Shown here: in pieces, positions 1 through 64,000 of the stretch
Position numbering within the stretch: position 1 is the first letter of the stretch
Layout: every line of letters starts with the position of its first letter
From: Amycolatopsis mongoliensis
Lineage (GTDB): Bacteria > Actinomycetota > Actinomycetes > Mycobacteriales > Pseudonocardiaceae
Assembly (NCBI RefSeq): GCF_030285665.1
Contig: NZ_CP127295.1
Coordinates: 5,518,001 to 5,582,000, forward strand
Direction of reading: 5' to 3'
DNA length: 64,000 nt
Translations under genes and position numbers: made by a program
Notes under the pieces: generated by a model
The model's input: only the letters and a program-made list of their open reading frames with translations
The model's database searches: none
Told to the model about the DNA's origin: nothing

Positions 1-925
1 CGTACAGCGACGTCGTGCCCGTGGACAGGCCGCCGATCAGCGCCACCACGATCAGCGGGATCGCGTACCAGAGCGGGGAAACCGCCGTCAGGCCGGTGAT
101 GTAGTCGGCCGGGTCGGCGACCAGTGTCGCCGTCGCGATGCCGAAGCCGAACGGCAGCAGCGTCGCCACCTGGGCCAGGAACGGTGCCGCCAGCAAGGAA
201 CGTTTGCCGAAAGAAGAAGGGATGTAGCGGGCCCAGTCGCCGAGGAACGCGCCGAACGAGATCGGGTTGGCCAGCGCCGTCAGCGCCGCCAGGGTGAACG
301 TCGGCCAGAACGTGCCCAGCGCGTACGTCCCGGTGCCCGCGTACCCCGGGTCGAACGTGCCGCCGTACGCCACCACGCCGAGCAGCATGATCGCCGTGCC
401 GAGCACCACCGCGACCCGGTTCACCAGCAGCATGAACCGGTAGCCGTAGATGCACACGACGAGCGTCGCGACCGCGATCACGCCGTACGCGACCGCCCGC
501 AGCGCCGCGCCGCCGTCGAAGCCGAAGAGCCGTTGCGCGGCCCCGGCGACGGCGTCCCCGCTGACCCAGACCGAGATCGCGAAGAACGTGATCGCCGTCA
601 GCAGCGAAAGGAACGACCCGACGCAGCGGCCGACCACGCCGAAGTGCGCGCCGGACGACACCGCGTTGTTGGTGCGCGTGCGCGGCCCGAACAGCGCCAT
701 CGGCGCGAGCACGAGCCCGCCGACGACCACGCCGAGCGCGGTCGCCAGAGCCGCGTCGCGGAAGCTCAGGCCGTACGCGATCGGCAGGGTGCCCAGGATG
801 ATGGTGGCGAACGTGTTCGCGCCGCCGAACGCCATCCGGAACAGGTCACGCGGGCGCGACGTCTGCTCCGCCGGCGGGATCGGCGCGATCCCGTGCCGTT
901 CGACCTCGGTGATCTTGTCGCTCAT
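1..925 (-). CDS. NCS1-family permease (purine/pyrimidine/allantoin type), partial
   Basis: An integral membrane transporter; NCS1 proteins import nucleobases, allantoin, hydantoins or related N-compounds with a cation. The first 308 residues are present and the 3' end lies beyond the left edge. The N-terminus is polar (begins MSDKITEVERHG), then FGGANTF and a series of hydrophobic helices follow, with the characteristic GAHFGV and FLGDWARYIP segments. The ATG overlaps the stop of the upstream aldehyde dehydrogenase gene (ATGA), so it is the last visible gene of the symporter-ureohydrolase-ThDP-ALDH operon. The substrate is inferred only from context: probably a guanidino or other nitrogenous compound. 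Confidence 0.85.
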   Translation of the reverse strand, partial: MSDKITEVERHGIAPIPPAEQTSRPRDLFRMAFGGANTFATIILGTLPIAYGLSFRDAALATALGVVVGGLVLAPMALFGPRTRTNNAVSSGAHFGVVGRCVGSFLSLLTAITFFAISVWVSGDAVAGAAQRLFGFDGGAALRAVAYGVIAVATLVVCIYGYRFMLLVNRVAVVLGTAIMLLGVVAYGGTFDPGYAGTGTYALGTFWPTFTLAALTALANPISFGAFLGDWARYIPSSFGKRSLLAAPFLAQVATLLPFGFGIATATLVADPADYITGLTAVSPLWYAIPLIVVALIGGLSTGTTSLY

Positions 926-2286
926 GCGAACCTCGTCATCACGTGCTTGACGCGGGTGTACTCGGCGAAGGCGTACGCGGAGAGGTCCTTGCCGTGCCCG
1001 GAGTGGCCGAACCCGCCGTGCGGCATCTCGGCGACCAGCGGCCCGTGCGTGTTCACCCACACGCACCCGAAGTCCAGCTCGGCCGACACCCGTGCGGCGA
1101 CGCCGAGGTCGTTCGTCCAGACCGACGACGCTAGGCCGTAGGGCACGCCGTTGGCCAGCGCCACGCCTTCTTCTTCGTCCGAAAAGGACTGGACCGTGAC
1201 GACCGGCCCGAAGATCTCCTCCTGGACGATCTCGTCGTCCTGGCGCAGCCCCGAGACCACGGTGGGGGAGAAGTAGAAGCCCCGGGAGCCGAACCGCGTC
1301 CCACCGGTCTCGACGCGGGCGTGCGACGGCAACCGCTCGATCAGACCCTCGACGCGCGAGAACTGCGCAGCGCTGTTCAGCGGGCCGAAATCGACTCCCG
1401 GCGTCTGCGCCGAAGCGACCTTGGTCAGCTCGCGGACGAAGTCGTCGTGGATCGAGGCGTGCACCAGCACCCGGCTGCCCGCGGTGCAGTCCTGGCCCGC
1501 GTTGTAGAACGCGGCGCCGACGATGCCTTCGGCCGTCGAGGCGAGGTCGGCGTCCGGGAACACCAGCAGCGGTGCGTTGCCGCCCAGTTCCAGGTGGGTG
1601 CGCTTGAGGTCGGCGGCCGCCACGGTGGCGACGTCGATGCCCGCCCGCGTCGACCCGGTGATCGAGACGAGTTCGGTGAGCGGGTGGCGGACCAGGGCAC
1701 GGCCGGTGTCGCGGTCGCCGGTGAGCACGGTGAACGCGCCCGGTGGCAGGAACTCGGCCGCGATCTCGGCCAGCAGCACGGCGGTCGAGGGCGTCGTCTC
1801 GGCCGGCTTGAGCACCACGGTGTTGCCCGCGGCCAAGGCCGGTGCGATCTTCCAGACCGCCATCATGAGCGGGTAGTTCCACGGCGCGATCTGCGCGCAG
1901 ACGCCCACCGGCTCGCGGCGGATCACCGACGTGTGGCCCGGCGCGTACTCCCCGGCGGCCGTGCCTTCCAGCTGCCGCGCGGCGCCGGCGAAGAACCGCA
2001 GCGCGCTCACGCACTCCGGGATCTCCTCGTCCAGGACGACGGACCGGATCTTGCCGGTTTCGCGCACTTCGAGGTCGGCGAACTCGGGGGCCCGCGCTTC
2101 CAGGGCGTCGGCGATCTTCAGCAACGCGAGCTGCCGCTGTGCGGGGGTGCTGCGCCGCCACACCGCGAACGCCCGCGCGGCGGATTCGAGTGCGGCGTCC
2201 ACATCGGACTGTTCGGCGATCGTGCTGGTGCCGAACACCTCGCCGGTCGCCGGGTCGGTCAGGTCGAGCGTGCGGGCGTGCGTCAT
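922..2286 (-). CDS. NAD(P)-dependent aldehyde dehydrogenase
   Basis: Oxidises an aldehyde to the acid in the cytosol. The 454 residues span the whole ALDH fold: APWNYPLMM substrate/cofactor region, GSTRAG cofactor turn, LELGGNAP with the general-base Glu, and NAGQDCTAG with the catalytic Cys. The ATG chosen (MTHARTLDL) overlaps the preceding ThDP gene stop as ATGA. Overall resemblance is to gamma-aminobutyraldehyde and betaine aldehyde dehydrogenases. Next to a ThDP decarboxylase-like enzyme and a ureohydrolase, a 4-guanidinobutyraldehyde substrate is the best inference; substrate specificity cannot be read from the sequence. Confidence 0.9.
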   Translation of the reverse strand: MTHARTLDLTDPATGEVFGTSTIAEQSDVDAALESAARAFAVWRRSTPAQRQLALLKIADALEARAPEFADLEVRETGKIRSVVLDEEIPECVSALRFFAGAARQLEGTAAGEYAPGHTSVIRREPVGVCAQIAPWNYPLMMAVWKIAPALAAGNTVVLKPAETTPSTAVLLAEIAAEFLPPGAFTVLTGDRDTGRALVRHPLTELVSITGSTRAGIDVATVAAADLKRTHLELGGNAPLLVFPDADLASTAEGIVGAAFYNAGQDCTAGSRVLVHASIHDDFVRELTKVASAQTPGVDFGPLNSAAQFSRVEGLIERLPSHARVETGGTRFGSRGFYFSPTVVSGLRQDDEIVQEEIFGPVVTVQSFSDEEEGVALANGVPYGLASSVWTNDLGVAARVSAELDFGCVWVNTHGPLVAEMPHGGFGHSGHGKDLSAYAFAEYTRVKHVMTRFA

Positions 2287-3935
2287 GCCTGCTCCAGGTG
2301 GGTCGGCGCGAACAGCTTCAGCAGGGCGGGGAGGACGACCACGGACGGCCCGGGTGTGCGCAGCGCTTCGGCCAGGTCCGCACCCACCGTGTCCAAAGAG
2401 GACAGTTTCGCGGGTACGCCGAAGGACGACGCCAGCGCCACGAAGTCGGGCCGCGCCAGCTCGGTGGCCGTGGTGTGGCCGAAGGCGTCGGTGAGGTACT
2501 CGCGCAGGACGCCGTAGCCGCCGTCGTCGACGACCAGCCACGTGACGTCGAGGCCGTGCTGCACCGCGGTGGCCAGCTCGGCGACGCCGTACATCGCGCC
2601 GCCGTCGCCGGACACGGCGAGCGTGGCACCGCCGGCGGCCGCACCGCCGAGCGCGCCCGGCAGGCCGTAGCCCAGCCCGCCCGCACCCTGCGCGGTGTGG
2701 ATCGGCGCGCCCTCGGGGTTCCACGCCGACCAGGCCCAGTACGCGGCGATCGTCATGTCCCAGTACGTCTGCGTGCCTTCGGGCAGCGCCGCGCGGATGT
2801 CGTCGATCAGCTTGCGCTCGACGGCCAGGTCCTGGCCGGCCAACCGCGACTCGACGCGGGACAGCAACCCCGAGACGGCGGCTTCCGCCCGGCCGTCGGA
2901 CGGTCGCATCGGCACCCACTCCAGCAGCGCCTGGAGAGTGAGCCGGACGTCGGCGTGGATGCCGAGACCGGGGTAGTTCGACTCCAGCTTGCCGAGATCG
3001 GCCTCGACCTGGATCAGCCGGCCGCGCGGGGCGAACTCGCGGTAGTTGCTGGACAGCTCGCCCAGCCCCGAGCCGAGTACGAGCAGCACGTCGGCGTCCG
3101 CCAGGAACTCCGTGGTGTGCCAGTCCTCCAGCCACGACCGCCCGGACAGCTCGTGGTCCCAGCCGAAGACACCCTTGCCGCCGAAGGTCGAGATCACCGG
3201 GGCGCGCAACGCCTCGGCCAGCGCCGTCAGCTCGGCGTGTGCGCCGGACCGCAGGGCCCCGCCGCCGGCGAGGATCACCGGGTTCTTCGCCGCCGCCAGC
3301 AGGTCGGCGGCCGCGGTGACCAGCTCCGGCAGGGGCTCCAGAACCGGGGGAGTGGCCGCCACCGACGTGATCGGCGGGATCCCCGCCGGGCCGAGCAGCA
3401 CGTCCTGCGGGATCTCGACCCACACCGGGCCGTACGGCGCGGTCGCGGCCGACGTCCAGGCCTCGCGCAGTGCGGTCGGGATCTGGCTGGTACGGCGCAC
3501 GACGTGCACCGACTTCACGACGTCCCGGAAACTCGCCTGCTGGTCGGGCAGCTCGTGCAGGTAGCCGTGCCGCCCGCCGCCGAGCCCGGCGACCGGGACC
3601 TGGCTGGAGATCCCGAGCACCGGCACCGAGGCGGCGCGGGATTCCTGCAGGGAAGCCAAGGTCAGCAGCGCGCCCGGGCCGGTCGACACGACCAAGGGCG
3701 TAACCGGCACCGGGCCCTCGGGGTCCGCCGCGAGCCGCGCCCGGGCGTGCCCGTCGGCGGCGAAGGCGAGGTTGTTCTCGACGCGCCCGCTGATCACGCG
3801 CAGGTCGCCGGCGCGCCGCAGCGCTTCGAACAGGCCCAGCGCGTGCTGGCCCGGCAGGCCGAACACCGTGTCGGCGCCCAGCGCCCGCAGGGTCTCCACG
3901 ACGACGTCGCCGCCGATGCGGTCGGAATCGGTCAT
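2283..3935 (-). CDS. Thiamine-diphosphate-dependent enzyme (acetolactate synthase-like; possible 2-ketoarginine decarboxylase)
   Basis: A 550-residue protein of the acetolactate synthase/pyruvate decarboxylase superfamily. The N-terminal Pyr domain has FGLPGQH and the catalytic Glu in [14 protein letters not shown]; the C-terminal PP domain has the Mg-ThDP motif SGDGGAMYG. The usual Asn-Asn of the second half of that motif reads VVDDGGYG, so the metal-ligand position carries Asp. It overlaps the ureohydrolase upstream and the ALDH downstream by four bases each. A true acetolactate synthase is unlikely because there is no ilvN or ilvC nearby. AruI of the arginine transaminase pathway belongs to this superfamily and fits the neighbours, but this is inference from context. 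Confidence 0.82.
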
Positions 3936-4885
3936 TCGCTCTTCCCCAAGGACAGCAGGCTCACCAGGTCGTAGGCGACGTGGGAGGCCGCGATGGCGGT
4001 GATCTCGGCGTGGTCGTAGGCCGGGGCGAGCTCGACGACGTCCGCGCCGATCAGGTTCAGGTCGCGCAGCCCGCGCAGGATCTCCAGCAGCTCGCGGCTG
4101 GTCATCCCGCCGGCCTCGGGGGTGCCGGTGCCGGGCGCGTGGGCCGGGTCGAGCACGTCGATGTCGACCGAGACGTAGAGCGGCCGGTCGCCGATGCGCT
4201 GCCGCAGCGCGTCGACGGTCTCGGCGACCCCGCGGCGCAGGACGTCGCCGGAGGTGACGATGCCGAAGCCGAGCCGCCGGTCCTCTTCGAGGTCCCGCTT
4301 GCCGTACAGCGGCCCGCGCGTGCCGACGTGCGACAGCGCGCTCGTGTCGAGGATGCCCTCCTCGGACGCCCGCCGGAACGGGGTGCCGTGGGTGTACGGC
4401 TCGCCGAAGTAGGTGTCCCAGGTGTCGAGGTGCGCGTCGAAGTGCAGCAGGGCGACGGGTCCGTGCTTCTTCGCGGCGGCCCGCAGCAGCGGGAGCGCGA
4501 TGGTGTGGTCGCCGCCGACGGTCACCAGCCGCGTCCCGTTCGCCTGCAGCGCTTCGGCTTCCTGCTGCAGCGTCTCGATCGCTTCGCCGATGTCGAACGG
4601 GTTGACCGCGATGTCCCCGGCGTCGACGACCTGCTTCTCGGCGAACGGCGAGACGTCCAGCTCCGGGTGGTACGGCCGCAGCAGCCGGCTCGCCTCGCGC
4701 ACGGCCGCCGGGCCGAACCGCGCGCCGGGCCGGTAGGACACGCCGGAGTCGAAGGGCACCCCGACGACGGCGATGTCGGCGTGGGCGACCTGGTCGATCC
4801 GCGGCAGCCGCGCGAAGGTCGCGAAGCCGGCGAACCGGGGGACCCGGGACGAGTCGAGCGGGCCGGCCGGGGGCATGTCGTTCAC
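3932..4885 (-). CDS. Ureohydrolase of the agmatinase/guanidinobutyrase family
   Basis: Hydrolyses a guanidino compound to urea plus an amine, using a binuclear Mn centre. The 317 residues carry all ureohydrolase signatures: [34 protein letters not shown] and [19 protein letters not shown]. The GTG at 4885 is preferred because AGGAG lies nine bases upstream; an in-frame ATG three codons later is the alternative. The family includes agmatinase (SpeB), guanidinobutyrase and guanidinopropionase, which cannot be separated by eye. Coupling to a ThDP enzyme and an ALDH favours 4-guanidinobutyrate. The urea released could feed the carboxylase operon at 18457-26522. Confidence 0.9.
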
Positions 4886-4914
4886 TGCTGTGCGCTCCTG
4901 TTCTCGGTGTGCGG

Positions 4915-6363
4915 TCAGGCGTCGACCGGTGCGGGGGTGGCCGCTTCCGGTTCCTCGGTCCCGGCGCCGTTCAGGCGGCGGGTCCAGACGGAAAGGATCG
5001 AGTCGGACGTGCGGGGCGTGCCGAGGCTGACGGCCAGGTACACCGCCAGGCTCGCGCCGAGCCCCCAGTAGATCGGGGTGTTGGCCTCGACGCCGTCGAT
5101 GATCATGAAGGCGACGACGGACACCGTGCCGGCGATCATCGACGCGTACGCCCCCTGCCGGGTGCCGCGCTTCCAGAACAGCGCGCCGACGATCGCGACC
5201 AGCAGGCCGCCGACCAGGATGTCGTAGGCGATGGTGAGCGCGTCGACGACGTCGTCGACGACCATCGCGATGCCGATCGCGATCAGCCCGAGCACGAGCG
5301 TGGCGATCCGGTTGCGGCTGACCTCGCCGCCCTTCTTCAGGCCGAGCTTGCTGAGCAGGTCCGACGTCGTGGTGGTGGAGCAGGCGATCAGCGCGCCGCT
5401 CGCGGTCGACATCATCGCCGAAAGCGCGGCGGCCAGCACCAGGCCGCGGACGCCGGTCGGCAGCAGGCGTTCGACGATCGTCGCGAAGGCGTCCTGCGCG
5501 CTGGCGAGGTCCGGGTACAGCGCGTGCGCCGCCGTACCGATCAGGGCGCCGGCCAGGCCGTAGACCAGGCAGTAGACGCCGGAGGTGATGCCGCCGGACG
5601 TCGCGATCGCCGGGGTGCGGGCAGTGAACACGCGCTGCCAGATGTCCTGGCCGATCAGCAGGCCGAAGGTGTAGATGACGAAGTAGGTGATGATCGTGTC
5701 GGTGCCGATCGAGGTGAAGCTGAAGAAGCTCGCGTCGAGCTTCTCGCTCATGCCGGAGAAGCCGCCGGCGGAGCTGATCGCGACCGGCAGCAGGATCGCC
5801 AGGATGCCGATGGTCTTGATGACGAACTGGGCGATGTCGGTGAGCGTGATCGACCACATGCCGCCGAGCACCGAGTAGAGGACCACGATCGAGCCGCCGA
5901 TCGCGATGCCGGCCCAGTTCGGCAGGTCGAACAGCACCTTGAAGATGGACGCGAAGGCCAGCGTCGAGGTGACCGTGAGCATCAGCGTGTAGCCCCACAT
6001 GACGATGCCGGACACGGCGCTGGTGTGGCCGCCGTAGCGCAGGTCGAGCATCTCGCCGACGGTGTAGACCTTGAGCTTCACCAGCCGGCGCGCGAACACC
6101 GCGTGCAGCACCAGGATGCCGACGCCGATGGTGAGCACCAGCCAGGCGCCGGAGATGCCGTAGGTGTAGCCGAGCTTCACGCCGCCGACGGTGGACGCGC
6201 CGCCGAGCACGACAGCCGACATCGTGCCGGAGTACATGAACCAGCCCAGCCGCCGCCCGGCGACCAGGTAGTCGGACTTGGTCTTCGCGAGCCGGAGGCC
6301 GTACCAGCCGACCCCGAGCATCCCCGCGATGTACAACGCGATCACGGCGTAGTCCCCGGTCAC
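4915..6363 (-). CDS. Sodium:solute symporter (SSS family)
   Basis: A 482-residue inner-membrane symporter with about 13 predicted helices, starting [11 protein letters not shown]. Family features include the early DYLVAGR segment, [13 protein letters not shown] in helix 2, and [24 protein letters not shown], which matches the SSS sodium-binding region. The GTG start follows a perfect AAGGAGGA. It is the first gene of the operon, 29 bases before the ureohydrolase, and faces the PucR-type regulator across about 105 bases. It probably imports the guanidino compound or amine handled by the downstream enzymes; the exact substrate is unknown. Confidence 0.9.
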
Positions 6364-6429
6364 GGCGTCCTCCTTACCTCTTCGGGTGGTGTTCGGGTCA
6401 CCGTAGGTTCGCCCGCCACCTCTCCGGCA

Positions 6430-6458
6430 TGGGATGATCTGTCCCAAGTCGAGTCGAC
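6430..6458. promoter_or_regulatory. Inverted repeats in the divergent pucR/symporter promoter region
   Basis: Two dyads lie back to back just upstream of the regulator start. TGGGA at 6430-6434 pairs with TCCCA at 6442-6446 around seven bases, and GTCGA-G-TCGAC (6448-6458) is an 11-bp odd palindrome. They could be operators through which the PucR-type protein controls itself and the divergent symporter operon. This is seen directly but function is inferred. Confidence 0.35.
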
Positions 6459-6469
6459 ATGGGGATGAA

Positions 6470-7978
6470 ATGACCCAGAATCCGGACCCGTTGTCCACCG
6501 AGGTGAATGTCCCGTTACGGGCGGTCGTCGGCAACCGGGAGCTGGCACTCGACATCGTCCGCGAGACGCTCCGGCCGGGAGCGCTGGACGCCCCGGTGCG
6601 CTGGGCCCACGTCAGCGAGTTGCGCGACCCCGCGCCGTACTTGCTCGGCGAGGAGCTGATCCTCACCGCCGGGGTGAACCTGGCCACCGGGCCCGGCGAG
6701 GTGGACCAGTACGTCCGCGGGCTGCGCCGGGCCGGGGTCACGGCGCTCGGCTTCGGGCTCACCCCGAACGTCCACGAGACGCTGCCGGAACCGCTGCGCC
6801 GGGCCTGCGCGCGGCACGGGCTGCCGTTGCTGGTGGTGCCGACGCGGACGCCGTTCCTGGCGGTCAACCGGGCGGTCTCGGTCGCGCTGACCGAGGCGGG
6901 CCAGCGGGAGCAACGGCGGATCACCGCGGCGCGCGAGGCGCTGACCCGGGCGGCGGGCGGCGGCCTGGGCGAGCTGACGTCGTCGCTGGCGGAGCGGCTG
7001 CGGTCGTGGGTCGCGCTGGTCGGGGCGGGGGACGTCCTGGCCTCGGCGCACGACGCGCCGTCGCCGCTGCCCCCGGAGGTGCGGGAGCTGGTCGCGACCG
7101 TGCGGGCGGGCAGCGGCATCCGCAGCGCGACCACCGAGGTGGGCGACGAGTTCGTGGTGGTCCAGCCGGTGTACCCGCAGGCGACGGCGTCGCACCTGGT
7201 GGTCACCGGCCGCGCGCGCCGGTTCGACGGCGCCGACCGGGCGATCCTCGCCGTCGGCGCGGCACTGCTCGGGCTCGTGGGCCGGGCCGGATCGGACGCG
7301 GCGGAGCTGGGCGCGGCGGCCACCGGCCTGCTCCTCGGGCGGGCTTCGGCCGGCGAGGTGGCGCGCGAGTTGCTCGGCGCGGACGGCTGCCGCCTAATCG
7401 CGGGGGCGCCGTACCGTCGTGGCCCGGACGAGGTGGCGCAGCGCCCGGACTGGCTGCGGGCCCGGCTCGACACCCCGCTGGTCCGGGTGCTGCCGGGGCC
7501 GCGGTTCGTGGCGATCGCCGGCCCCTCGCTGCCGGAGCTGGAGGACCTGCGCGCGCACGGCTGGCTCGCGGCGGTGGGGTCACCGGTGCCCGCCGGGCAG
7601 CTGGCCGACGCGGTGGCGGAGGCGGAGCTGCTGCTTTCGCGGGCCCAGGCGCTCGGCCGCCCGGTGGTCGCCGGGAGCGGGCCGCCCGACTTCGACGCGC
7701 TGCTCGACCCCGGCGCTTCCCGCGGATACGCGGTGAAGCTGCTGGAGCCGCTGGTTTCCCTGGACCGGACGGATCGTGAGCTGGTCCGGACCTTGCGCAC
7801 CTGGCTGGCCCACCACGGCGCCTGGGAACCGACGGCGGTGGAGCTGGGCGTGCACCGCAACAGCGTCCGGCACCGGATCGCCCAGGTGGAGAAAGCTCTG
7901 GACGTGGATCTGGCGGACCCGGAGGTCCGGATGCGGCTGTGGTTCGCCCTCCGGTGGGCCGCACCGGAGGGGCCCTAG
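6470..7978 (+). CDS. PucR-family transcriptional regulator
   Basis: A 502-residue cytosolic regulator. The N-terminal part (about residues 15-120) is a PucR-type sensory domain (AHVSELRDPAPYLLGEELILTAG), followed by a GGDEF-like middle region and a C-terminal PucR helix-turn-helix (AVELGVHRNSVRHRIAQVEKAL). ATG 6470 is preferred with GGGGA four bases upstream; an in-frame ATG at 6434 would overlap the dyad. PucR proteins typically activate purine or amino-acid catabolic genes, and this one is divergent from the guanidino-catabolic operon, which is the likely target. No other regulator is present in the unit. Confidence 0.88.
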   Translation: MTQNPDPLSTEVNVPLRAVVGNRELALDIVRETLRPGALDAPVRWAHVSELRDPAPYLLGEELILTAGVNLATGPGEVDQYVRGLRRAGVTALGFGLTPNVHETLPEPLRRACARHGLPLLVVPTRTPFLAVNRAVSVALTEAGQREQRRITAAREALTRAAGGGLGELTSSLAERLRSWVALVGAGDVLASAHDAPSPLPPEVRELVATVRAGSGIRSATTEVGDEFVVVQPVYPQATASHLVVTGRARRFDGADRAILAVGAALLGLVGRAGSDAAELGAAATGLLLGRASAGEVARELLGADGCRLIAGAPYRRGPDEVAQRPDWLRARLDTPLVRVLPGPRFVAIAGPSLPELEDLRAHGWLAAVGSPVPAGQLADAVAEAELLLSRAQALGRPVVAGSGPPDFDALLDPGASRGYAVKLLEPLVSLDRTDRELVRTLRTWLAHHGAWEPTAVELGVHRNSVRHRIAQVEKALDVDLADPEVRMRLWFALRWAAPEGP

Positions 7979-7981
7979 CGC

Positions 7982-8049
7982 CCCAAGGCGGCCTTGGTTG
8001 CGTTGAACGCACCCAAGGCGGCCTTCGGTGCGTTGGACGCACCGAAGGC
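7982..8049 (+). terminator. Tandem 30-bp repeat ending in a perfect hairpin
   Basis: Two direct copies of a 30-bp unit (7982-8011 and 8012-8041), 27 of 30 bases alike, sit just after the pucR stop. Inside them GCCTTCGGTGCG (8021-8032) pairs perfectly with CGCACCGAAGGC (8038-8049) around a 5-base loop, and CCAAGG-CGG-CCTTGG (7983-7997) is another dyad. There is no U tract. Termination of pucR before the response-regulator gene is the likely role; it may also be a dispersed repeat. Confidence 0.6.
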
Positions 8050-8141
8050 CACATTGGGGCGCTTCGGTCGCCCGGCCCGGCCTCACCGGACGCACGAAGT
8101 CCTTAAAGGGCACTCTCAGGAAAATATGGGATTGTGGGCTC

Positions 8142-8819
8142 GTGCGAGTTTTGGTAGTCGAGGACGAAGAACCCCTGGCCGACGCGATCGCCCGTGGCCT
8201 GCGCCGCGAAGGCATGGCGGTGGACGTCGCGCTCACCGGGGACGACGGCCACGAGAAGGCCGCCGTCACGCGGTACGACGTCGTGTTGCTGGACCGGGAC
8301 CTGCCCGGGATGTCCGGGGACGAGCTGTGCCGGGAGATCGTCGCGTCCGGGGAGCTGACCCGGGTGCTGATGCTGACCGCGAGCAGCTCGGTGTCCGACC
8401 GCGTCGACGGGCTGTCGCTCGGCGCCGACGACTACCTCGCCAAGCCGTTCGCCTTCCCCGAGCTGGTCGCCCGGGTGCGGGCGCTGGGCCGGCGCGCCAC
8501 GCCGGCCGCGCCGCCGCTGCTCACCGCCGGGGACGTCGAGCTGGACCCGGCCAAGCGCACCGTGCGCCGCGCGAGCGGGCCGGTCGAGCTGACGCGCAAG
8601 GAGTTCGGCGTCCTCGAGGTCCTGCTTTCGGCCGCCGGTTCGGTGGTCAGCAGCGAGGAGCTGCTCGAACGGGTCTGGGACGAGAACGCCGACCCGTTCA
8701 CCACGACCGTCCGGGTCACCGTCATGACGCTGCGCAAGAAGCTCGGCGAGCCGGGGATCATCGAGACCGTCGTCGGTTCCGGGTACCGGGTGCCGGAGCC
8801 CGGCACGCCGCGCGCGTGA
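8142..8819 (+). CDS. OmpR-family response regulator
   Basis: A 225-residue two-component response regulator. The receiver domain shows the acidic pair in VVEDEE, the phosphoacceptor Asp51 in LLDRDLPG, the conserved Thr in MLTASS and Lys in LAKPF. The C-terminal winged-helix DNA-binding domain is complete (LTRKEFGVLEVLLSAAG to TVVGSGYRVPE). The GTG start gives VRVLVVEDEE. Its stop overlaps the GTG of the cognate kinase (GTGA), so the pair is coupled. The target and stimulus are unknown; the small kinase sensor loop suggests an envelope signal. Confidence 0.93.
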   Translation: MRVLVVEDEEPLADAIARGLRREGMAVDVALTGDDGHEKAAVTRYDVVLLDRDLPGMSGDELCREIVASGELTRVLMLTASSSVSDRVDGLSLGADDYLAKPFAFPELVARVRALGRRATPAAPPLLTAGDVELDPAKRTVRRASGPVELTRKEFGVLEVLLSAAGSVVSSEELLERVWDENADPFTTTVRVTVMTLRKKLGEPGIIETVVGSGYRVPEPGTPRA

Positions 8820-9940
8820 GCCTGCCGGGCACCCGCAGCCTCCGCGCCCGGATCACGCTCCTGGCGACCGTGCTGGTCGCCGCCGTCAGCCTGCTGCTGC
8901 TCTGGCTGGCCTGGACCCTGGTGCGGGACTCGCTCGACGCCGTCCCGCAGATGCCGCCCGGCAGCGTGGTGGTCGTCGACGGCGTCCAGGTCGACGCGTC
9001 GACGCTCGCGGAGCACCTGCGCGTGCACGCCCGCAACCGGATGCTGCTGTTCGGGTCCGTCGCGTTCCTGCTGGTGGTCGCGGCCGCGGCGATCCTCGCC
9101 TGGACGCTTACCTCGCGCGTGCTGCTGCCGCTGCGCGAGATCACCGGCACCGCGCGGCGGCTGTCGGTCGAGTCGCTGGGGGAGCGGATCGGCGAGGTGC
9201 GCTCGCGCGACGAGCTGGCCGAGCTGGCGAGCACGTTCGACGACATGCTCGACCGGCTCCAGTCCGCGTTCGACGCCCAGCGCCACTTCGTCGCGAACGC
9301 GAGCCACGAGCTGCGGACGCCGTTGTCGGTGATCCGCACCGAGCTCGACGTCACCCTCGCCGACGACGACGCCGACGTGGCCGAGCTGCGCCGGATGGGC
9401 GGGGTGGTCCGCGACGCGACCGAGCGCGCCGGGCAGCTGGTCAACTCGTTGCTGCTGCTGGCGCGCACGGACGGCGCCGGGCTCGGCGTCCGCGAGCCGG
9501 TCGACCTGGCGGCGGTCGTCGACCGGGCCTGGCGCGCGGTGCGCACCGAAGCGGGGCAGCGCGGGATCCGGGCGACGTTCGCGGTGGGGCCGGCGCCGGC
9601 GTTCGGCGACCCGGCGCTGCTGGAGCGGATCGCGGGCAACCTGCTGGAGAACGCGGTCCGCCACAACGTCGAGGGCGGCTGGCTGGAGGTCGTGACGCAG
9701 CCGGGGCCGCAGTGGTCGACGCTGCGGGTCCGCTCGTCGGGCGGGCTGGTCGACCCGGCGGCGGTGCCGGAGCTGTTCGAGCCGTTCCGCCGGGCCGGGG
9801 TGGCGCGCACGGCGCGGTCGGGCGCGGGTCTGGGGCTGTCGATCGTCCGCGCGGCGGTCGCGGCGCACGGCGGAAGCGTGACGGCGGAACCGATCGTCGG
9901 CGGCGGCCTCGGGGTGACCGTCCACCTCCCCGTCCGGTAA
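8816..9940 (+). CDS. Membrane sensor histidine kinase
   Basis: A 374-residue class I sensor kinase paired with the upstream regulator. A first membrane helix (about residues 12-35) is followed by a short external loop of about 40 residues, a second helix (about 76-98) and a HAMP domain. The H box is NASHELRTPLSV with His164. The N box reads NLLENAVRHN and the G box GAGLGLSIVRAAV, but the F box is FEPFRR. The GTG start overlaps the regulator stop. The segment before the G box (RSSGGLVDPA) replaces the usual DxGxG motif, which is worth noting for ATP binding. Confidence 0.9.
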   Translation: MSLPGTRSLRARITLLATVLVAAVSLLLLWLAWTLVRDSLDAVPQMPPGSVVVVDGVQVDASTLAEHLRVHARNRMLLFGSVAFLLVVAAAAILAWTLTSRVLLPLREITGTARRLSVESLGERIGEVRSRDELAELASTFDDMLDRLQSAFDAQRHFVANASHELRTPLSVIRTELDVTLADDDADVAELRRMGGVVRDATERAGQLVNSLLLLARTDGAGLGVREPVDLAAVVDRAWRAVRTEAGQRGIRATFAVGPAPAFGDPALLERIAGNLLENAVRHNVEGGWLEVVTQPGPQWSTLRVRSSGGLVDPAAVPELFEPFRRAGVARTARSGAGLGLSIVRAAVAAHGGSVTAEPIVGGGLGVTVHLPVR

Positions 9941-9957
9941 GCAGTCTGCCGCGGCTC

Positions 9958-10003
9958 GTCGTGAGTGGTAATTAGGGTTCCAACCCGAATTACCCCTCAC
10001 GAC
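9958..10003. terminator. Bidirectional terminator-like palindrome between convergent genes
   Basis: Arms of 22 bases (9958-9979 and 9982-10003) beginning GTCGTGAG and ending CTCACGAC pair with two mismatches around a 2-base loop. It sits between the kinase stop and the esterase stop; the outer arm overlaps the last codons of the esterase gene. The same outer sequence and the GTCTGCCGCGGCT flank recur at 27486-27547. Confidence 0.7.
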
Positions 10004-11028
10004 CGGGTTAGGGCGAGGCCGGCTCGGAGGACTCCCGCCGCGTGGAGCATGGCCGCGCGGGCGTCCGGGTCGATGCCGACCCGGTTGGCGAAGCCGTGCA
10101 GCTGCCCTTCGTGGCGCCGGTGCACCAGCGGGACTCCGGCGGAAGCGAGGCGGAGGGCGTAGGCCTCGCCCTCGTCGCGGAGCAGGTCGAAGCCGCACGT
10201 TGCCACGTACGTCGGCGGGAGGCCCGCCAGCTGGTCGTCGTACAGCACCGACGCGCGCGGGTCCGTGTACTGGGCGGGGTCGCGCACGTACTGGTCGCGG
10301 TACCAGGCCCATTCGTCCCGGTCGAGGCGGAAGCCCGTCCCGAACTGCCGGTGTGACGCCGACTCGCCGAGCGCGTCCGTCGCCGGGGTCAGCAGCAGGC
10401 TGAACGCCGGCCGGGGCAGCTGGCCGCGGGCCGCCGCGTGCGCCACCACTGCCGCCAGGTTGCCGCCGCTGCTGTCGCCGCCCACCGCGAGCCGGGCCGG
10501 GTCGACGCCGAACTCGGCAGCGTGGGAAGACACGTACGCGAACGCCGCCACCGCGTCCGAAGCCGCGGCCGGGAACGGGTGTTCCGGTGCCAGCCGGTAG
10601 CCGATCGACAGCACCCGGACCCGGGCCTCCTCGGCGAGCAGCCGGCACGTGCCCTCGTGGGTGTCCAGGCTGCCGAGGACGAACCCGCCACCGTGGAAGT
10701 ACACGATCGCCGGCCCGGGCGCCGGAAGCCCGGCCGGCTCGTACCACCGCAGCTCCAGCGGCCCGCCGGGCCCGGGCCACGACGAGTCGCGCGTCCGGAC
10801 GCCCGGGCAGATCCCGGCGCCGGCCAGCGCCCCCGCCAGGTTCAGCTCGGCCCGCGCCCGCGGCAGGCTGCCGTTGCGGTGCGGCGCGTCGAACGGCGCG
10901 AACCGCGACACCCGCATGAGCATCCGCGCGGTCGGCACCGGCTGCCGCCCGTCCACCACCACCGGCCGGCCCGCGAGCACGCGCAGTACCGGCGAAGGCA
11001 GGCGCAGCAGCCACCGCAACCCGGTCAT
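9997..11028 (-). CDS. Alpha/beta hydrolase of the hormone-sensitive lipase family
   Basis: A 343-residue esterase. It has the oxyanion motif HGGGF, the nucleophile motif GDSSGGN, and downstream Asp and His candidates (TCGFDLLRDEG and LHGFANRVG), the complete HSL-family (family IV) layout. A short basic and hydrophobic N-terminus (MTGLRWLLRLPSPVLRVL) could be a membrane-associated cap. ATG 11028 has no strong ribosome-binding site; GTG 11049 in frame is the alternative. It follows the PHP-domain gene by 29 bases and is probably cotranscribed. The natural ester is unknown. Confidence 0.88.
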   Translation of the reverse strand: MTGLRWLLRLPSPVLRVLAGRPVVVDGRQPVPTARMLMRVSRFAPFDAPHRNGSLPRARAELNLAGALAGAGICPGVRTRDSSWPGPGGPLELRWYEPAGLPAPGPAIVYFHGGGFVLGSLDTHEGTCRLLAEEARVRVLSIGYRLAPEHPFPAAASDAVAAFAYVSSHAAEFGVDPARLAVGGDSSGGNLAAVVAHAAARGQLPRPAFSLLLTPATDALGESASHRQFGTGFRLDRDEWAWYRDQYVRDPAQYTDPRASVLYDDQLAGLPPTYVATCGFDLLRDEGEAYALRLASAGVPLVHRRHEGQLHGFANRVGIDPDARAAMLHAAGVLRAGLALTRS

Positions 11029-11057
11029 GATCGACCGGACGAGCAGCACTCTTCCGT

Positions 11058-12587
11058 TCAGCACACGTCCACGAAAACCGGGTTCGCGTACAACCACAAG
11101 TCGTCGAACGGGTTCGCCTGTCCGATCGTGTCCGGAGCGGGCTCCGAATCGCGGTTCGACCCGCGGACTCGCAAGTAGAACGGCGAGCGCACGTTCCGGA
11201 CCGTGTGCCGGAAGACCACCTGCCGCCCCGGCGCCCACCGCGGCTCGAACGACTCGACGACCCGGGTGCCCGGCGCCGTCATCGTGTCGGGATCGGTCAC
11301 CGGGCCGGTCACCGGGCCCGCGACGACGTCCAGCCGCGCCAGCCGCGGCACCGAGCCGCCGCCGTTGGGTCGCGAAGCCAGCCGGGCCGAGAGCACCAGC
11401 GTGACGTCCGAGCCGCGCCGTACCCGCAGCCGCCCGCCCAGCGTCGCCGCGGCACCACCGCCGTACGCGCCGACTTCCAGGGACTGGACCAGCCCGCCGT
11501 GCACGCCCCAGACACGCCCGGCCCGCAGGCCCTCCAGGACACCTTCGAGGCTGCGCCGCGTCACCCCGACGTACGTGCGGCTGAACTCCCCGGGGTAGAA
11601 GTCCGCGTACGGCGCGAGCAGCTGCGGGGAGCCGGTGTCGACCGGATCCGGGAACTTGCCGTGGGTGTCGTACCAGTCGTCGGCGACCTGCGGGCGCACC
11701 AGCGTGTCGCCGCGGTTGTAGTGCGAATCGGAGTTCGTGGTGATCCACCACGGCTTGCCCTCGGCGAGCATCGAGTCCCACAGCCCGCCGACCTTCGCCG
11801 TCGCCCAGTCCCAGCCGCCGAACGTCCGGTACGCCTCGGCGGGGAAGCCCGGCCACGAGTTCAGGCCCGGGCCGTTCGCGTAACCGCCGCGCGCGCCGCC
11901 GTTGCCGAGCGGCTTCGGGAAGCCGTCGGCCTGCGCGCCGGGCGCGCCCTCCATGCCGATCACGATGTCCGGCGCCGCGTCGCGGTAGGCGCGCAGCTCG
12001 TGCGGGGCGACACGGCCGTTGCGCAGCGGGTGGTTGACCAGCACGACCGGCGCGTGGATCCGCCGCGCGCGTTCCTCCGCGGCCAGCCAGCGCAGCGCCC
12101 GCAGCGCGAGGGCCTCGTTCGCCGGGCTCGACGCCTCGGAGATCGTCAGCCGCCAGTCGAAGGTCCGCTCGAACTCGCGCAGCTTCGCGGCCTGGTCCGC
12201 CCCGGCCTGGAAGAACACGGTCGCGTGCTCGGCCCCCGGGACGTTCCACTCCATGCCGTGCCACAGCAGCAGATCGGGGTACTTCCGCCGGGCGGCGAGG
12301 AAGTCCGCCTCCGTCGGCTCGACCGACGCCTTCTCGTGCTCGGCGTGGCCGTGGTCGGTGAAGACGATCCAGTCGGCGCCGTGCGCCCGCCCGCCGCGGG
12401 CGATCTGGTCGATCCGGTACATCGCGTCGTACGAGTACTGGCTGTGCGTGTGGTGGTCGCCCACCAGCCACTGGTAGCGGCCGCACAGCCGGTCCAGGTC
12501 GAAGTGGCCGGGGGAGGGGAGGGGCACGCCCGCGGCGGCGGCCGCGAGACCGGCGCTCTTGAGGAACCGGCGTCTGTCGGTGGTCAC
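11058..12587 (-). CDS. Tat-exported PHP-domain metallohydrolase (CehA/McbA-like)
   Basis: A 509-residue protein with a twin-arginine-like signal (DRRRFLKSAGLAAAAAG), so it is probably exported folded. The PHP metal-binding motifs are visible: GDHHTHSQYS, FTDHGHAEHEK, HGMEWN, NHP and TNSDSHYNRGD. Proteins of this kind are called CehA/McbA-family metallohydrolases or PHP domain proteins; some hydrolyse carbamate or phosphoester bonds. The substrate is not evident here. The C-terminal 130 residues look beta-rich and are probably an accessory domain. Transcribed ahead of the esterase. Confidence 0.82.
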   Translation of the reverse strand: MTTDRRRFLKSAGLAAAAAGVPLPSPGHFDLDRLCGRYQWLVGDHHTHSQYSYDAMYRIDQIARGGRAHGADWIVFTDHGHAEHEKASVEPTEADFLAARRKYPDLLLWHGMEWNVPGAEHATVFFQAGADQAAKLREFERTFDWRLTISEASSPANEALALRALRWLAAEERARRIHAPVVLVNHPLRNGRVAPHELRAYRDAAPDIVIGMEGAPGAQADGFPKPLGNGGARGGYANGPGLNSWPGFPAEAYRTFGGWDWATAKVGGLWDSMLAEGKPWWITTNSDSHYNRGDTLVRPQVADDWYDTHGKFPDPVDTGSPQLLAPYADFYPGEFSRTYVGVTRRSLEGVLEGLRAGRVWGVHGGLVQSLEVGAYGGGAAATLGGRLRVRRGSDVTLVLSARLASRPNGGGSVPRLARLDVVAGPVTGPVTDPDTMTAPGTRVVESFEPRWAPGRQVVFRHTVRNVRSPFYLRVRGSNRDSEPAPDTIGQANPFDDLWLYANPVFVDVC

Positions 12588-12656
12588 GGCGGGACGCTAA
12601 GCCGCCGGAGTGAACGGGCGGTGTCCCGACGGCCAACGTGTGCTGTGATCTTCGGC

Positions 12657-13085
12657 GTGGAGGAAAAACCGCTGGCCCGCGTGGTGGTCCCGGCGTTCGT
12701 GCTGGCACTGGCGGCCGGGGTGGGGCTGGCGTTCGGCGTCGCGGCCCTGAAGCGCCCGCCCGACCTGCCGGTGGACACGAACCCGGCACCGCTGGCCGGG
12801 CACACGCTGTGCGCGGCGGTCGTCGTGGTCTTCCCCTCCGACGCCGAAATGCGGGCGGCCGTGCCGTCGTTCCCCGACGACCCCAAGGTCCGGCGGGTGT
12901 TCGTGGACCCGCCGTCGGTCTCCCTGCTCGCCGTCCCCGGCACCGACCTGAAGGCCTGGGCGCAGGAGCTGCACGCCCGCTTCCGGACCGCCGAGCGGGT
13001 GACGGTGATCGACTCCGACGCGACGGCGGCGCAGCTGAAACTCACTGCGCCGCCGCCGAAGTGCCCTCGTGCGGGCGAGTACTAG
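12657..13085 (+). CDS. Small membrane-anchored protein, FtsX-ectodomain-like region
   Basis: A 142-residue protein not clearly recognised. It has one N-terminal membrane helix (ARVVVPAFVLALAAGVGLAF) and an external domain of about 100 residues. The stretch FPSDAEMRAAVPSFPDDPKV through DLKAWAQELHARF resembles the small extracellular FtsX-type domain, a weak match. GTG 12657 has no Shine-Dalgarno, but TGTGAT lies seven bases upstream, as expected for a leaderless transcript; GTG 12645 is the alternative. Its TAG overlaps the TAG of fadB on the other strand within CTAG. Confidence 0.6.
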   Translation: MEEKPLARVVVPAFVLALAAGVGLAFGVAALKRPPDLPVDTNPAPLAGHTLCAAVVVVFPSDAEMRAAVPSFPDDPKVRRVFVDPPSVSLLAVPGTDLKAWAQELHARFRTAERVTVIDSDATAAQLKLTAPPPKCPRAGEY

Positions 13086-15193
13086 GAAGCCGGGACCGAG
13101 GCGACGCCCGGGGCGAGGAACGGCTTGCCGTTCACGCGCTCGGACACGCCCGAGCGGTCCAGGTACGGCGTGATGCCGCCGTTCCAGAACGGCCAGCCGG
13201 CACCGAGGATCAGGCACAGGTCGATGTCCTGCGCCTCGGCGACCACGCCCTCGTCGAGCATGATCCGGATCTCCTCGGCGATCGCCGCGAGCGCGCGCTC
13301 ACGCACCTGCTCCGACGTCGACGGCCGGTCGCCCTGCGTCCAGAGTTCGACGACCTCGGGGTCGGGCGACTGGTTGCCCTGGTCGTCCCAGATCCAGACG
13401 CCCTTCTTGCCCGCCTTGACGAACTTGGCGAGGTTCTCGGACACGGTGAACCGGTCCGGGAACGCCTCGTGCAGCGTCTCGCCGACGTGCAGCGCGATGG
13501 CCGGGCCGACGAGCTGCATCAGCGTCAGCGGGGTCATCGGCAGGCCGAGCGGTTCCAGGGCCCGGTCGGCGACCTCGAACGGCGTGCCCTCGTCGACGGT
13601 GACCAGCACCTCGCCGAGGAAGCGCAGCAGGAGCCGGTTCACGACGAACGCCGACGCGTCCTTCACCAGCACGCTGGACTTCTTCAGCTGCTTGCCGACC
13701 GAGAACGCCGTCGCGAGCGAAGCGTCGTCGGTCCGCTCGCCGCGGACGATCTCCAGCAGTGGCAGCACGGCCACCGGGTTGAAGAAGTGGAAGCCGACCA
13801 CGCGCTCGGGGTGCTGCAGCTTCGAGGCCATCGCGGTGATCGACAGCGACGACGTGTTCGTCGCGAGGATCGCCTCGGGGGAGACGTGCTGCTCCAGCTC
13901 GGCGAACACCTGCTGCTTGACGCCCAGCTCCTCGAAGACGGCTTCGATGACGAAGTCGGCGTCGGAGAACGCGGCCTTGTCGAGCGAGCCGGAGACCAGC
14001 GCCTTGAGCCGGTTCGCGCCGTCCGGGGAGACGCGCTTCTTGGCCAGCAGCTTGTCGATCTCGGCGTGGACGTAGCCGACGCCCTTGTCGACGCGCTCCT
14101 GGTCGACGTCGGTCAGCACGACCGGCACCTTCAGGCGGCGCACGAACAGCAGCGCCAGCTGGCTGGCCATCAGGCCGGCGCCGACGATGCCGACCTTGTT
14201 CACCGTGCGGGCCAGGGACTTGTCCGGCGCGCCGGCCGGGCGCTTGGCGCGCTTGTTGACCAGGTTGAACGAGTACAGCCCGGCACGCAGGACGTCGGAC
14301 ATGAGCAGCTCGGCGAGGCCGTCCGTCTCGGCCGCGTAGCCGCGGTCGAGGTCGTTCTCGCGGGCCAGCTCCAGCAGCTCGACGGCCTTGGTCGCACCCG
14401 GCGACGCGCCGTGCGTGCGACCGTCCACAAGGGACTTGGCGCGGGCGATGGCGGCGTCCCAGCCGGATCCGCGGTCGATCTCCGGGCGGGCCGGGGTGAT
14501 CTCGCCGTTGACGACCTTGGCCAGCCACAGCAGCGACTGCTCGAGGTAGTCCGCCGAGCCGAAGACGGCGTCGACGATGCCGAGCTCCGCCGTCTGCTTG
14601 ACGTTGAGCATCTTGTTCTGCGCCAAGGCGTTCTCGATGATCACCGTCACGGCGGCGTCCGCGCCGATCAGGTTCGGCAGCAGCTGCGTGCCGCCCCAGC
14701 CGGGGAACAGGCCGAGGAAGACCTCGGGGAACGCGATCGCGGCGGTGTTCTCCGAGAGCGTCCGGTAGTGGCAGGACAGGGCCAGCTCGAGGCCGCCGCC
14801 CATGACCGCGCCGTTGATGAACCCGAACGTCGGGATCTTCGTCTCGGTGAGGCGGCGGAACACGTCGTGCCCGGTCTGGGCGATCTCCCGCGCCAGCTTC
14901 GGGTCGCTCACGGATTCGACACCCGAGAGGTCCGCGCCGACGGCGAAGATGAACGGCTTGCCGGTGACGGCGATCGCGGCCGGCTCGGCCTCGAAAGCCT
15001 TGTCGATCGCCGCGTTCAGGGACACCAGGCCCTGCGGGCCGAAGGTGTTCGGCCGGGTGTGGTCGTGGCCGTTGTCGAGCGTGATCAGGGCGACGGGCTT
15101 CTCGAGCCCGGGCACCTTCACGAGCCGCGTGACGGCGTGGGTGACGACCTCGTCCGGGAACGCGGCCTTCGCCTCTTCAGCGGTGAACGTCAT
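13082..15193 (-). CDS. fadB: Multifunctional fatty-acid oxidation protein (enoyl-CoA hydratase/3-hydroxyacyl-CoA dehydrogenase)
   Basis: A 703-residue fusion of FadB/FadJ type. Residues about 1-300 are an enoyl-CoA hydratase (FIFAVGADLSG, NGAVMGGGLELALSC, FPEVFLGLFPGWGG). Residues about 330-640 are a 3-hydroxyacyl-CoA dehydrogenase with the NAD fold VGIVGAGLMASQ, NTSSLSI, GFHFFNPV and VNRLL motifs. It performs the hydration and oxidation steps of beta-oxidation and works with the thiolase encoded just upstream. The thiolase stop and this ATG share a base (TAATG), so the two are translationally coupled, consistent with a trifunctional complex. Confidence 0.95.
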   Translation of the reverse strand: MTFTAEEAKAAFPDEVVTHAVTRLVKVPGLEKPVALITLDNGHDHTRPNTFGPQGLVSLNAAIDKAFEAEPAAIAVTGKPFIFAVGADLSGVESVSDPKLAREIAQTGHDVFRRLTETKIPTFGFINGAVMGGGLELALSCHYRTLSENTAAIAFPEVFLGLFPGWGGTQLLPNLIGADAAVTVIIENALAQNKMLNVKQTAELGIVDAVFGSADYLEQSLLWLAKVVNGEITPARPEIDRGSGWDAAIARAKSLVDGRTHGASPGATKAVELLELARENDLDRGYAAETDGLAELLMSDVLRAGLYSFNLVNKRAKRPAGAPDKSLARTVNKVGIVGAGLMASQLALLFVRRLKVPVVLTDVDQERVDKGVGYVHAEIDKLLAKKRVSPDGANRLKALVSGSLDKAAFSDADFVIEAVFEELGVKQQVFAELEQHVSPEAILATNTSSLSITAMASKLQHPERVVGFHFFNPVAVLPLLEIVRGERTDDASLATAFSVGKQLKKSSVLVKDASAFVVNRLLLRFLGEVLVTVDEGTPFEVADRALEPLGLPMTPLTLMQLVGPAIALHVGETLHEAFPDRFTVSENLAKFVKAGKKGVWIWDDQGNQSPDPEVVELWTQGDRPSTSEQVRERALAAIAEEIRIMLDEGVVAEAQDIDLCLILGAGWPFWNGGITPYLDRSGVSERVNGKPFLAPGVASVPAS

Positions 15194-16425
15194 TACTTGG
15201 CCCCCTCGAACGCCGGGTTCTCCCAGATCACGGTGCCGCCCATGCCGATGCCGATGCACATCGTCGTCATGCCGTACCGGACGTCGGGCCGCTCCGCGAA
15301 CTGGCGGGCCAGCTGCGTCATGAGGCGGACGCCCGACGACGCCAGCGGGTGGCCGCAGGCGATGGCGCCGCCCCACTGGTTGACGCGCGGGTCGTCGTCG
15401 GCGATGCCGAAGTGGTCGAGGAAGGCCAGCACCTGGACGGCGAAGGCCTCGTTGATCTCGAACAGGCCGATGTCGTCGATCGACAGGCCGGTGCGCTTGA
15501 AGAGCTTCTCGGTGGCCGGCACCGGGCCGATGCCCATGACCTCCGGCTCGACGCCGGCGAACGAGTAGCCGACCAGCCGCATCGCGACGGGCAGGCCGAG
15601 CTCGCGGGCGGTGCCCTCGTCGGCGAGGATCGACGCGGTCGCGCCGTCGTTCAGGCCCGCGGCGTTGCCCGCGGTGATCCGGCCGTGCGGGCGGAACGGC
15701 GTCTTCAGCCCGGCCAGGGTCTCGAGCGTGGTGCCCGGCCGCGGCGGCTCGTCCTCGGTGGCCAGGCCCCAGCCCAGCTCCTTGGAGCGGGTGGCGACCG
15801 GGACCAGCTCGGGGCCGATCTTGCCGGTCTTGACGGCCTCGGCGTACTTCTCCTGGCTGCGCGCGGCGTAGGTGTCGGTGCGCAGCTTGGTGATCGCGGG
15901 GAACCGGTCGTGCAGGTTCTCGGCGGTCTGGCCCATGACGAGCGCGGTCGGGTCGACGAGCTTGTCGGCGATGATCCGCGGGTTCGGGTCGACGCCCTCG
16001 CCCATCGGGTGCCGGCCCATGTGCTCGACGCCGCCGGCGATGGCGATGTCGTAGGCACCGAAGCCGATGCCGGACGCGGTGGTCGTGACGGCGGTCATCG
16101 CGCCGGCGCACATGCGGTCGATGGCGAAGCCGGGGACCGACTTCGGCAGTCCGGCGAGCAGCGCGGCGGTGCGGCCGATGGTCAGGCCCTGGTCGCCGAT
16201 CTGGGTGGTGGCGGCGATGGCCACCTCGTCGACGCGCTCGGGCGGCAGCTCCGGGTGCCGCCGCAGCAGCTCACGGATGGCGTTGACGACGAGGTCGTCG
16301 GCGCGGGTCCCGGCGTAGATGCCCTTGTCGCCGGCCTTGCCGAAGGGGGTGCGGACCCCCTCGACGAAGGCGACGGTGCGCACGCCCCGCGCGTTCGGCG
16401 CGAGCGGCGTTGCTGGTGCGGCCAC
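15193..16425 (-). CDS. fadA: Acetyl-CoA C-acyltransferase (thiolase)
   Basis: A 410-residue thiolase catalysing the last step of beta-oxidation. The acyl-accepting Cys is in DRMCAGAMTAV, followed by NEAFAVQVLAF, GGAIACGHPLASSG and the C-terminal CIGIGMGGT containing the second Cys. GTG 16425 is preferred because GGAG sits five bases upstream; an in-frame start at 16461 would add 12 residues. It precedes and is coupled to fadB. A GTTACC-N4-GGTAAC dyad about 47 bases upstream is a candidate operator. Confidence 0.95.
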   Translation of the reverse strand: MAAPATPLAPNARGVRTVAFVEGVRTPFGKAGDKGIYAGTRADDLVVNAIRELLRRHPELPPERVDEVAIAATTQIGDQGLTIGRTAALLAGLPKSVPGFAIDRMCAGAMTAVTTTASGIGFGAYDIAIAGGVEHMGRHPMGEGVDPNPRIIADKLVDPTALVMGQTAENLHDRFPAITKLRTDTYAARSQEKYAEAVKTGKIGPELVPVATRSKELGWGLATEDEPPRPGTTLETLAGLKTPFRPHGRITAGNAAGLNDGATASILADEGTARELGLPVAMRLVGYSFAGVEPEVMGIGPVPATEKLFKRTGLSIDDIGLFEINEAFAVQVLAFLDHFGIADDDPRVNQWGGAIACGHPLASSGVRLMTQLARQFAERPDVRYGMTTMCIGIGMGGTVIWENPAFEGAK

Positions 16426-16466
16426 GAATGCTCCATCAAGTAGACAGGGTGATGCCCGCACGATAG

Positions 16467-16492
16467 CCCTTGTTACCCGCCGGTAACCAGGG
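16467..16492. promoter_or_regulatory. GTTACC-N4-GGTAAC dyad between DUF998 gene and fadA
   Basis: Perfect 6-bp arms at 16472-16477 and 16482-16487, extended by four more pairs after one mismatch. It lies 21 bases past the DUF998 gene stop and 47 bases before the fadA start, so it may be an operator for the fad genes or a terminator of the upstream gene. Confidence 0.45.
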
Positions 16493-16512
16493 GTGTGGCC
16501 CGGTCGAGTGGG

Positions 16513-17142
16513 CTACGGCACACTCTTGGGCGTCAGCGTCTGCCCCTTGAGCAGCCAGGCGACGCCGAACGCCCACACCGCGACGCTCTCCAGCCACAAC
16601 GCGGGGTGCAGGTCCGGCACGAGCCGGAGGGAGCTCGTCAGCGCGATGAGCACCAGGCAGGCGAGGATCACGCCGCCGCACACGCGGTACGCGACACCGG
16701 CCCCCGGTGGCTGCTCGCCGTCGTGGGGGAACAGCCGGAGACAGAAATACGCCAGCATCAGGAAGAACGTGGCCGCGAACACCAGGTGCAGGACGCCGGA
16801 CGTCCGGTCCCAGGCCGACACGTCCTGGCCGGGGGTGGTCGGGAAGAGCGCGAGCCCGATCGCACCGAGCCCGGCGACGGTGCTGGCGACGTTGTCGACG
16901 AAGTCGTGGCCGTAGTAGGCGAGCAAGAACACCCCGGCGGCGCACATCGAGCCGACGAGGACGTTCCGGAGATCGGTGTAGTAGTAGGCGCTGAGCGACC
17001 CGGCGAGATCGCCGCCCTGGAAGACCTGCTTGCCGGCGATCAGCACGACGGGCAGCGCCAGGCCGATGAGCCCGATGGCGCGGCGCAGGTAGAAGTAGGA
17101 GTGGACGAGCGTGGTCTGCGGGGATGTGGTCGCCGTGGTCAT
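16513..17142 (-). CDS. DUF998-like multi-pass membrane protein
   Basis: A 209-residue protein with about six membrane helices. The segment SAYYYTDLRNVLVGSMCAAGVFLL followed by GLGAIGLALFPT is typical of DUF998-like membrane proteins of unknown function. ATG 17142 is chosen because GGAGG lies five bases upstream; in-frame starts at 17172 and 17178 would add a short polar extension. No partner gene suggests a role. It stands alone between the fad genes and the frameshifted gene at 17204. Confidence 0.75.
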   Translation of the reverse strand: MTTATTSPQTTLVHSYFYLRRAIGLIGLALPVVLIAGKQVFQGGDLAGSLSAYYYTDLRNVLVGSMCAAGVFLLAYYGHDFVDNVASTVAGLGAIGLALFPTTPGQDVSAWDRTSGVLHLVFAATFFLMLAYFCLRLFPHDGEQPPGAGVAYRVCGGVILACLVLIALTSSLRLVPDLHPALWLESVAVWAFGVAWLLKGQTLTPKSVP

Positions 17143-17203
17143 GGCCGCCTCCGGGGTCGCTACCTCGTTCATCGGCAAGCCGGGGGCGGCCGCTGAAGGG
17201 GCG

Positions 17204-18447
17204 TTACCGCGTGGGCGTCCAGATCCTCAGCCGATCGTTACGCAGCTCGGCGAACGCGCCGGTCGCGGGGTCGTGCGCGGTGGGGCGGAAGCCTGCGGCG
17301 AAGCCGATCCGGGCGCCGTCGACCGGGTCCCAGACCTCCAGTCCGGCTTCGGCGGCGACGTAGAGCAGGCCGCCGTGACCCCACATCGGCCCCCGGGGGC
17401 CGGCGAACATCCCCGTCCGGCGCCCGGTCCGCGCGTCGTGGAGCTGGACGCCGTCGATCGGCTGGTCGTCGCCGATTTCCTGCAGGGCGACGGTTTCCTC
17501 GTCCACCCAGGCCATCGGGACGTCCCAGGGATGCGGAAGGCGAGTGCCTGGCCGTGTTCGGGTGCGTGCCGGTCGCCGGCGAGCCAGGCCGCGCAGTCGA
17601 GCACGAGCGGGATCCCCTCGGGCTGCCAGACCCAGCCGTCCGCGAGCAAGGATCGCCCGGACGGGCTCGGCAGCAGTGCGCCGTAGAAGTAGTCGAGGTA
17701 ATGCTCGGGGTTCTCCTCGCGGGTCGTGACGCGCTCGGTGAGCAGTCGCCCCGTGGCCGCGTCGAAAACGTCGAGCCGGTTCCAGTCGGTGGCGGCGACG
17801 ACCAGCGGGCCCAGGAACGCGACCGGAAACCGGACCGTCTCGGTGTGGTAGTCCTGCCGGTCCAGCGCCAGCACCACCGCGCCCGAGGCGAGGTCGACGA
17901 CGACGCCGTGGCGGCCGTAGTCGGTGACCGCGGCGGCGAACCGGCCGTCGGCGGCGGTGTGCAGCGCCGGCGCGGGTGCCTGCCCCGGCCCCGTTGGCGG
18001 GGATTCCGCCGGGAGGGCCACGGCGGCGACCCCGTGGGGCGGCTCGTCGGAGCTGATCGCGACGAGCCCGGCATCGGTGCGTGCGAGCCAGCCGTCCGGC
18101 AGCGGCGCGAGGCAGCGGTCGTTCAGCGGGGCGACCGCACAGGACGTCGTCGTCCAAGTGCCCGCGAGCTCCCGGTCTCGCCGGAGGATCTCGGGGCTGC
18201 CGCGCCAGCCGAGATAGGCGTTGCCTTCGGCGCGTTCGAAGCAGCCGGCGCAGGCGGTGAGCAAGTCGGGGGCTTCACTCTCGGTGCACGCTTGGCACAG
18301 CAGGTCGTACCGGGTCGCGACGCCGGTGAGCACGCGGAAGCAGCCCGGTCCGTTGTCGGTGGTGAGGTGGGCGCAGACGCGCGCCCCGGCGGCCGGTGCG
18401 AGATGGCCGCACGAAGAAACTTTCACCCACCCAGTATCCGGGGGCAC
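17204..18447 (-). pseudogene. Beta-propeller-like protein with N-terminal Cys motifs, interrupted by one frameshift
   Basis: One reading frame runs from GTG 18447 to about 17530 and continues in another frame to the stop at 17204. At the join, ...GQALAFRIP passes directly to WDVPMAWVDEE if one base is added at the CCC run (17528-17530), giving about 414 residues. The N-terminus has CxxC-type pairs (LLCQACTES, TACAGC); the rest has repeated strand patterns (LHDARTGRRTG, LEVWDPVDGARIG) like a WD/PQQ-type propeller. Either a real broken gene or a sequencing error in a C run. GTG 18426 is an alternative start. Function unknown. Confidence 0.7.
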
Positions 18448-18456
18448 GCATCCGAT

Positions 18457-20049
18457 TTACCCCAGGTACGCCAGCCAGCCGCCCTTCGCCGAGATGTCCG
18501 CCGCGCCTTCCGTCGCCGACGGCTCGCACAGGAAGCCCGGCACCGAGGAACCGTCGGCCAGCTCGACCTTGCCGATCGTCAGCGGCGCGGGAACCCGGGA
18601 GACGAACTCCCCGAAGCCCTTCACCGGCAGCTCCCACACCTCCGCCGCGATCGCGACGCCGTCGGACACGACCCGCACCAACCCCGGCTTCGGCGGCACC
18701 GTGTCCAGCGCGTACAACCGGTAGGACGCCGCCGTGGAAACCGCCGAGACGAACCGCCCGCCCCGGGACGTCAGCTCGTGGTTCAGCGGCTGCCCCCGCA
18801 GGTGAGCACCGACGACCACGAGCGGGACGCGCTCGGCGCGCAACCCGGCGAGCGCGGCCAGCTTCAGGTCGTCGTGCGGGGCGCCGACCAGCATCACGCC
18901 GAACGGGCGCCCGGCCACCGTGCCCGCCGGGACCGCCAGCGCCGGGAGCCCGAACAGGTTGGTGGAGTTGGTGAACCGGCCCAGGCGCGCGTTGACCGCG
19001 ACCGGGTCCGCGGCGACCGCGGCGATCGTGGGGTGCTCGGTCGTCGTCGGGGTGAGGAGCGCGTCGACGCCGGTCAGCACCGAAAGGGCCTCGGCGCGCA
19101 GCCCGGCCAGGGCCCGCCGGTCGGCGAACAGCTGGTGCGCCCGGACGTCCCGGGCGCCGGTGATGATGCCGTGCACCACGGGGTCCACGGCGTCCGGGTG
19201 CGCCTCCAGGAACTCGCCGACGGCGGTGTACCGCTCGGCGACGAACGCGCCGCCGTACAGCAGCCGCGCCGCCTCCAGGAAAGCCGATATGTCTACTGTG
19301 GTCACTTCGGCGCCGGCCGCCGCGTACTCCTCGACGGCGGCCTCGAACGCCTCCGCCCAGCCCGCTTCCAGGGGGCCCAGGCGGTCGGGCACGCCGATCC
19401 GGAACCGTCCCGGGTGGACCTGCGCGGGTTCGGCCAGGCAGGTCAGCGCGAACGAGGCCTCCTCGACCGTCCGCGCGAACAGCGACACGCAGTCGATGCT
19501 CGCGCACGCGGGGACGACGCCCTCGGTCGGCAGCAGCCCGGGCGTCGGCTTGAGCCCGACGATCCCGTTGTACGCCGCGGGCACCCGGCCGGAGCCCGCG
19601 GTGTCGGTGCCCAGTGCCAGATCCGCGATCCCGAGCGCGACGGCGACCGCCGAGCCCGAACTCGACCCGCCCGACACGTACGCCGGGTCGACGGCGTTGC
19701 GCACCGCGCCGTACGGGCTGCGCGTCCCGACCAGCCCGGTCGCGAACTGGTCGAGGTTGGTCGTGCCGAGCACCAGCGCCCCGGCGGCCCGCAGCCGCGC
19801 AACGACCGGCGCGTCGGCCTCGGGCTGGTACGCATACGCCGGGCAGCCCGCGGTGGTCGGCAGCCCCGCGACGTCGATGTTGCCCTTGACGGCGACGAGC
19901 TTGCCGTAGAGGGGCAACCCGCGTTCGGCCAGCGCGGCTGCCTCGGCCAGCACCTCGGCCTCCGGCCGGAGGCCGATCCAGATCTCGGGCCGGTCGACCT
20001 GCTCGATGCGCCGGTAGGCGGCCCGCACCCGCTCGAGCACGGCGGTCAT
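18457..20049 (-). CDS. atzF: Allophanate hydrolase
   Basis: Splits allophanate into two ammonia and CO2, the second step after urea (or guanidine-derived) carboxylation. The 530 residues start with an amidase-signature domain (catalytic Lys in VAVKGNID and the Ser-cisSer-Ser region SGGSSSGSAVAVA), followed by the short C-terminal allophanate-hydrolase domain (FGVMLVGAPHDDLKLAALAGL onward). The ATG overlaps the stop of the carboxylase gene (ATGA). It is the last enzyme gene of the operon transcribed from 26522. Separate genes, rather than the fused eukaryotic urea amidolyase, are used here. Confidence 0.93.
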   Translation of the reverse strand: MTAVLERVRAAYRRIEQVDRPEIWIGLRPEAEVLAEAAALAERGLPLYGKLVAVKGNIDVAGLPTTAGCPAYAYQPEADAPVVARLRAAGALVLGTTNLDQFATGLVGTRSPYGAVRNAVDPAYVSGGSSSGSAVAVALGIADLALGTDTAGSGRVPAAYNGIVGLKPTPGLLPTEGVVPACASIDCVSLFARTVEEASFALTCLAEPAQVHPGRFRIGVPDRLGPLEAGWAEAFEAAVEEYAAAGAEVTTVDISAFLEAARLLYGGAFVAERYTAVGEFLEAHPDAVDPVVHGIITGARDVRAHQLFADRRALAGLRAEALSVLTGVDALLTPTTTEHPTIAAVAADPVAVNARLGRFTNSTNLFGLPALAVPAGTVAGRPFGVMLVGAPHDDLKLAALAGLRAERVPLVVVGAHLRGQPLNHELTSRGGRFVSAVSTAASYRLYALDTVPPKPGLVRVVSDGVAIAAEVWELPVKGFGEFVSRVPAPLTIGKVELADGSSVPGFLCEPSATEGAADISAKGGWLAYLG

Positions 20050-23000
20050 CCCAGCACCACCAGCGGGGTTCCGGGGGCGACCTGGTCACCGGGGGACACG
20101 AGCACTTCCACCACCTCACCGCCGGCCGGCGCGGGGATCCGCGCCTCCGTCTTCATCGCTTCCAGGGTCACCAGCGACTGCGCGTCCTCGACGCGTTCGC
20201 CCGCCGCGACGTCCACCCGCCACACCGTCGCCGCGAACGGCGCCTCGACGACGTGCCCGCCCGGCGGCGCCTCGACCCGCTGCGGTGGCCGCGTCACCGG
20301 TTCCGGCTTCGGGTCGAACTCGCCCGCCGCGGCCCACGCCCGCCGTTCCGCTTCGAACGCCGCCGCCTGCGTCGCCCGGAACCCGGCGATGCTGTCCGCG
20401 TTGTCCGCCAGGAACTTCTGGTATTCGGCCAGCTTGAACGAACCGTCGGTGGTGTCCAGCGCCAGCTGTCCGGACGAGCTCTGCGCCCGCAGCTCCAGCA
20501 GCTCGTCCGCGGACACGGGGTACCAGGAGATCCGGTCGAAGAACCGCAGCGCCCACGGCCGGTCCCCGCCGCGCCAGCTGTTCCACACCTGCACGGTCCG
20601 CCCGACGAACTGGTAGCCGCCCGGCCCTTCCATGCCGTAGATGCAGAGGTACGCGCCGCCGATGCCGACGGAGTTCTCCGCGGTCCACGTCCGGGCCGGG
20701 TTGTACTTCGTCGTCACCAGCCGGTGGCGCGGGTCCAGCGGCGTCGCCACCGGCGCGCCCAGGTAGACGTCGCCGAGGCCGAGCACCAGGTACTCCGCGC
20801 CGAACACCGTCCGGTAGACGTCGTCCACAGTGGACAAGCCGTTGACGCGCCGGATGAACTCGATGTTCCACGGGCACCACGGCGCGTCGTCGCGCACGCC
20901 GGTCATGTACCGCTCGATCGCCTCGCGCGTCGCCGGGTCGTCCCACGACAGCGGCAGCCGGACGCTGCGGCTCGGCACCTCGAGGGCGTGCGTCGGCGGC
21001 AGGTCGCGTTCCAGCTCGCGCACCAGGCCGAGCGCCTTGCCGACGGGCAGCGCGTCCGGGTCGACGTGCACCTGCAGCGACCGGATGCCCGGGGTCAGGT
21101 CGACGATCCCCGGCACGCCTTCGGCCGCCAGCCGTTCCCCGAGCGCGTGCACCCGCATCCGCAGCGCCAGGTCGAGCGTCATCTCGCCGTACTCGACGAG
21201 CAGGTTGTCGTCGCCGCTGCGGCGGTAGGTGACGGACGGCTCGTCGGCCGAGGCGGACTGCCGCGCCAGCACGCCGTCGTCGTGGCGGGCCCGCCTGGTG
21301 GACGTCACCGCGGTGGCCGGCCGCTGCCGCAGCCCCGCCGCGTGGTCGGGGTCGATCGGCACGAACCGCACGGTGTCGCCCGGGCGCAGCTGCCCGAGCT
21401 TCCAGCGCTCGCCGGTGGCGACCGTCGCCGGGCAGACGAACCCGCCCAGGCTGGGCCCGTCCGGGCCGAGCAGGATCGGCAGGTCGCCGGTGTAGTCGAC
21501 GGCGCCGATCGCGTACGGCGTGTCGTGGATGTTCGACGGGTGCAGGCCCGCCTCGCCACCGTCCGCGCGGGTCCAGTTCGGCCGCGGCCCGACGAGCCGG
21601 ACGCCGGTGCGGGCGGAGTTGAAGTGCACCTGCCAGTCGGTGGCGTAGAAGGTGTCGACGTCTTCGGGGGTGAAGAACTCCGGCGCGGCGTGCGGACCTT
21701 CGAGTGCTCCGATGGTCCAGTGCGACGCGAAGTCCGGGCGGTCGGCGGCCGGGACCGGCCCGGCGACCGCGTCCGCGGGGGCCGGCCCGGTCCGCAGGAC
21801 GTCGCCCGCGGCCAGCGCGCGGCCGCCGTGGCCGCCGAACCGGCCCAGGGTGAACGTCGCCGCGCTGCCGAGGAACGCCGGGACGTCGACGCCGCCGCGG
21901 ACCAGCACGTAGCTGCGCAGCCCGGCCGTGCACGCCCGGACGTCGAGCGTGGCCCCCGCGGGCACCTCGACCGGGGTCCACAGGGGAACCTCGGCGCCGT
22001 CGACGAGCACCGTGGTCGGCGCGCCGGTGACGCACACCCGGGTGGGCTGGGAGAACCGCAGCGTGACGCCGTCCACAGTGCACTCCAGGCCGGGTGCGCC
22101 CTCGGGGTTGCCGATGGCGAGGTTGCCCAGCCGCAGGGAGACGTCGTCCATCGGCCCGCTCGGCGGGACCCCGACGTGCCAGAAGCCGGTGCGGCCCGGC
22201 CAGTCCTGCACGGTCGTCATCGTCCCGCCGCGCACGACGTCGATCCGGGGTTCGCCGTCCTCGATGCCGTCCAAGGTGGACGTGTCGTGCGCGACGGCGT
22301 CGAACGCCGGGTCGGCGGCCGCCGCCCGCAGCTGCCCGAGGTTGGTGCGGACGCCGTCGATCCGGGTCTCGGCGAGCGCTTCCCGCAGGTGGCCCAGGGC
22401 TTCGGTGCGGTCGGCGCCGGTGCAGATCACCTTGGCCAGCAACGGGTCGTAGTGGGTGGTGACGGTCGTGCCCGGTTCCACCCAGGTGTCCACGCGCGTG
22501 TCCGGGGGCAGCGCCACCCGCGTGACGAGGCCCGCGCTCGGCCGGTGCCCGGCGCTCGGGTCCTCGGCGTACACCCGCGCTTCGACGGCGTGCCCGCGCG
22601 CGACCGGCACCGCGCGGAACATCGCGCGGTCGCCCTGCGCGAGCCGGAGCATCCAGGCGACCAGGTCGACGCCGTACACGGCCTCGGTGACCGGGTGCTC
22701 CACCTGCAGCCGCGTGTTGACCTCGAGGAACGCCGCCTCCTCGCGTTCGGGGTCGTAGACGTACTCGACCGTGCCCGCCGAGCGGTAGCGCACCGACGAG
22801 CAGAGCGCGACGGCGGAGTCGACCAGCTGCTTCCGGACGGCGTCGGGCAGGTCCGGCGCCGGGCACTCCTCGACGACCTTCTGGTTGCGCCGCTGCAGGG
22901 AGCAGTCGCGGGTGCCCAGCGCCAGGACCTCGCCGAGGCCGTCGCCGAACACCTGGACCTCGACGTGCCGGGCGCGGCGCACCAGCCGTTCCAGGAACAC

Positions 23001-23579
23001 CCCGGAGTTCGCGAAGCTCTTGGCCGCGATGCTCTGCACGGTCTCCCACGCTTCGTGCAGCTCCTCGGGCGTGGCGCACGCGCGCATCCCGATCCCGCCG
23101 CCGCCCCCGGTCGCCTTGAGCATCACCGGGTAACCGATTTCCGCGGCGTGCGCCACCGCCTCGCCGACATCGGACAGCAGCCCGGTGCCGGGCAGCAGCG
23201 GCACGCCCGCGGCGACCGCCGCCTCGCGCGCGGTGTGCTTGCTGCCGAACACCTCCAGGTGCTCGGGCGACGGCCCGGCGAACGCGAGCCCGGCGTCCTC
23301 GCAGGCCCGCGCGAACGCCGCGTCCTCGGACAGGAACCCGTAGCCGGGGTGGACCGCGTCGCAGCTGGTGTCGAGCGCGGCGGCGACGATCGCGCCGGCC
23401 CGCAGGTAGCTCTCCGCGGCGGGCGCCGGGCCGAGCCGCACGGCCCGGTCGGCGAGCCGCACGTGCGGGGCGAGGCGGTCGGCGTCGGAGTACACCGCGA
23501 CGGTCTCCAGGCCCAGTTCCTTCGCCGTGCGCAGGATCCGGACGGCGATTTCCCCGCGGTTGGCGACGAGCAGCCTCAC
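20046..23579 (-). CDS. uca: Biotin-dependent urea or guanidine carboxylase
   Basis: A 1177-residue single-chain carboxylase. Biotin carboxylase domain at the N-terminus (LLVANRGEIAVRIL, KATGGGGGIGM, FLEVNTRLQVEHPVTE), then the carboxyltransferase AB domains (about residues 470-1050), then a biotinyl domain ending the protein with the biotin-accepting Lys in EAMKTE. GTG 23579 overlaps the UAAP2 stop. Length equals classical urea carboxylases. Because UAAP1 and UAAP2 genes are fused to the operon, the protein may instead be a guanidine carboxylase, as shown for some relatives. Product is then passed to allophanate hydrolase. Confidence 0.93.
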   Translation of the reverse strand: MRLLVANRGEIAVRILRTAKELGLETVAVYSDADRLAPHVRLADRAVRLGPAPAAESYLRAGAIVAAALDTSCDAVHPGYGFLSEDAAFARACEDAGLAFAGPSPEHLEVFGSKHTAREAAVAAGVPLLPGTGLLSDVGEAVAHAAEIGYPVMLKATGGGGGIGMRACATPEELHEAWETVQSIAAKSFANSGVFLERLVRRARHVEVQVFGDGLGEVLALGTRDCSLQRRNQKVVEECPAPDLPDAVRKQLVDSAVALCSSVRYRSAGTVEYVYDPEREEAAFLEVNTRLQVEHPVTEAVYGVDLVAWMLRLAQGDRAMFRAVPVARGHAVEARVYAEDPSAGHRPSAGLVTRVALPPDTRVDTWVEPGTTVTTHYDPLLAKVICTGADRTEALGHLREALAETRIDGVRTNLGQLRAAAADPAFDAVAHDTSTLDGIEDGEPRIDVVRGGTMTTVQDWPGRTGFWHVGVPPSGPMDDVSLRLGNLAIGNPEGAPGLECTVDGVTLRFSQPTRVCVTGAPTTVLVDGAEVPLWTPVEVPAGATLDVRACTAGLRSYVLVRGGVDVPAFLGSAATFTLGRFGGHGGRALAAGDVLRTGPAPADAVAGPVPAADRPDFASHWTIGALEGPHAAPEFFTPEDVDTFYATDWQVHFNSARTGVRLVGPRPNWTRADGGEAGLHPSNIHDTPYAIGAVDYTGDLPILLGPDGPSLGGFVCPATVATGERWKLGQLRPGDTVRFVPIDPDHAAGLRQRPATAVTSTRRARHDDGVLARQSASADEPSVTYRRSGDDNLLVEYGEMTLDLALRMRVHALGERLAAEGVPGIVDLTPGIRSLQVHVDPDALPVGKALGLVRELERDLPPTHALEVPSRSVRLPLSWDDPATREAIERYMTGVRDDAPWCPWNIEFIRRVNGLSTVDDVYRTVFGAEYLVLGLGDVYLGAPVATPLDPRHRLVTTKYNPARTWTAENSVGIGGAYLCIYGMEGPGGYQFVGRTVQVWNSWRGGDRPWALRFFDRISWYPVSADELLELRAQSSSGQLALDTTDGSFKLAEYQKFLADNADSIAGFRATQAAAFEAERRAWAAAGEFDPKPEPVTRPPQRVEAPPGGHVVEAPFAATVWRVDVAAGERVEDAQSLVTLEAMKTEARIPAPAGGEVVEVLVSPGDQVAPGTPLVVLG

Positions 23580-24211
23580 TCGCCGCCTCCGGAGGACGTC
23601 ACGACCATGCGCACCGGCGTCGGGTCGAACCCGTTGCAGGGGTTGTTGATCTGCGGGCAGTTCGACACGAGCACGAGGACGTCGGTCTCGGCGCGCAGCC
23701 GGACTTCGAGGCCCGGCGCGGAGATCCCGTCGACGATGCCGAGGGTGCCGTCTTCTTCGACCGGCACGTTCATGTACCAGTTGACGTTGCTGACCAGGTC
23801 GCGCTTGCCCAGCCCCCACTTCGCGCCCTCGCTGAGGAAGTTCTCGACGCAGGCGTGCTGGAACCGGGTGTGCTGGCCGTAGCGGAGGCTGTTGGACTCC
23901 TTGCTGCACGCGCCGCCGAGCGTGTCGTGGCGCCCGCACGTGTCGGCGACGACGGTCAGCAGCGGCGCGCCTTCCTGGGTGCGCAGGACGCTGCCGGTGG
24001 TGAGGAAGATGTTCCGCTGCGCGGCGATGGTCGCCGCCGCGCTGTAGCGCTTCGCGGTGTCGTTGGCGTCGTAGCAGAGGAAGTCGACGGCCTGGTTGCC
24101 GCCCAGGTCGATGATCGCCAGCTCGTGCCCGCGCCGCAGCACCGTCGAGAACGGGGCGCGCGCGGCGACGTCGTACGTCAGCTCCAGCTGGGACTGGTAC
24201 GCGGTGCTCAT
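23576..24211 (-). CDS. Urea carboxylase-associated protein UAAP2 (DUF1989)
   Basis: A 211-residue DUF1989 protein. Conserved Cys/His-rich segments include TCGRHDTLGGACS and LVSNCPQINNPCNG, likely metal or catalytic sites. In relatives, the two DUF1989 proteins form a carboxyguanidine deiminase working between guanidine carboxylase and allophanate hydrolase. The ATG overlaps the UAAP1 stop and its own stop overlaps the carboxylase GTG, so equal stoichiometry is likely. Which of the two subunits is catalytic cannot be told from this sequence alone. Confidence 0.88.
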   Translation of the reverse strand: MSTAYQSQLELTYDVAARAPFSTVLRRGHELAIIDLGGNQAVDFLCYDANDTAKRYSAAATIAAQRNIFLTTGSVLRTQEGAPLLTVVADTCGRHDTLGGACSKESNSLRYGQHTRFQHACVENFLSEGAKWGLGKRDLVSNVNWYMNVPVEEDGTLGIVDGISAPGLEVRLRAETDVLVLVSNCPQINNPCNGFDPTPVRMVVTSSGGGE

Positions 24212-25041
24212 GCGATCCCCCGGGCGGTCAGGTAGTCGGTGGTGTTCTCGAAGGCCCGCTGCGCCTCCGGCGAGTGCGTCCACTCCGGACTGTCCGGAGT
24301 GGACGGACGGTCGCGCCAGGCGAGCACTTCGAGGTTCGTCACGGTGTAGTCCGGCCGCGGGTCGACCGGGTGCGCCACGTTGGCGATGAGCACGATCGCC
24401 GGGATTTCGATCCGGAGCTCGACGGCCCGGCCCGCGCCCGCCGACCCGGTGAAGTCCAGGCCGCCTTCGGGCTGGACCCGGACGCCCTGGAAGAACGACA
24501 GGCTCGGCGGCAGGTCCCGCGGCCCGAGGCCGTTCTTGGCCGCCGCCAGGGTGAACAGCGGCAGCCCGGCGGGGGAGGGGCCCTGCGGGGCGCCGTCGCC
24601 GTAGCGCTCGGTGTTGCCGTCCACAGTGGACGTCCCGCACAGGGCGTCGTGCCGCCCGCTCGAGTCCGCGACGATCGTCGCGAGCACCCGGGCCTGGTCC
24701 GACAGCAGCGCCACCCTCGGGCCGAGGTAGGCGTTCCACTGCACCTTCACCGTGTCCGCGACGTTCAGCCGCTCCCAGGGCTGGTCGGCGTTGAACAGCA
24801 GCAGGTGCGCGCAGGCGTCGCCGTCGACGTCGGTCAGCCGCAGCCGCGTGCCCCGGGCGAGCACCTTGTGCGTGTACCCGCCCCCGGCCACCGTCTCGGC
24901 CCAGGTCAGCGCCTCGGGCGCGACTTCGGGCGGCGGTGCCGGCCACGTGCTCGCCGGGATCGACGGCATCGTTTCGACCACGGTGCCGGCCTGGGCGCGG
25001 GCGTGGTCGCGGGCGCCGTGGGGGGTGGCGGTGGTGCTCAT
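24208..25041 (-). CDS. Urea carboxylase-associated protein UAAP1 (DUF1989)
   Basis: A 277-residue DUF1989 protein, paralogous to the next gene but longer by an N-terminal extension (about 60 residues including SIPASTWPAPPPEVAPEALTW). Shared features are the LLFNADQPWERLN and ADSSGRHDALCGTSTV blocks. The C-terminal sequence SPEWTHSPEAQRAFENTTDYL is typical of UAAP1. The ATG overlaps the permease stop. With UAAP2 it probably forms the hetero-oligomeric carboxyguanidine deiminase known from guanidine-degrading bacteria. The coding region contains a perfect 27-bp palindrome at 24278-24304. Confidence 0.88.
   Translation of the reverse strand: MSTTATPHGARDHARAQAGTVVETMPSIPASTWPAPPPEVAPEALTWAETVAGGGYTHKVLARGTRLRLTDVDGDACAHLLLFNADQPWERLNVADTVKVQWNAYLGPRVALLSDQARVLATIVADSSGRHDALCGTSTVDGNTERYGDGAPQGPSPAGLPLFTLAAAKNGLGPRDLPPSLSFFQGVRVQPEGGLDFTGSAGAGRAVELRIEIPAIVLIANVAHPVDPRPDYTVTNLEVLAWRDRPSTPDSPEWTHSPEAQRAFENTTDYLTARGIA
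24278..24304. repeat. Perfect 27-bp palindrome inside the UAAP1 coding sequence
   Basis: GTCCACTCCGGAC (24278-24290) and GTCCGGAGTGGAC (24292-24304) are exact reverse complements around one T. It encodes part of the TPDSPEWTH segment. It also contains one copy of the GTCC-N5-GGAC word seen across the window. Confidence 0.8.
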
Positions 25042-26522
25042 GGACGTCCTCTCTCAAGCACGGGTTCGAGGGCGGGAGCGCGACGCGGGCGCGGCCGGCA
25101 GAGCCAGCCGATCACCAGTGCGCCGCCGACGAACTCTATCGGGAACAAGAGCATCCAGGGGGCGCCCGAACCGGTCACGTCGTAGATCTCCGGGCGCGGC
25201 CAGGCGATGTTCACGATCATGGCGATGCCGTAGAGGACGGCTGCCCCGTTCACCGGGACACCCCAGCGGCCGAGGGAGAACAGCCCGGGCTCGGCGGGGA
25301 AGCGCCCGCGCAGCCGGTTCACCAGCAAGGGTCCGGTGACCAGCAGGTACGCCAGGTAGACGACCACCACCGACGTCCCGGTGATCGTGCTGAACAGCGT
25401 CGGGTTGCCGAAGTTGAGCAGCAGCAGCCCGATCGCGAGCCCGCCGGACACCAGGGCGGGCGCGACCGGGGTGCCCGTGCGCGAACTCACCGACGAAAGT
25501 CGGGTGGACGCGGGGAGCGCGCCGTCGCGGGCCATCGCGTAGACCAGCCGGACGGTGCCGGTCTGGATCGTCAGCGTGCAGACGACCACGGCGACCGCGA
25601 CGTCGGCGAGGAAGACCCGGCCGAGGGGGTCGCCGAAGACGGCGGTGATCACGTACGGCAGGCCGTGACCGGCGAGCTGCCCGTCGGTCAGGCTCGGCGC
25701 GGCCATCAGCGCCGTGATCACGACGGCCAGCCCGCCGATCCCGGACACCAGCACCGCGCGCAGCACCGCGCGCGGAGCCGCCCGCCGGGCGTTCTTCGTC
25801 TCCTCAGCGACCGACGCGGCGGTGTCGAAGCCGTAGAGGACGTACGCTGCCATGAGCGCCGAAGCGAGCACGCCGCCGATCCCGGCGCCCGTTCCGGCGG
25901 TGTCGTGCAGCACCACCTGCGGCCCGCGGACGGCGAACAGGCCGAGGCCGGTCACCAGCACCACGACGCCGAGCAGCTCGGCCGCGACGCCGACGTCGTT
26001 GATCCGCGCCATCAGCCGCACGCCGCCGGCGTTGACCGCGGTGGTGAAGACGAGCAGCAGGGTGCCGAGCAGCACGGCGTTGGCCGCACCGGACGGCGAC
26101 GTCACCGCGGGGTCGCCGCCGACGAGCTGGAAGCCGTCCCACACCGACGGCAGCACGACCTGCAGCGCGATCGCCGCGGCGGCGAGCGCGACGACGCAGC
26201 CGAGCAGCATCATCCAGCCGGCGAGCCAGCCGAGGAAGCCCTTGGTGAGCTGTTTCGCCCACTGGTAAACGGATCCGGCGAGCGGGAAGCGCGCGGCGAG
26301 CTCGGCGAACACGAGCGCGACGAGCAGCTGGCCGCCGAGGACCACCGGCCACGTCCAGAAGAAGAGCGGGCCGCCGAAGGTGTAGCCGAAGCCGAAGAGC
26401 TGGAAGACGGTCGTGAGGATCGAGACGAACGAGAAGCCGGCGGCGAAGGCGGAAAACCCGCCCAGCGACCGGCGGAGCTCCTGGCGGTAACCGAAGGCGG
26501 CGAGTTCGTCGGGTGGGGACAT
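25038..26522 (-). CDS. APC-superfamily amino acid/urea-type permease
   Basis: A 494-residue transporter with 12 predicted helices. The N-terminal block GGFSAFAAGFSFVSILTTVFQLFGFGYTFGG and VYGFDTAASVAEETKNA-like segment (YVLYGFDTAASVAEETKNARRA) are typical of the amino acid/GABA permease group of the APC superfamily. ATG 26522 has AGGAG six bases upstream. It opens the carboxylase operon and overlaps UAAP1 by four bases, so it probably brings in the operon substrate (urea, guanidine or a related cation). A putative TetR operator abuts its ribosome-binding site. Confidence 0.88.
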   Translation of the reverse strand: MSPPDELAAFGYRQELRRSLGGFSAFAAGFSFVSILTTVFQLFGFGYTFGGPLFFWTWPVVLGGQLLVALVFAELAARFPLAGSVYQWAKQLTKGFLGWLAGWMMLLGCVVALAAAAIALQVVLPSVWDGFQLVGGDPAVTSPSGAANAVLLGTLLLVFTTAVNAGGVRLMARINDVGVAAELLGVVVLVTGLGLFAVRGPQVVLHDTAGTGAGIGGVLASALMAAYVLYGFDTAASVAEETKNARRAAPRAVLRAVLVSGIGGLAVVITALMAAPSLTDGQLAGHGLPYVITAVFGDPLGRVFLADVAVAVVVCTLTIQTGTVRLVYAMARDGALPASTRLSSVSSRTGTPVAPALVSGGLAIGLLLLNFGNPTLFSTITGTSVVVVYLAYLLVTGPLLVNRLRGRFPAEPGLFSLGRWGVPVNGAAVLYGIAMIVNIAWPRPEIYDVTGSGAPWMLLFPIEFVGGALVIGWLCRPRPRRAPALEPVLERGRP

Positions 26523-26532
26523 GCGCGCTCCT

Positions 26533-26566
26533 GACCTAGTTTCGATCGCATGACAGAAATTAGGTC
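26533..26566. promoter_or_regulatory. Candidate TetR operator of the carboxylase operon
   Basis: GACCTAGTTTC (26533-26543) and GAAATTAGGTC (26556-26566) are inverted repeats of 11 bases with a single mismatch, separated by 12 bases. The repeat ends exactly at the Shine-Dalgarno of the permease gene and lies in the region divergent from the TetR gene. It is AT-rich against the local background, as expected for a binding site. Confidence 0.6.
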
Positions 26567-26702
26567 CCGGGCACGACGGGATGGTCTCCGGCGCGTTAGG
26601 GCCTCGTTAACGACCGAGCCGACGGACCGTCAATGGCGACATCCGGGGGTAACTCCACGTCGGTGCGGGTGTCCGGGCCTCGGACCTGGCAAGATCACCG
26701 GC

Positions 26703-27368
26703 GTGGTCAAAGGGGCGGGGGTCGGCAGGCCCAGGGCGAGCGGCGCGGCGGCGAACCGGCCGGACGCGCGCCAGGCCGTGCTCGACGCGGCGGGCGAGTT
26801 GTTCACCGGAGCCGGCTACGCGGCGACGACGACGCGGGCCATCGCCGAACGCGCGGGACTGCGCCAGGCGTCGCTCTACTACCACTTCCCGGCCAAGGAA
26901 GACATCCTCGCGGCGCTGCTGGCCGAGACGGTCCGCCCGTCGCTGGCCTTGGCGGCCCGGCTCGCCGCGGGCGAGGCGCCGGCCGCGGTCCGGCTGTGGG
27001 CGCTGGCGTACGCGGACATCCGCCTCCTCGGCGGCGCGCGCCACAACCTGGGCGCGCTGTACCTGCTGCCGGAGGTCGGCTCGGCGAACCTGGCCCGCTT
27101 CCGCGCCGAGCGCGCGGACCTGAAGGCGGCGTACGGCCGCCTGGTGGCGGCGGCGGGCGTCGCACCGGAAGCGGTGGCGATCCGCGCGGACCTGGTGTTC
27201 GGCCTGGTGGAGAGCATCGCGGTCATCCGCCGCGACGATCCCGCATTGGATGTCGAGGCCCACGTCCGCGAAGGCGCGGACGGCGTCGTCAGGCTGGTGG
27301 GCCTGCCGGAGCCGACGGAGGAACTGCGCGCCGAGGCGCACACCCTGCTGGCGACGCTCACCGACTGA
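26703..27368 (+). CDS. TetR-family transcriptional regulator
   Basis: A 221-residue regulator. The N-terminal helix-turn-helix is clear (RQAVLDAAGELFTGAGYAATTTRAIAERAGLRQASLYYHF), and the C-terminal ligand domain is about 150 residues without a recognisable ligand motif. The GTG at 26703 has no Shine-Dalgarno, but CAAGAT lies seven bases upstream, suggesting a leaderless message. It is divergent from the urea/guanidine carboxylase operon, so repression relieved by substrate or an intermediate is the likely role. Confidence 0.88.
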   Translation: MVKGAGVGRPRASGAAANRPDARQAVLDAAGELFTGAGYAATTTRAIAERAGLRQASLYYHFPAKEDILAALLAETVRPSLALAARLAAGEAPAAVRLWALAYADIRLLGGARHNLGALYLLPEVGSANLARFRAERADLKAAYGRLVAAAGVAPEAVAIRADLVFGLVESIAVIRRDDPALDVEAHVREGADGVVRLVGLPEPTEELRAEAHTLLATLTD

Positions 27369-27485
27369 GGGGCGCGGCCGGCGATCCACAAGCGGGCCGT
27401 GATGCGGACAGCCGGCTCGAGCTGCGGCTTTGCCCGGCTTTTCGTCGGCGCCCCCGACACGCCTGACAAGGCACGCTCCACCACT

Positions 27486-27533
27486 GGTCGTGAGTGAGAA
27501 ACAGGGTTAGAACACTGTTTCTCACTCACGACC
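27486..27533. terminator. Long palindrome between convergent tetR and RNase D genes
   Basis: Arms of 23 bases (27486-27508 and 27511-27533), starting GGTCGTGAGTGAGAAACAG, pair with one mismatch around a 2-base loop. It lies in the 218-base gap between convergent stops and probably terminates both. Together with the flank AGCCGCGGCAGAC it is related to the element at 9944-10003. The rest of the gap shows nothing recognisable. Confidence 0.75.
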
Positions 27534-27586
27534 TAGCCGCGGCAGACCAGCCCGGCATCCCCAGGGGGCCGGGTCCGTTCTCGGCG

Positions 27587-28837
27587 TCAGGAAGCCGTTG
27601 CCTGGAGGGCCTTGCTCAACGCCGTGGCGGTCAACCCCACCTGCCACGGCCGCGCCCCGCCCGCGCGGAGCACCTCCGCAACCGACTCTTCGTCCGTCTC
27701 CGCCGGGGGACGCCAGCACGTGCGGCGCACCAGGTCCGGCAGCAGCAGGTTCTCCACCGGCAGCCGCCGGTCCTCCGCGATCGCCGCCAGCGCCGTGCGC
27801 GCCGCCGACAACCGGGCCGCCGCGTCCGGGTCCTTGTCCGCCCAGCGGTTCACCGGGGGCGGGCCGTCCGTCGGCTGCGACGGCGACGGCAGTGCGGAAG
27901 CGGGGAGCGCGCGAGCCGCCTGCAGGTGCCGGAGCCAGCTCGCGGTGTACTTGCGCTGGACCCGGCCGCTGAACACCGGCAGCGCCTGGAGCTCCTCGAC
28001 GGTCTTGGGATCGGCCGTCACCGCGTTGATGATCGCGCTGTCCGGCAGGATCCGGCTCGGCGCGCGGTCGCGTTTGCGGGCCAGCTCGTCACGCGCCTGC
28101 CACAGCTCCCGGACCGCCGCCAGGCCGCGCGGGTTGCGGATCTTGTGCACCCCGGACGTCCGGCGCCACGGCTCGGCCCGCGGGGCGGGCGGCGGCGCCG
28201 TGCGGACGGCTTCGAACTCCTGCTGCGCCCACTCCAGCTTGCCCTGGGCGCCCAGCTCCGCCTCCAGCTTTTCGCGCAGCTGGATGAGCAGCTCGACGTC
28301 GAGGGCGGCGTAGTTCAGCCAGTCGACGGGCAGGGGCCGCTTCGACCAGTCGGCCGCGCTGTGCCCCTTCTCGAGGGTGTAGCCGAGCAGCAGCTCGACG
28401 AGCGTCCCCAGCGCGACACGCTCGTAGCCCGCCAGGCGGCCGGCCAGCTCGGTGTCGAACAGCGCCGCCGGACGCAGGTCCAGCTCGGCGAGGCAGGGGA
28501 GGTCCTGGGAGGCGGCGTGCAGCACCCACTCCAGGGAGTTGAGGACGTTCCGCAGCGGCGTGAGGTCGTCCAGCTCGGTCGGGTCGATCAGGACCGTGCC
28601 GGAACCCTCGCGCCGCAGCTGGACGAGGTAGGCCTTGGGCCAGTACCGGTAGCCGGACGCGCGTTCGGTGTCGACGGCGACGGCGCCGGTGCCCGCGGCG
28701 AGCCGCGCGCAGGCCTCGGCCAGCGCGGACCGGTCGGCGACCACCGGGGGTGTGCCCTCGGCGGGCTCGCGTAGCAGCACAGGGCCGCCCGTGGACTCGA
28801 TCTCCATCCCGGTGTCCTCGGCCTCTGCACTTCCCAT
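27587..28837 (-). CDS. rnd: RNase D-like 3'-5' exoribonuclease (HRDC domain)
   Basis: A 416-residue DEDD-family exonuclease acting on structured RNA 3' ends. The exonuclease motifs are AVDTERASGY (Exo I), LHAASQDLPCL (Exo II) and YAALDVELLIQL (Exo III, DEDDy Tyr). An HRDC domain follows (RGLAAVRELWQARDELARKRDRAP to LP). A second HRDC-like segment lies near the C-terminus. The ATG at 28837 lacks a good ribosome-binding site; ATG 28807 is an alternative. Gene order with DUF3000 and hemE is conserved in actinobacteria, for example mycobacteria. Confidence 0.9.
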   Translation of the reverse strand: MGSAEAEDTGMEIESTGGPVLLREPAEGTPPVVADRSALAEACARLAAGTGAVAVDTERASGYRYWPKAYLVQLRREGSGTVLIDPTELDDLTPLRNVLNSLEWVLHAASQDLPCLAELDLRPAALFDTELAGRLAGYERVALGTLVELLLGYTLEKGHSAADWSKRPLPVDWLNYAALDVELLIQLREKLEAELGAQGKLEWAQQEFEAVRTAPPPAPRAEPWRRTSGVHKIRNPRGLAAVRELWQARDELARKRDRAPSRILPDSAIINAVTADPKTVEELQALPVFSGRVQRKYTASWLRHLQAARALPASALPSPSQPTDGPPPVNRWADKDPDAAARLSAARTALAAIAEDRRLPVENLLLPDLVRRTCWRPPAETDEESVAEVLRAGGARPWQVGLTATALSKALQATAS

Positions 28838-28905
28838 AGCTGACGACCCTACGGGACGGGCGTACCGCGCCTGGTCCGCCCGCCCCGCAGGGAGGTTCGT
28901 CTGCG

Positions 28906-29622
28906 TCAGCGGATGACGCCGGCCCGCATGGCCAGCGCAACCATCTGAGCCCGGTCGCCCGTGCCGAGCTTGCGCCCGATCCGGGACAGGTGGGACTTGA
29001 CGGTGAGAGCGGAGAGCGAAAGCTCCTCGCCGATCTCCTTGTTGGACTGCCCGTCGGCGACCAGCTGGAGCACCTCCACCTCACGAGCGGACAGCTCGCG
29101 GGGGGTGTTGTCGGTGCCCGCGACGCGGGTCCCGGTGGCCAGCACCGGAGCCACGCTCGGGTCGGCGTAGACGCCGCCTTCGAGCACGCGCCGCACGCCA
29201 TCGGTCACGACGACCGGTGACGCGGACTTCAGCAGGTACGCCTGGGCCCCGGCCTGGAAGGCCGAGCGGACCGCGTACGGGTCGTCCGAGGATGCGAGTA
29301 CGACCACGCGCGGCCAGCCGTGGCTACGGAGTTCCGTAACCAGCTCGATGCCGCTGCCGTCCGGCAGCCCGAGATCGAGGATCGCCAGGTCACAAGGCCC
29401 AGTGGCCTGTGCTCGCGCCCTCGCCTCGGCCACCGTGGCGGCTTCGTGGACGGTTCCCGCACCCATCTGTGCGAGTCTTGCTGCGATTGCCTCCCTCAAC
29501 AGCGGGTGGTCGTCGACCACCAGTACCGAAAAAAGCTCTTCCCGCGGGTGCGGAACCATGCTCGCCGGCAACGCGCCGGCTGGCGTGGATCGGACGGCCT
29601 GAGAAATGCCGACGGTAGCCAC
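28906..29622 (-). CDS. LuxR/NarL-family response regulator
   Basis: A 238-residue regulator. The receiver has VVDDHP, phosphoacceptor Asp83 in LAILDLGLPDG, Ser-Ser in VVLASSDD and Lys in LLKSAS. The C-terminal LuxR HTH reads LSAREVEVLQLVADGQSNKEIGEELSLSALTVKSHLSRIGRKL. GTG 29622 is chosen because GGGAGG lies seven bases upstream; a longer in-frame reading adds an unlikely leader. No cognate kinase is adjacent, so it is an orphan. About 30 residues precede the receiver. It is followed by RNase D with a 68-base gap. Confidence 0.9.
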   Translation of the reverse strand: MATVGISQAVRSTPAGALPASMVPHPREELFSVLVVDDHPLLREAIAARLAQMGAGTVHEAATVAEARARAQATGPCDLAILDLGLPDGSGIELVTELRSHGWPRVVVLASSDDPYAVRSAFQAGAQAYLLKSASPVVVTDGVRRVLEGGVYADPSVAPVLATGTRVAGTDNTPRELSAREVEVLQLVADGQSNKEIGEELSLSALTVKSHLSRIGRKLGTGDRAQMVALAMRAGVIR

Positions 29623-30475
29623 GTCACTACCTCCCTGGAGTCGGTCGTGCCCCCCGACCGGCACCGGGACCTTCGGCCGTTCAGCCGCGCCAGCTTTAGA
29701 CCGAAAGTGGTGTCGTCGAAGGCACTGTAGCCGCCCAGAGGCCGTTGCGGGGGGATCGAATGGGTATCTATCTCAAACGAACAGTCACTCAGTGGGTTCG
29801 TAGTAACACGATCGGGCTAGTACACGGCCGGTTGCTAACGGATAGCCCAGCGAACACGATGCAAAGAAGTTACCGGCGCCCAAATGGCCGTGCAGATGGA
29901 GTGTGCAGCTGCCGGTGCGCGTAGTCGCAGGGGTCCGGATGGGGGCTCCGGAGGGCCGGAATGTGCCTCCGGCCGGGGCATGATCAACTTCGCGGAGCGG
30001 CTTCCGCGGGCCCTGCGAAAGGTCGGAACGGTGACTGTCCGTGGTCATCGCGGGCGATCTCCGGGCCGTCGGCCGCAAGTTGATCTTGTTGCGGTGCGTG
30101 ACCGCGATGTGTCACGAACGGGGGCACCGGCGAAGACGTGAAACGGCCTCAGGAACACCGGAGCGGCCGGCCGGGGTCTTGCCCTGGGGCCGGGGCCGTT
30201 CCAGTCGCCGGTGGCGCACCGAGGGGGCCGACCGGGGGTTCCCGTTGGTTTGGACGCCGTTCAGCGGACGTGAAATTTGCTCACATCAGTACAAGCGAGT
30301 GGTGCGGGGACGACTGGGAGAGCGGGGCCGTTACCGATCCGTTGCCGACGATCGCCCGGACGGCCGCAGAGCCGGGCCGCGCGCACCGCCGCGATGTCGT
30401 GAATGACTCATTCACCTCGTCCGGCGACATGAATGAGTCATTCACGTCGTTCGGACTGTCCCCGGCCGGCCCGGG
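29623..30475. other. Long intergenic region upstream of the LuxR-type regulator
   Basis: About 850 bases with no convincing gene. Positions 29755-29890 are markedly AT-richer than the surroundings and probably carry the promoter of the response-regulator gene. Short open frames here (for example 29785-30078 and 30041-30406) lack ribosome-binding sites and codon bias. The paired palindrome element at 30399-30444 lies near the end of DUF3000. Confidence 0.5.
30399..30444. repeat. Paired palindrome element, copy 1
   Basis: GTGAATGACTCATTCAC (30399-30415) and TGAATGAGTCATTCA (30430-30444) are two odd palindromes with centres 30 bases apart, separated by a CCTCGTCC-containing spacer. The same arrangement recurs at 36115-36159. 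It lies just after the DUF3000 stop. Confidence 0.85.
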
Positions 30476-31039
30476 TCAGGAGCTCTGGCGCTGCCCGAAG
30501 AGCGTCACGCCGACCGGCGGCAGGCCCACGACGCTGGCCATGACCTGGCAGAACGCCTGCCCGTGCGGCAGCAGCCCGGCGTCCGTCGGCGTCCACGACG
30601 CCCGCAGCTCCAGATCGTCGGTCCGCGCCGGACCGGAGATGTCGCCGAAGCGGGCCGACGACGTCTCCGTCACCGTGCCGCCCAGGGCCGTCCAGCTCGC
30701 GCCGGACACCTCCAGCGCGTCCGTCAGCCACGACCACCCGACCGCCGGCAGGAACGGATCGGTCGCCAGCTCCCGGTCCAGCTCCGCGCGCACGTACATG
30801 ACCAGCCGCAGCACGCCGTCCCAGCCTTCCTGGCCCTCCGGGTCGTGCAGCAGGACCAGGCGGCCCGAGGCCAGCACGTCCGCGGGCCCGGAGACCTCGC
30901 AGCTGACCGCGTACGACCACGGCGCGAGCCGCTGCGGCGGCCGCATCGGCTCCAGCAGCACCTCCCGGCGGGGCCGGACGGACTGCAGCGCCACAACTGC
31001 TTCGCGGAAGAGTTCGGGCACTGGCGTCATGGCGGTCAC
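30476..31039 (-). CDS. DUF3000-family protein
   Basis: A 187-residue actinobacterial protein of unknown function. Blocks such as RREVLLEPMRPPQRLAPWSYAV, DPEGQEGWDGVLRLVMYVRAELD and RFGDISGPARTDDLELRASWTP are typical of DUF3000. The GTG at 31039 or the ATG at 31030 could be used; neither has a strong ribosome-binding site. It is divergent from hemE across about 90 bases and sits in the conserved RNase D-DUF3000-hemE neighbourhood, which hints at a housekeeping role, but no activity can be proposed. Confidence 0.88.
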   Translation of the reverse strand: MTAMTPVPELFREAVVALQSVRPRREVLLEPMRPPQRLAPWSYAVSCEVSGPADVLASGRLVLLHDPEGQEGWDGVLRLVMYVRAELDRELATDPFLPAVGWSWLTDALEVSGASWTALGGTVTETSSARFGDISGPARTDDLELRASWTPTDAGLLPHGQAFCQVMASVVGLPPVGVTLFGQRQSS

Positions 31040-31127
31040 GCTTCGACTTTAGGGCGGGCACGGCCCGTTGCGGGCGCAGGCGCGCCGATGGAACCACCGT
31101 CCCCAGCTCGTGGCACGATTGACGGCG

Positions 31128-32198
31128 ATGTCTCCGACCACGCCCCTGCCGCAGCAAGCCGCCCCGTCCGGCCGCCGCGAGCTGCCCGAAGCCCCGTTCC
31201 TGGCCGCCGCGCGCGGCGAACGCCCGGCGCGCACCCCTGTCTGGTTCATGCGCCAGGCCGGTCGCTCGCTGCCCGAGTACCGCGCGTTGCGCGAGGGCGT
31301 GCCGATGCTCGACGCCTGTTTCGACCCCGAGATGCTCGCCGAGATCACGCTGCAGCCGGTTCGCCGGCACGGTGTCGACGCGGCCATCCTGTTCAGCGAC
31401 ATCGTCGTGCCGCTCAAGGCCGCGGGGGTCGACATCGACATCGTCCCCGGCACCGGCCCGGTGGTCGAGGCGCCGGTGCGCGACCTCGCCGCGGTGAAAG
31501 CGCTGCCGGAGCTGGCCCCCGACCAGGTCTCGAAGGTCGCCGAGGGCGTCGGGCTGCTGGTCGAGCGGCTCGGCGGGACGCCGCTGATCGGGTTCGCCGG
31601 CGCGCCGTTCACGCTGGCCAGCTACCTCATCGAGGGCGGGCCGAGCCGCAACCACGAGCACACCAAGGCACTCATGTACTCGGAGCCGGCGCTCTGGCAC
31701 GAGCTGGCCGGCCGCCTGGCCGACACCGCGCTGACGTTCCTGCGCGCGCAGCTCGACGCCGGCGTCGACGCGATCCAGCTGTTCGACTCCTGGGCGGGCG
31801 CGCTGTCCGAGCGGGACTACCGCGAGTTCGTGCTGCCGCACTCGGCGAAGGTCCTCGACGGCGTCGCCGCGTACGGCGTGCCGCGGATCCACTTCGGCGT
31901 CGGCACCGGCGAGCTCCTCGCCGCGATGCGCGACGCGGGCGCGGACGTCGTCGGCGTCGACTGGCGGATCCCGCTGGACGAGGCCGTGCGGCGCCTCGGC
32001 GGGCACGCCGTCGTGCAGGGCAACCTCGACCCGGCGCTGCTGCACGCGTCCTGGCCGGTGCTCGAAGCCGAGGTGCGCCGGATCGTCGAAGAGGGCAAGG
32101 CGGCCGACGGCCACATCTTCAACCTCGGCCACGGCGTGCTGCCGGGCGTCGACCCCGACGTGCTGACCCGCGTGGCCGGGCTGGTGCACGAGCTGTGA
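31128..32198 (+). CDS. hemE: Uroporphyrinogen decarboxylase
   Basis: Converts uroporphyrinogen III to coproporphyrinogen III in the cytosol. The 356 residues contain [19 protein letters not shown] near the N-terminus, [41 protein letters not shown], the catalytic Asp in FSDI, and the C-terminal [10 protein letters not shown] and [10 protein letters not shown] motifs. ATG 31128 has no Shine-Dalgarno, only CACGAT eight bases upstream. The stop overlaps the GTG of the next gene (GTGA). It opens a haem operon of four genes. Confidence 0.97.
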
Positions 32199-33595
32199 AG
32201 CGCGTCGCGGTCGTCGGCGGGGGCGTTTCCGGGCTGACCGCGGCGTACCGGCTGCGGCGGCTGCTCGGCGAAAGCACCGAGATCGTCGTGTTCGAGAAGA
32301 CGAAGACGCCGGGCGGGAAGCTGCGCACGGCCGAGCTGGCCGGCGTCCCCTACGACGTCGGCGCGGAAGCCTTCCTCGTCCGCCGTCCCGAGATGCTGGG
32401 GCTGGCCCGCGAGCTGGGGCTCGACGTCGTCCACCCAACAAAGGCGCGCGCGAAGATCCACGCCGGTGGCAGCGTGACCGGCCTGCCGCCGGGCACCGTC
32501 ATGGGCGTCCCGGCGTCGGCGGAGTCGGTGGCCGGGGTGCTGTCGGAGGCGGGGCGGCGGGCCGTCGAGGCCGAGCCGTCGCTGCCCCCGCTGCGGCTGC
32601 CGGGCGGTGACGTGGCGCTCGGGCCGCTGCTGCGCGAGCGGTTCGGCGACGAGCTGGTCGACCGGCTGGTCGACCCGCTGCTCGGTGGTGTCTACGCGGG
32701 TGGCGCCGACGGTCTGGGCCTGCGCGCGACCATGCCCGGCCTGGCCGCGGCGGTGGCCGCGGGCGCCGGTTCGCTGACGGCGGCGGCCAAGGCGCAGCTG
32801 CCGGAGAACCCGTCGACGGCGCCGGTGTTCGGCACCGTCCCCGGCGGCCTGGGCACGCTGGTCGACCGGCTCACCGAGCGGTCCGGTGCCGAGCTGCGGA
32901 CCGGGCTGCCGGTCTGCGACATCGAACGGCACGGCGCCGGCTGGCAGCTGCGCATCGGCGCGAACCCCACCGCGCACGCGCCCGCGGACAACCTGGTCGA
33001 GGCCGACGCGGTGGTGCTCGCGGTGCCCGCGCCGTCGGCCCGGCGGCTGCTGGCCGACCTGGTGCCCGCGGCTTCGGCGGCGTTCGGCGAGGTCGAGCTG
33101 GCGTCGATGGCCGTCGTCGCGCTCGCGCTCCCGCCCGGCACGCAGCTGCCCGACGCTTCGGGGATCCTCATCGGCCAGGGCGAACGGGATGCTTCGGGCG
33201 TGCCGTACGCGGCGAAGGCGTTCACGTTCTCTTCGCGGAAGTGGGCGCACCTCGGCTCCGGCCCGGTGCTGGTCCGCGGCTCGGTCGGGCGATTCGGCGA
33301 GCTGGGCGCGTTGCGGGCCGACGACGTCGAGCTGGTCCGCGTGGTCCGCGACGACCTGGCGCGGCTGACGGGCGTGACGGCGGCGCCGGTCGAGACGCTG
33401 GTGACGCGCTGGGGCGGCGGGCTGCCGCAGTACGGCACGGGCCACCTCGAGCGCGTGGAGCGGATCGAGAAGGCGGTCGCCGGGGTGCCGGGGCTCGCCG
33501 TGGCGGGGGCGACACTGCACGGCGTGGGGTTGCCGGCTTGCGTCGCGACGGCCGAGGCCGCCGCGCAGCGGATCGCCGCGCACCTTTCCGCGTGA
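32195..33595 (+). CDS. hemY: FAD-dependent coproporphyrinogen/protoporphyrinogen oxidase
   Basis: A 466-residue flavoprotein of the HemY/CgoX family, with the FAD-binding [17 protein letters not shown] at the N-terminus, [13 protein letters not shown], and the C-terminal dinucleotide region [25 protein letters not shown]. It oxidises coproporphyrinogen III to coproporphyrin III in actinobacteria. The GTG overlaps the hemE stop. Followed after 56 bases by hemQ, which requires coproporphyrin, so the coproporphyrin-dependent haem route is used. cgoX is the alternative symbol. Confidence 0.94.
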
Positions 33596-33651
33596 GGGCG
33601 CTCACCTGACCCGTGGCAGCGGCCGGGGCGCCGCGGTGACAGGATGGAACC

Positions 33652-34344
33652 ATGGCGCGGGTCAACTACAGCGAGCTCAACGACACCATCCGCTACACCA
33701 CCTGGTCGGTCTTCCGGATCGAGCCCGGCAGGCTGGGCGAGGACCGCGGGGCCGCCGGCCGGGAGACGACCGAGTACCTCGACGGCCTGGAGGCCAAGGG
33801 CGTCGTCGTCCGGGGTGTCTACGACCTCTCGGCCCTGCGTGCCGACGCCGACTACATGATCTGGTGGCACGCCGAGGAGATCGAGCAGGTCCAGGCGGCC
33901 TACTCCGGCTTCCGCCGGACCCCGCTCGGCCGCGCGTCGACCCCGGTCTGGAGCCAGACCGCGCTGCACCGGCCCGCCGAGTTCAACAAGAGCCACATCC
34001 CGGCCTTCCTCGCCGGCGAAGAGGCCCGCAAGTTCATCTGCGTCTACCCGTTCGTCCGCTCCTACGAGTGGTACCTGCTGCCTGACGCCGACCGCCGCAA
34101 GATGCTCGCCGACCACGGCAAGGAAGCCCGCGACTACCCGGACGTGCGCGCCAACACCGTCGCTTCGTTCGCGCTGGGCGACTACGAGTGGATCCTCGCC
34201 TTCGAGGCCGACGAGCTGCACCGGATCGTCGACCTGATGCGCCACCTGCGCGGCACCGAGGCGCGGCTGCACGTACGCGAAGAGATCCCGTTCTACACCG
34301 GCACGCGCGTGCCGCCCGCCGAGCTCGTCGCGACTCTGCCCTGA
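33652..34344 (+). CDS. hemQ: Coproheme decarboxylase (chlorite dismutase-fold HemQ)
   Basis: A 230-residue protein that converts coproheme to haem b, the last step of the coproporphyrin-dependent pathway (also chdC). Typical blocks are [42 protein letters not shown] with the essential Tyr (about residue 138), [15 protein letters not shown] with the proximal His155, and the ending REEIPFYTG. It is preceded by hemE and hemY. The stop overlaps the ATG of the CoA-transferase gene (TGATG). No Shine-Dalgarno is obvious; CAGGAT lies shortly upstream of the ATG. Confidence 0.95.
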
Positions 34345-35696
34345 TGCCCGCTGTCGCTGCGCCCGAAATCCTGGACGGCGTCTGGCGCACCCTCACCGGG
34401 GAAGCGCCGGGACCGGTCGAGCTGACCGGCGCCGAAGACGTGCTGCCCGGCCCGTACCGGGTGGCGGCCGCTGCGCGCGCGACGATCGCCGCCGCGACCC
34501 TGGCCGCCGGGGAAATGCTGAAGCTGCGCGGGATCGAGCCCGGCGTCGTCACGGCGGACACGCGGCACGCGGCGGCGGCGTTCCACAGTGAGCAGCTGCT
34601 GCGGGTCGACGGCGCCGGCGCCGAGTCGGTCTGGGCGCCGCTGTCGGGCAACTACCGCACGACGGACGGCTGGGTCCGCCTGCACTGCAACTACCCGCGC
34701 CACGAAGCCGCGGTGTGCTGGGGACTCGGCGTCCCCGGCAGCCGGGACGCGGTGACCAAAGCCGTCGCCGGGCGCGGTGCGCGCGAAGTGGAGCACGCCG
34801 TCGTTTCCGCCGGGGGAGCGGCGGCCCAGCTGCGTTCACCCGAGGAGTGGGCCGCGCACCTGCAGGGCGAAGCGGTGGCTTCGCTGCCGCTCGTGGACCT
34901 GGCGCCGATCGGCGAAGCGCCGAAACGGACGTTGTTCTACTCGGACCGTCCGCTGGGCGGCATCCGGATCCTGGAGCTGACGCACGTGCTCGCCGGCCCG
35001 GTGGCCGGGCGGGTGCTGGCCGCGCACGGCGCCGACGTCCTGCACGTCGGCGCGGCGCACCTGCCGCGCGTCGAGGCTCTGGTGCGGGACACCGGTCAGG
35101 GCAAGCGGTCGGCGTTCGTCGCACTGGACACCGAGGGCGGCCGCGCGCGGCTCAAGAAGCTGATCAGCCGGGCGGACGTGCTGGTGCAGTCGTTCCGCCC
35201 GGGAGCGCTGGCCCGCATCGGCTTCGGGCCGGAGGAGCTGGCCGAGCTGCGGCCGGGCCTGGTGATCGCGGACCTGAGCGCGTACGGCTGGGCAGGCCCG
35301 TGGGCGCGGCGGCGCGGGTTCGACAGCCTGGTGCAGATGTCGAACGGCATGGCCTGGGGTGACCCGCCTTCGCCGCTGCCGCTGCAGGCCCTGGACCACG
35401 GAACGGGCTGGCTCGCCGCGGCGGCGGTGATGACGGCGTTGCGCCGCCAGGTCACCGACGGCGGCACCTGGCGGGCCCGGCTTTCCCTGGCGGGAACCGG
35501 CCGGTGGCTGGATTCCTTGGGACGCAAGGATCCTGCTGCGGCTCCTGGTGATTTCAGCGACCTGCTGGAGGAGACGGACAGCGGCTACGGCCGCCTGACT
35601 CGGGTCCGGATGGCGGGCGGGTTGCCGGGAGCGCAGCCACACTGGGACTTCGGCACCCGGCTCCCGGGAGTCGACAAACCGACCTGGACCCCCTGA
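34344..35696 (+). CDS. CaiB/BaiF-type (family III) CoA-transferase
   Basis: A 450-residue CoA-transferase. The second half carries the typical GGIRILELTHVLAGPVAGRVLAAHGADVLHV start, TGQGKRSAFVALDTEGGRA, LVQSFRPGALARIGFGPEEL and the active-site region RGFDSLVQMSNGMAWG. The N-terminal part (residues 1-200) looks like a degenerate duplicate of the same fold. The ATG is coupled to hemQ, so it is expressed with the haem genes, though no biochemical link to haem is known. The substrate is unknown. Confidence 0.85.
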   Translation: MPAVAAPEILDGVWRTLTGEAPGPVELTGAEDVLPGPYRVAAAARATIAAATLAAGEMLKLRGIEPGVVTADTRHAAAAFHSEQLLRVDGAGAESVWAPLSGNYRTTDGWVRLHCNYPRHEAAVCWGLGVPGSRDAVTKAVAGRGAREVEHAVVSAGGAAAQLRSPEEWAAHLQGEAVASLPLVDLAPIGEAPKRTLFYSDRPLGGIRILELTHVLAGPVAGRVLAAHGADVLHVGAAHLPRVEALVRDTGQGKRSAFVALDTEGGRARLKKLISRADVLVQSFRPGALARIGFGPEELAELRPGLVIADLSAYGWAGPWARRRGFDSLVQMSNGMAWGDPPSPLPLQALDHGTGWLAAAAVMTALRRQVTDGGTWRARLSLAGTGRWLDSLGRKDPAAAPGDFSDLLEETDSGYGRLTRVRMAGGLPGAQPHWDFGTRLPGVDKPTWTP

Positions 35697-35730
35697 CTGG
35701 GCTCGCTCGGTCCCTGGCCGGCTCCGCCTC

Positions 35731-35933
35731 GGCTGGTTTTGCCGTGGCCGGTGCAGGCACGACCGGTCTTGCTGGGGCCAGCGCAGGCGCAACCGGTGTG
35801 CCGTGGCCGATGCAGGCGCGGCCGACTCTGCCATGGCGACCCCTGGCGGATCGGCGCCGTGACCGGTTGCCGCGGCCCGTCCTGGCGCGGCCGGTCTTGG
35901 CGCAGCCGGTTTTGTCGTGGCCGCTCCCGCCTC
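35731..35933. repeat. Degenerate 15-bp minisatellite
   Basis: About 14 successive units of mostly 15 bases (two or three shortened) related to GGCCGGTNTTGNCGN; pairs of units alternate between GGTGCAGGC and GGTCTTGC forms. They lie in the 510-base gap between the CoA-transferase stop and the gene at 36208. The minus strand would encode repeated RPRQ-type peptides, but no start, ribosome-binding site or codon bias supports a gene. The rest of the gap is unremarkable apart from the palindromes at 36115-36159. Confidence 0.6.
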
Positions 35934-36114
35934 AGCAGCCCTGACGCAGCCCGCCCTTCCCCGGGGGATGCCCCCGCACCCAGTTTACCGGCGGTGGCCG
36001 ACAGAAAGCCCGGTCCGGACTTGGCTGTCCACAACACAGCCAGCCTGTGCACCAGTGGCGCAGGCGGCCTGAGGATCAGCGCCGGAGGCAGGAAGCGGGC
36101 GGCAAGCGACGTCC

Positions 36115-36159
36115 TGAATGACTCATTCACCTCGTCCCACGCCATGAATGAGTCATTCA
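36115..36159. repeat. Paired palindrome element, copy 2
   Basis: TGAATGACTCATTCA (36115-36129) and TGAATGAGTCATTCA (36145-36159), centres 30 bases apart, with the spacer CCTCGTCC-N2-CG shared with copy 1 at 30399. It lies between the convergent ends of the CoA-transferase gene and the gene at 36208. Confidence 0.85.
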
Positions 36160-36207
36160 AGACATCCGAGGCCCCGCCGCAGCGAAAGCCACCGGGGCCG
36201 CGCAACC

Positions 36208-36546
36208 TCAGCGGCGCCGGAGCCGGGCCCGCAACCCCCGCCTCGGCTTCGGCAGGTGCCCACCCGCGATCAGCCACTCCACGAAAGCGTCGGCGTACGC
36301 CCCCGACCGTTCGGTGTCCCGCTTCGGCCGCGAAGCGGTGAACTCCGCGAACAGCGGCCCGTAGCGGTCCCCGAGTGCCTCCGCCAGCTCGGGCCGCTGG
36401 TAGGCCAGCACCCGCCCGTGCTTGCGGCGCAACACGTTCGCCTCCACGCGAAGCCGCGCAGCGTCGAAGCCCGCCGGTGCCGGGCCGTCCGCCAGCAGCG
36501 CGTGCAGCAGCTCCGCCTGTCGTGCCGCCAGCTGTTCCCGGCTCAC
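36208..36546 (-). CDS. Small DUF692 partner protein (possibly HvfC/DUF2063-like)
   Basis: A 112-residue basic-tailed protein (begins VSREQLAARQAELLHALL, ends KPRRGLRARLRRR). The pattern of an alpha-helical N-terminus followed by YQRPELAEALGDRYGPLFAEF and an AYADAFVEWLIAGGHLP segment resembles the helical domain of HvfC-type (DUF2063) partner proteins that bind DUF692 enzymes, but the match is weak and the length is shorter than usual. GTG 36546 overlaps the DUF692 gene stop (GTGA). A role in presenting the peptide substrate to the enzyme is inferred. Confidence 0.6.
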   Translation of the reverse strand: MSREQLAARQAELLHALLADGPAPAGFDAARLRVEANVLRRKHGRVLAYQRPELAEALGDRYGPLFAEFTASRPKRDTERSGAYADAFVEWLIAGGHLPKPRRGLRARLRRR

Positions 36547-37343
36547 ACCGTCACCGCCGCCCGCAGCGCCGCCAGCTCCGCGGCGAGTTCGTCGTCGGTC
36601 GGGTAGTCGTCGTCGCGTTCGAGGAGCACACCCGGCGGGTCCGTCCGGCGGCGGAGCTCGGCGAGCAGCGAAAGGACCTCCGGCAGCACCGGGTGGGCGT
36701 GGGTGTCGTGGTAGACGCCGTCGCGCTCGACGCCGCCCGCCATGTGCACGTACGCCAGCCGCTCCCACGGGATGCCGTCGAGGAACGCCACCGGGTCGGT
36801 GCCGATGTTGCGGGCGTTGGCGTAGAGGTTCGCGACGTCGATGATCAGCCGGCAGTCCGTCCGCTCGGTCAGCTCGGTGAGGAACTGCTCCTCGGTGAGC
36901 TCGGCGTCCGGCCAGTCCAGCACCGCGGCGATGTTCTCCAGCGCGAACGGGACGTCCACGATGGACTGCGCGAGCCGGACGTTGGCCACCAGCACGTCCA
37001 GGGCCTCGCGGGTGCGGGGGAGCGGCATCAGGTGGCCCGAGTCCAGCCCGCCCGCGCGCACGAAGCAGACGTGGTCGCTGACCAGGGGCGCGTCCAGGGC
37101 CCGCGCGATCTCCGCGAGGTGCTGGACGCGCCCGGTGTCCAGCGGCTCCGCCCCGCCGAGCGACAGCGAGACGGCGTGGGGCAGCACCGGCATGCCCCGC
37201 TGGCGCAGCGCGTCCAGGGTTTCCGGGAGGTGGTCGGCGTGCAGGTTCTCGGCGACCACCTCCACCCAGTCGACGCCGGGCAGGCGCGCGATGGACAGGT
37301 CCAGCTCGTGCCGCCAGCCGATCCCGATGCCGAGCTCACCCAC
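36543..37343 (-). CDS. DUF692 (MNIO-family) multinuclear iron oxygenase
   Basis: A 266-residue TIM-barrel enzyme. Motifs from N to C: GIGIGWRHELDLS, EVVAENLHADHL, HAVSLSLGGAEPLD, APLVSDHVCFVRAGG, PFALENIAAVLDW, RLIIDVANLYANARN, YVHMAGGVERDGVYHDTHAHPV. The His/Asp/Glu ligands of the di/tri-iron centre are all present. Characterised relatives (MbnB, TglH, ChrH) oxidatively modify Cys side chains of peptides. GTG 37343 has GGAGG eight bases upstream and overlaps the end of the Cys-tailed membrane-protein gene, so the two are coupled. The likely substrates are the Cys-rich tails encoded upstream. Confidence 0.9.
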   Translation of the reverse strand: MGELGIGIGWRHELDLSIARLPGVDWVEVVAENLHADHLPETLDALRQRGMPVLPHAVSLSLGGAEPLDTGRVQHLAEIARALDAPLVSDHVCFVRAGGLDSGHLMPLPRTREALDVLVANVRLAQSIVDVPFALENIAAVLDWPDAELTEEQFLTELTERTDCRLIIDVANLYANARNIGTDPVAFLDGIPWERLAYVHMAGGVERDGVYHDTHAHPVLPEVLSLLAELRRRTDPPGVLLERDDDYPTDDELAAELAALRAAVTV

Positions 37344-38256
37344 CGCACCCACCTCCGCCGCACGACGAGCCGCCACCGCAGGAAGAGCCGCTGCTGCAGG
37401 ACGACGAGCTGGAGCACGAGGACCCGCTGCTGCACGAGGATCCGCCCGACGAAGCACCGCCGCCGCCGTAGAACGGTGGCATCAGCGCCGCGCTCAGTTC
37501 TTCGTCCGGGTACATCGCCCAGCCGCCGAGGGCGACCGCGGCCGCGGCGCCGCCGAGCAGCACGCCGCCCGCCAGCATCCCGGCCGGCACCGGCCCGCTC
37601 GTCGCGGCGCGGGCCTGGCCGAGCAGGCGGTGTCCCGCGGCCGACGGCTGCCGGGCGCCGGTCTTCGACCGCCGGACCGCGGCCACGATCGTCAGCACCG
37701 CCGCGATCAGCACCAGGAACACCAGGACCCCGACCGGACGGCCGAGCGAGATGCCGTTGACCAGCCGCACCACGCCGAGCACCAGCACCGCCAGCTGCAG
37801 GACGAGCCCGATCGTCCGGGCCTGCCGCTTCGCGGCCGCCGACGCCAGCAGGCCCCGCTGCTCGAGGCCTTCTTCCAGGGCGCGCATCGCCGCGGAGCCG
37901 CGGACGCGCGCCCGGATCGTCGCGGTCGTCTTGAGCTGCGCGACGTCGGCGACCGCCCGCTCCAGCGGTTCGGCCGGCCTCGTCCCGGCCTGGCTGATCT
38001 GCTTGTAGCTGTTGACGCGCAGCTGGCCGCGCTCCACCAGGGCCGCGATCGCCGCGTCGACGGCCCGGTCGGGGCCGCCCGCGAGGAACGCGAGCTGGTA
38101 GACGGTCGGCGGCGGGCCGGGCTGCACGGTGTCCGCCCGCAGCGCGCGGCTCGCGAAGACCCCGGACACGATGACCCGGATCAGCAGCACCGCGCCGAGC
38201 AGTGCGATGTAGAGGACCACGAAATCCGGTCCGGAGATGCCCCACGGGTCGTTCAT
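37336..38256 (-). CDS. TIGR04222-type membrane protein with Cys/Ser/Gly-rich C-terminal tail
   Basis: A 306-residue protein. N-terminal helix (FVVLYIALLGAVLLIRVIV), a middle region of about 100 residues with PPTVYQLAFLAGGPDRAVDAAI and RALEEGLEQRGLL, two further helices (about 155-195), a Gly/Ala-rich helix near 225, then a tail of about 45 residues. The tail carries six Cys: five at exact C-x5-C spacing, then C-x4-C, in Ser/Gly linkers. Starts ATG 38256 after GGGGAG. It is followed by the DUF692 gene with an 8-base overlap. The tail is a plausible substrate of that enzyme; a metal-binding role is also possible. Confidence 0.85.
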   Translation of the reverse strand: MNDPWGISGPDFVVLYIALLGAVLLIRVIVSGVFASRALRADTVQPGPPPTVYQLAFLAGGPDRAVDAAIAALVERGQLRVNSYKQISQAGTRPAEPLERAVADVAQLKTTATIRARVRGSAAMRALEEGLEQRGLLASAAAKRQARTIGLVLQLAVLVLGVVRLVNGISLGRPVGVLVFLVLIAAVLTIVAAVRRSKTGARQPSAAGHRLLGQARAATSGPVPAGMLAGGVLLGGAAAAVALGGWAMYPDEELSAALMPPFYGGGGASSGGSSCSSGSSCSSSSSCSSGSSCGGGSSCGGGGCGG

Positions 38257-38322
38257 CGCCCGTCTCCCCTCAGTGAAGTGCGGTTACCGTAGCTGTGAGA
38301 CGCAGGTGCTCGCGTCGGCGTT

Positions 38323-39228
38323 TCAACCGCCGCAGCCCCCGCCGCCACCTCCACAGCCGCCGCCCCCGCCGCCGCAGGAGCTGCCGCCGCCACCGCCGCA
38401 GGAGCTGCCACCGTAGTAGCCGACGGCGGCGGCGCCGCCCGCCCCCGCCCACCGGCTGCGGCGGATGGAGGCGCGGGTGTCCGCCACCACGGTCGAGCGG
38501 CTGATGGCCAGCCGGACGTCCTTGTCGGGGTGGCTGCCGAACCCGCCGGCCGCGACCGCGCCCGCCGGGCCCGAGGTCAGCGAGCCGGCGCGCTCGGCTT
38601 CGCGGGCCGCGGCCCGCCCGGCGGCGGTGGCCTTCACCTCGGGCGTGTTCGCGGCGCGGGTCGTGACGAAGACGGCCGCGACCGTGCCCAGCACCAGCAG
38701 GCCCAGCAGGAAGCCGACCGGGTGCCCGGTGGAACTGCCGGCGATCAGCCGGACCACCCCGAGCACGACCACCGCCCAGTACGCCACGGCGGTGGACACC
38801 CAGGTGAGACGCACTTTCCGGACGTCGACGAGCAGGCCGCGCGCGATCAGCCCGTGCTCCAGGTCGACCAGCGCCGGGTGCTGCCGCACCTCGCGGCGCA
38901 CCGAGTCGACGGCGGTGCCGGTCTTGCCGATCCGCGCCAGCGCGGCCCGGCCCAGGTCGTCCGGCGCGCTGCCCCGGACGCGGTGCACGCGGCCGGTGCC
39001 GTCCATCCGGATGGTCTGACGCTCCAGCAGGCGCGCGACGACGAATTCGCCGGCCCGCGTGCGGCCGCCGGTCAGCAGTGCGAGCTCTTCGCCCTTTTCC
39101 GGCACGCCCGCCGCGCGGCCGCGCAGCAGCTGCCGGGTGCGCACCGCGGCGTACGCCGCGGGCAGGAGCAGCAGGCCCAGGTAGAGGCCCGTGAACAGCG
39201 GTCCGGGAATGCCCCAGGTGTCGGTCAT
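38323..39228 (-). CDS. TIGR04222-type membrane protein, paralogue with Gly/Cys-rich tail
   Basis: A 301-residue paralogue of the next gene: same N-terminal start (TDTWGIPGPLF...), same ELALLTGGRTRAGEFVVARLLERQTI block, similar HPALVDLEHGLIARGLL segment, two helices (about 145-185), then a tail. Here the tail is glycine-dominated with four Cys at C-x7-C-x6-C-x6-C spacing, ending CGG. ATG 39228 follows GAGGG. It is the first gene of the four-gene unit; 66 bases separate it from its paralogue. Both paralogues end within a few residues of their last Cys. Confidence 0.85.
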   Translation of the reverse strand: MTDTWGIPGPLFTGLYLGLLLLPAAYAAVRTRQLLRGRAAGVPEKGEELALLTGGRTRAGEFVVARLLERQTIRMDGTGRVHRVRGSAPDDLGRAALARIGKTGTAVDSVRREVRQHPALVDLEHGLIARGLLVDVRKVRLTWVSTAVAYWAVVVLGVVRLIAGSSTGHPVGFLLGLLVLGTVAAVFVTTRAANTPEVKATAAGRAAAREAERAGSLTSGPAGAVAAGGFGSHPDKDVRLAISRSTVVADTRASIRRSRWAGAGGAAAVGYYGGSSCGGGGGSSCGGGGGGCGGGGGGCGG

Positions 39229-39302
39229 GACGCCGCCCTCCCTCGTCCGTGTGCGGAGACTACGTTCGAGGAAGGGCGGTGGGTTGCTCGCTTAAGGAGG
39301 AT

Positions 39303-39725
39303 TTAGGACTCGGGTACCAGTTTCAGCGAAATCGAGTTGATGCAGTAGCGCTGGTCGGTCGGGGTCGGGTAGCCCTCACCCTCGAAGACGTGCCCGAGGT
39401 GGCTGTGGCAGGAGCCGCAGAGCACCTCGATGCGCTTCATGCCCATGGTCCGGTCCTCGCGCAGCAGCACGGCGTCGGAGTCGGCGGGGTCGTAGAACGA
39501 CGGCCAGCCGCAGTGGCTCTCGAACTTCGTGTCGCTGCGGAACAGCTCGGCACCGCACGCGCGGCACTCGTAGACGCCGGTGGTCTTGGTGTCGGTGTAC
39601 TCACCGGTGAACGGCCGTTCGGTGCCGGCCTGGCGGAGTACCGCGTACTCCTCCGGGCCCAGCTCCGCCCGCCATTCCTGCTCGGACTTCACGACGCGCG
39701 GGGTGGCGCCGACAACGGGTTTCAT
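39303..39725 (-). CDS. msrB: Methionine-R-sulfoxide reductase B
   Basis: Reduces methionine-R-sulfoxide in oxidised proteins. The 140 residues contain the zinc-binding CxxC pairs (YECRACGAELF and VLCGSCHSHLGHVF), GWPSFYDP and the catalytic Cys in QRYCINSISLKL. ATG 39725 (MKPVVGATPRVV) is used, matching the usual MsrB start; in-frame GTG codons at 39734 and 39743 would add a few residues. It lies 74 bases upstream (in the same orientation) of nothing cotranscribed that is clearly related; the next gene downstream is the Cys-tail operon. Confidence 0.95.
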   Translation of the reverse strand: MKPVVGATPRVVKSEQEWRAELGPEEYAVLRQAGTERPFTGEYTDTKTTGVYECRACGAELFRSDTKFESHCGWPSFYDPADSDAVLLREDRTMGMKRIEVLCGSCHSHLGHVFEGEGYPTPTDQRYCINSISLKLVPES

Positions 39726-39744
39726 ACCTTTCACCCGGTCCACG

Positions 39745-40050
39745 TTACGCCGCGAGCCACGCCAGGGCGTGCACGACGATGTCCCATGCGGCGACTATCA
39801 CGCCGAGCACGATGAGGACCACGATCAGGGCCGACACCCAGTACCGCAGGCCACCGAGGCGGTTGCTGGAATCGGCGAAGTCGGACACGCCGTCGAGGGC
39901 GGCTTCGATGGTGTAGTTGGGACCGGAACGCTCGATCCGGTCGAGGTGCTCGGCGAACGCGCGCGCCTCCGGGTCGTACGGGTCCAGGCCGACCAGGTCC
40001 TCGTGGAAGCGAGGATTCTGGCCCGGCAGCGAAGCTCCGTCGTCGGCCAT
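39745..40050 (-). CDS. Small single-helix membrane protein
   Basis: A 101-residue protein not recognised as a named family. Residues 1-65 are acidic and helical (NPRFHEDLVGLDPYDPEARAFAEHLDRIE), followed by a C-terminal membrane helix (YWVSALIVVLIVLGVIVAAWDIVV). The topology suggests a cytosolic domain with a tail anchor. ATG 40050 is chosen; ATG 40068 would add MAYRGS. It sits between the Ser/Thr kinase gene and msrB, all on the minus strand, but spacing does not demand an operon. Function unknown. Confidence 0.6.
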   Translation of the reverse strand: MADDGASLPGQNPRFHEDLVGLDPYDPEARAFAEHLDRIERSGPNYTIEAALDGVSDFADSSNRLGGLRYWVSALIVVLIVLGVIVAAWDIVVHALAWLAA

Positions 40051-40103
40051 GCTTCCACGGTAGGCCATCCGCGCCCGTCAGCCCACCAGCGGCGCGTTAA
40101 GTC

Positions 40104-41771
<1,668 letters not shown>

Positions 41772-41774
<3 letters not shown>

Positions 41775-41787
41775 GGCGACTGCTCCT
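41772..41787 (-). promoter_or_regulatory. Shine-Dalgarno with a putative non-canonical ATC start for the kinase
   Basis: On the minus strand AGGAG (41783-41787) is followed after eight bases by ATC (41772-41774), which opens IDTGQLIAGHYRLVEHIGSG. A GTC two codons earlier would be a GTG in one substitution but is only two bases from AGGAG. This explains why the complete kinase domain needs a non-ATG/GTG/TTG start or a sequence error. Confidence 0.5.
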
Positions 41788-41876
41788 GACGAAATCCCGG
41801 TGATGGTGTCCCTGCTCAGCGCGTTTCCGCTTCGCGCACCCGATCGAGTGTAGCGGTCGGCCTCGTGCAGTTCGCG

Positions 41877-42572
41877 TCAGCCAGCCGGTCCGGCGGGCTC
41901 CGGCTCGGGCACCGGTGCCGCCGGGACCCGTTTCCGGAAGACCCTGACCAGCCCGACCGCCCCGGCCAGCGCGAACACGCCGTAACAGGCGAGCAGCGCG
42001 GGCGGCGTGTCGCCGGTCAGGGCGTCGCCGAGGACGACCACGGCGACGGTGCCGGGCACGCTTCCGAGCAGCGTACCGGCCAGGTACGGGGCCAGCCGCA
42101 CGGACGACACGCCGCAGAGGTAGCTGAACGGCGCGAACGGCACCACCGGGATCAGCCGCAGCGAGGTGATCGCGAGGACGCCGCCGTCGGAGAGCCGGTC
42201 GTTGACCGTCCGGACGGCGGACCGGTGCAGGTGCCGGGTGACGAGGTCGCGACCGAGCAGCCGGGCCAGGCCGAAGGACAGGCCGGCCGCGATCGTGGTG
42301 GCGACCAGGCCGATGGTGATCCCGGCCGCGGTGCCGACCAGCAGGCCGGCGGCCAGGTTGAAGACGGTGCGCGGGATCGGCGCGACGGTGAGCAGCGAGT
42401 ACGCGACGAGCAGCACGACCGGGGTGGCGGGCCCGGTGGCGGCGGCCCAGGCCCGGAGATCGGCGGGCCCGGGGATCGGCAGCAGGACCGCGGCCGCCGC
42501 GAAGAGGGCGACGACGGCGAGCGCGACGATCAGCTTGGTGCGGCCGGACACCCGGTCCAGGCTACCGGCCAC
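41877..42572 (-). CDS. VTT/TVP38-family (DedA-like) membrane protein
   Basis: A 231-residue integral membrane protein with about five helices. The signature LRLIPVVPFAPFSYLCGVSSVRLAPYLAGTLLGSVPGTVAVVVLG and the upstream AAGLLVGTAAGITIGLVATTIAAGLSFGLARLLGR define the SNARE-associated/VTT domain seen in DedA and TVP38 proteins, thought to act in lipid scrambling or membrane homeostasis. GTG 42572 or GTG 42551 could be the start. It is divergent from the LigD-type polymerase gene and not visibly linked to neighbours. Confidence 0.85.
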   Translation of the reverse strand: MAGSLDRVSGRTKLIVALAVVALFAAAAVLLPIPGPADLRAWAAATGPATPVVLLVAYSLLTVAPIPRTVFNLAAGLLVGTAAGITIGLVATTIAAGLSFGLARLLGRDLVTRHLHRSAVRTVNDRLSDGGVLAITSLRLIPVVPFAPFSYLCGVSSVRLAPYLAGTLLGSVPGTVAVVVLGDALTGDTPPALLACYGVFALAGAVGLVRVFRKRVPAAPVPEPEPAGPAG

Positions 42573-42614
42573 GGGGTGGCGGGCCGGCTCCGCGTCCGGT
42601 GCCGGTCGCCCGGT

Positions 42615-42637
42615 GTCCTGAACGACTCGTTCAGGAC
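42615..42637. repeat. Perfect 23-bp palindrome in a divergent intergenic region
   Basis: GTCCTGAACGA and its exact complement TCGTTCAGGAC flank a central C. It is a variant of the TGAATGACTCATTCA element (core TGAACGACTCGTTCA). Because the flanking genes diverge it cannot be a simple terminator; it may be a regulatory site or a dispersed repeat. Confidence 0.7.
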
Positions 42638-42673
42638 GTCCGCGTCGAGGCTGATCACCGCTAGCGTGGCCGC

Positions 42674-43693
42674 ATGCCCAAGCACGGTGACCCGATCGAG
42701 TACGAGGTGGGCGGCCGCACGGTCCGCGTCTCGAGCCCGGACAAGGTGTACTTCCCCCAGCGCGGCATCACCAAGCGGCAGGTCGTCGAGCACTACATCA
42801 CCGTCGGCGGGCCGCTGCTGCGCGCGATCGGCGAGCGGCCGACCACGCTGAAGCGCTACGTCGACGGCGTCGAGGGCGAGTGGTTCTACGCCAAGCGCGT
42901 GCCGAAGGGCGCACCCGACTGGGTCGAGACCGCCGAGATCACCTTCCCGTCGGGCCGCAAGGCCGCCGAGGTGTGCCCGACCGAGCCCGCCGTCTTCGCC
43001 TGGGCGGCCAACCTGGGCACGTTCGACTTCCACCCGTGGCCGGTCCGCCGCTCCGACGTGGACCACCCGGACGAACTGCGCATCGACGGCGACCCGCCGG
43101 ACCGGGCCGGGTTCGCCGACGCCGTCGAGGTCGCGCAGGTGGTCCGCGAGGTGCTGGCGGACGCGGGGTTGACGGGCCACCCGAAGACCTCCGGCGGCCG
43201 CGGGGTGCACGTGCTGGTGCGGATCCGGCCGGAGTGGGACTTCGTCGAGGTCCGCCACGCGGTGATCGCGCTGGGCCGCGAGGTCGAGCGCCGGATCCCG
43301 GGCAAGGCGACGATCGCGTGGTGGAAGGAGGAGCGCGGCGGCCGGGTGTTCCTGGACTACAACCAGGCGGCGCGCGACCGGACGGTGGCGTCCAGCTGGT
43401 CGGTCCGCGGCACCCCGCGGGCGACGGTGTCGACGCCCCTGACGTGGGACCTGCTGCCCCAGGTCGACGCGGACGACTTCGACGTGCTGACGATCCCGGC
43501 GTTCCTGGCCGAGCACGGCGACCTGCACGCGGCGATGGACGCCGAGGCGTTCGGCCTGGAGAAGGCGCTGGAGTGGTACGAGCGGGACCTGCGCGACCAC
43601 GGGCTGGGGGACATGCCGTACCCGCCGGACTACCCGAAGATGCCGGGGGAGCCCAAGCGGGTCCAGCCCAGCAAGGCGCGGCCGGAGGCGTGA
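42674..43693 (+). CDS. LigD-type DNA polymerase/primase domain protein
   Basis: A 339-residue stand-alone polymerase of the archaeo-eukaryotic primase fold used in bacterial end joining. Motifs include SSPDKVYFPQRGITKRQVVEHYI, KRVPKGAPDWVETAEI, IDGDPPD (catalytic Asp pair), GHPKTSGGRGVHVLVRI and FLDYNQAARDRTVASSWSVRGTPRATVSTPL. No ligase or nuclease domain is attached. Start ATG 42674 lacks a Shine-Dalgarno but has TAGCGT six bases upstream. A separate LigC-like ligase is encoded at 53336; Ku is not in this window. Confidence 0.9.
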   Translation: MPKHGDPIEYEVGGRTVRVSSPDKVYFPQRGITKRQVVEHYITVGGPLLRAIGERPTTLKRYVDGVEGEWFYAKRVPKGAPDWVETAEITFPSGRKAAEVCPTEPAVFAWAANLGTFDFHPWPVRRSDVDHPDELRIDGDPPDRAGFADAVEVAQVVREVLADAGLTGHPKTSGGRGVHVLVRIRPEWDFVEVRHAVIALGREVERRIPGKATIAWWKEERGGRVFLDYNQAARDRTVASSWSVRGTPRATVSTPLTWDLLPQVDADDFDVLTIPAFLAEHGDLHAAMDAEAFGLEKALEWYERDLRDHGLGDMPYPPDYPKMPGEPKRVQPSKARPEA

Positions 43694-43992
43694 CCCGCCG
43701 GACCGGTGTCACTCAGTGGCACCGGAATCCTCTCGATCGATACCGGATGTAATCGAACCCACAACCGTGCCGTGGGCCACTTCCGGGTCCGAAACCCGTC
43801 AAAGGCTTAATCGAAACCTCACGGCGGAAAACGCGGAGTGATCGCGCCACTGCCCGCTGTCGCCTTTCGGGTCACAAATGTCGCACGGCCGCGCTGGTGG
43901 TCTCGACCACCGGCTCCGACGGCGTAACGTGCGGTTCCGGATCGACGACTCTCCGGGGACATGTCCTGGGGCGAGTTCGAGGGAGGCCCTCA
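43694..43992. other. Intergenic region with two hairpins
   Basis: About 300 bases without a gene. CCGGTGTCAC (43703-43712) pairs with GTGGCACCGG (43716-43725) with one G-T wobble, a probable terminator of the polymerase gene. A second hairpin, GGTGGTC-TC-GACCACC, lies at 43896-43911. No promoter could be assigned with confidence, though the ribosome-binding site GGGAGG at 43981 starts the next gene. Confidence 0.5.
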
Positions 43993-44385
43993 GTGGACGA
44001 CCTGATCGCTTTCCTCGCCGCGCGCGTGGGCGCGCGGCAGGCGATGATCATGCAGGCCGTCAGCAAGGCCAAGGCCGGTGACGCGATGAACCGCGGCGAG
44101 ACGAAGGTCGCCGTGGAGCAGAAGATCCGCGGGCTGACCGACCTCGACCTGGACGCGGTCAACCAGATGATCAACGAGATCGAGGCGACCCGGCGGATCC
44201 TGCTCGCGCACCGCACCACGGTGTCGGAGAAGGTGCCCGGCTTTCCGCTCTACGGCAGCGAATACTGGTGTGAGACCTGCCACGTGCCCGCCGACGAGGC
44301 CGGCTCCAACTGGTGTCTCACGCTGCGCCTGCTGGCCCTGCCCTACGCCGACCACCCGGACTACAGCGAGCGCTGGCGCCCCTGA
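43993..44385 (+). CDS. DUF6221-family protein
   Basis: A 130-residue protein of unknown function common in actinomycetes. The start VDDLIAFLAARV, the CETCHVPADEAGSNWC cysteine pairs and the ending RLLALPYADHPDYSERWRP are typical of DUF6221. The Cys pattern could bind a metal. GTG 43993 is chosen because GGGAGG lies six bases upstream. It stands alone, 36 bases before the luciferase-fold gene, with which it may share a transcript. No partner indicates a pathway. Confidence 0.85.
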   Translation: MDDLIAFLAARVGARQAMIMQAVSKAKAGDAMNRGETKVAVEQKIRGLTDLDLDAVNQMINEIEATRRILLAHRTTVSEKVPGFPLYGSEYWCETCHVPADEAGSNWCLTLRLLALPYADHPDYSERWRP

Positions 44386-44421
44386 CGGGAATCCCGTCCG
44401 GCGCCGGGCGTTGCACCCGGG

Positions 44422-45417
44422 GTGAGGATCTCCGTTCTCGACCGCTCGCCGGTGCGGCGTGACGGCGGGACCGCGCGGGCGCTGAGGGACACCGTCGCGT
44501 TCGCCGCCGACGTCGAACGCCTGGGCTACCACCGGTTCTGGGTGTCCGAGCACCACGGCGTGCCCGGGGTCGCCGGGTCCGCGCCGACCGTGCTGGCCGC
44601 CGCCGTCGCGGCCGCGACGAGCCGGATCCGCGTCGGCACCGGCGGCGTCATGCTGCCGAACCACCGGCCGCTGGTCGTCGCGGAGCAGTTCGGCGTCCTC
44701 GAAGCGCTGTACCCCGGCCGGATCGACATGGGGCTGGGCCGGTCGGTCGGCTTCACCGCCGGCGTCCGCGAGGCGCTGGGCCACGGCAAGGAAGCCGCCG
44801 ACGACTTCGGTGCGCAGGTCCGGGAGCTGCTCGGGTTCTTCACCGGCGCACACGGGCACCCCGGTGTCCACGCCTATCCCGCCGAGGGCCTGCGCGTGCC
44901 GCCGTTCCTGCTGGCCACCGGGTCCGGGGCCGACCTCGCCGCGGAGCTCGGGCTGCCGCTGGTCATCGCGCCCGTCCGCGGCGAACGGGCCCTGGCCGAA
45001 GCCGTGACGCGCTACCGCGACGGCTTCCGGCCGTCCGGGTGGGCGCCGGAGCCGTACGTCGTGGTGTCGTCGGCGATCGCCGTCGCGGACTCGGCCGCGG
45101 ACGCGCGCCGCCTGCTCGTCTCGGAGGCGTGGGCGACGGTGTATTCGCGCTCCCACGGCGTCTTCCCGCCGCTGTCCCCGCCCGCGGAGGTCCTGGCCCT
45201 GCCGATGGCCGACCGCGAGCGCAGGCGGCTGGAGGAAACCCTGGCCGTCCAGATTTCGGGCACTCCCGCCGAAGTGGCGGACCGCCTGGGGGCCCTCGTC
45301 GCGGCCACGGGTGCCGACGAAGTCCTCGCCACGACGGCCGCCTACGACCAATCCGCGCGGCTCGATTCTTTCACCGCGCTGGCCGAACTCACGGAGCTTC
45401 ACACGCCCATTTCGTGA
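44422..45417 (+). CDS. Luciferase-like flavin-dependent oxidoreductase
   Basis: A 331-residue LLM-class protein with a TIM-barrel fold using FMN or F420. The motifs RFWVSEHHGVPGVAGSAPTVLAAAVAA, IRVGTGGVMLPNHRPLVVAEQFGVLEALYPGRIDMGLGRS and the C-terminal SGTPAEVADRL are typical. GTG 44422 directly follows GGGG with no spaced Shine-Dalgarno, so the start is uncertain. Substrate unknown; neighbours do not help. Confidence 0.88.
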   Translation: MRISVLDRSPVRRDGGTARALRDTVAFAADVERLGYHRFWVSEHHGVPGVAGSAPTVLAAAVAAATSRIRVGTGGVMLPNHRPLVVAEQFGVLEALYPGRIDMGLGRSVGFTAGVREALGHGKEAADDFGAQVRELLGFFTGAHGHPGVHAYPAEGLRVPPFLLATGSGADLAAELGLPLVIAPVRGERALAEAVTRYRDGFRPSGWAPEPYVVVSSAIAVADSAADARRLLVSEAWATVYSRSHGVFPPLSPPAEVLALPMADRERRRLEETLAVQISGTPAEVADRLGALVAATGADEVLATTAAYDQSARLDSFTALAELTELHTPIS

Positions 45418-45572
45418 GTGGATCTCGAATTGCACTGGTATCACGTCGAAACATTACCAATGGCTTTCCGCTATGGTTTTCCCGTGACTGCCGGGTCGGC
45501 CTCGAGCCGTGAGCAGACGGGGTACCCGGCTGCGCCGTGATCTCCGGGCGGGCCCGTGGCCCGCCGCCTCCC

Positions 45573-45598
45573 GCACGTCTTCCGTCATCGGAACGTGC
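45573..45598 (+). promoter_or_regulatory. Leader hairpin upstream of the S1-domain gene
   Basis: GCACGTCTTCC and GGAACGTGC form a stem with one bulge around GTCATC, directly before the strong Shine-Dalgarno AAGGAGGTGA. About 140 bases of leader are possible if the AT-rich stretch at 45421-45480 (with TATGGT at 45472) is the promoter. A regulatory leader is suggested but not shown. Confidence 0.35.
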
Positions 45599-45618
45599 GC
45601 GGGAAGGAGGTGAATCGC

Positions 45619-45837
45619 ATGTCCCAGTGGCAAGCGTTCGTCGCGGCCCACGCCGAGGGCGGGGTGCTCGACGGTGTCGTGGCGCGGGTGCTGCCGTTCG
45701 GCGCGTTCGTCGAGGTCGCCCCCGGTGTCCAGGGCCTGCTCGTGACCGATCGTGCTCCCGGGCAGGGCAGCCGGGTGACGGTCCGCATCGACAGCATCGA
45801 CGGGGAACGCCGGCGGTTCAGCCTGGTGCAGGCGTGA
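45619..45837 (+). CDS. Small S1 RNA-binding domain protein
   Basis: A 72-residue protein consisting of essentially one S1-type OB fold: GGVLDGVVARVLPFGAFVEVAPGVQGLLV followed by GSRVTVRIDSIDGERRRFSLVQA. It lacks the usual companion domains, so it may bind single-stranded RNA as a free domain or assist ribosomes, as an inference. ATG 45619 is preceded by a near-perfect Shine-Dalgarno (AAGGAGGTGA) eight bases away, implying high translation. It ends just before a 40-bp perfect palindrome. Confidence 0.85.
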   Translation: MSQWQAFVAAHAEGGVLDGVVARVLPFGAFVEVAPGVQGLLVTDRAPGQGSRVTVRIDSIDGERRRFSLVQA

Positions 45838-45839
45838 GG

Positions 45840-45879
45840 TGAGCCGGTCGAGGCAGGGCGCCCTGCCTCGACCGGCTCA
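45840..45879. terminator. Perfect 40-bp palindrome between convergent genes
   Basis: TGAGCCGGTCGAGGCAGGGC is followed directly by its exact reverse complement, without a loop. It sits between the S1 gene stop and the MPI-like gene; the TGA of the latter is inside the right end. A bidirectional terminator is the likely role. Confidence 0.75.
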
Positions 45880-46533
45880 GCCGAGCACGAAGGGCAGCCG
45901 CATGGCCAGGTCGCCCAGCTCCGCCGCCTCGGTCTCCGTCGGTGAGCGACGGCCCGTCGCCACCCGCAGCACGTCCTCGTCCGGGAACGACGCCGGGAAC
46001 GCCGTCCCGGCGATCTCCTCCAGCATCTCCCGCGTCCGCGCCAGGCCCGCGGCAGGCGGTCCCGAAGCGGAAGGCACGTGCGCCACCAGGTCGAGGTGGT
46101 GCAGCGTCCACTCCAGCACGTACGCCGCCAGGTAGTCGCCCGCGGTGAGGACCATGTCCTGCGTCCGCACCCGCGTCCCGGGGTCCGCCAGGCCGGCCGC
46201 GCGGCCCGCCGCGGCGCCCACGTCGTCGAGGTGGAACTTCAGCAGCGCCGGGTCCTCGTACGCCGCCGCCAGGCGGACGATCAGCGCGTCCAGCGGGTCG
46301 TCGCCGGACGGCAGCGTGTCCGCCACCGCCCAGTACGTCACGGCGTCGTGCGTCGAAGCCGTGGAAGCCGGCGTCACCAGCGTGATCAGGACGTCCTGCG
46401 CGTCGATCACCAGGTGGCACACCAGGTCCCGGACCAGCCACCCCCGGCAGCCGGACGGCTTCGCGAAGTCTTCGTCGGGAAGGGCGGCGACCGCGGCGCG
46501 CAACTCCGCCCACGTGCGCGAGAAGAGATCCAC
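45877..46533 (-). CDS. Mycothiol-dependent maleylpyruvate isomerase-fold protein
   Basis: A 218-residue DinB/MDMPI-type protein (begins VDLFSRTWAELRAAVAALPDEDF). The helical-bundle metal-binding pattern is visible: WLVRDLVCHLVIDAQD and VLEWTLHHLDLVAHV supply the His ligands. The family uses mycothiol, an actinobacterial thiol, or is a metal-dependent hydrolase of unknown substrate. GTG 46533 has no evident ribosome-binding site. It follows the PucR-type regulator gene by 20 bases on the same strand and may share its transcript. Confidence 0.82.
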   Translation of the reverse strand: MDLFSRTWAELRAAVAALPDEDFAKPSGCRGWLVRDLVCHLVIDAQDVLITLVTPASTASTHDAVTYWAVADTLPSGDDPLDALIVRLAAAYEDPALLKFHLDDVGAAAGRAAGLADPGTRVRTQDMVLTAGDYLAAYVLEWTLHHLDLVAHVPSASGPPAAGLARTREMLEEIAGTAFPASFPDEDVLRVATGRRSPTETEAAELGDLAMRLPFVLG

Positions 46534-46553
46534 GCCGGCGAAGCTAGCAGGGT

Positions 46554-48107
46554 CTACAGCCGCAGCTGCAGCTGAGTGAGGATCCGCTGCGCGGGGTCGG
46601 CGAAGTCCACTCCGGACACTTCGGCCGCGCGCCGGACGCGGTAGCGAACGGTGTTGGGGTGGATGTTCAGGACTCGGGCCGCCGCCCGGACGTCGCCGAA
46701 AGCGTCGAGCCAGGCCAGGACCGCCGGGACCAGGATCCCGCCGTGCTCGGTGTCGTGCTCCACCAGCGTCGTCAGCCGCGGGTCGCGGATGCGGGGCTGC
46801 CCGCCCAGGTAGGCCAGCACCTCCGACAGCAGCACTTCGGCGCGGACGTCGGCCAGCGACGCGACGTCGGCCGGCCAGTGCCCGCGCGCCATCGCCGCCA
46901 GGACGCGGTCGGCGTCGCCGCGGGACGCGGCCGCGTCCGACAGGCGAGGCACCACGCCGCCGAGCGCCGCCCGCACCGGGACGTCCAGGTGCCGCCGCGC
47001 GGTGCCGACGATCTCCCTGGCCAGCGCCAGCACCGCCGCGTCGGAGTGCTCGGGCAGGTCCGGCAGGAGCGCGTAGACGCGCCCGCCGACCACGCTCACC
47101 AGGGCACTGCGCCGGTAGGCCGCGGTGTGGACGGCGATCAGGTGCACCAGTTCGGCGCGGCGCAGCTGCCGGTTGTCCGAGCGCTCCAAGGAAAACGCCA
47201 GCACCTGCGCCGGCCGGGCCGGGTCCGCGCCGATGTCGTCGGCGACGGACTCCGCGTCCAGCCGCCCTTCCAGCAGGCTCGCGAGCAGGTCTTCGCGGAG
47301 CCGCAGCTCCGGGCTGGGCAGCGTCCGGGCGCGGATCAGCTGCGGTGCGAGAGCGCGGCTCGCGCCGAGCAGGGCCGTCTCGGCGCGTTCGGTGAGCGGC
47401 TGGGCGCCCTCCTGGACCCAGATCGTGCCGAGCGGCTGCTTGCCCGCGTGGATGCCCGCCGCGATCCGCCGCCGGATGCCCAGCTCGGGCCGCTCGTCGA
47501 TCCGCACGATCCCCTCGCCGGCGCGAAGCCGCTGGTAGACGCCCCATTCGCGCAGCATCGCGAGGTAGCGTTCCGGGCCTTCGCGGCCGAGGATCGACAG
47601 CCGCCGCAGCTCGTCGACCTCGTCGCCCGCCCGCGAATACGCGAGCACGCGGTTCGCCGTGTCCTCGATGCTGACCAGGCCGCCGGTGAGCGTCGCGATC
47701 GTCTGGGCCAGGGCGAACAGGTCGCCGAGCACCTCGCCGCTGGCCGCCTCACCCCCCGCGCGGGCCGCCTCGACGACCCCGCGGGCCAGGGACTCCACCT
47801 GCTCCCAGCGCGCCTCGACGCCGACGGTGAGCAGCGCGACGCCCGCGTCGGCGGCGACCTCGGCGTCCGTCGCGCCCTTGACCGCCACCGCGGCCGCGCC
47901 CCCGCGCCCGGCCGCGCGGATGGCGGGCGCCGCCGCCCGGCCGCGCGCGCCGATCACCAGCACCAGGTCGCCCGGCCCGGCTTCCAGGGGGTCTTCGGGG
48001 TCGAGGATCACGACGTCGTCGACCGGGACGCCGAGGCCGTGCGGGGCCACGACGACCTCGACGAGCGGCTCGCCGAGCGTCGCCAGCACGTGCCGGAGGG
48101 AGGTCAC
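46554..48107 (-). CDS. PucR/CdaR-type transcriptional regulator of proline catabolism
   Basis: A 517-residue regulator. The N-terminal PucR-type domain covers about residues 10-150, a GAF-like region (VSIEDTANRVLAYSR) follows, then a GGDEF-like region and a C-terminal PucR helix-turn-helix (DVRAAARVLNIHPNTVRYRVRRAAEVSG). It is divergent from the pruA-proline dehydrogenase operon by about 120 bases and is the probable proline-responsive activator; the effector is inferred from position. Start GTG 48107 has no strong Shine-Dalgarno. Confidence 0.88.
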   Translation of the reverse strand: MTSLRHVLATLGEPLVEVVVAPHGLGVPVDDVVILDPEDPLEAGPGDLVLVIGARGRAAAPAIRAAGRGGAAAVAVKGATDAEVAADAGVALLTVGVEARWEQVESLARGVVEAARAGGEAASGEVLGDLFALAQTIATLTGGLVSIEDTANRVLAYSRAGDEVDELRRLSILGREGPERYLAMLREWGVYQRLRAGEGIVRIDERPELGIRRRIAAGIHAGKQPLGTIWVQEGAQPLTERAETALLGASRALAPQLIRARTLPSPELRLREDLLASLLEGRLDAESVADDIGADPARPAQVLAFSLERSDNRQLRRAELVHLIAVHTAAYRRSALVSVVGGRVYALLPDLPEHSDAAVLALAREIVGTARRHLDVPVRAALGGVVPRLSDAAASRGDADRVLAAMARGHWPADVASLADVRAEVLLSEVLAYLGGQPRIRDPRLTTLVEHDTEHGGILVPAVLAWLDAFGDVRAAARVLNIHPNTVRYRVRRAAEVSGVDFADPAQRILTQLQLRL

Positions 48108-48230
48108 GCCGGAGTTATTCGATCAGCCAAGATCATACGAGCGATTTTAGCCGGTTGGACAAGCCGCTGGCGGGTGTCCGGAGTTACCGTTCGGGGCATC
48201 TACCGAGCAAGAGCCAGCAGAGGAGCCGCC
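48108..48230. promoter_or_regulatory. Divergent control region of the proline catabolic genes
   Basis: An AT-richer 123-base region. GATC repeats around CAGCCAAGATCATACGAGC (48124-48142) and a TTGGAC box (48155-48160) are visible, and GAGGAG precedes pruA. A PucR operator is likely somewhere here, but no perfect dyad stands out. Confidence 0.35.
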
Positions 48231-49859
48231 GTGGACGCCGTGACCCGGACCCCCGCCCCGAAGAACGAGCCGGTGCTGACGTATGCGCCGGGCAGCGCTG
48301 AGCGCGCGGAACTCGAGGGTGCGCTCAAGCGGCTGGGCCAGGCGGAACCCGTCGACCTCACGGTCACCGTCGGGGGCGAGCAGCGCCCCGGCGGCGGCGA
48401 GAAGATCGACGTCGTCCAGCCGCACAACCACCGCCACGTGCTGGGCACCATCCACAGCGCCACGCAGCAGGACGCGACCGACGCCATCGCCGCGGCGGCG
48501 AAGGCCGCGCCGGAGTGGCGCGCGCTGTCCTACGACGACCGCGCCGCCATCCTGCTGCGCGCTGCCGACCTGCTGACCGGCCCGTGGCGCGCGACCCTCA
48601 ACGCCGCCACCATGCTCGGCCAGTCCAAGACCGCGACCCAGGCCGAGATCGACTCCGCCTGCGAGCTCGCCGACTTCTGGCGCTTCAACGTCGAGTTCGG
48701 CCGCCGCGTCCTCACCGAGCAGCCGATCAGCTCGCCCGGCGTGTGGAACCGGCTGGAGCACCGGCCGCTGGAAGGCTTCGTCTACGCGATCACGCCCTTC
48801 AACTTCACCGCGATCGCCGGCAACCTGCCGACCGCGCCCGCGCTGATGGGCAACACCGTGCTGTGGAAGCCGTCGCCGACGCAGTCGTTCGCCGCGCACC
48901 TCACCATGCGGCTGCTCGAAGAGGCGGGCCTGCCGCCGGGCGTCATCAACCTGCTGCCGGGCGACGGCAAGGCCGTCTCCGAGGTCGCCCTGACCCACCG
49001 CGACCTGGCCGGCATCCACTTCACCGGCTCGACCGCGACGTTCCAGCACCTCTGGGGCACGGTCGGCGCGAACATCGCCGGGTACCGCTCCTACCCGCGG
49101 CTGGTCGGCGAGACCGGCGGCAAGGACTTCGTGCTCGCGCACCCGTCCGCCGACGTCGACGTCCTGCGCACCGCGCTGGTCCGCGGCGCCTTCGAGTACC
49201 AGGGCCAGAAGTGCTCCGCCGCTTCGCGCGCGTACATCCCGCGCAGCGTCTGGAACCGGGTGAAGGACGGTCTCGTCGCGGAGACCGAGGCGCTGTCCTA
49301 CGGCGACGTCACCGACCTGTCGCACTTCGGCGGCGCGGTGATCGACCGGCGCGCGTTCACCAAGCACACCGACCTGTTCGACCGCGTTCGCGGCGACGCG
49401 TCGGTCGAGGTCCTCACCGGCGGCACGGCCGACGACACCGACGGCTTCTTCGTCCAGCCGACGATCCTCGTCTCGGACAACCCGAAGCACGAGATCTTCT
49501 CGACCGAGTACTTCGGTCCGATCCTGTCGGTGCACGTCTACGAAGATGGCGACTTCGACGCCGTGCTCAAGCTGGTCGACGAGACCGCCGCGTACGCGCT
49601 GACCGGCGCGATCATCGCCAACGACCGCGCGGCCGTGGCGAAGGCGTCCGAGGCGCTGCGGTTCGCCGCGGGCAACTTCTACGTCAACGACAAGCCGACC
49701 GGCGCGGTCGTCGGCCAGCAGCCGTTCGGTGGCGCGCGGGCCTCGGGCACCAACGACAAGGCCGGCTCGATCTTCAACCTGCAGCGCTGGACGAGCCCGC
49801 GCTCCATCAAGGAGACCTTCGTCCCGCCGACCAGCGTCCGTTACCCGCACCAGGGCTGA
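48231..49859 (+). CDS. pruA: L-glutamate gamma-semialdehyde (1-pyrroline-5-carboxylate) dehydrogenase
   Basis: Oxidises the product of proline or ornithine breakdown to glutamate using NAD. The 542 residues are the stand-alone P5CDH type: EQRPGGGEKIDVVQPHNHRHVLG at the N-terminus, YAITPFNFTAIAGNLPTAPALMGNTVLWKPS, GETGGKDFVLAHPSADV with the general base, and the catalytic Cys in YQGQKCSAASRAY. GTG 48231 has GAGGAG five bases upstream. Followed by proline dehydrogenase after 12 bases. rocA is the other common name. Confidence 0.96.
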   Translation: MDAVTRTPAPKNEPVLTYAPGSAERAELEGALKRLGQAEPVDLTVTVGGEQRPGGGEKIDVVQPHNHRHVLGTIHSATQQDATDAIAAAAKAAPEWRALSYDDRAAILLRAADLLTGPWRATLNAATMLGQSKTATQAEIDSACELADFWRFNVEFGRRVLTEQPISSPGVWNRLEHRPLEGFVYAITPFNFTAIAGNLPTAPALMGNTVLWKPSPTQSFAAHLTMRLLEEAGLPPGVINLLPGDGKAVSEVALTHRDLAGIHFTGSTATFQHLWGTVGANIAGYRSYPRLVGETGGKDFVLAHPSADVDVLRTALVRGAFEYQGQKCSAASRAYIPRSVWNRVKDGLVAETEALSYGDVTDLSHFGGAVIDRRAFTKHTDLFDRVRGDASVEVLTGGTADDTDGFFVQPTILVSDNPKHEIFSTEYFGPILSVHVYEDGDFDAVLKLVDETAAYALTGAIIANDRAAVAKASEALRFAAGNFYVNDKPTGAVVGQQPFGGARASGTNDKAGSIFNLQRWTSPRSIKETFVPPTSVRYPHQG

Positions 49860-49871
49860 GGAGGTTCCGTC

Positions 49872-50801
49872 ATGTTGCGCGCTCCGTTGCTCGCCGCCGC
49901 CCGCTCGAAGGGCATCCGGCGGCTGGTCGAAGCGGTGCCCGCCACGCGCTCCGTGGTGCGCCGCTTCGTGGCCGGGTCCGAGACCGCCGACGCCGTCCGC
50001 GTCGCTCACGAACTGGCGGCGGACGGCCGGCGGATCACCCTCGACCACCTGGGGGAGGACACCACCGACGCCGCCCGGGCATCGGCGACGGTCGCGGCCT
50101 ACGAAGCCGTGTTGTCGGCCCTGGCCGCGGAAGGGCTCGCTTCGGGGGCGGACGTCTCCGTGAAGCTGTCGGCGGTGGGCCAGTTCCTGCCGGCGAACGG
50201 CGAGGACGTCGCGCTGGAGAACGCGCGGAAGATCTGCGCGGCGGCGGACGCGGTCGGCGCGACCGTGACGCTCGACATGGAGGACCACACCACCACCGAC
50301 TCGACGCTCGGCATCCTGCGTGAGCTGCGCGGCGAGTACCCGTGGGTGGGCGCGGTGCTGCAGGCCTACCTGCGGCGCACCGAGCAGGACTGCCGGGAGC
50401 TGTCCGGGCCGGGGTCGCGCGTGCGGCTGTGCAAGGGCGCGTACGCCGAGCCGGAGTCGGTCGCGTTCCAGGAGAAGTCCGAAGTGGACAAATCCTACGT
50501 CCGCTGCCTGCGCGTCCTGATGGCCGGGCAGGGCTACCCGATGGTGGCCTCGCACGACCCGCGGATGATCGAGATCGCCGCCGCGCTGGCGATCGAGAAC
50601 GCCCGCCGGGACGACGACCACGAGTTCCAGATGCTCTACGGCATCCGGCCGGAGGAGCAGGCGCGGATCGCGGCTTCGGGCTCGCGGATGCGCGTCTACG
50701 TGCCCTACGGCGACGAGTGGTACGGCTACTTCATGCGCCGGCTGGCCGAGCGTCCGGCGAACCTGGCGTTCTTCCTGCGCGGGCTCGCCACCCGGTCCTG
50801 A
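49872..50801 (+). CDS. Proline dehydrogenase (monofunctional)
   Basis: A 309-residue FAD-dependent enzyme converting proline to P5C at the membrane face. TIM-barrel motifs: SVKLSAVGQFL, VTLDMEDHTTTDSTLGIL, VLQAYLRRTEQDCREL, VRLCKGAYAEPESVAF and FQMLYGIRPEEQARI, ending YGDEWYGYFMRRLAERPANLAFFL. ATG 49872 follows GAGGAGG closely after pruA. It is shorter than PutA and lacks other domains, so channelling to P5CDH would need complex formation. putB or fadM-type names are sometimes used; no symbol is assigned. Confidence 0.95.
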   Translation: MLRAPLLAAARSKGIRRLVEAVPATRSVVRRFVAGSETADAVRVAHELAADGRRITLDHLGEDTTDAARASATVAAYEAVLSALAAEGLASGADVSVKLSAVGQFLPANGEDVALENARKICAAADAVGATVTLDMEDHTTTDSTLGILRELRGEYPWVGAVLQAYLRRTEQDCRELSGPGSRVRLCKGAYAEPESVAFQEKSEVDKSYVRCLRVLMAGQGYPMVASHDPRMIEIAAALAIENARRDDDHEFQMLYGIRPEEQARIAASGSRMRVYVPYGDEWYGYFMRRLAERPANLAFFLRGLATRS

Positions 50802-50802
50802 A

Positions 50803-50857
50803 ACCCGTGAAGGCCTCCTTACCGGCTCTTAGCGCCGGTAAGGAGGCCTTCACGGGT
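50803..50857. terminator. Perfect long hairpin between convergent proline dehydrogenase and thioredoxin genes
   Basis: Arms of 24 bases (50803-50826, 50834-50857) starting ACCCGTGAAGGCCTCCTTAC pair without mismatch around a 7-base loop. It lies immediately after the proline dehydrogenase stop and just before the thioredoxin stop, so it can terminate both directions. Confidence 0.8.
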
Positions 50858-50867
50858 GTGGTGGTGG

Positions 50868-51239
50868 TCAGGCCTGTTCGGCCTCGGCTTCGGCGGCCTT
50901 GCGCTTGACCTCGTCCATGTCGACGTCGCGAGCCTGCTTGATGAGCTCTTCGAGCGCCGGCTCCGGCAGCGCGCCGGGCTGGGCGTAGATCAGCGTCTTG
51001 TCGCGGATGATGGCCAGCGTCGGGATGGAGCGGACGTCGAAGGCGGCGGCGAGCTGCTGCTGCGCTTCGGTGTCGACGCTCGCGAACACGATGTCGTCGT
51101 GCTTCTCGGAGGCCTTTTCGTAGACCGGCGCGAACTGGCGGCACGGTCCGCACCAGCTCGCCCAGAAGTCGATCAGGACGAACTCGTTGTCGTTTACCGT
51201 CTGGTCGAAGTTCTCGGCAGTCAGCTCAACGGTGCTCAT
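50868..51239 (-). CDS. trxA: Thioredoxin
   Basis: A 123-residue cytosolic thioredoxin. The fold is complete (STVELTAENFDQTVNDNEFVLIDFWASWCGPCRQFAPVYEKASEKH) with the redox WCGPC motif and the cis-Pro in RSIPTLAI. The C-terminal end is acidic/lysine-rich (DEVKRKAAEAEAEQA), slightly longer than the classical 108-residue form. ATG 51239 is used; upstream in-frame sequence overlaps the promoter side of the DUF2630 gene, from which it diverges. Confidence 0.96.
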   Translation of the reverse strand: MSTVELTAENFDQTVNDNEFVLIDFWASWCGPCRQFAPVYEKASEKHDDIVFASVDTEAQQQLAAAFDVRSIPTLAIIRDKTLIYAQPGALPEPALEELIKQARDVDMDEVKRKAAEAEAEQA

Positions 51240-51325
51240 GCCCTGGTCAACGAAGCGGGCGCGGCGGGAATTCCCGGGGCCGGGGTAGCGTCTGCAGCAG
51301 CGCAACCGGTAAGAGGAGGAACACG

Positions 51326-51568
51326 ATGGCCGACGGCGAGATCCTGGGCCGGATCGACGAACTGATCGCGGAGGAGCACGAGCTCCGGACGCGGTCGGTC
51401 GGCGTGGGGCTGAGCGGCGGCGACAAGGATCGCCTCACCACGGTCGAGCAGCAGCTCGACCAGTGCTGGGACCTGCTCCGGCAGCGGCGCGCGAAAACGG
51501 AGTTCCACGAGAACCCGGACGACGCCGCGGCCCGCCCGGTGTCTGAGGTGGAGTCCTACCGCCAGTAA
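51326..51568 (+). CDS. DUF2630-family protein
   Basis: An 80-residue helical protein (begins MADGEILGRIDELIAEEHELR) typical of DUF2630, a family of small actinobacterial proteins of unknown function. The sequence is rich in charged coiled-coil-type residues (LTTVEQQLDQCWDLLRQRRAKTEF). ATG 51326 has GAGGAGG a few bases upstream. It is divergent from thioredoxin across 86 bases. The tandem palindrome array at 51574 begins right after its stop. Confidence 0.9.
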   Translation: MADGEILGRIDELIAEEHELRTRSVGVGLSGGDKDRLTTVEQQLDQCWDLLRQRRAKTEFHENPDDAAARPVSEVESYRQ

Positions 51569-51573
51569 CCCGT

Positions 51574-51707
51574 GTGATCGGAGCGCCGACAAGCGTGATT
51601 CAGGAGTCGACACGCGTGATTGGCGGGTCGACACGGCACTGACACCGTGTCGACCCGCCAATCACGAATGATGACTCCCCAATCACCCGTGCTGACCCTT
51701 TGATCAC
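51574..51707. repeat. Symmetric array of six 21-bp units forming a giant palindrome
   Basis: Three 21-bp units (51574, 51595, 51616) on one arm and three inverted units (51645, 51666, 51687) on the other, around an 8-base loop. Each begins GTGATT or GTGATC in its own orientation and most contain GGGTC/GAGTC and GACACG. The innermost pair matches exactly; the outer pairs are diverged. It lies between the DUF2630 stop and the hydrolase stop, which are convergent, so termination is likely. Confidence 0.85.
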
Positions 51708-51711
51708 GGGG

Positions 51712-53256
51712 TCAGGCGGGGCAGAGGGTGCCGTCGGCCGGGACCTTGCCGTCCACCAGGAAGGCGCGGGCCGCGTCCGTGACGCACGGGGACGCGCCCA
51801 CCGAGCCGTGGCCCGCGCCCTGCCACGTGATCGTCACCGCCGTCGGCATCTGGTCGGCCGCGCGGGTGCTGCCCACCTGGGGCGTCACCGGGTCGGCGGC
51901 GGTGGCCGTGACCAGGATCGGCGGCGCGCCGGTCGCGCCCGCCGGCGGGAGCGGCTCGGTCCGCACCGGCCACGGCCCGCACCAGGCCAGCTGCTCGGCG
52001 ACGACCGCGCCGAACTGCGGGTACTTCGCCCGCATCCCGGTCACGACCTGGTCGAGCTGGTCGGCCGAGAGCCGGGTCTGGCTGTCGTTGCAGCGGGTCG
52101 CCACCGTGACGTCGAGTCGCGACGGCTGCGCGCGCGTGTCCTGCAGCACCGGCGTGACGAACGTCGTGAGCGGCCCGATGTCACCCGAGCGCGCCGCCGC
52201 GATCGCGTCGGCCAGCTCCGGCCACCGCGAGCGCTGCGCCAGTCCCGAGTAGACGGCGAACATGGCGACCCCCGGCCCGAACGCGACGCCGTCGCCGGTC
52301 GTCGGCGCCGTACCCCGCAGTTGGTCGGTCAGCGCGGAGAGGGCCGCCTTCGGGTCGCCGAGGGCGCACTTGCGCGAAGCGCAGTCCGCGGCGAAGGCGT
52401 CCAACGTGGACTGGGCGCCGGCGGCGACCGCGTCGAGCACCGCGGCGGTGTCCGGGCCCGGGTCGGGGACGCCGTCGAGCACCATCCGGCCGACCTGGCC
52501 GGGGAAGCGCACCGCGTACTGCGAAAGGACCTTCGAGCCGTCGCCGCGGCCGAGCGCGTTGAGCCGGTCCATGCCCAGCTGCTTGCGCAGCTCGTCGAGG
52601 TCACCGGCACTGCGCCAGCTGTCCAGCGCGGTCTGGGTGTCGTCCAGCTCGATCGCGCACTGCTGCCCGGCCTTGCGCGCGGCGTCCAGCACGTCCTGCA
52701 GGTCGCCCTGCGCCGGGTCCGCGTCGATCAGGTCGTGCCGGATGTCGGGAGGCACGCACTGGACGGGCCCCGAGAGCCCGGTGCCGCGCCGGTCGAGGCC
52801 GATCAGCGAGAACTTCTCTAGGAACGCCGGCGGCAGCGTCGCGGCCAGCCGTGCGGCGTACACCGTGCCCGGCTCGCCGCCGACGTCGTTGACCACGACC
52901 AGCGGCACCGGGCCGGAGCCGACCTTCAGCGCCAGCAGCCGCACCACCGAACGCCGGGCCTCGCCGGGCGCGTCGAGCGGCGCGGTGACCCGGGCGCAGG
53001 TGAAGTGCAGGCTGTCCGGGACGCCGGGGGTGCCGATCCGCTGCCGGGTGTCGTCGTCGCAGTCGGCCCACCGCAGCGACGGCGACCGGGGTTCGGTCAG
53101 CGGCGGCAGCGCCACCGGCGGGGTGGCGGCGGGCGTGCCTGCCGTCGTCTTCCCGTCGTTCTCGACCAGGGCCGGGCGGACCGACGGCCCGGCGGCGCAG
53201 CCCGCGGCGGAGGCCAGGGCGAGCAGCGCGACCAGGAGACGGGAACGGCGGCGCAC
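51712..53256 (-). CDS. Secreted TAP-like alpha/beta hydrolase with altered nucleophile
   Basis: A 514-residue probable lipoprotein: signal LLVALLALASAAGC with a lipobox-like Cys, then a TAP/SlpD-type alpha/beta-hydrolase. The C-terminal TAP domain (AWCGPWPVR, DPVTPQVG and GAGHGSVGAS) retains acid and His. The expected GxSxG nucleophile reads GRGDGS, with Asp for Ser. Family members cleave tripeptides or act in cell-wall metabolism; here activity is uncertain. GTG 53256 (GAGGA eight bases upstream) is preferred to GTG 53271. Confidence 0.82.
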   Translation of the reverse strand: MRRRSRLLVALLALASAAGCAAGPSVRPALVENDGKTTAGTPAATPPVALPPLTEPRSPSLRWADCDDDTRQRIGTPGVPDSLHFTCARVTAPLDAPGEARRSVVRLLALKVGSGPVPLVVVNDVGGEPGTVYAARLAATLPPAFLEKFSLIGLDRRGTGLSGPVQCVPPDIRHDLIDADPAQGDLQDVLDAARKAGQQCAIELDDTQTALDSWRSAGDLDELRKQLGMDRLNALGRGDGSKVLSQYAVRFPGQVGRMVLDGVPDPGPDTAAVLDAVAAGAQSTLDAFAADCASRKCALGDPKAALSALTDQLRGTAPTTGDGVAFGPGVAMFAVYSGLAQRSRWPELADAIAAARSGDIGPLTTFVTPVLQDTRAQPSRLDVTVATRCNDSQTRLSADQLDQVVTGMRAKYPQFGAVVAEQLAWCGPWPVRTEPLPPAGATGAPPILVTATAADPVTPQVGSTRAADQMPTAVTITWQGAGHGSVGASPCVTDAARAFLVDGKVPADGTLCPA

Positions 53257-53335
53257 GGGCGAGGTCCTCACGTCGATCAAGGGCGGTGTTCGGTCAAAGC
53301 ATGCCGAGCTTCGCACGGCCGGTGTGGGAGGAGGG

Positions 53336-54415
53336 TTAGCGGGTCCGCACGACCTGGCCGCGGAACACGGCGTCGAGGTCGTAGCGGGCCGGCTCGTCCA
53401 GCTGGCCGTAGTCGCAGGACGCGGGTTCGCGGTCCGGCCGCCACCGCACGAACCGCGCGTTGTGGCGGAAGCGCGACGGCATGCCGCCTTCGGTGTTCTC
53501 GTAGGCGACTTCGACGACGCGCTCGGGCCGCAGCGGCACCCATTCGTGCTCGGTGGCGCGCCAGCGGGTGATCCCGCCGGGGATCCGCTGGGCCTCGCCG
53601 GTGGCCTTCCCGCCCCAGGGGTGGTCCTCGCCGTCGGTGACCAGCGGCGCGAGCTCTTCGGCGAGTTCGCGCCGGCGTTCCTTGGGGAACGACCCGACGG
53701 TGCCGACGTGGTGCAGCACTCCCTTCTCGTCGTGCAGGCCGAGCAGGAACGACCCGACGAGTTCGCCGGGGCCGCCGTCGACGTGCCAGCGCAGGCCGGC
53801 CAGGACGCAGTCCGCGGTGCGCAGGTGCTTGTACTTCTGGAGGACGCGCTTGCCCGGCGTGTACGGCTCGTCCAGGGGCTTGCCGATGACGCCGTCGAGG
53901 CCCGCGCCCTCGAACAGCTCGAACCAGTGCCGGGCGGTGGCGGGGTCGGAGGTGGCCGGGGTGAGCGCGAACCGGTCGCCGGCCAGCTCGACGAGCCGGT
54001 CGCGGCGGGCCGACGTCGGCTCGTCGAGCAGGGACTCGTCGTCCAGGGCGAGCAGGTCGAAGGCGACGAACTCGGCCGGCTGCTCGGCGGCCAGCAGCGT
54101 GATGCGGCTTTCGGCGGGGTGGATCCGCTCGGTGAGCGCGTCGAAGTCCAGCCGGCCACCGCGCGCGACGACGAGCTCGCCGTCCAGCACGACCCGCGGC
54201 GGCAGGGTTTCCCGCAGCCGGGCGACGGCTTCGGGGAAGTACCGGTTCAGCGGTTTTTCCGCGCGGGACTGCAGGTACAGCTCGTCGCCGTCCTTGAAGA
54301 CGATGCAGCGGAAGCCGTCCCACTTCGGCTCGAACAGCAGGCCGCCGGAGTCCGGGATGGCCTTCGCGGGCTTGGCGAGCATCGGCTTCAGCGGCGGCTG
54401 CAGCGGTAGGGGCAT
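53336..54415 (-). CDS. ligC: ATP-dependent DNA ligase (LigC-type)
   Basis: Seals nicks with ATP. The 359 residues contain the adenylation Lys in FEPKWDGFRCIV, ELYLQSRAEKPLNRYFPE, VVLDGELVVARGGRLDFDAL, FVAFDLLALDDESL, GVIGKPLDEPYTPGKR and KYKHLRTADCVL, then an OB-fold domain (GSFLLGLHDEKGVLHHVGTVGSF). No polymerase or nuclease domain is fused. ATG 54415 is the start. It is downstream of amaP with 26 bases between, possibly in the same transcript. Together with the polymerase at 42674 it suggests a split end-joining set. Confidence 0.92.
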   Translation of the reverse strand: MPLPLQPPLKPMLAKPAKAIPDSGGLLFEPKWDGFRCIVFKDGDELYLQSRAEKPLNRYFPEAVARLRETLPPRVVLDGELVVARGGRLDFDALTERIHPAESRITLLAAEQPAEFVAFDLLALDDESLLDEPTSARRDRLVELAGDRFALTPATSDPATARHWFELFEGAGLDGVIGKPLDEPYTPGKRVLQKYKHLRTADCVLAGLRWHVDGGPGELVGSFLLGLHDEKGVLHHVGTVGSFPKERRRELAEELAPLVTDGEDHPWGGKATGEAQRIPGGITRWRATEHEWVPLRPERVVEVAYENTEGGMPSRFRHNARFVRWRPDREPASCDYGQLDEPARYDLDAVFRGQVVRTR

Positions 54416-54441
54416 GCCCGCATTCTGCGGAACGGCGCGGC

Positions 54442-55041
54442 TCAGCGCACGCGTTTCGCCGCGCTCGTGTCGAGTTCGAGGCGCACGGCCGTGGGCAGGA
54501 CGTCGAGGCCGAGCGACTCCCGCGCCCTGGTCAGGACGCGCGCGTCGAGGTCTTCCCAGACGCCCTTGAGGTCGGTGCCCTCGTGCAGCCACAGCGTGAT
54601 GCGCAACGCCGGAGACGTCCGCGACCCGACCGCGCGGACCCGGGCGCGGCTGACGCCGTCCAGCTGTTCCGCGTCGGCCTGGACCGCGCCGGAGATCGCG
54701 GCGGCCGTGACGACCAGCTCCGCGCCCTCGGTGCTGTCGAGGTCGAGGTCGGGCCGCGGCTCCGGGCGCAGCGACCGCAGCGTCCCCCGCAGGCCGAGCA
54801 CGAACAGCAGGACGCCGAGCACGATCGCGACGATCCGGGCGGGCGTGGCGTGGCCGCCGAGCCAGTCGAGCGCGAGGGGGTCGAGCAGGGGCCGCCGGCC
54901 GCGGAACTCGCCGAGCACGCCGAAGCCGACCACCAGGGCGAGCACCCCGCCGGCCAGGGCCAGCAGCCCGACGAGGAACGTCAGCGTGCGTTCGCCCGCG
55001 TACGACCGGGAAAGGGCCTTCGTGGCGGCGGACTTGCTCAT
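54442..55041 (-). CDS. amaP: Alkaline-shock membrane anchor protein AmaP
   Basis: A 199-residue protein with two N-terminal helices (TLTFLVGLLALAGGVLALVVGFGVL and RIVAIVLGVLLFVLGLRGTL) and a cytosolic domain (ELVVTAAAISGAVQADAEQLDGVSRARVRAVG...) of the AmaP type, which tethers Asp23-like proteins to the membrane. ATG 55041 overlaps the stop of a 26-codon reading frame (ATGA). It is the last but one gene of the Asp23 cluster. It probably anchors the Asp23 proteins encoded upstream. Confidence 0.88.
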   Translation of the reverse strand: MSKSAATKALSRSYAGERTLTFLVGLLALAGGVLALVVGFGVLGEFRGRRPLLDPLALDWLGGHATPARIVAIVLGVLLFVLGLRGTLRSLRPEPRPDLDLDSTEGAELVVTAAAISGAVQADAEQLDGVSRARVRAVGSRTSPALRITLWLHEGTDLKGVWEDLDARVLTRARESLGLDVLPTAVRLELDTSAAKRVR

Positions 55042-55118
55042 GCGCGCACCTCGCTGACGCTCGGTGCCTGCTGAGCACGAAGCGCTGTGCTGGATGATTC
55101 ACTCGCGAGCTCGCTCAT
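55038..55118 (-). CDS. 26-residue micro-ORF coupled on both sides
   Basis: An ATG at 55118 overlaps the DUF6286 stop and the TGA overlaps the AmaP ATG, both as ATGA. The 26-residue product (starting MSELASESSST) is Ser/Ala-rich with no helix or family match. The perfect coupling on both ends argues that it is translated, either as a real small peptide, as a coupling device for AmaP, or as the remnant of a larger Asp23-type gene. Confidence 0.5.
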   Translation of the reverse strand: MSELASESSSTALRAQQAPSVSEVRA

Positions 55119-55651
55119 CGGCGGTCCTTGGGGGAGTCGACGACGACCGAGACCTTCGGCCGTCGCACGAGCGGGACGTCGTCGAGCAGCGCGGACACCG
55201 TCGCCAGCAGGCGCGGCCGCAGCTCGCCCTCGGTTTCGAGGGTGCTCTTCGCGCGGACGCGGATGCGGCGGGCGCTCGCGGTGACCGTCGCGCCCGCGAC
55301 GTTGTCCTGCGCGCGCACGGTGAGCCCGACCAGCCGGGCCAGCGAGCGCGGAGACGTCGACACGCTCACGTCGTCGGCCGGGTCGGTGAGCCGGACCGCG
55401 CGGTTCCCGGCGGCCAGCGCGCAGAGCAGCAGGACCAGGCCGGCGGCGGCGAGCACGCCGGCGCCGACGCGCACCGCGTAGGCGTCCCAGCCCAGCGACG
55501 CGAGTTCGGCCTGCCAGCGCGGCCACGGCACCAAGAGCGGTCCCGAACCGGGACGCCACCAGTGCCAGCCGACTTCGAGCGCGAGCAAGGCCCCGGCGGC
55601 CGCGATCGCCAGGCCGAGCAGGGTGGACAGGAGGCGGACGAGCGGGCGCAC
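55115..55651 (-). CDS. DUF6286-type membrane protein of the Asp23 cluster
   Basis: A 178-residue protein. Two N-terminal helices (LVRLLSTLLGLAIAAAGALLALEVG and AGVLAAAGLVLLLCALAAG) separated by a short Trp-rich loop, then a cytosolic alpha/beta domain (GLTVRAQDNVAGATVTASARRIRVRAKS...) similar to the Asp23/AmaP type. DUF6286 proteins occur only within such clusters. GTG 55651 starts two bases after the stop of the Asp23 gene (TAG). Membrane-tethered envelope-stress role is inferred from neighbours. Confidence 0.8.
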   Translation of the reverse strand: MRPLVRLLSTLLGLAIAAAGALLALEVGWHWWRPGSGPLLVPWPRWQAELASLGWDAYAVRVGAGVLAAAGLVLLLCALAAGNRAVRLTDPADDVSVSTSPRSLARLVGLTVRAQDNVAGATVTASARRIRVRAKSTLETEGELRPRLLATVSALLDDVPLVRRPKVSVVVDSPKDRR

Positions 55652-55653
55652 GG

Positions 55654-56004
55654 CTACCGCACCCTCGGCGGCACGTCCGGCAGGAGTGCGGACACCGTCA
55701 CGGCCAGGGTACGGACGTGGTAGCCGGTCAGCAGCTCGACCTCCTCGGTGACCTTCTCCCGCACGACGCCGACGACGGTCCGCACCGGCGCCGGGTACCC
55801 CACGGCGAGGTCGAGCGCGAGGTCGACGTCGTTGTCGAGGCCGCCGACCTTCGCCCTCGCGCCCTTCTTGCCGTCGCGCGTGGTGCCCGGGACCTGGTCG
55901 GCGGCGTGCTGGGCGACCTTGCGCACCACCGCGTGCGCGACGGTGAGGGTGCCGCGCTCGGCCGGTTCGGCGAGCTCCCGCGGCACGTCCAGGACGCGGC
56001 TCAC
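55654..56004 (-). CDS. Asp23/Gls24 family envelope stress protein (1)
   Basis: A 116-residue Asp23-domain protein (begins VSRVLDVPRELAEPAERGTLTVAHAVVRKVAQHAA). The domain core NDVDLALDLAVGYPAPVRTVVGVVREKVTEEVELLTGYHV is typical. In Gram-positives Asp23 proteins are abundant, membrane-associated through AmaP, and needed for envelope homeostasis. GTG 56004 overlaps the stop of the DUF2273 gene (GTGA). Its length is that of the single-domain form. Confidence 0.9.
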   Translation of the reverse strand: MSRVLDVPRELAEPAERGTLTVAHAVVRKVAQHAADQVPGTTRDGKKGARAKVGGLDNDVDLALDLAVGYPAPVRTVVGVVREKVTEEVELLTGYHVRTLAVTVSALLPDVPPRVR

Positions 56005-56177
56005 TTGTCGCGGCCCTTGCCGAAGAGCTCGCCGAGGTCGAGCTCGCCGTCGAGGACCCGGCCGGCGACCAGGCCGATGATGCCGACGGCCAGGGTCACC
56101 AGGAACGCGGTGAACCCCTGGGACGCGGCCAGGCCGAGGATCAGCCCGGCCAGGAGCCCGGTCTGCGTTGCGTTCAC
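56001..56177 (-). CDS. DUF2273-family small membrane protein
   Basis: A 58-residue protein with two short hydrophobic segments (GLLAGLILGLAASQGFTAFLVTLAVGIIGLVAGRVL) and an acidic end (DGELDLGELFGKGRDK), as in DUF2273 proteins that accompany Asp23 genes. GTG 56177 is chosen because GGAGG lies four bases upstream; an ATG in the -1 frame there is followed by a stop. It is the smallest conserved member of the cluster and may scaffold the membrane part. Confidence 0.85.
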   Translation of the reverse strand: MNATQTGLLAGLILGLAASQGFTAFLVTLAVGIIGLVAGRVLDGELDLGELFGKGRDK

Positions 56178-56215
56178 ATGTCCTCCTTGGACGGTTCGGA
56201 CTGCGGAAGGCGGGG

Positions 56216-56470
56216 TCACCGCACCCGGGGCGGACGACGGTGGCGGCGCCACCGTGCCAGGACGGCCGCGATCCCGCGCCGGTTGACGACGAAGCTGACC
56301 GGGGCGTCGTAGCGGGAGTCCACTTCGGACTCGGCGGGCTCTCGCGCGCGAAACCGCGCCAGGCCCTCGGCGAACTCCGCCGGGTCACCACCCACGTCCG
56401 GGTGGTGGGCGCGCACGAACTCCCGGAAGGCCGCTTTGCCCTCCGGGTCGTCCGTGCCGCGCCCGGTCAT
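56216..56470 (-). CDS. Small HPD-motif (J-domain-like) protein
   Basis: An 84-residue protein with EGKAAFREFVRAHHPDVGGDPAEFAEGLARFRA, which contains the HPD tripeptide and the following helix of a J-domain, but the first J-domain helix is short or missing. The second half (SRYDAPVSFVVNRRGIAAVLARWRRHRR) is basic and could bind a membrane or nucleic acid. ATG 56470 overlaps the stop of the Asp23 gene upstream. It may recruit DnaK, an inference from the motif only. Confidence 0.7.
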   Translation of the reverse strand: MTGRGTDDPEGKAAFREFVRAHHPDVGGDPAEFAEGLARFRAREPAESEVDSRYDAPVSFVVNRRGIAAVLARWRRHRRPPRVR

Positions 56471-56904
56471 TCCACCCGCGTCGATTCGGGTTCTTCGTCG
56501 CCGGGCAGGTGGATGTCGTTGACCGCGATGTTCACCTCGATCACCTCGAGGCCGGTGATCTGCTCGACCGCGGTGATCACGTTGCGCCGCACCGCGCGGG
56601 CGACGTCGGCGATGCGCGCGCCGTACTCCACGATGACGTCGAGGTCGATCGCCGTCTGCTTCTCGCCGACCTCCACCGCGACGCCGGCGGTCGTGACCGT
56701 GCCGGAGCCGGGGATCCGTTCGCGCAGGGCGCCGAGCGCGCGCGACACCCCGCCGCCGCCCAGGGTGTGCACCCCGGCGACCTCGCGGGCGGCCAGGCCG
56801 GCCACCTTCTGCACGACCAGTGACGAGATCGTGGTGCGGCCGGCGGCGCCCTCCTCGTTGAGCGGGGTCACCGTGCCGGGGCTTTCGGTCCGTTCCGGGT
56901 GCAT
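56467..56904 (-). CDS. Asp23/Gls24 family envelope stress protein (2)
   Basis: A 145-residue Asp23-domain protein: GRTTISSLVVQKVAGLAAREVAGVHTLGGGGVSRALGALRERIPGSG, then VAVEVGEKQTAIDLDVIVEYGARIADVARAVRRNVITAVEQITGLEVIEVNIAVNDIHLPGDE. ATG 56904 is preceded by GAGGAG at nine bases. It is followed by the J-like protein through an ATGA overlap. It probably forms the cytosolic layer of the Asp23/AmaP complex with the paralogue at 55654. Confidence 0.92.
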   Translation of the reverse strand: MHPERTESPGTVTPLNEEGAAGRTTISSLVVQKVAGLAAREVAGVHTLGGGGVSRALGALRERIPGSGTVTTAGVAVEVGEKQTAIDLDVIVEYGARIADVARAVRRNVITAVEQITGLEVIEVNIAVNDIHLPGDEEPESTRVE

Positions 56905-56993
56905 GCGTGCGGGCTCCTCTCGCGGCGGTCTCTCGCCCGTACGATGCCCGCGAAGAAGCAAACCTCACGCAAGGTCCCCCGATCGGGGGAACG

Positions 56994-57407
56994 TCAGCCG
57001 GGGTGGACGTCCACGACGTGCACGTTCACCGTCGTGGCGACGCCGAGCTGGCGGGACAGCTCCGCGGTGATCTCCTGCCGCAGCGCTTCGGCCGCCGCGT
57101 CGGCGGCGACGCCGAACCGGACCGACACCAGCACCTGCACCTCGCCGTCTTCGACCGCGACGGCCGAAACCCGCACCCCGCCGGGGGCCCGCTCGGCGGC
57201 GATCGCCGAGGCGAGCTGCGCGACGACGCTTTCGGTGACGCGCAGGCTGCCCGCCTCGCCGGGCACCTCGACCGCGGTGCGCCGGCCGCGCGCGACGGCG
57301 CGCAGCACGCGTTCGACCAGCCCGGGCGGGGTCGGCACCCGGCGCCGGGCCGCCGCGCGCACGGCGTCCCAGCGGGGATCCCGCTCCGGGTCCTGAAGCT
57401 CGGCCAT
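56994..57407 (-). CDS. Asp23-like protein with N-terminal helical extension
   Basis: A 137-residue protein. The first 55 residues are basic and helical (RDPRWDAVRAAARRRVPTPPGLVERVLRAVARG); the rest follows the Asp23 fold pattern (LRVTESVVAQLASAIAAERAPGGVRVSAVAVEDGEVQVLVSVRFG and a C-terminal VNVHVVDVHPG). ATG 57407 overlaps the sigma factor stop by one base (TGATG) with GGGAG upstream, so it is coupled to it. The basic extension could contact the sigma factor or the nucleoid. A third Asp23-type protein is unusual. Confidence 0.72.
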   Translation of the reverse strand: MAELQDPERDPRWDAVRAAARRRVPTPPGLVERVLRAVARGRRTAVEVPGEAGSLRVTESVVAQLASAIAAERAPGGVRVSAVAVEDGEVQVLVSVRFGVAADAAAEALRQEITAELSRQLGVATTVNVHVVDVHPG

Positions 57408-57967
57408 CACCGCTCCCTCAACTCGGCGAGCAGCGCCACCCTGGCCCGGTGCAGCCGCGAGCGCAAGGCGCCGACGTTCACGTCGAGCACGTCGGCGACC
57501 TCTTCGTAGCTCAGGCCCTCCAGTTCCCGCAGCACCAGCGGCACGCGCTGCGACACCTCCAGCCGGCCGATCGCGCGCAGCACCGCGTCGACCTCCTCGG
57601 CCCGCACGACGCGGCCTTCGGGGCCCGGATCGGCCCCGGCGAGCAGCGCACTGTCCAGAGTGGACCGACCATCGGGTTCCGGCGCGTCGAGCGAGATCGT
57701 GGGCCGGCGCCGCCGCAGCAGCGCGAGCGCGCTGTTGGTGACGACGCGGTAGAGCCAGGTCGACACCGCGGACTCGTGGCGGAAGGAGGCGAGGGAGCGC
57801 CACGCGGCCAGCCACGAGTCCTGCACGACGTCCTCGGCCTCGGCGGTGCTGCCGGTGATCCGCAGCGCGACGCGGTACATCCGGGGCGTGTGCCGCCGCA
57901 CGAGCGCGCCGAACGCGGCGTCGTCGCCGGCCGCGGCCCGGGTGAGCAGGTCGGCGTCGTCGCTCAC
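57407..57967 (-). CDS. ECF-type sigma factor
   Basis: A 186-residue sigma-70 family protein of the ECF group. Region 2 is FGALVRRHTPRMYRVALRITGSTAEAEDVVQDSWLAAWRSLASFRHESAVSTWLYRVVTNSAL; region 4 is VSQRVPLVLRELEGLSYEEVADVLDVNVGALRSRLHRARVAL. No anti-sigma gene is adjacent. GTG 57967 overlaps the reductase gene stop (GTGA). It probably drives the Asp23 cluster as part of an envelope-stress response; the promoter recognised cannot be identified here. Confidence 0.92.
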   Translation of the reverse strand: MSDDADLLTRAAAGDDAAFGALVRRHTPRMYRVALRITGSTAEAEDVVQDSWLAAWRSLASFRHESAVSTWLYRVVTNSALALLRRRRPTISLDAPEPDGRSTLDSALLAGADPGPEGRVVRAEEVDAVLRAIGRLEVSQRVPLVLRELEGLSYEEVADVLDVNVGALRSRLHRARVALLAELRER

Positions 57968-58701
57968 CCGGCGTCCCGGCGGTAGCGCAGGAACGTGAAG
58001 CCGTCCTCGACCAGGATCGACGCCAGCGCGAGCCGGCGCGGCACGGCGACCGGCCCCGCGGCGATCCGGGCCGCCGGCCCGGCCACCAGCAGCGGCGCGA
58101 CCGTCAGGCACAGCTGGTCGACGAGGTCGTCCGCGACGAGCCGGCCGAACAGCCGCGGCCCGCCCTCGCACGCGATGCGGCGCAGCCCGCGGGCGGCGAG
58201 CAGGTCGAGCGCGCGCCGGACGTCGACGTCGTCGTCGCCCGCGCGCAGGATCTCCGCCCCGGCGGCTTCGAGGGCGCCGGTCGGCGCGGTCTCCGTGGTC
58301 ACCACGATCGGGGGTACGACGGTTTCGGTGAACAGCCGCGACGCCGGGTCGAGGTCGGCGGTGCGGGTCACGACGGCGATCGGCGGGACGTTCCCGAAGC
58401 CGAGCCGGCGACGGCGCTCCAGCCGCTTCGGGCCCGCGACGACCCCGCGGTAGTCCTCCGCGCGAGCGGTCCCGGCCCCGACCAGGATCACGTCGGCGAG
58501 GTCGCGCCCGAGCAAGAAGACCTGCCGGTCGGCGGCGTGCGAAAGGCCCGCCGACGTCGCGTCCACCTCGACGGCGCCGTCGGCGCTCGCGACGAAGTTG
58601 ACCTGCACCCAGGGGCGCTCGAGGTGCTCCGGGTAGGCGTAGATCTCTTCGAGGTCCACTCCGGTCAGCTCGCCCGTCGCAAGGGGCCACACGATCCGCA
58701 C
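57964..58701 (-). CDS. RibD C-terminal-type reductase (pyrimidine reductase family)
   Basis: A 245-residue dihydrofolate reductase-fold protein similar to the reductase half of RibD and to actinobacterial pyrimidine reductases: VQVNFVASADGAVEVDATSAGLSHAADRQVFLLGRDLADVILVGAGTARAEDY and RIACEGGPRLFGRLVADDLVDQLCLTVAPLLVAG. It likely uses NADPH. GTG 58701 is the probable start with weak spacing. It heads the transcript containing the sigma factor and Asp23 genes, and is divergent from zapE. Confidence 0.85.
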   Translation of the reverse strand: MRIVWPLATGELTGVDLEEIYAYPEHLERPWVQVNFVASADGAVEVDATSAGLSHAADRQVFLLGRDLADVILVGAGTARAEDYRGVVAGPKRLERRRRLGFGNVPPIAVVTRTADLDPASRLFTETVVPPIVVTTETAPTGALEAAGAEILRAGDDDVDVRRALDLLAARGLRRIACEGGPRLFGRLVADDLVDQLCLTVAPLLVAGPAARIAAGPVAVPRRLALASILVEDGFTFLRYRRDAG

Positions 58702-58790
58702 GGGACAATCCCAGCACGGGCGTGAACTGCGTCTCGACCGGGGGACAGGCCCGCTCACCGGCACCCGCCGCGCGGATAGGCTCTGCGACC

Positions 58791-59810
58791 ATGCCCGCGC
58801 ACCTGGTGGACCGCCGACCCGAACTCGGCGCCGACGAGCTGATCACCGCGCTGGTGCCCCCGCCGCGCTTCGACGCCGTGCGGTTCGGGACGTACCTCCC
58901 GAACCCGGACGAGCCCAGCCAGGCCGCCGCGGTCGAGGCCTGCTCGGCGTTCGCCGCCGAGGTGGGCGCGCGCAAGGAGAAGAAGCGCTTCAAGCTCTTC
59001 GGCGGCTCCTCCGAGCCGGCCGGCCCGATGGGGCTCTACCTCGACGGCGGCTTCGGCGTCGGCAAGACCCACCTGCTCGCCTCGACCTGGCACGCGGCGC
59101 CCTCGCCCAAGGCCTACGGCACGTTCGTCGAGCTGACCCACCTGGTCGGCGCGCTGGGCTTCGCCGAGGCCGTGCGGCGGCTGTCGGAGCACCGGATCCT
59201 GGCGATCGACGAGTTCGAGCTGGACGACCCGGGCGACACCACCTTGGTCACGCGGCTGCTCCAGGAGCTCATGGACGCGGGCGTGTACATCGCGGCGACC
59301 TCGAACACACTGCCGGAGAAGCTCGGTGAGGGCCGGTTCGCCGCGGAGGACTTCCTGCGCGAGATCCAGTCGCTGTCGGCCCGCTTCGGCGTCGTGCGCG
59401 TCGACGGCCCCGACTACCGCCACCGCGGCCTGCCGGACGCGCCGCCCCCGGCTTCCCCGGACGTGCTGGAGGAGTCGGCCGCCGCGCACGCCGGGTCCAC
59501 TGTGGACGACTTCGACGCGTTGTGCGCGCACCTGGCCGAGCTGCACCCGTCGCGCTACGGGCGGCTGCTCGACGGCGTCACCCGCGTGCACCTGCGGGGC
59601 GTCCACCCGGCGCCGGACCAGAACGTCGCGCTGCGGCTGGTCGCCCTCGCCGACCGGCTCTACGACCGGGCCATCCCGGTCGTCGTCTCCGGCGAGCCGC
59701 TGCCGGCGCTGTTCACCGAGGAGATGGTGAACGGCGGCTACCGCAAGAAGTACCTGCGCGCGGTCAGCCGGCTGACCGCGCTGGCGCGCGACGCGGCACC
59801 GACCACGTGA
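58791..59810 (+). CDS. zapE: Cell division ATPase ZapE (AFG1-like)
   Basis: A 339-residue AAA-type ATPase that acts at the division ring in E. coli. Walker A is LDGGFGVGKTHLL, Walker B ILAIDEFELDDPGDT, with sensor TSNTLPEKLGEGRFAAEDFLREI and Arg-finger region. ATG 58791 has no Shine-Dalgarno; TAGGCT lies eight bases upstream, consistent with a leaderless message. The last 47 bases overlap the end of the PAP2 gene on the other strand. Actinobacterial role is presumably similar but not proven. Confidence 0.93.
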   Translation: MPAHLVDRRPELGADELITALVPPPRFDAVRFGTYLPNPDEPSQAAAVEACSAFAAEVGARKEKKRFKLFGGSSEPAGPMGLYLDGGFGVGKTHLLASTWHAAPSPKAYGTFVELTHLVGALGFAEAVRRLSEHRILAIDEFELDDPGDTTLVTRLLQELMDAGVYIAATSNTLPEKLGEGRFAAEDFLREIQSLSARFGVVRVDGPDYRHRGLPDAPPPASPDVLEESAAAHAGSTVDDFDALCAHLAELHPSRYGRLLDGVTRVHLRGVHPAPDQNVALRLVALADRLYDRAIPVVVSGEPLPALFTEEMVNGGYRKKYLRAVSRLTALARDAAPTT

Positions 59811-60330
59811 GCAGCACGACGGCGACCGCGAACAGCGTCCCCCCGGCGACGTCGGTGAGGTAGTGGTAGCCGAGGCCGACCAGCCCGGCCGTGGCCGCGA
59901 GCAGCGCCACCGCGCTCAGCACGATGACGAACACCTTGCGCGTGACGAGCACGAGCACCGTCAGCACCGCGACCAGGCTCACCGTGTGCCCGCTCGGGTA
60001 GACGAGGGTGTCGTTCTTCCACCGGTCGTAGAGCGGCTTCAGCAGCCAGCCCGTCAGCAGGATCGCCAGCAGCGGCGCGCCGAGCGCGAGCGCGGCGTCG
60101 GCCCGCCGCCCGCCGCGCAGGCACAGGACGACGGCGAGGACCCCCAGCGCGATCACGACGTACGGCTCGGTCGGGAAGACCAGCGCGCGCAGCACGCCGG
60201 GGCTCAGGTGCGCCGTCCAGCCGGCGACCGTCGCGTCCACGGCGCCGGGCGACGTCCCGCCGGCGAACGGCAGCCCCAGCAGCACCGCGAGCAGTCCGCA
60301 CACCGCGGCCGGCACCCACAACGTCCTCAC
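59764..60330 (-). CDS. PAP2-family phosphatase
   Basis: A 188-residue membrane protein with about five helices and the three-part PAP2 signature: KPLYDRWKNDTLVYPSGHTVSLVAVLTV (KxxxxxxRx, PSGH) and LVGLGYHYLTDVAGG (the GxxYxxD-type His-Asp motif). It probably dephosphorylates a lipid such as undecaprenyl pyrophosphate. GTG 60330 is the best start but lacks a good ribosome-binding site. The coding end overlaps zapE by 47 bases in convergent orientation. Confidence 0.9.
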   Translation of the reverse strand: MRTLWVPAAVCGLLAVLLGLPFAGGTSPGAVDATVAGWTAHLSPGVLRALVFPTEPYVVIALGVLAVVLCLRGGRRADAALALGAPLLAILLTGWLLKPLYDRWKNDTLVYPSGHTVSLVAVLTVLVLVTRKVFVIVLSAVALLAATAGLVGLGYHYLTDVAGGTLFAVAVVLLTWSVPRRAPARSAG

Positions 60331-60380
60331 CCGCGTGAGAATAACCGTGACCTCGTGATGCACCCGTTCGCCGCGGGCGG

Positions 60381-61739
60381 TCAGGCCCCCGAGAAGGCGG
60401 CGTGGTCGGCCTCCGTCCGGTCGGCGTACCGCACGGCGTACGCGCCCAGCACCTCGTCCAGTTCGGAGTCGTCGGCGAAGTAGCCCGCGAGCAGCTTCGG
60501 GTGCAGCGACCGCGTGTGGGCGCGGGCGAGCAGGGCGCCGGCGAGCCTGCCGTAGTCGTCGAGGTGGTCCTTCTCCAGCTCCGCCGGGTCGATGTCGCCC
60601 TTGAGGTTCCGGAACTGCCGGACGATGAACGGGAGGCCGTCGATCGTGGTCCAGCCGAGCAGGATGTCCGTCTCGGCCTGCACGAGCCGGGCGCCGTCGA
60701 CGATCCGCCGTCCTTCGTGCTCCGCCGCGGGCAGGTCGAGGTACGGCGCGAGCGCGGGCTTCTGCGCCTGCTTCACCTGCAGCACCAGGTCTTCGTCGTC
60801 GTTGCCGTGCAGCAGCGCGACGTAGCTGCGCAGGCCGACGCTGCCGGTGCCGACCACGCGGAAGGCGATGTCGGCGATCCGGTACCGCGAGACGAGCGTC
60901 CGCCGCGACTCGCGCAGGGTGTCCACATAGGACGCCAGTCCGGCGGCGACGGCCTCGGCGGTCCGCTCGTCGACGTGCGTCAGCACCGGCGGGTCCTCGA
61001 CGAACCGGTGGCGCGCCAGGCCGGTCTCGTGGTCGTCGACGCGCTCGGTCCACTTCGCGGCGACCTTCGCGCTGTCGTTCTTGCGGGCCTTCTCGGCGGC
61101 GTCGGCGAAGTCGTCGATCAGCTCGTCGGCGCGGGCCTTGGACAGCACCGAGGAGTCCGGCAGGGCGTTCCAGCTGCGCAGGAACGGCAGGTCGGCGAGC
61201 GCGCGGATGGTGCGGCGATAGGACTTCACGGCGTCTTCGGCGGCTTCGCGGCAGCCGGACTCGCCGATGCCGCCCTCGCGCCCGGCGAGCACGAGGCTGG
61301 CCGCGAGCCGCTTGAGGTCCCACTCCCACGGGCCGGGGACGGTCTCGTCGAAGTCGTTGATGTCCATCACGATCTTGCCTTCGGGCGTGCCGTAGAGCCC
61401 GAAGTTGGCGGCGTGGGCGTCGCCGCAGAGCTGCGCGGTGACCCCGGACGACGGCGTGCCGGCGAGGTCGGCGCCCATCAGCCCGGCGGCCCCGCGGAAG
61501 AAGGTGAACGGCGACGCGAGCATGCGTTCGCGGCGCAGGTCGGTCAGCTCCGGGAGCCGCCCGGCGTTGCTGGCGTCGAAGTACTGCTTCGGTGTCGGCC
61601 GGTCCTCGCCCGCGGCCTCGTGGTCGTGCGCGGCGGCGGGCGTCCTGTCCCGGAGCCGCTTCCCCTGTTCGTAGAGCTCGGCCGGCGTCACGCTGTCGGT
61701 GCCGACGAGCGGCCGCTCCACCCATTCCCCTGATCCCAT
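60381..61739 (-). CDS. DUF2252-family protein (kinase-like fold)
   Basis: A 452-residue protein of DUF2252, a family with remote similarity to aminoglycoside/protein kinase folds. Conserved blocks: SPFTFFRGAAGLMGADL, AQLCGDAHAANFGLYGTPEGKIVMDINDFDETVPGPWEWDLKRLAASL, VGTGSVGLRSYVALLHGNDDEDLVLQVKQAQKPALAP and GRLAGALLARAHTRSL. GDAHAANFG and INDFDE resemble kinase catalytic and metal-binding motifs. ATG 61739 or GTG 61748 may start it. Function unknown; a hairpin (61749-61767) lies in its leader. Confidence 0.88.
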   Translation of the reverse strand: MGSGEWVERPLVGTDSVTPAELYEQGKRLRDRTPAAAHDHEAAGEDRPTPKQYFDASNAGRLPELTDLRRERMLASPFTFFRGAAGLMGADLAGTPSSGVTAQLCGDAHAANFGLYGTPEGKIVMDINDFDETVPGPWEWDLKRLAASLVLAGREGGIGESGCREAAEDAVKSYRRTIRALADLPFLRSWNALPDSSVLSKARADELIDDFADAAEKARKNDSAKVAAKWTERVDDHETGLARHRFVEDPPVLTHVDERTAEAVAAGLASYVDTLRESRRTLVSRYRIADIAFRVVGTGSVGLRSYVALLHGNDDEDLVLQVKQAQKPALAPYLDLPAAEHEGRRIVDGARLVQAETDILLGWTTIDGLPFIVRQFRNLKGDIDPAELEKDHLDDYGRLAGALLARAHTRSLHPKLLAGYFADDSELDEVLGAYAVRYADRTEADHAAFSGA

Positions 61740-61784
61740 GTCCGGCACAACGTCCGAAGGGGACGTTCTGCTCCCCGTTGTGCT

Positions 61785-61826
61785 CCGGATGCCGCCGGGG
61801 CGGGAGGCTCACCCGGCGGCATCCGG
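61785..61826. terminator. Terminator hairpin of rocD
   Basis: CCGGATGCCGCCGGG (61785-61799) pairs perfectly with CCCGGCGGCATCCGG (61812-61826) around a 12-base loop, starting a few bases beyond the rocD stop on the minus strand. No U tract follows. A shorter hairpin AACGTCC/GGACGTT is at 61749-61767. Confidence 0.75.
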
Positions 61827-61830
61827 TGGT

Positions 61831-63063
61831 TCAGGGGCGGACGACCTCGGCGATCGCGTCGATGCCGCGGTCCAGCTCCTCGCGGGTGATCACCAGCGGC
61901 GGTGCGACGCGCAGGGTGCGCTCGTGCGTCTCCTTGCACAGTACGCCCCGCGCCGCCAGCGCCTCCGATGCTTCGCGGCCCGACGGGCCGCCCGGGGCGA
62001 TGTCGATGCCCGCCCACAGGCCGCGGCCGCGGACCTCGGACAGCCCGCTGCCGACCAGCTCGCCCAGCCGCGTCCGCAGGTGCGCGCCCAGCTCGGTGGA
62101 CCGCTGCTGGAACTCGCCCGTCTTCAGCAGCTTGACCACCGCGCGCCCGACCGCGCAGGCCAGCGGGTTGCCGCCGAACGTCGAGCCGTGTTCGCCCGGC
62201 TTGAGCACGCCCAGCACGTCGCGGCGGCCGACCACCGCCGACACCGGCAGGATGCCGCCGCCGAGGGCCTTGCCCAGCGTGTACACGTCCGCGCGGACGC
62301 CTTCGTGGTCCAGCGCCAGCACCGTGCCGGTGCGGGCCAGGCCGGACTGGATCTCGTCAGCGATCAGCAGCACGCCGTGCTCGTCGCACGCCGCGCGGAC
62401 GTCGGCGAAGTAGCCCTCCGGCGGCACGATGACGCCGGCCTCGCCCTGCACCGGCTCCAGCAGCACCGCGGCCGTGCGCGGGGTGATCGCGTCGCGGAGC
62501 GCGGCGGCGTCGCCGTACTTCACCGTGACGAAGCCCGGCGTGAACGGGCCGAAGTCGGCGCGGGCGGTCTCGTCGGTCGAGAACGACACGATCGTGGTGG
62601 TCCGGCCGTGGAAGTTGGCCCCGGCGACGATGATCTCGGCGGTGCCGTCCGGCACGCCCTTGACCCGGTGGGCCCACTTGCGCGCGATCTTGACGGCGGA
62701 CTCGACGGCCTCGGCGCCCGAGTTCATCGGCAGCACGAGCTCGGTGCCGGTCAGCTCGGCCAGCTCGCGGCAGAACAGGCCGAGCTGGTCGTGGTGGAAG
62801 GCTCGCGACGTCAGCGTGACGCGGCCGAGCTGCGTGATGGCGGCGGCGATCAGGTCCGGGTGGCGGTGGCCGAAGTTCAGCGCCGAGTACCCGGAAAGGA
62901 AGTCGAGGTAGGACCGGCCTTCGACGTCGGTCACCGTCGCGCCGGCGGCTTCGGCGATCACGACCGGCAACGGGTGGTAGTTGTGCGTGCTCCACTGCTC
63001 GTCGAGCTCGATGAAGCTCGCGGCGGTGGGGGCGGCGGTCTCCCGGCCGGCGAACGTCGTCAT
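61831..63063 (-). CDS. rocD: Ornithine aminotransferase
   Basis: Transfers the delta-amino group of ornithine to 2-oxoglutarate, giving glutamate semialdehyde/P5C. The 410-residue PLP enzyme shows EGRSYLDFLSGYSALNFGHRHPDLI, NSGAEAVESAVKIARKW, DEIQSGLARTG, the Schiff-base Lys in LGKALGGGILPVSA and the phosphate region GEHGSTFGGNPLACAV. ATG 63063 starts it. It shares an intermediate with the pruA operon at 48231. The divergent ArsR gene lies 144 bases away. Confidence 0.94.
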   Translation of the reverse strand: MTTFAGRETAAPTAASFIELDEQWSTHNYHPLPVVIAEAAGATVTDVEGRSYLDFLSGYSALNFGHRHPDLIAAAITQLGRVTLTSRAFHHDQLGLFCRELAELTGTELVLPMNSGAEAVESAVKIARKWAHRVKGVPDGTAEIIVAGANFHGRTTTIVSFSTDETARADFGPFTPGFVTVKYGDAAALRDAITPRTAAVLLEPVQGEAGVIVPPEGYFADVRAACDEHGVLLIADEIQSGLARTGTVLALDHEGVRADVYTLGKALGGGILPVSAVVGRRDVLGVLKPGEHGSTFGGNPLACAVGRAVVKLLKTGEFQQRSTELGAHLRTRLGELVGSGLSEVRGRGLWAGIDIAPGGPSGREASEALAARGVLCKETHERTLRVAPPLVITREELDRGIDAIAEVVRP

Positions 63064-63171
63064 GCGTTCAGGTTAGAGGCAGAACACGCAGAATTCAGCC
63101 GGGAATCATTGCTTTCACTCGTTGTTCGTTGCGCAATACCCGGTCGGCACCCCCGAATCCGTGCGTAGCCG

Positions 63172-63202
63172 TTGACGCGCTCATCGGTAAGTCGTAACTT
63201 AC
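63172..63202 (+). promoter_or_regulatory. Promoter with overlapping operator of the arsR-type gene
   Basis: -35 TTGACG (63172-63177), 17-base spacer, -10 TAACTT (63195-63200). The dyad GTAAGT-CGTA-ACTTAC (63187-63202) overlaps the -10, a natural autorepression site. Transcription would start near 63207, so the GTG at 63208 is at or next to the mRNA 5' end. Confidence 0.65.
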
Positions 63203-63207
63203 GGTTC

Positions 63208-63564
63208 GTGGCGACTTACGGAAGTGACCAGCTGGCCGCGCTGGCCGACCCGTCGCGGCGCGCGATCGTCGAAGCGCTCCGCGCCGGGCCCCGCGCGGTC
63301 GGCGAGCTGGCCGCGGACCTGCCGATCAGCCGCCCGGCCGTCTCCCAGCACCTCAAGGTGCTCAAGGAGGCCGGCCTGGTCGCGGACCGGGCCGAGGGCA
63401 CGAAGCGGCTGTACCGCCTCGAGCCCGACGGCATCGCCGCCGTGCGCGCCTACCTCGACCGGATGTGGTCGGACGCGCTGAAGTCCTTCGCCGACCTGGC
63501 GGAATCCACCGAGTCCCCGGAACTCCCGGAACTCCCGGAACTCCCGGAAGAGGAGCAGTCATGA
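63208..63564 (+). CDS. ArsR-family winged-helix repressor
   Basis: A 118-residue ArsR/SmtB-type repressor: LAALADPSRRAIVEALRAGPRAVGELAADLPISRPAVSQHLKVLKEAGLVADRAEGTKRLYRLEPDG. No metal-binding Cys is present, as in the group paired with SRPBCC (AHSA1) proteins. The end has a Leu-Pro-Glu-Glu-type repeat encoded by three 9-bp tandem copies at 63516-63542. GTG 63208 follows a promoter closely and is probably leaderless. The stop overlaps the next ATG (ATGA). Confidence 0.9.
   Translation: MATYGSDQLAALADPSRRAIVEALRAGPRAVGELAADLPISRPAVSQHLKVLKEAGLVADRAEGTKRLYRLEPDGIAAVRAYLDRMWSDALKSFADLAESTESPELPELPELPEEEQS
63516..63542. repeat. In-frame 9-bp tandem repeat in the ArsR gene
   Basis: Three exact copies of CCCGGAACT and a partial fourth encode ELPELPELPE near the C-terminus. 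Copy number could vary by slippage without breaking the frame. Confidence 0.85.
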
Positions 63565-64000
63565 CCCTGGAGCCGATCCGCAAGACGATCACCGTCGCCT
63601 GCTCGCGCGAGCACGCGTTCAAGACCTACACCGAGGCCTTCGACAGCTGGTGGCCCCGCGAGCACCACCTGGGCGAAGCCGACCTGGCCGAGGCCGTCCT
63701 GGAACCCCGGCCGGGCGGTCGCTGGTACGAGAAGACCGTCGACGGCGCCGAGTGCCAGTGGGGCGAGGTGCTCGTCTGGGAGCCACCCGCCCGGGTGGTC
63801 CTGTCGTGGCGCATCGACGGCGACTGGAAGATCGACCCCGACCCGGCGCACGCCAGCGAGATCGAGGTCCGCTTCTTCGAAGAAGGCCCGGGATCGACCC
63901 GCGTCGAGCTGGAGCACCGCGACTTCGAGCGGCACGGCGAAACCGCGCAGAAGGTCCGCGACGGCGTCTCCACCGAGGGCGGGCACGGCGGGCTGCTGAA
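63561..64000 (+). CDS. SRPBCC (AHSA1)-family protein, partial
   Basis: About 146 codons are visible before the right edge. The START-like fold is clear: KTITVACSREHAFKTYTEAFDSWWPREHHLGE, ARPGGRWYEKTVDGAECQWGEVLVWEPPARVVLSWRIDGDWKIDPD and SEIEVRFFEEGPGSTRVELEHRDFERHGE. Such proteins bind small hydrophobic ligands and commonly follow an ArsR-type repressor. ATG 63561 overlaps the ArsR stop by four bases, so the pair is coupled. The ligand is unknown. Confidence 0.9.
   Translation, partial: MTLEPIRKTITVACSREHAFKTYTEAFDSWWPREHHLGEADLAEAVLEPRPGGRWYEKTVDGAECQWGEVLVWEPPARVVLSWRIDGDWKIDPDPAHASEIEVRFFEEGPGSTRVELEHRDFERHGETAQKVRDGVSTEGGHGGLL

Follow-up and report, generated by a model that had tools for sequence, protein, structure and literature searches.

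Cysteine-tailed TIGR04222 membrane proteins and an MNIO enzyme in a gene group of Amycolatopsis mongoliensis: a candidate system for tail modification

In Amycolatopsis mongoliensis an MNIO (DUF692) gene lies beside two genes encoding membrane proteins with cysteine-rich C-terminal tails, which raises the question of whether these tails are the substrate of the enzyme and, if so, on which side of the membrane they lie. Positions refer to the window, that is, the whole stretch of 64,000 nucleotides that was analysed.

Organization of the locus

The preliminary description had proposed four minus-strand genes, namely two TIGR04222 membrane proteins with Cys-rich tails, a 266-residue DUF692 enzyme and a small basic partner, the last three being joined by overlaps of 8 and 4 bases. 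All of this was borne out by the sequence, its open reading frames and profile scores (for TIGR04222, near_uncomplex, the curated NCBIfam cut-off is 43 bits), and the features are the following.

39303..39743, minus strand: MsrB methionine sulfoxide reductase, upstream neighbour (TIGR00357, 163 bits)
38323..39228, minus strand: gene A, TIGR04222 membrane protein of 301 amino acids, three transmembrane (TM) segments by hydropathy (94 bits, cut-off 43)
38326..38418, minus strand: Gly/Cys tail of gene A with 4 Cys (sequence)
37336..38256, minus strand: gene B, TIGR04222 membrane protein of 306 amino acids (153 bits, cut-off 43; AlphaFold2 model)
37858..38112, minus strand: loop domain of gene B, residues 49-133, GPP34/GOLPH3-like, probably cytosolic
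37663..37839, minus strand: TM2-TM3 hairpin of gene B, residues 140-198, interrupting the GPP34-like domain (AlphaFold2 helices, hydropathy peaks)
37339..37467, minus strand: Ser/Gly/Cys tail of gene B with 6 Cys, predicted to be disordered, presumed substrate (pLDDT, conserved Cys)
36543..37343, minus strand: MNIO (DUF692) enzyme of 266 amino acids (PF05114, 282 bits; aligns with TglH 8hci and MbnB 7dz9)
36208..36546, minus strand: MNIO partner of 112 amino acids from GTG, PME-type 2 (hit-table entry PF26136)

The end of gene B and the start of the MNIO gene share the 8 bases GTGGGTGA, and the MNIO and partner genes share the 4 bases GTGA, both overlaps being read directly in the sequence. 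The partner starts at the GTG at 36546, which gives an ORF of 112 amino acids on the minus strand (36546..36208). The two TIGR04222 genes and the one MNIO gene of this genome all lie within the locus.

The enzyme clearly passes PF05114 (MbnB_TglH_ChrH, cut-off 25). Its likely ligand motifs are PHAVSL (H56), SDH (D90/H91), ALEN (E136), IIDVANL (D169), YVHMAGG (H200), HDTH (D213/H215) and LLERD (E242), at positions aligned by sequence with those of TglH and MbnB; we take these His, Asp and Glu residues to be the iron ligands. The best NCBIfam score was that of the bufferin maturase BufB (NF050167), whose cut-off of 310 bits was missed with 203.7 bits. The small basic protein is an MNIO partner assigned to PME-type 2 by its position behind the MNIO gene and by a DUF2063 (PME-type 1) score of 16.6 bits, below the cut-off of 27.2. 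With the partner model, a second look at the PDB ranked MbnC first and TglI second; a PDB profile search by sequence had given two rows, both attributed to chance.

Among the best 80 of at least 497 confirmed relatives, MNIO and partner are present in 80/80 loci and a TIGR04222 gene found by phmmer in 79/80, so the gene group is real and not a product of chance. A neighbourhood search for TIGR04222 and DUF692, proposed in the preliminary description, was carried out on 295 other genomes of the class and found both families in 52, TIGR04222 only in 21, MNIO only in 13 and neither in 209 (Fisher p 2e-28, kinship ignored). The lack of co-occurrence that would have spoken against the idea was thus not observed. 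Since the genomes are related, the significance of this and the following p values is overstated. Moreover, the top 9 or top 18 candidates per genome were scored in the class-wide searches, so that absences of MNIO, TIGR04222 or tail are soft. The partner is near-universal beside the MNIO gene, its domain being found in 46/47 class-wide regions, in 27 of the 47 in the same frame as the MNIO enzyme.

MsrB accompanies 71/80 of these related loci (best 80 of at least 497), but as a general core part it was rejected: among 100 class-wide regions, which for the most part extend no more than about 3.5 kb on each flank, one contains it, and that one comes from the family of A. mongoliensis itself. 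In at least four loci (L095, L100, L104, L109) a gene, presumably DUF4142-like, sits between the MNIO and TIGR04222 genes.

Membrane anchors and the side of the tail

In protein A the hydropathy maxima are 1.85, 2.02 and 2.45 for TM1 to TM3 and 0.67 for a fourth segment. The corresponding segment of protein B is hydrophobic (KD 1.78), so that this protein, taken alone, could have four TM helices and an outside tail. The AlphaFold2 model of protein B (mean pLDDT 77.6) contains helices at residues 140-171 and 176-198 and lacks a fourth TM helix, and pLDDT falls below 50 at residues 264-286 and 292-306 of the tail. C287, C299 and C304 are kept in at least 90% of 53 aligned rows, and tail Cys are preceded by Gly or Ser in 722/750 and 195/208 cases (L155, L157 and L166 left out of the count). 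The end of L149 looks as if a TIGR04222 tail continued into what remains of a partner.

By model and profile comparison the loop domain of TIGR04222 proteins resembles the GPP34/GOLPH3 fold, the GOLPH3 structure rows being interspersed with unrelated helical rows. For the part behind TM3 hhalign gave 0.13%, which is no support, and neither protein A nor protein B matches the GPP34 Pfam model (PF05719). Other structural matches were discarded: the two Foldseek rows for the whole protein B model were both due to chance, and of the five rows of the TIGR04222 PDB profile search by sequence the best (E 0.0008) was a taste-receptor construct matched through its Gly-rich end, two others being of MarR type (E 0.2 and 0.36).

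A second type of anchor was found in single-TM proteins that carry the same Gly/Cys tails and lie beside the MNIO gene or, in Streptomyces-like genomes, unlinked to it. In six linked cases the residues ahead of the TM carry a net charge of 0 to +1 and those behind it +4 to +7; in 19/20 database matches the corresponding values are -1 to 0 and +2 to +8. The 31 candidate places were judged by eye and seven were left uncounted, one for having no TM in the frame read (L225) and six for having no Gly tail (L231, L233, L234, L235, L237, L239). L231 and L234, from MNIO genomes, have a Gly/Ser linker and a Pro/Ala-rich or Ala/Ser end with no Cys. The Cys-rich ORFs of L127 and L178 are not of the single-TM type.

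Topology was assessed on 61 chosen sequences (40 class-wide Cys-tailed, 19 from related loci, and proteins A and B). The charge bias of the flanks places the tail inside in 60/61 of them, which together with the GPP34-like loop and the model of protein B without a fourth TM helix leads us to infer that the tail is probably cytosolic. This is contrary to Antoine et al. 2025, who, in the passages cited, place the TIGR04222 tail in the periplasm from AlphaFold2 models (PMC12452194). Their call, the periplasmic action of bufferins described in the same source and the fourth segment of protein B would all suit a bufferin-like tail that is modified before or during insertion and then chelates copper outside the cytoplasmic membrane. 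We nevertheless regard such a location as unlikely, as the fourth segment reaches at least 1.6 in only 19/61 of the chosen sequences and is weak in protein A, and as the positive-inside bias, the basic stretch behind the TM of the single-TM proteins and the GPP34-like loop on the tail side all stand against it.

Tail cysteines and the presence of the MNIO enzyme

Tail Cys track the presence of MNIO across genomes. Among low-complexity (G/S/C/D-rich) TIGR04222 tails, at least two Cys occur in 39/39 beside an MNIO gene (38/38 without the contig-edge locus L144), in 4/10 where MNIO is elsewhere in the genome and in 1/10 where none was found in the genome, the other nine being free of Cys. At the genome level the comparison of tail Cys with MNIO gives 38/4 versus 1/9 (p 2e-6, phylogeny ignored), and in family f64 Cys tails occur in 7/8 MNIO genomes and 0/3 without MNIO. 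These counts omit L148, whose TIGR04222 ORF is cut by the contig end, and 36/95 closed TIGR04222 proteins with less than 50% G/S/C/D in the last 40 residues, among them 15 Cys-less proteins of the Streptomyces-like family f4 and L132, all beside MNIO. With Asp not counted, an initial cut gave 39/39, 4/10 and 1/6; the genome-level comparison, with G217 assigned to the genomes lacking MNIO, was then 42/6 versus 2/5 (p 0.002). The family search of G217 gave no MNIO; the genome was later classed as containing MNIO because its TIGR04222 gene has an MNIO fragment next to it at the contig edge (L144).

Several exceptions count against the tail as the modified site, as does the finding that only 4/10 tails have at least two Cys where MNIO is elsewhere in the genome. 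Some of them bear on a different explanation, in which metal is bound by unmodified thiols of the tails and the MNIO enzyme modifies another target, the two being linked through the same stress. Eleven f4 regions retain MNIO beside only Cys-less TIGR04222 genes, and the mycobacteria-like locus L214 has five tail Cys in a genome where no MNIO was found, both of which would suit plain thiols. Four further f4 MNIO regions have neither TIGR04222 nor a Cys tail, in L132 the MNIO gene adjoins a Gly/Ser tail without Cys, and L155, with an odd non-repeat tail end, is from a genome where no MNIO was found. No linked Cys tail was found in the 15 f4 regions lacking one, their short Arg/Ser-rich ORFs being judged frame artefacts. 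Nevertheless, 12 of these 15 genomes hold an unlinked single-TM Cys tail, and this, along with the nine Cys-free tails of genomes without MNIO, makes the plain-thiol explanation improbable. We retain the tails as the likeliest substrate, as the preliminary description had it, since their Cys follow the enzyme across genomes.

Proposed system and its relation to known ones

Gene linkage, the tail-Cys/MNIO link and the identity and fusion of the partner are in silico observations, and on them we build a scheme which, as a whole, we hold to be somewhat favoured by the evidence. The MNIO enzyme and its partner, separate proteins in this locus and fused into one in others, would act at the membrane surface and oxidise Cys in the Gly/Ser/Cys tails that proteins A and B carry. 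The tail would follow the GPP34-like domain on the cytosolic face, and no export step would be needed because enzyme and tail share one compartment. More tentatively, the most likely product would be a 5-thiooxazole from each [Gly/Ser]-Cys, with a loss of 4 Da per Cys; speculatively, the modified tail would stay tethered as a soft-metal (copper) or thiol/oxidant buffer. Such 5-thiooxazoles (-4 Da) and copper binding are described for relatives in the passages cited (PMC13097082, PMC13419390), an absorbance near 305 nm being given for the 5-thiooxazole (PMC13097082), and BufB as the best-scoring NCBIfam model also speaks for this chemistry. Against it stand the missed BufB cut-off and the partner type: the 5-thiooxazole is tied to PME-type 1 partners (PMC13097082), and PME-type 2 partners are also described beside enzymes of other chemistry, namely those of pearlins, aminopyruvatides and biphenomycin-like peptides (PMC12452194).

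The arrangement had been thought not to be described. However, the association was already described by Antoine et al. 2025, who put the tail forward as the substrate; theirs is a prediction in silico, and the passages cited contain no experiment on these proteins (PMC12452194). Their clusters share with ours the gene pairing, the Cys-rich C-terminal tails and the PME-type 2 partner, for which they took model A from Saccharothrix sp. NRRL B-16314, a strain that also supplies our locus L044. Their tail is periplasmic and ours looks cytosolic; of their clusters at least 10% have PME-type 2 and many have no partner gene, compared with a partner in nearly all our class-wide regions, and the passages cited report no unlinked or single-TM tails. 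What the present analysis adds is the tracking of Cys with the enzyme, the near-universal partner, the probably cytosolic tail and the second anchor.

As in the captophorins (bufferins, oxazolin, fontiphorin; PME-type 1 partner), MNIO and partner adjoin a Cys-bearing substrate, which is here a presumed one. Captophorins have small precursors, which in bufferins and oxazolin bear a Sec signal peptide, and their partner is of the DUF2063-RRE kind, whereas this locus combines integral membrane proteins ending in Gly/Ser/Cys tails with a PME-type 2 partner that is short; moreover, DUF2282, the precursor type typical of bufferin/captophorin clusters, has no match in proteins A and B. The enzymes of MbnBC (methanobactin) and TglHI (3-thiaglutamate) align with ours by sequence, and their partners lead the PDB ranking for our partner model, but their substrates are free peptides. 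The TIGR04222 loop domain resembles GPP34/GOLPH3/Vps74 in fold, by the model and profile comparison, and is here interrupted by a TM hairpin, while GOLPH3 is described as peripheral to the membrane and partly present in a cytosolic pool (PMC7425898). Another reading of the membrane protein is a RiPP precursor of unusual size, whose tail is modified, cut and released as a small metallophore. This would agree with MNIO enzymes acting on RiPP precursors and with the treatment of TIGR04222 proteins as putative precursors (PMC12452194), but it is hardly likely given that TIGR04222, MNIO and partner make up the core of related loci and that two unrelated anchors preserve the membrane attachment.

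A broader form of the tethered-tail scheme is a possibility to which we give somewhat less than even weight: one MNIO-partner enzyme may serve, also in trans, unrelated actinobacterial membrane proteins that share only a cytosolic Gly-Cys tail, leaving the inner membrane face coated with thiooxazoles; in Streptomyces-like genomes enzyme and partner would be naturally fused and the single-TM substrate unlinked. Natural fusions are ready-made single-chain reagents, a purpose for which an HvfB-HvfC fusion has been engineered (PMC13419390); the unlinked tails offer a route to further targets from sequence, and the cytosolic reading alters the choice of sensible experiments. The MNIO products in the publications cited, as far as their passages go, are peptides. 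If the proposed system is true, modification of membrane proteins in place, at the cytosolic face, would make the MNIO family a protein-modifying one, and actinobacteria would gain a membrane-bound metal or redox buffer.

Gene group and its relatives

On the minus strand the genes are ordered MsrB, TIGR04222 gene A, TIGR04222 gene B, the MNIO (DUF692) enzyme and a small PME-type 2 partner, which begins with a GTG codon at 36546. Against TIGR04222 (cut-off 43) gene A reaches 94 bits and gene B 153 bits, and against PF05114 (cut-off 25) the enzyme reaches 282 bits. The four-gene group of the preliminary description was confirmed, and its overlaps of 8 and 4 bases were borne out in the sequence. 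A further gene was located, whose product matched nothing in Pfam or NCBIfam at E ≤ 1:

39745-40068, minus strand, 107 aa, hydrophobic segment at the C-terminus, upstream of MsrB

No other TIGR04222 or MNIO genes were found in the rest of the genome (10.81 Mb, single contig). Among the matches listed, the nearest named relatives are Amycolatopsis loci, with an enzyme identity of 97%. The best 80 of at least 497 relatives, some on contigs that stop early, belong by title to Pseudonocardiaceae genera, together with one Rhodococcus and one Nocardia record. The partner is kept in all 80, a TIGR04222 gene found by phmmer in 79 (the exception is L041), MsrB in 71 and the 107-aa gene upstream of it in 69. 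MsrB is not retained across the class, where it was found in 1 of 100 regions. The partner is near-universal and often fused to MNIO: both domains share one open frame in 27 of the 47 class-wide regions having MNIO and TIGR04222 (L087, L095, L104 and L111 among them), and these genes are, as read from sequence, natural fusion enzymes. In Saccharothrix loci (L037, L039, L040 and others) an additional weak, Cys-less TIGR04222 relative, ending in a Trp/Gly-rich hydrophobic stretch, adjoins the Cys-tailed ones.

Co-occurrence and published record

TIGR04222 and MNIO do occur together in other genomes, as the preliminary description requires. In a phylum sample of 149 genomes TIGR04222 exceeded the cut-off in 6 and MNIO was present in 9, with both in 5 including the genome studied here. 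In the class sample (296 genomes) the figures were 74, 66 and 53; scoring for TIGR04222 was limited here to the 9 best candidates of each genome, so its counts are lower bounds. Without the genome studied here, 52 of 295 hold both, 21 only TIGR04222, 13 only MNIO and 209 neither (Fisher p 2e-28, kinship ignored).

The preliminary description had also proposed a Cys tail fixed to a membrane protein as the MNIO target and thought this arrangement functionally undescribed. This interpretation is supported in part by the tail comparison below, and was partly anticipated in print: the TIGR04222 passages of Antoine et al. 2025 (PMC12452194) already describe the association, mainly in Actinomycetota, and propose some tails as MNIO substrates, so that the claim of novelty is not supported. 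The same passages infer a periplasmic tail location from predicted topology and report no DUF2063 gene in these clusters, a PME-type 2 partner in 10% of them or more, and many clusters apparently lacking a partner gene; they offer a prediction, with no experiment on these proteins. A TIGR04222 peptide is mentioned in a Pseudonocardia bacteriocin-type cluster (PMC5183585), and no further papers on TIGR04222 with MNIO appeared among those listed from the open-licence literature.

Tail cysteines and second anchor

The region set comprised 86 regions around TIGR04222 genes and 14 around MNIO genes for which no TIGR04222 gene was listed. A low-complexity tail, defined as a terminal stretch at least half G/S/C/D, is present in 59 of 95 closed TIGR04222 proteins. 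Such tails carry at least two Cys in 39/39 cases adjoining MNIO, in 4/10 where MNIO lies elsewhere in the genome and in 1/10 in genomes without MNIO. This sole exception (L155) has an odd end from which the repeat pattern is absent; the other nine have zero Cys and are mostly Gly with Asp. At genome level, tails with two or more Cys against fewer number 38 to 4 with MNIO and 1 to 9 without (p 2e-6, kinship ignored), and p is 0.002 when Asp is left out and G217 scored as MNIO-less. Within family f64 alone, Cys tails occur in 7/8 MNIO genomes versus 0/3 without the enzyme. G or S precedes the tail Cys in 722 of 750 instances (150 proteins) and 195 of 208 (44 proteins), with GG directly after the last Cys in 138/150 and 34/44 proteins. 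At L132, MNIO adjoins a Gly/Ser tail without Cys. The TIGR04222 Cys tail of L149 (G181) continues into an apparent partner-domain remnant, as if an intervening MNIO gene had been lost.

In six of the 14 MNIO regions lacking TIGR04222 there is a gene for a single-TM protein (83-119 aa) that carries a similar Cys tail and a basic stretch immediately after the TM (net charge 0 to +1 before it, +4 to +7 after). A database search with these six gave 20 matches. In 19 of them the net charge lies between -1 and 0 ahead of the TM and between +2 and +8 behind it; the remaining match, a 186-aa protein with its TM at 97, departs from this pattern. A single-TM profile matched 35 places, spread over 33 of the 296 class genomes, 27 of them MNIO genomes; its 23 rows all derive from Cys tails, which biases it towards such tails. 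Among the 31 places outside the region set, where a Gly tail follows the TM, MNIO genomes show two or more Cys in 20 of 21 (L222 has one). In MNIO-less genomes two of three such tails are Cys-free with Asp instead, and the third, the mycobacteria-like L214, has five Cys; no MNIO was found in its genome (G306), also on repeat search. Four places lay in regions already in the set; among the other 31, newly fetched, only L222 contains an MNIO gene, so that the remaining pairings are unlinked.

Family f4 appears Streptomyces-like, its single-TM tails resembling Streptomyces matches P0212 and P0215. Here 15 TIGR04222 proteins without a low-complexity tail adjoin MNIO; 4 of these regions additionally encode a Cys-tailed TIGR04222 and 11 do not. 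A TIGR04222 profile gave no match in four further f4 MNIO regions (L170-L173). Of these 15 genomes (11 plus four), 12 carry an unlinked single-TM Cys tail, and the single-TM profile search found none in G328, G238 and G414. MNIO is present in every one of the 20 f4 genomes that have a single-TM match, which leaves f4 by itself without a comparison. In f4 loci L095, L100, L104 and L109 an extra gene, which we take to be DUF4142-like, stands between the fused MNIO-partner gene and the Cys-less TIGR04222 gene.

Proposed chemistry and role

The tail is likely on the cytosolic side. MNIO and partner would bind it there, on the inner face of the membrane, and convert its Gly/Ser-Cys units by oxidation, most likely to 5-thiooxazoles. 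The bufferin-type enzymes treated in PMC13097082 convert Cys to 5-thiooxazole (-4 Da per Cys) with copper binding, a reaction tied there to PME-type 1 partners, whereas the partner in the window is PME-type 2. The NCBIfam model best matching the MNIO is BufB, at a score under its cut-off. Given this score and the partner type, 5-thiooxazole chemistry is the more tentative proposal. The most tentative step is the role: a membrane-located buffer for copper or for thiol/oxidant balance is suggested by analogy, MsrB adjacency in one family and one expression table. The system is of interest because the tail is likely cytosolic, the partner is near-universal and in many cases fused to MNIO, tail Cys are lost where MNIO is missing, and single-TM tails occur unlinked to it.
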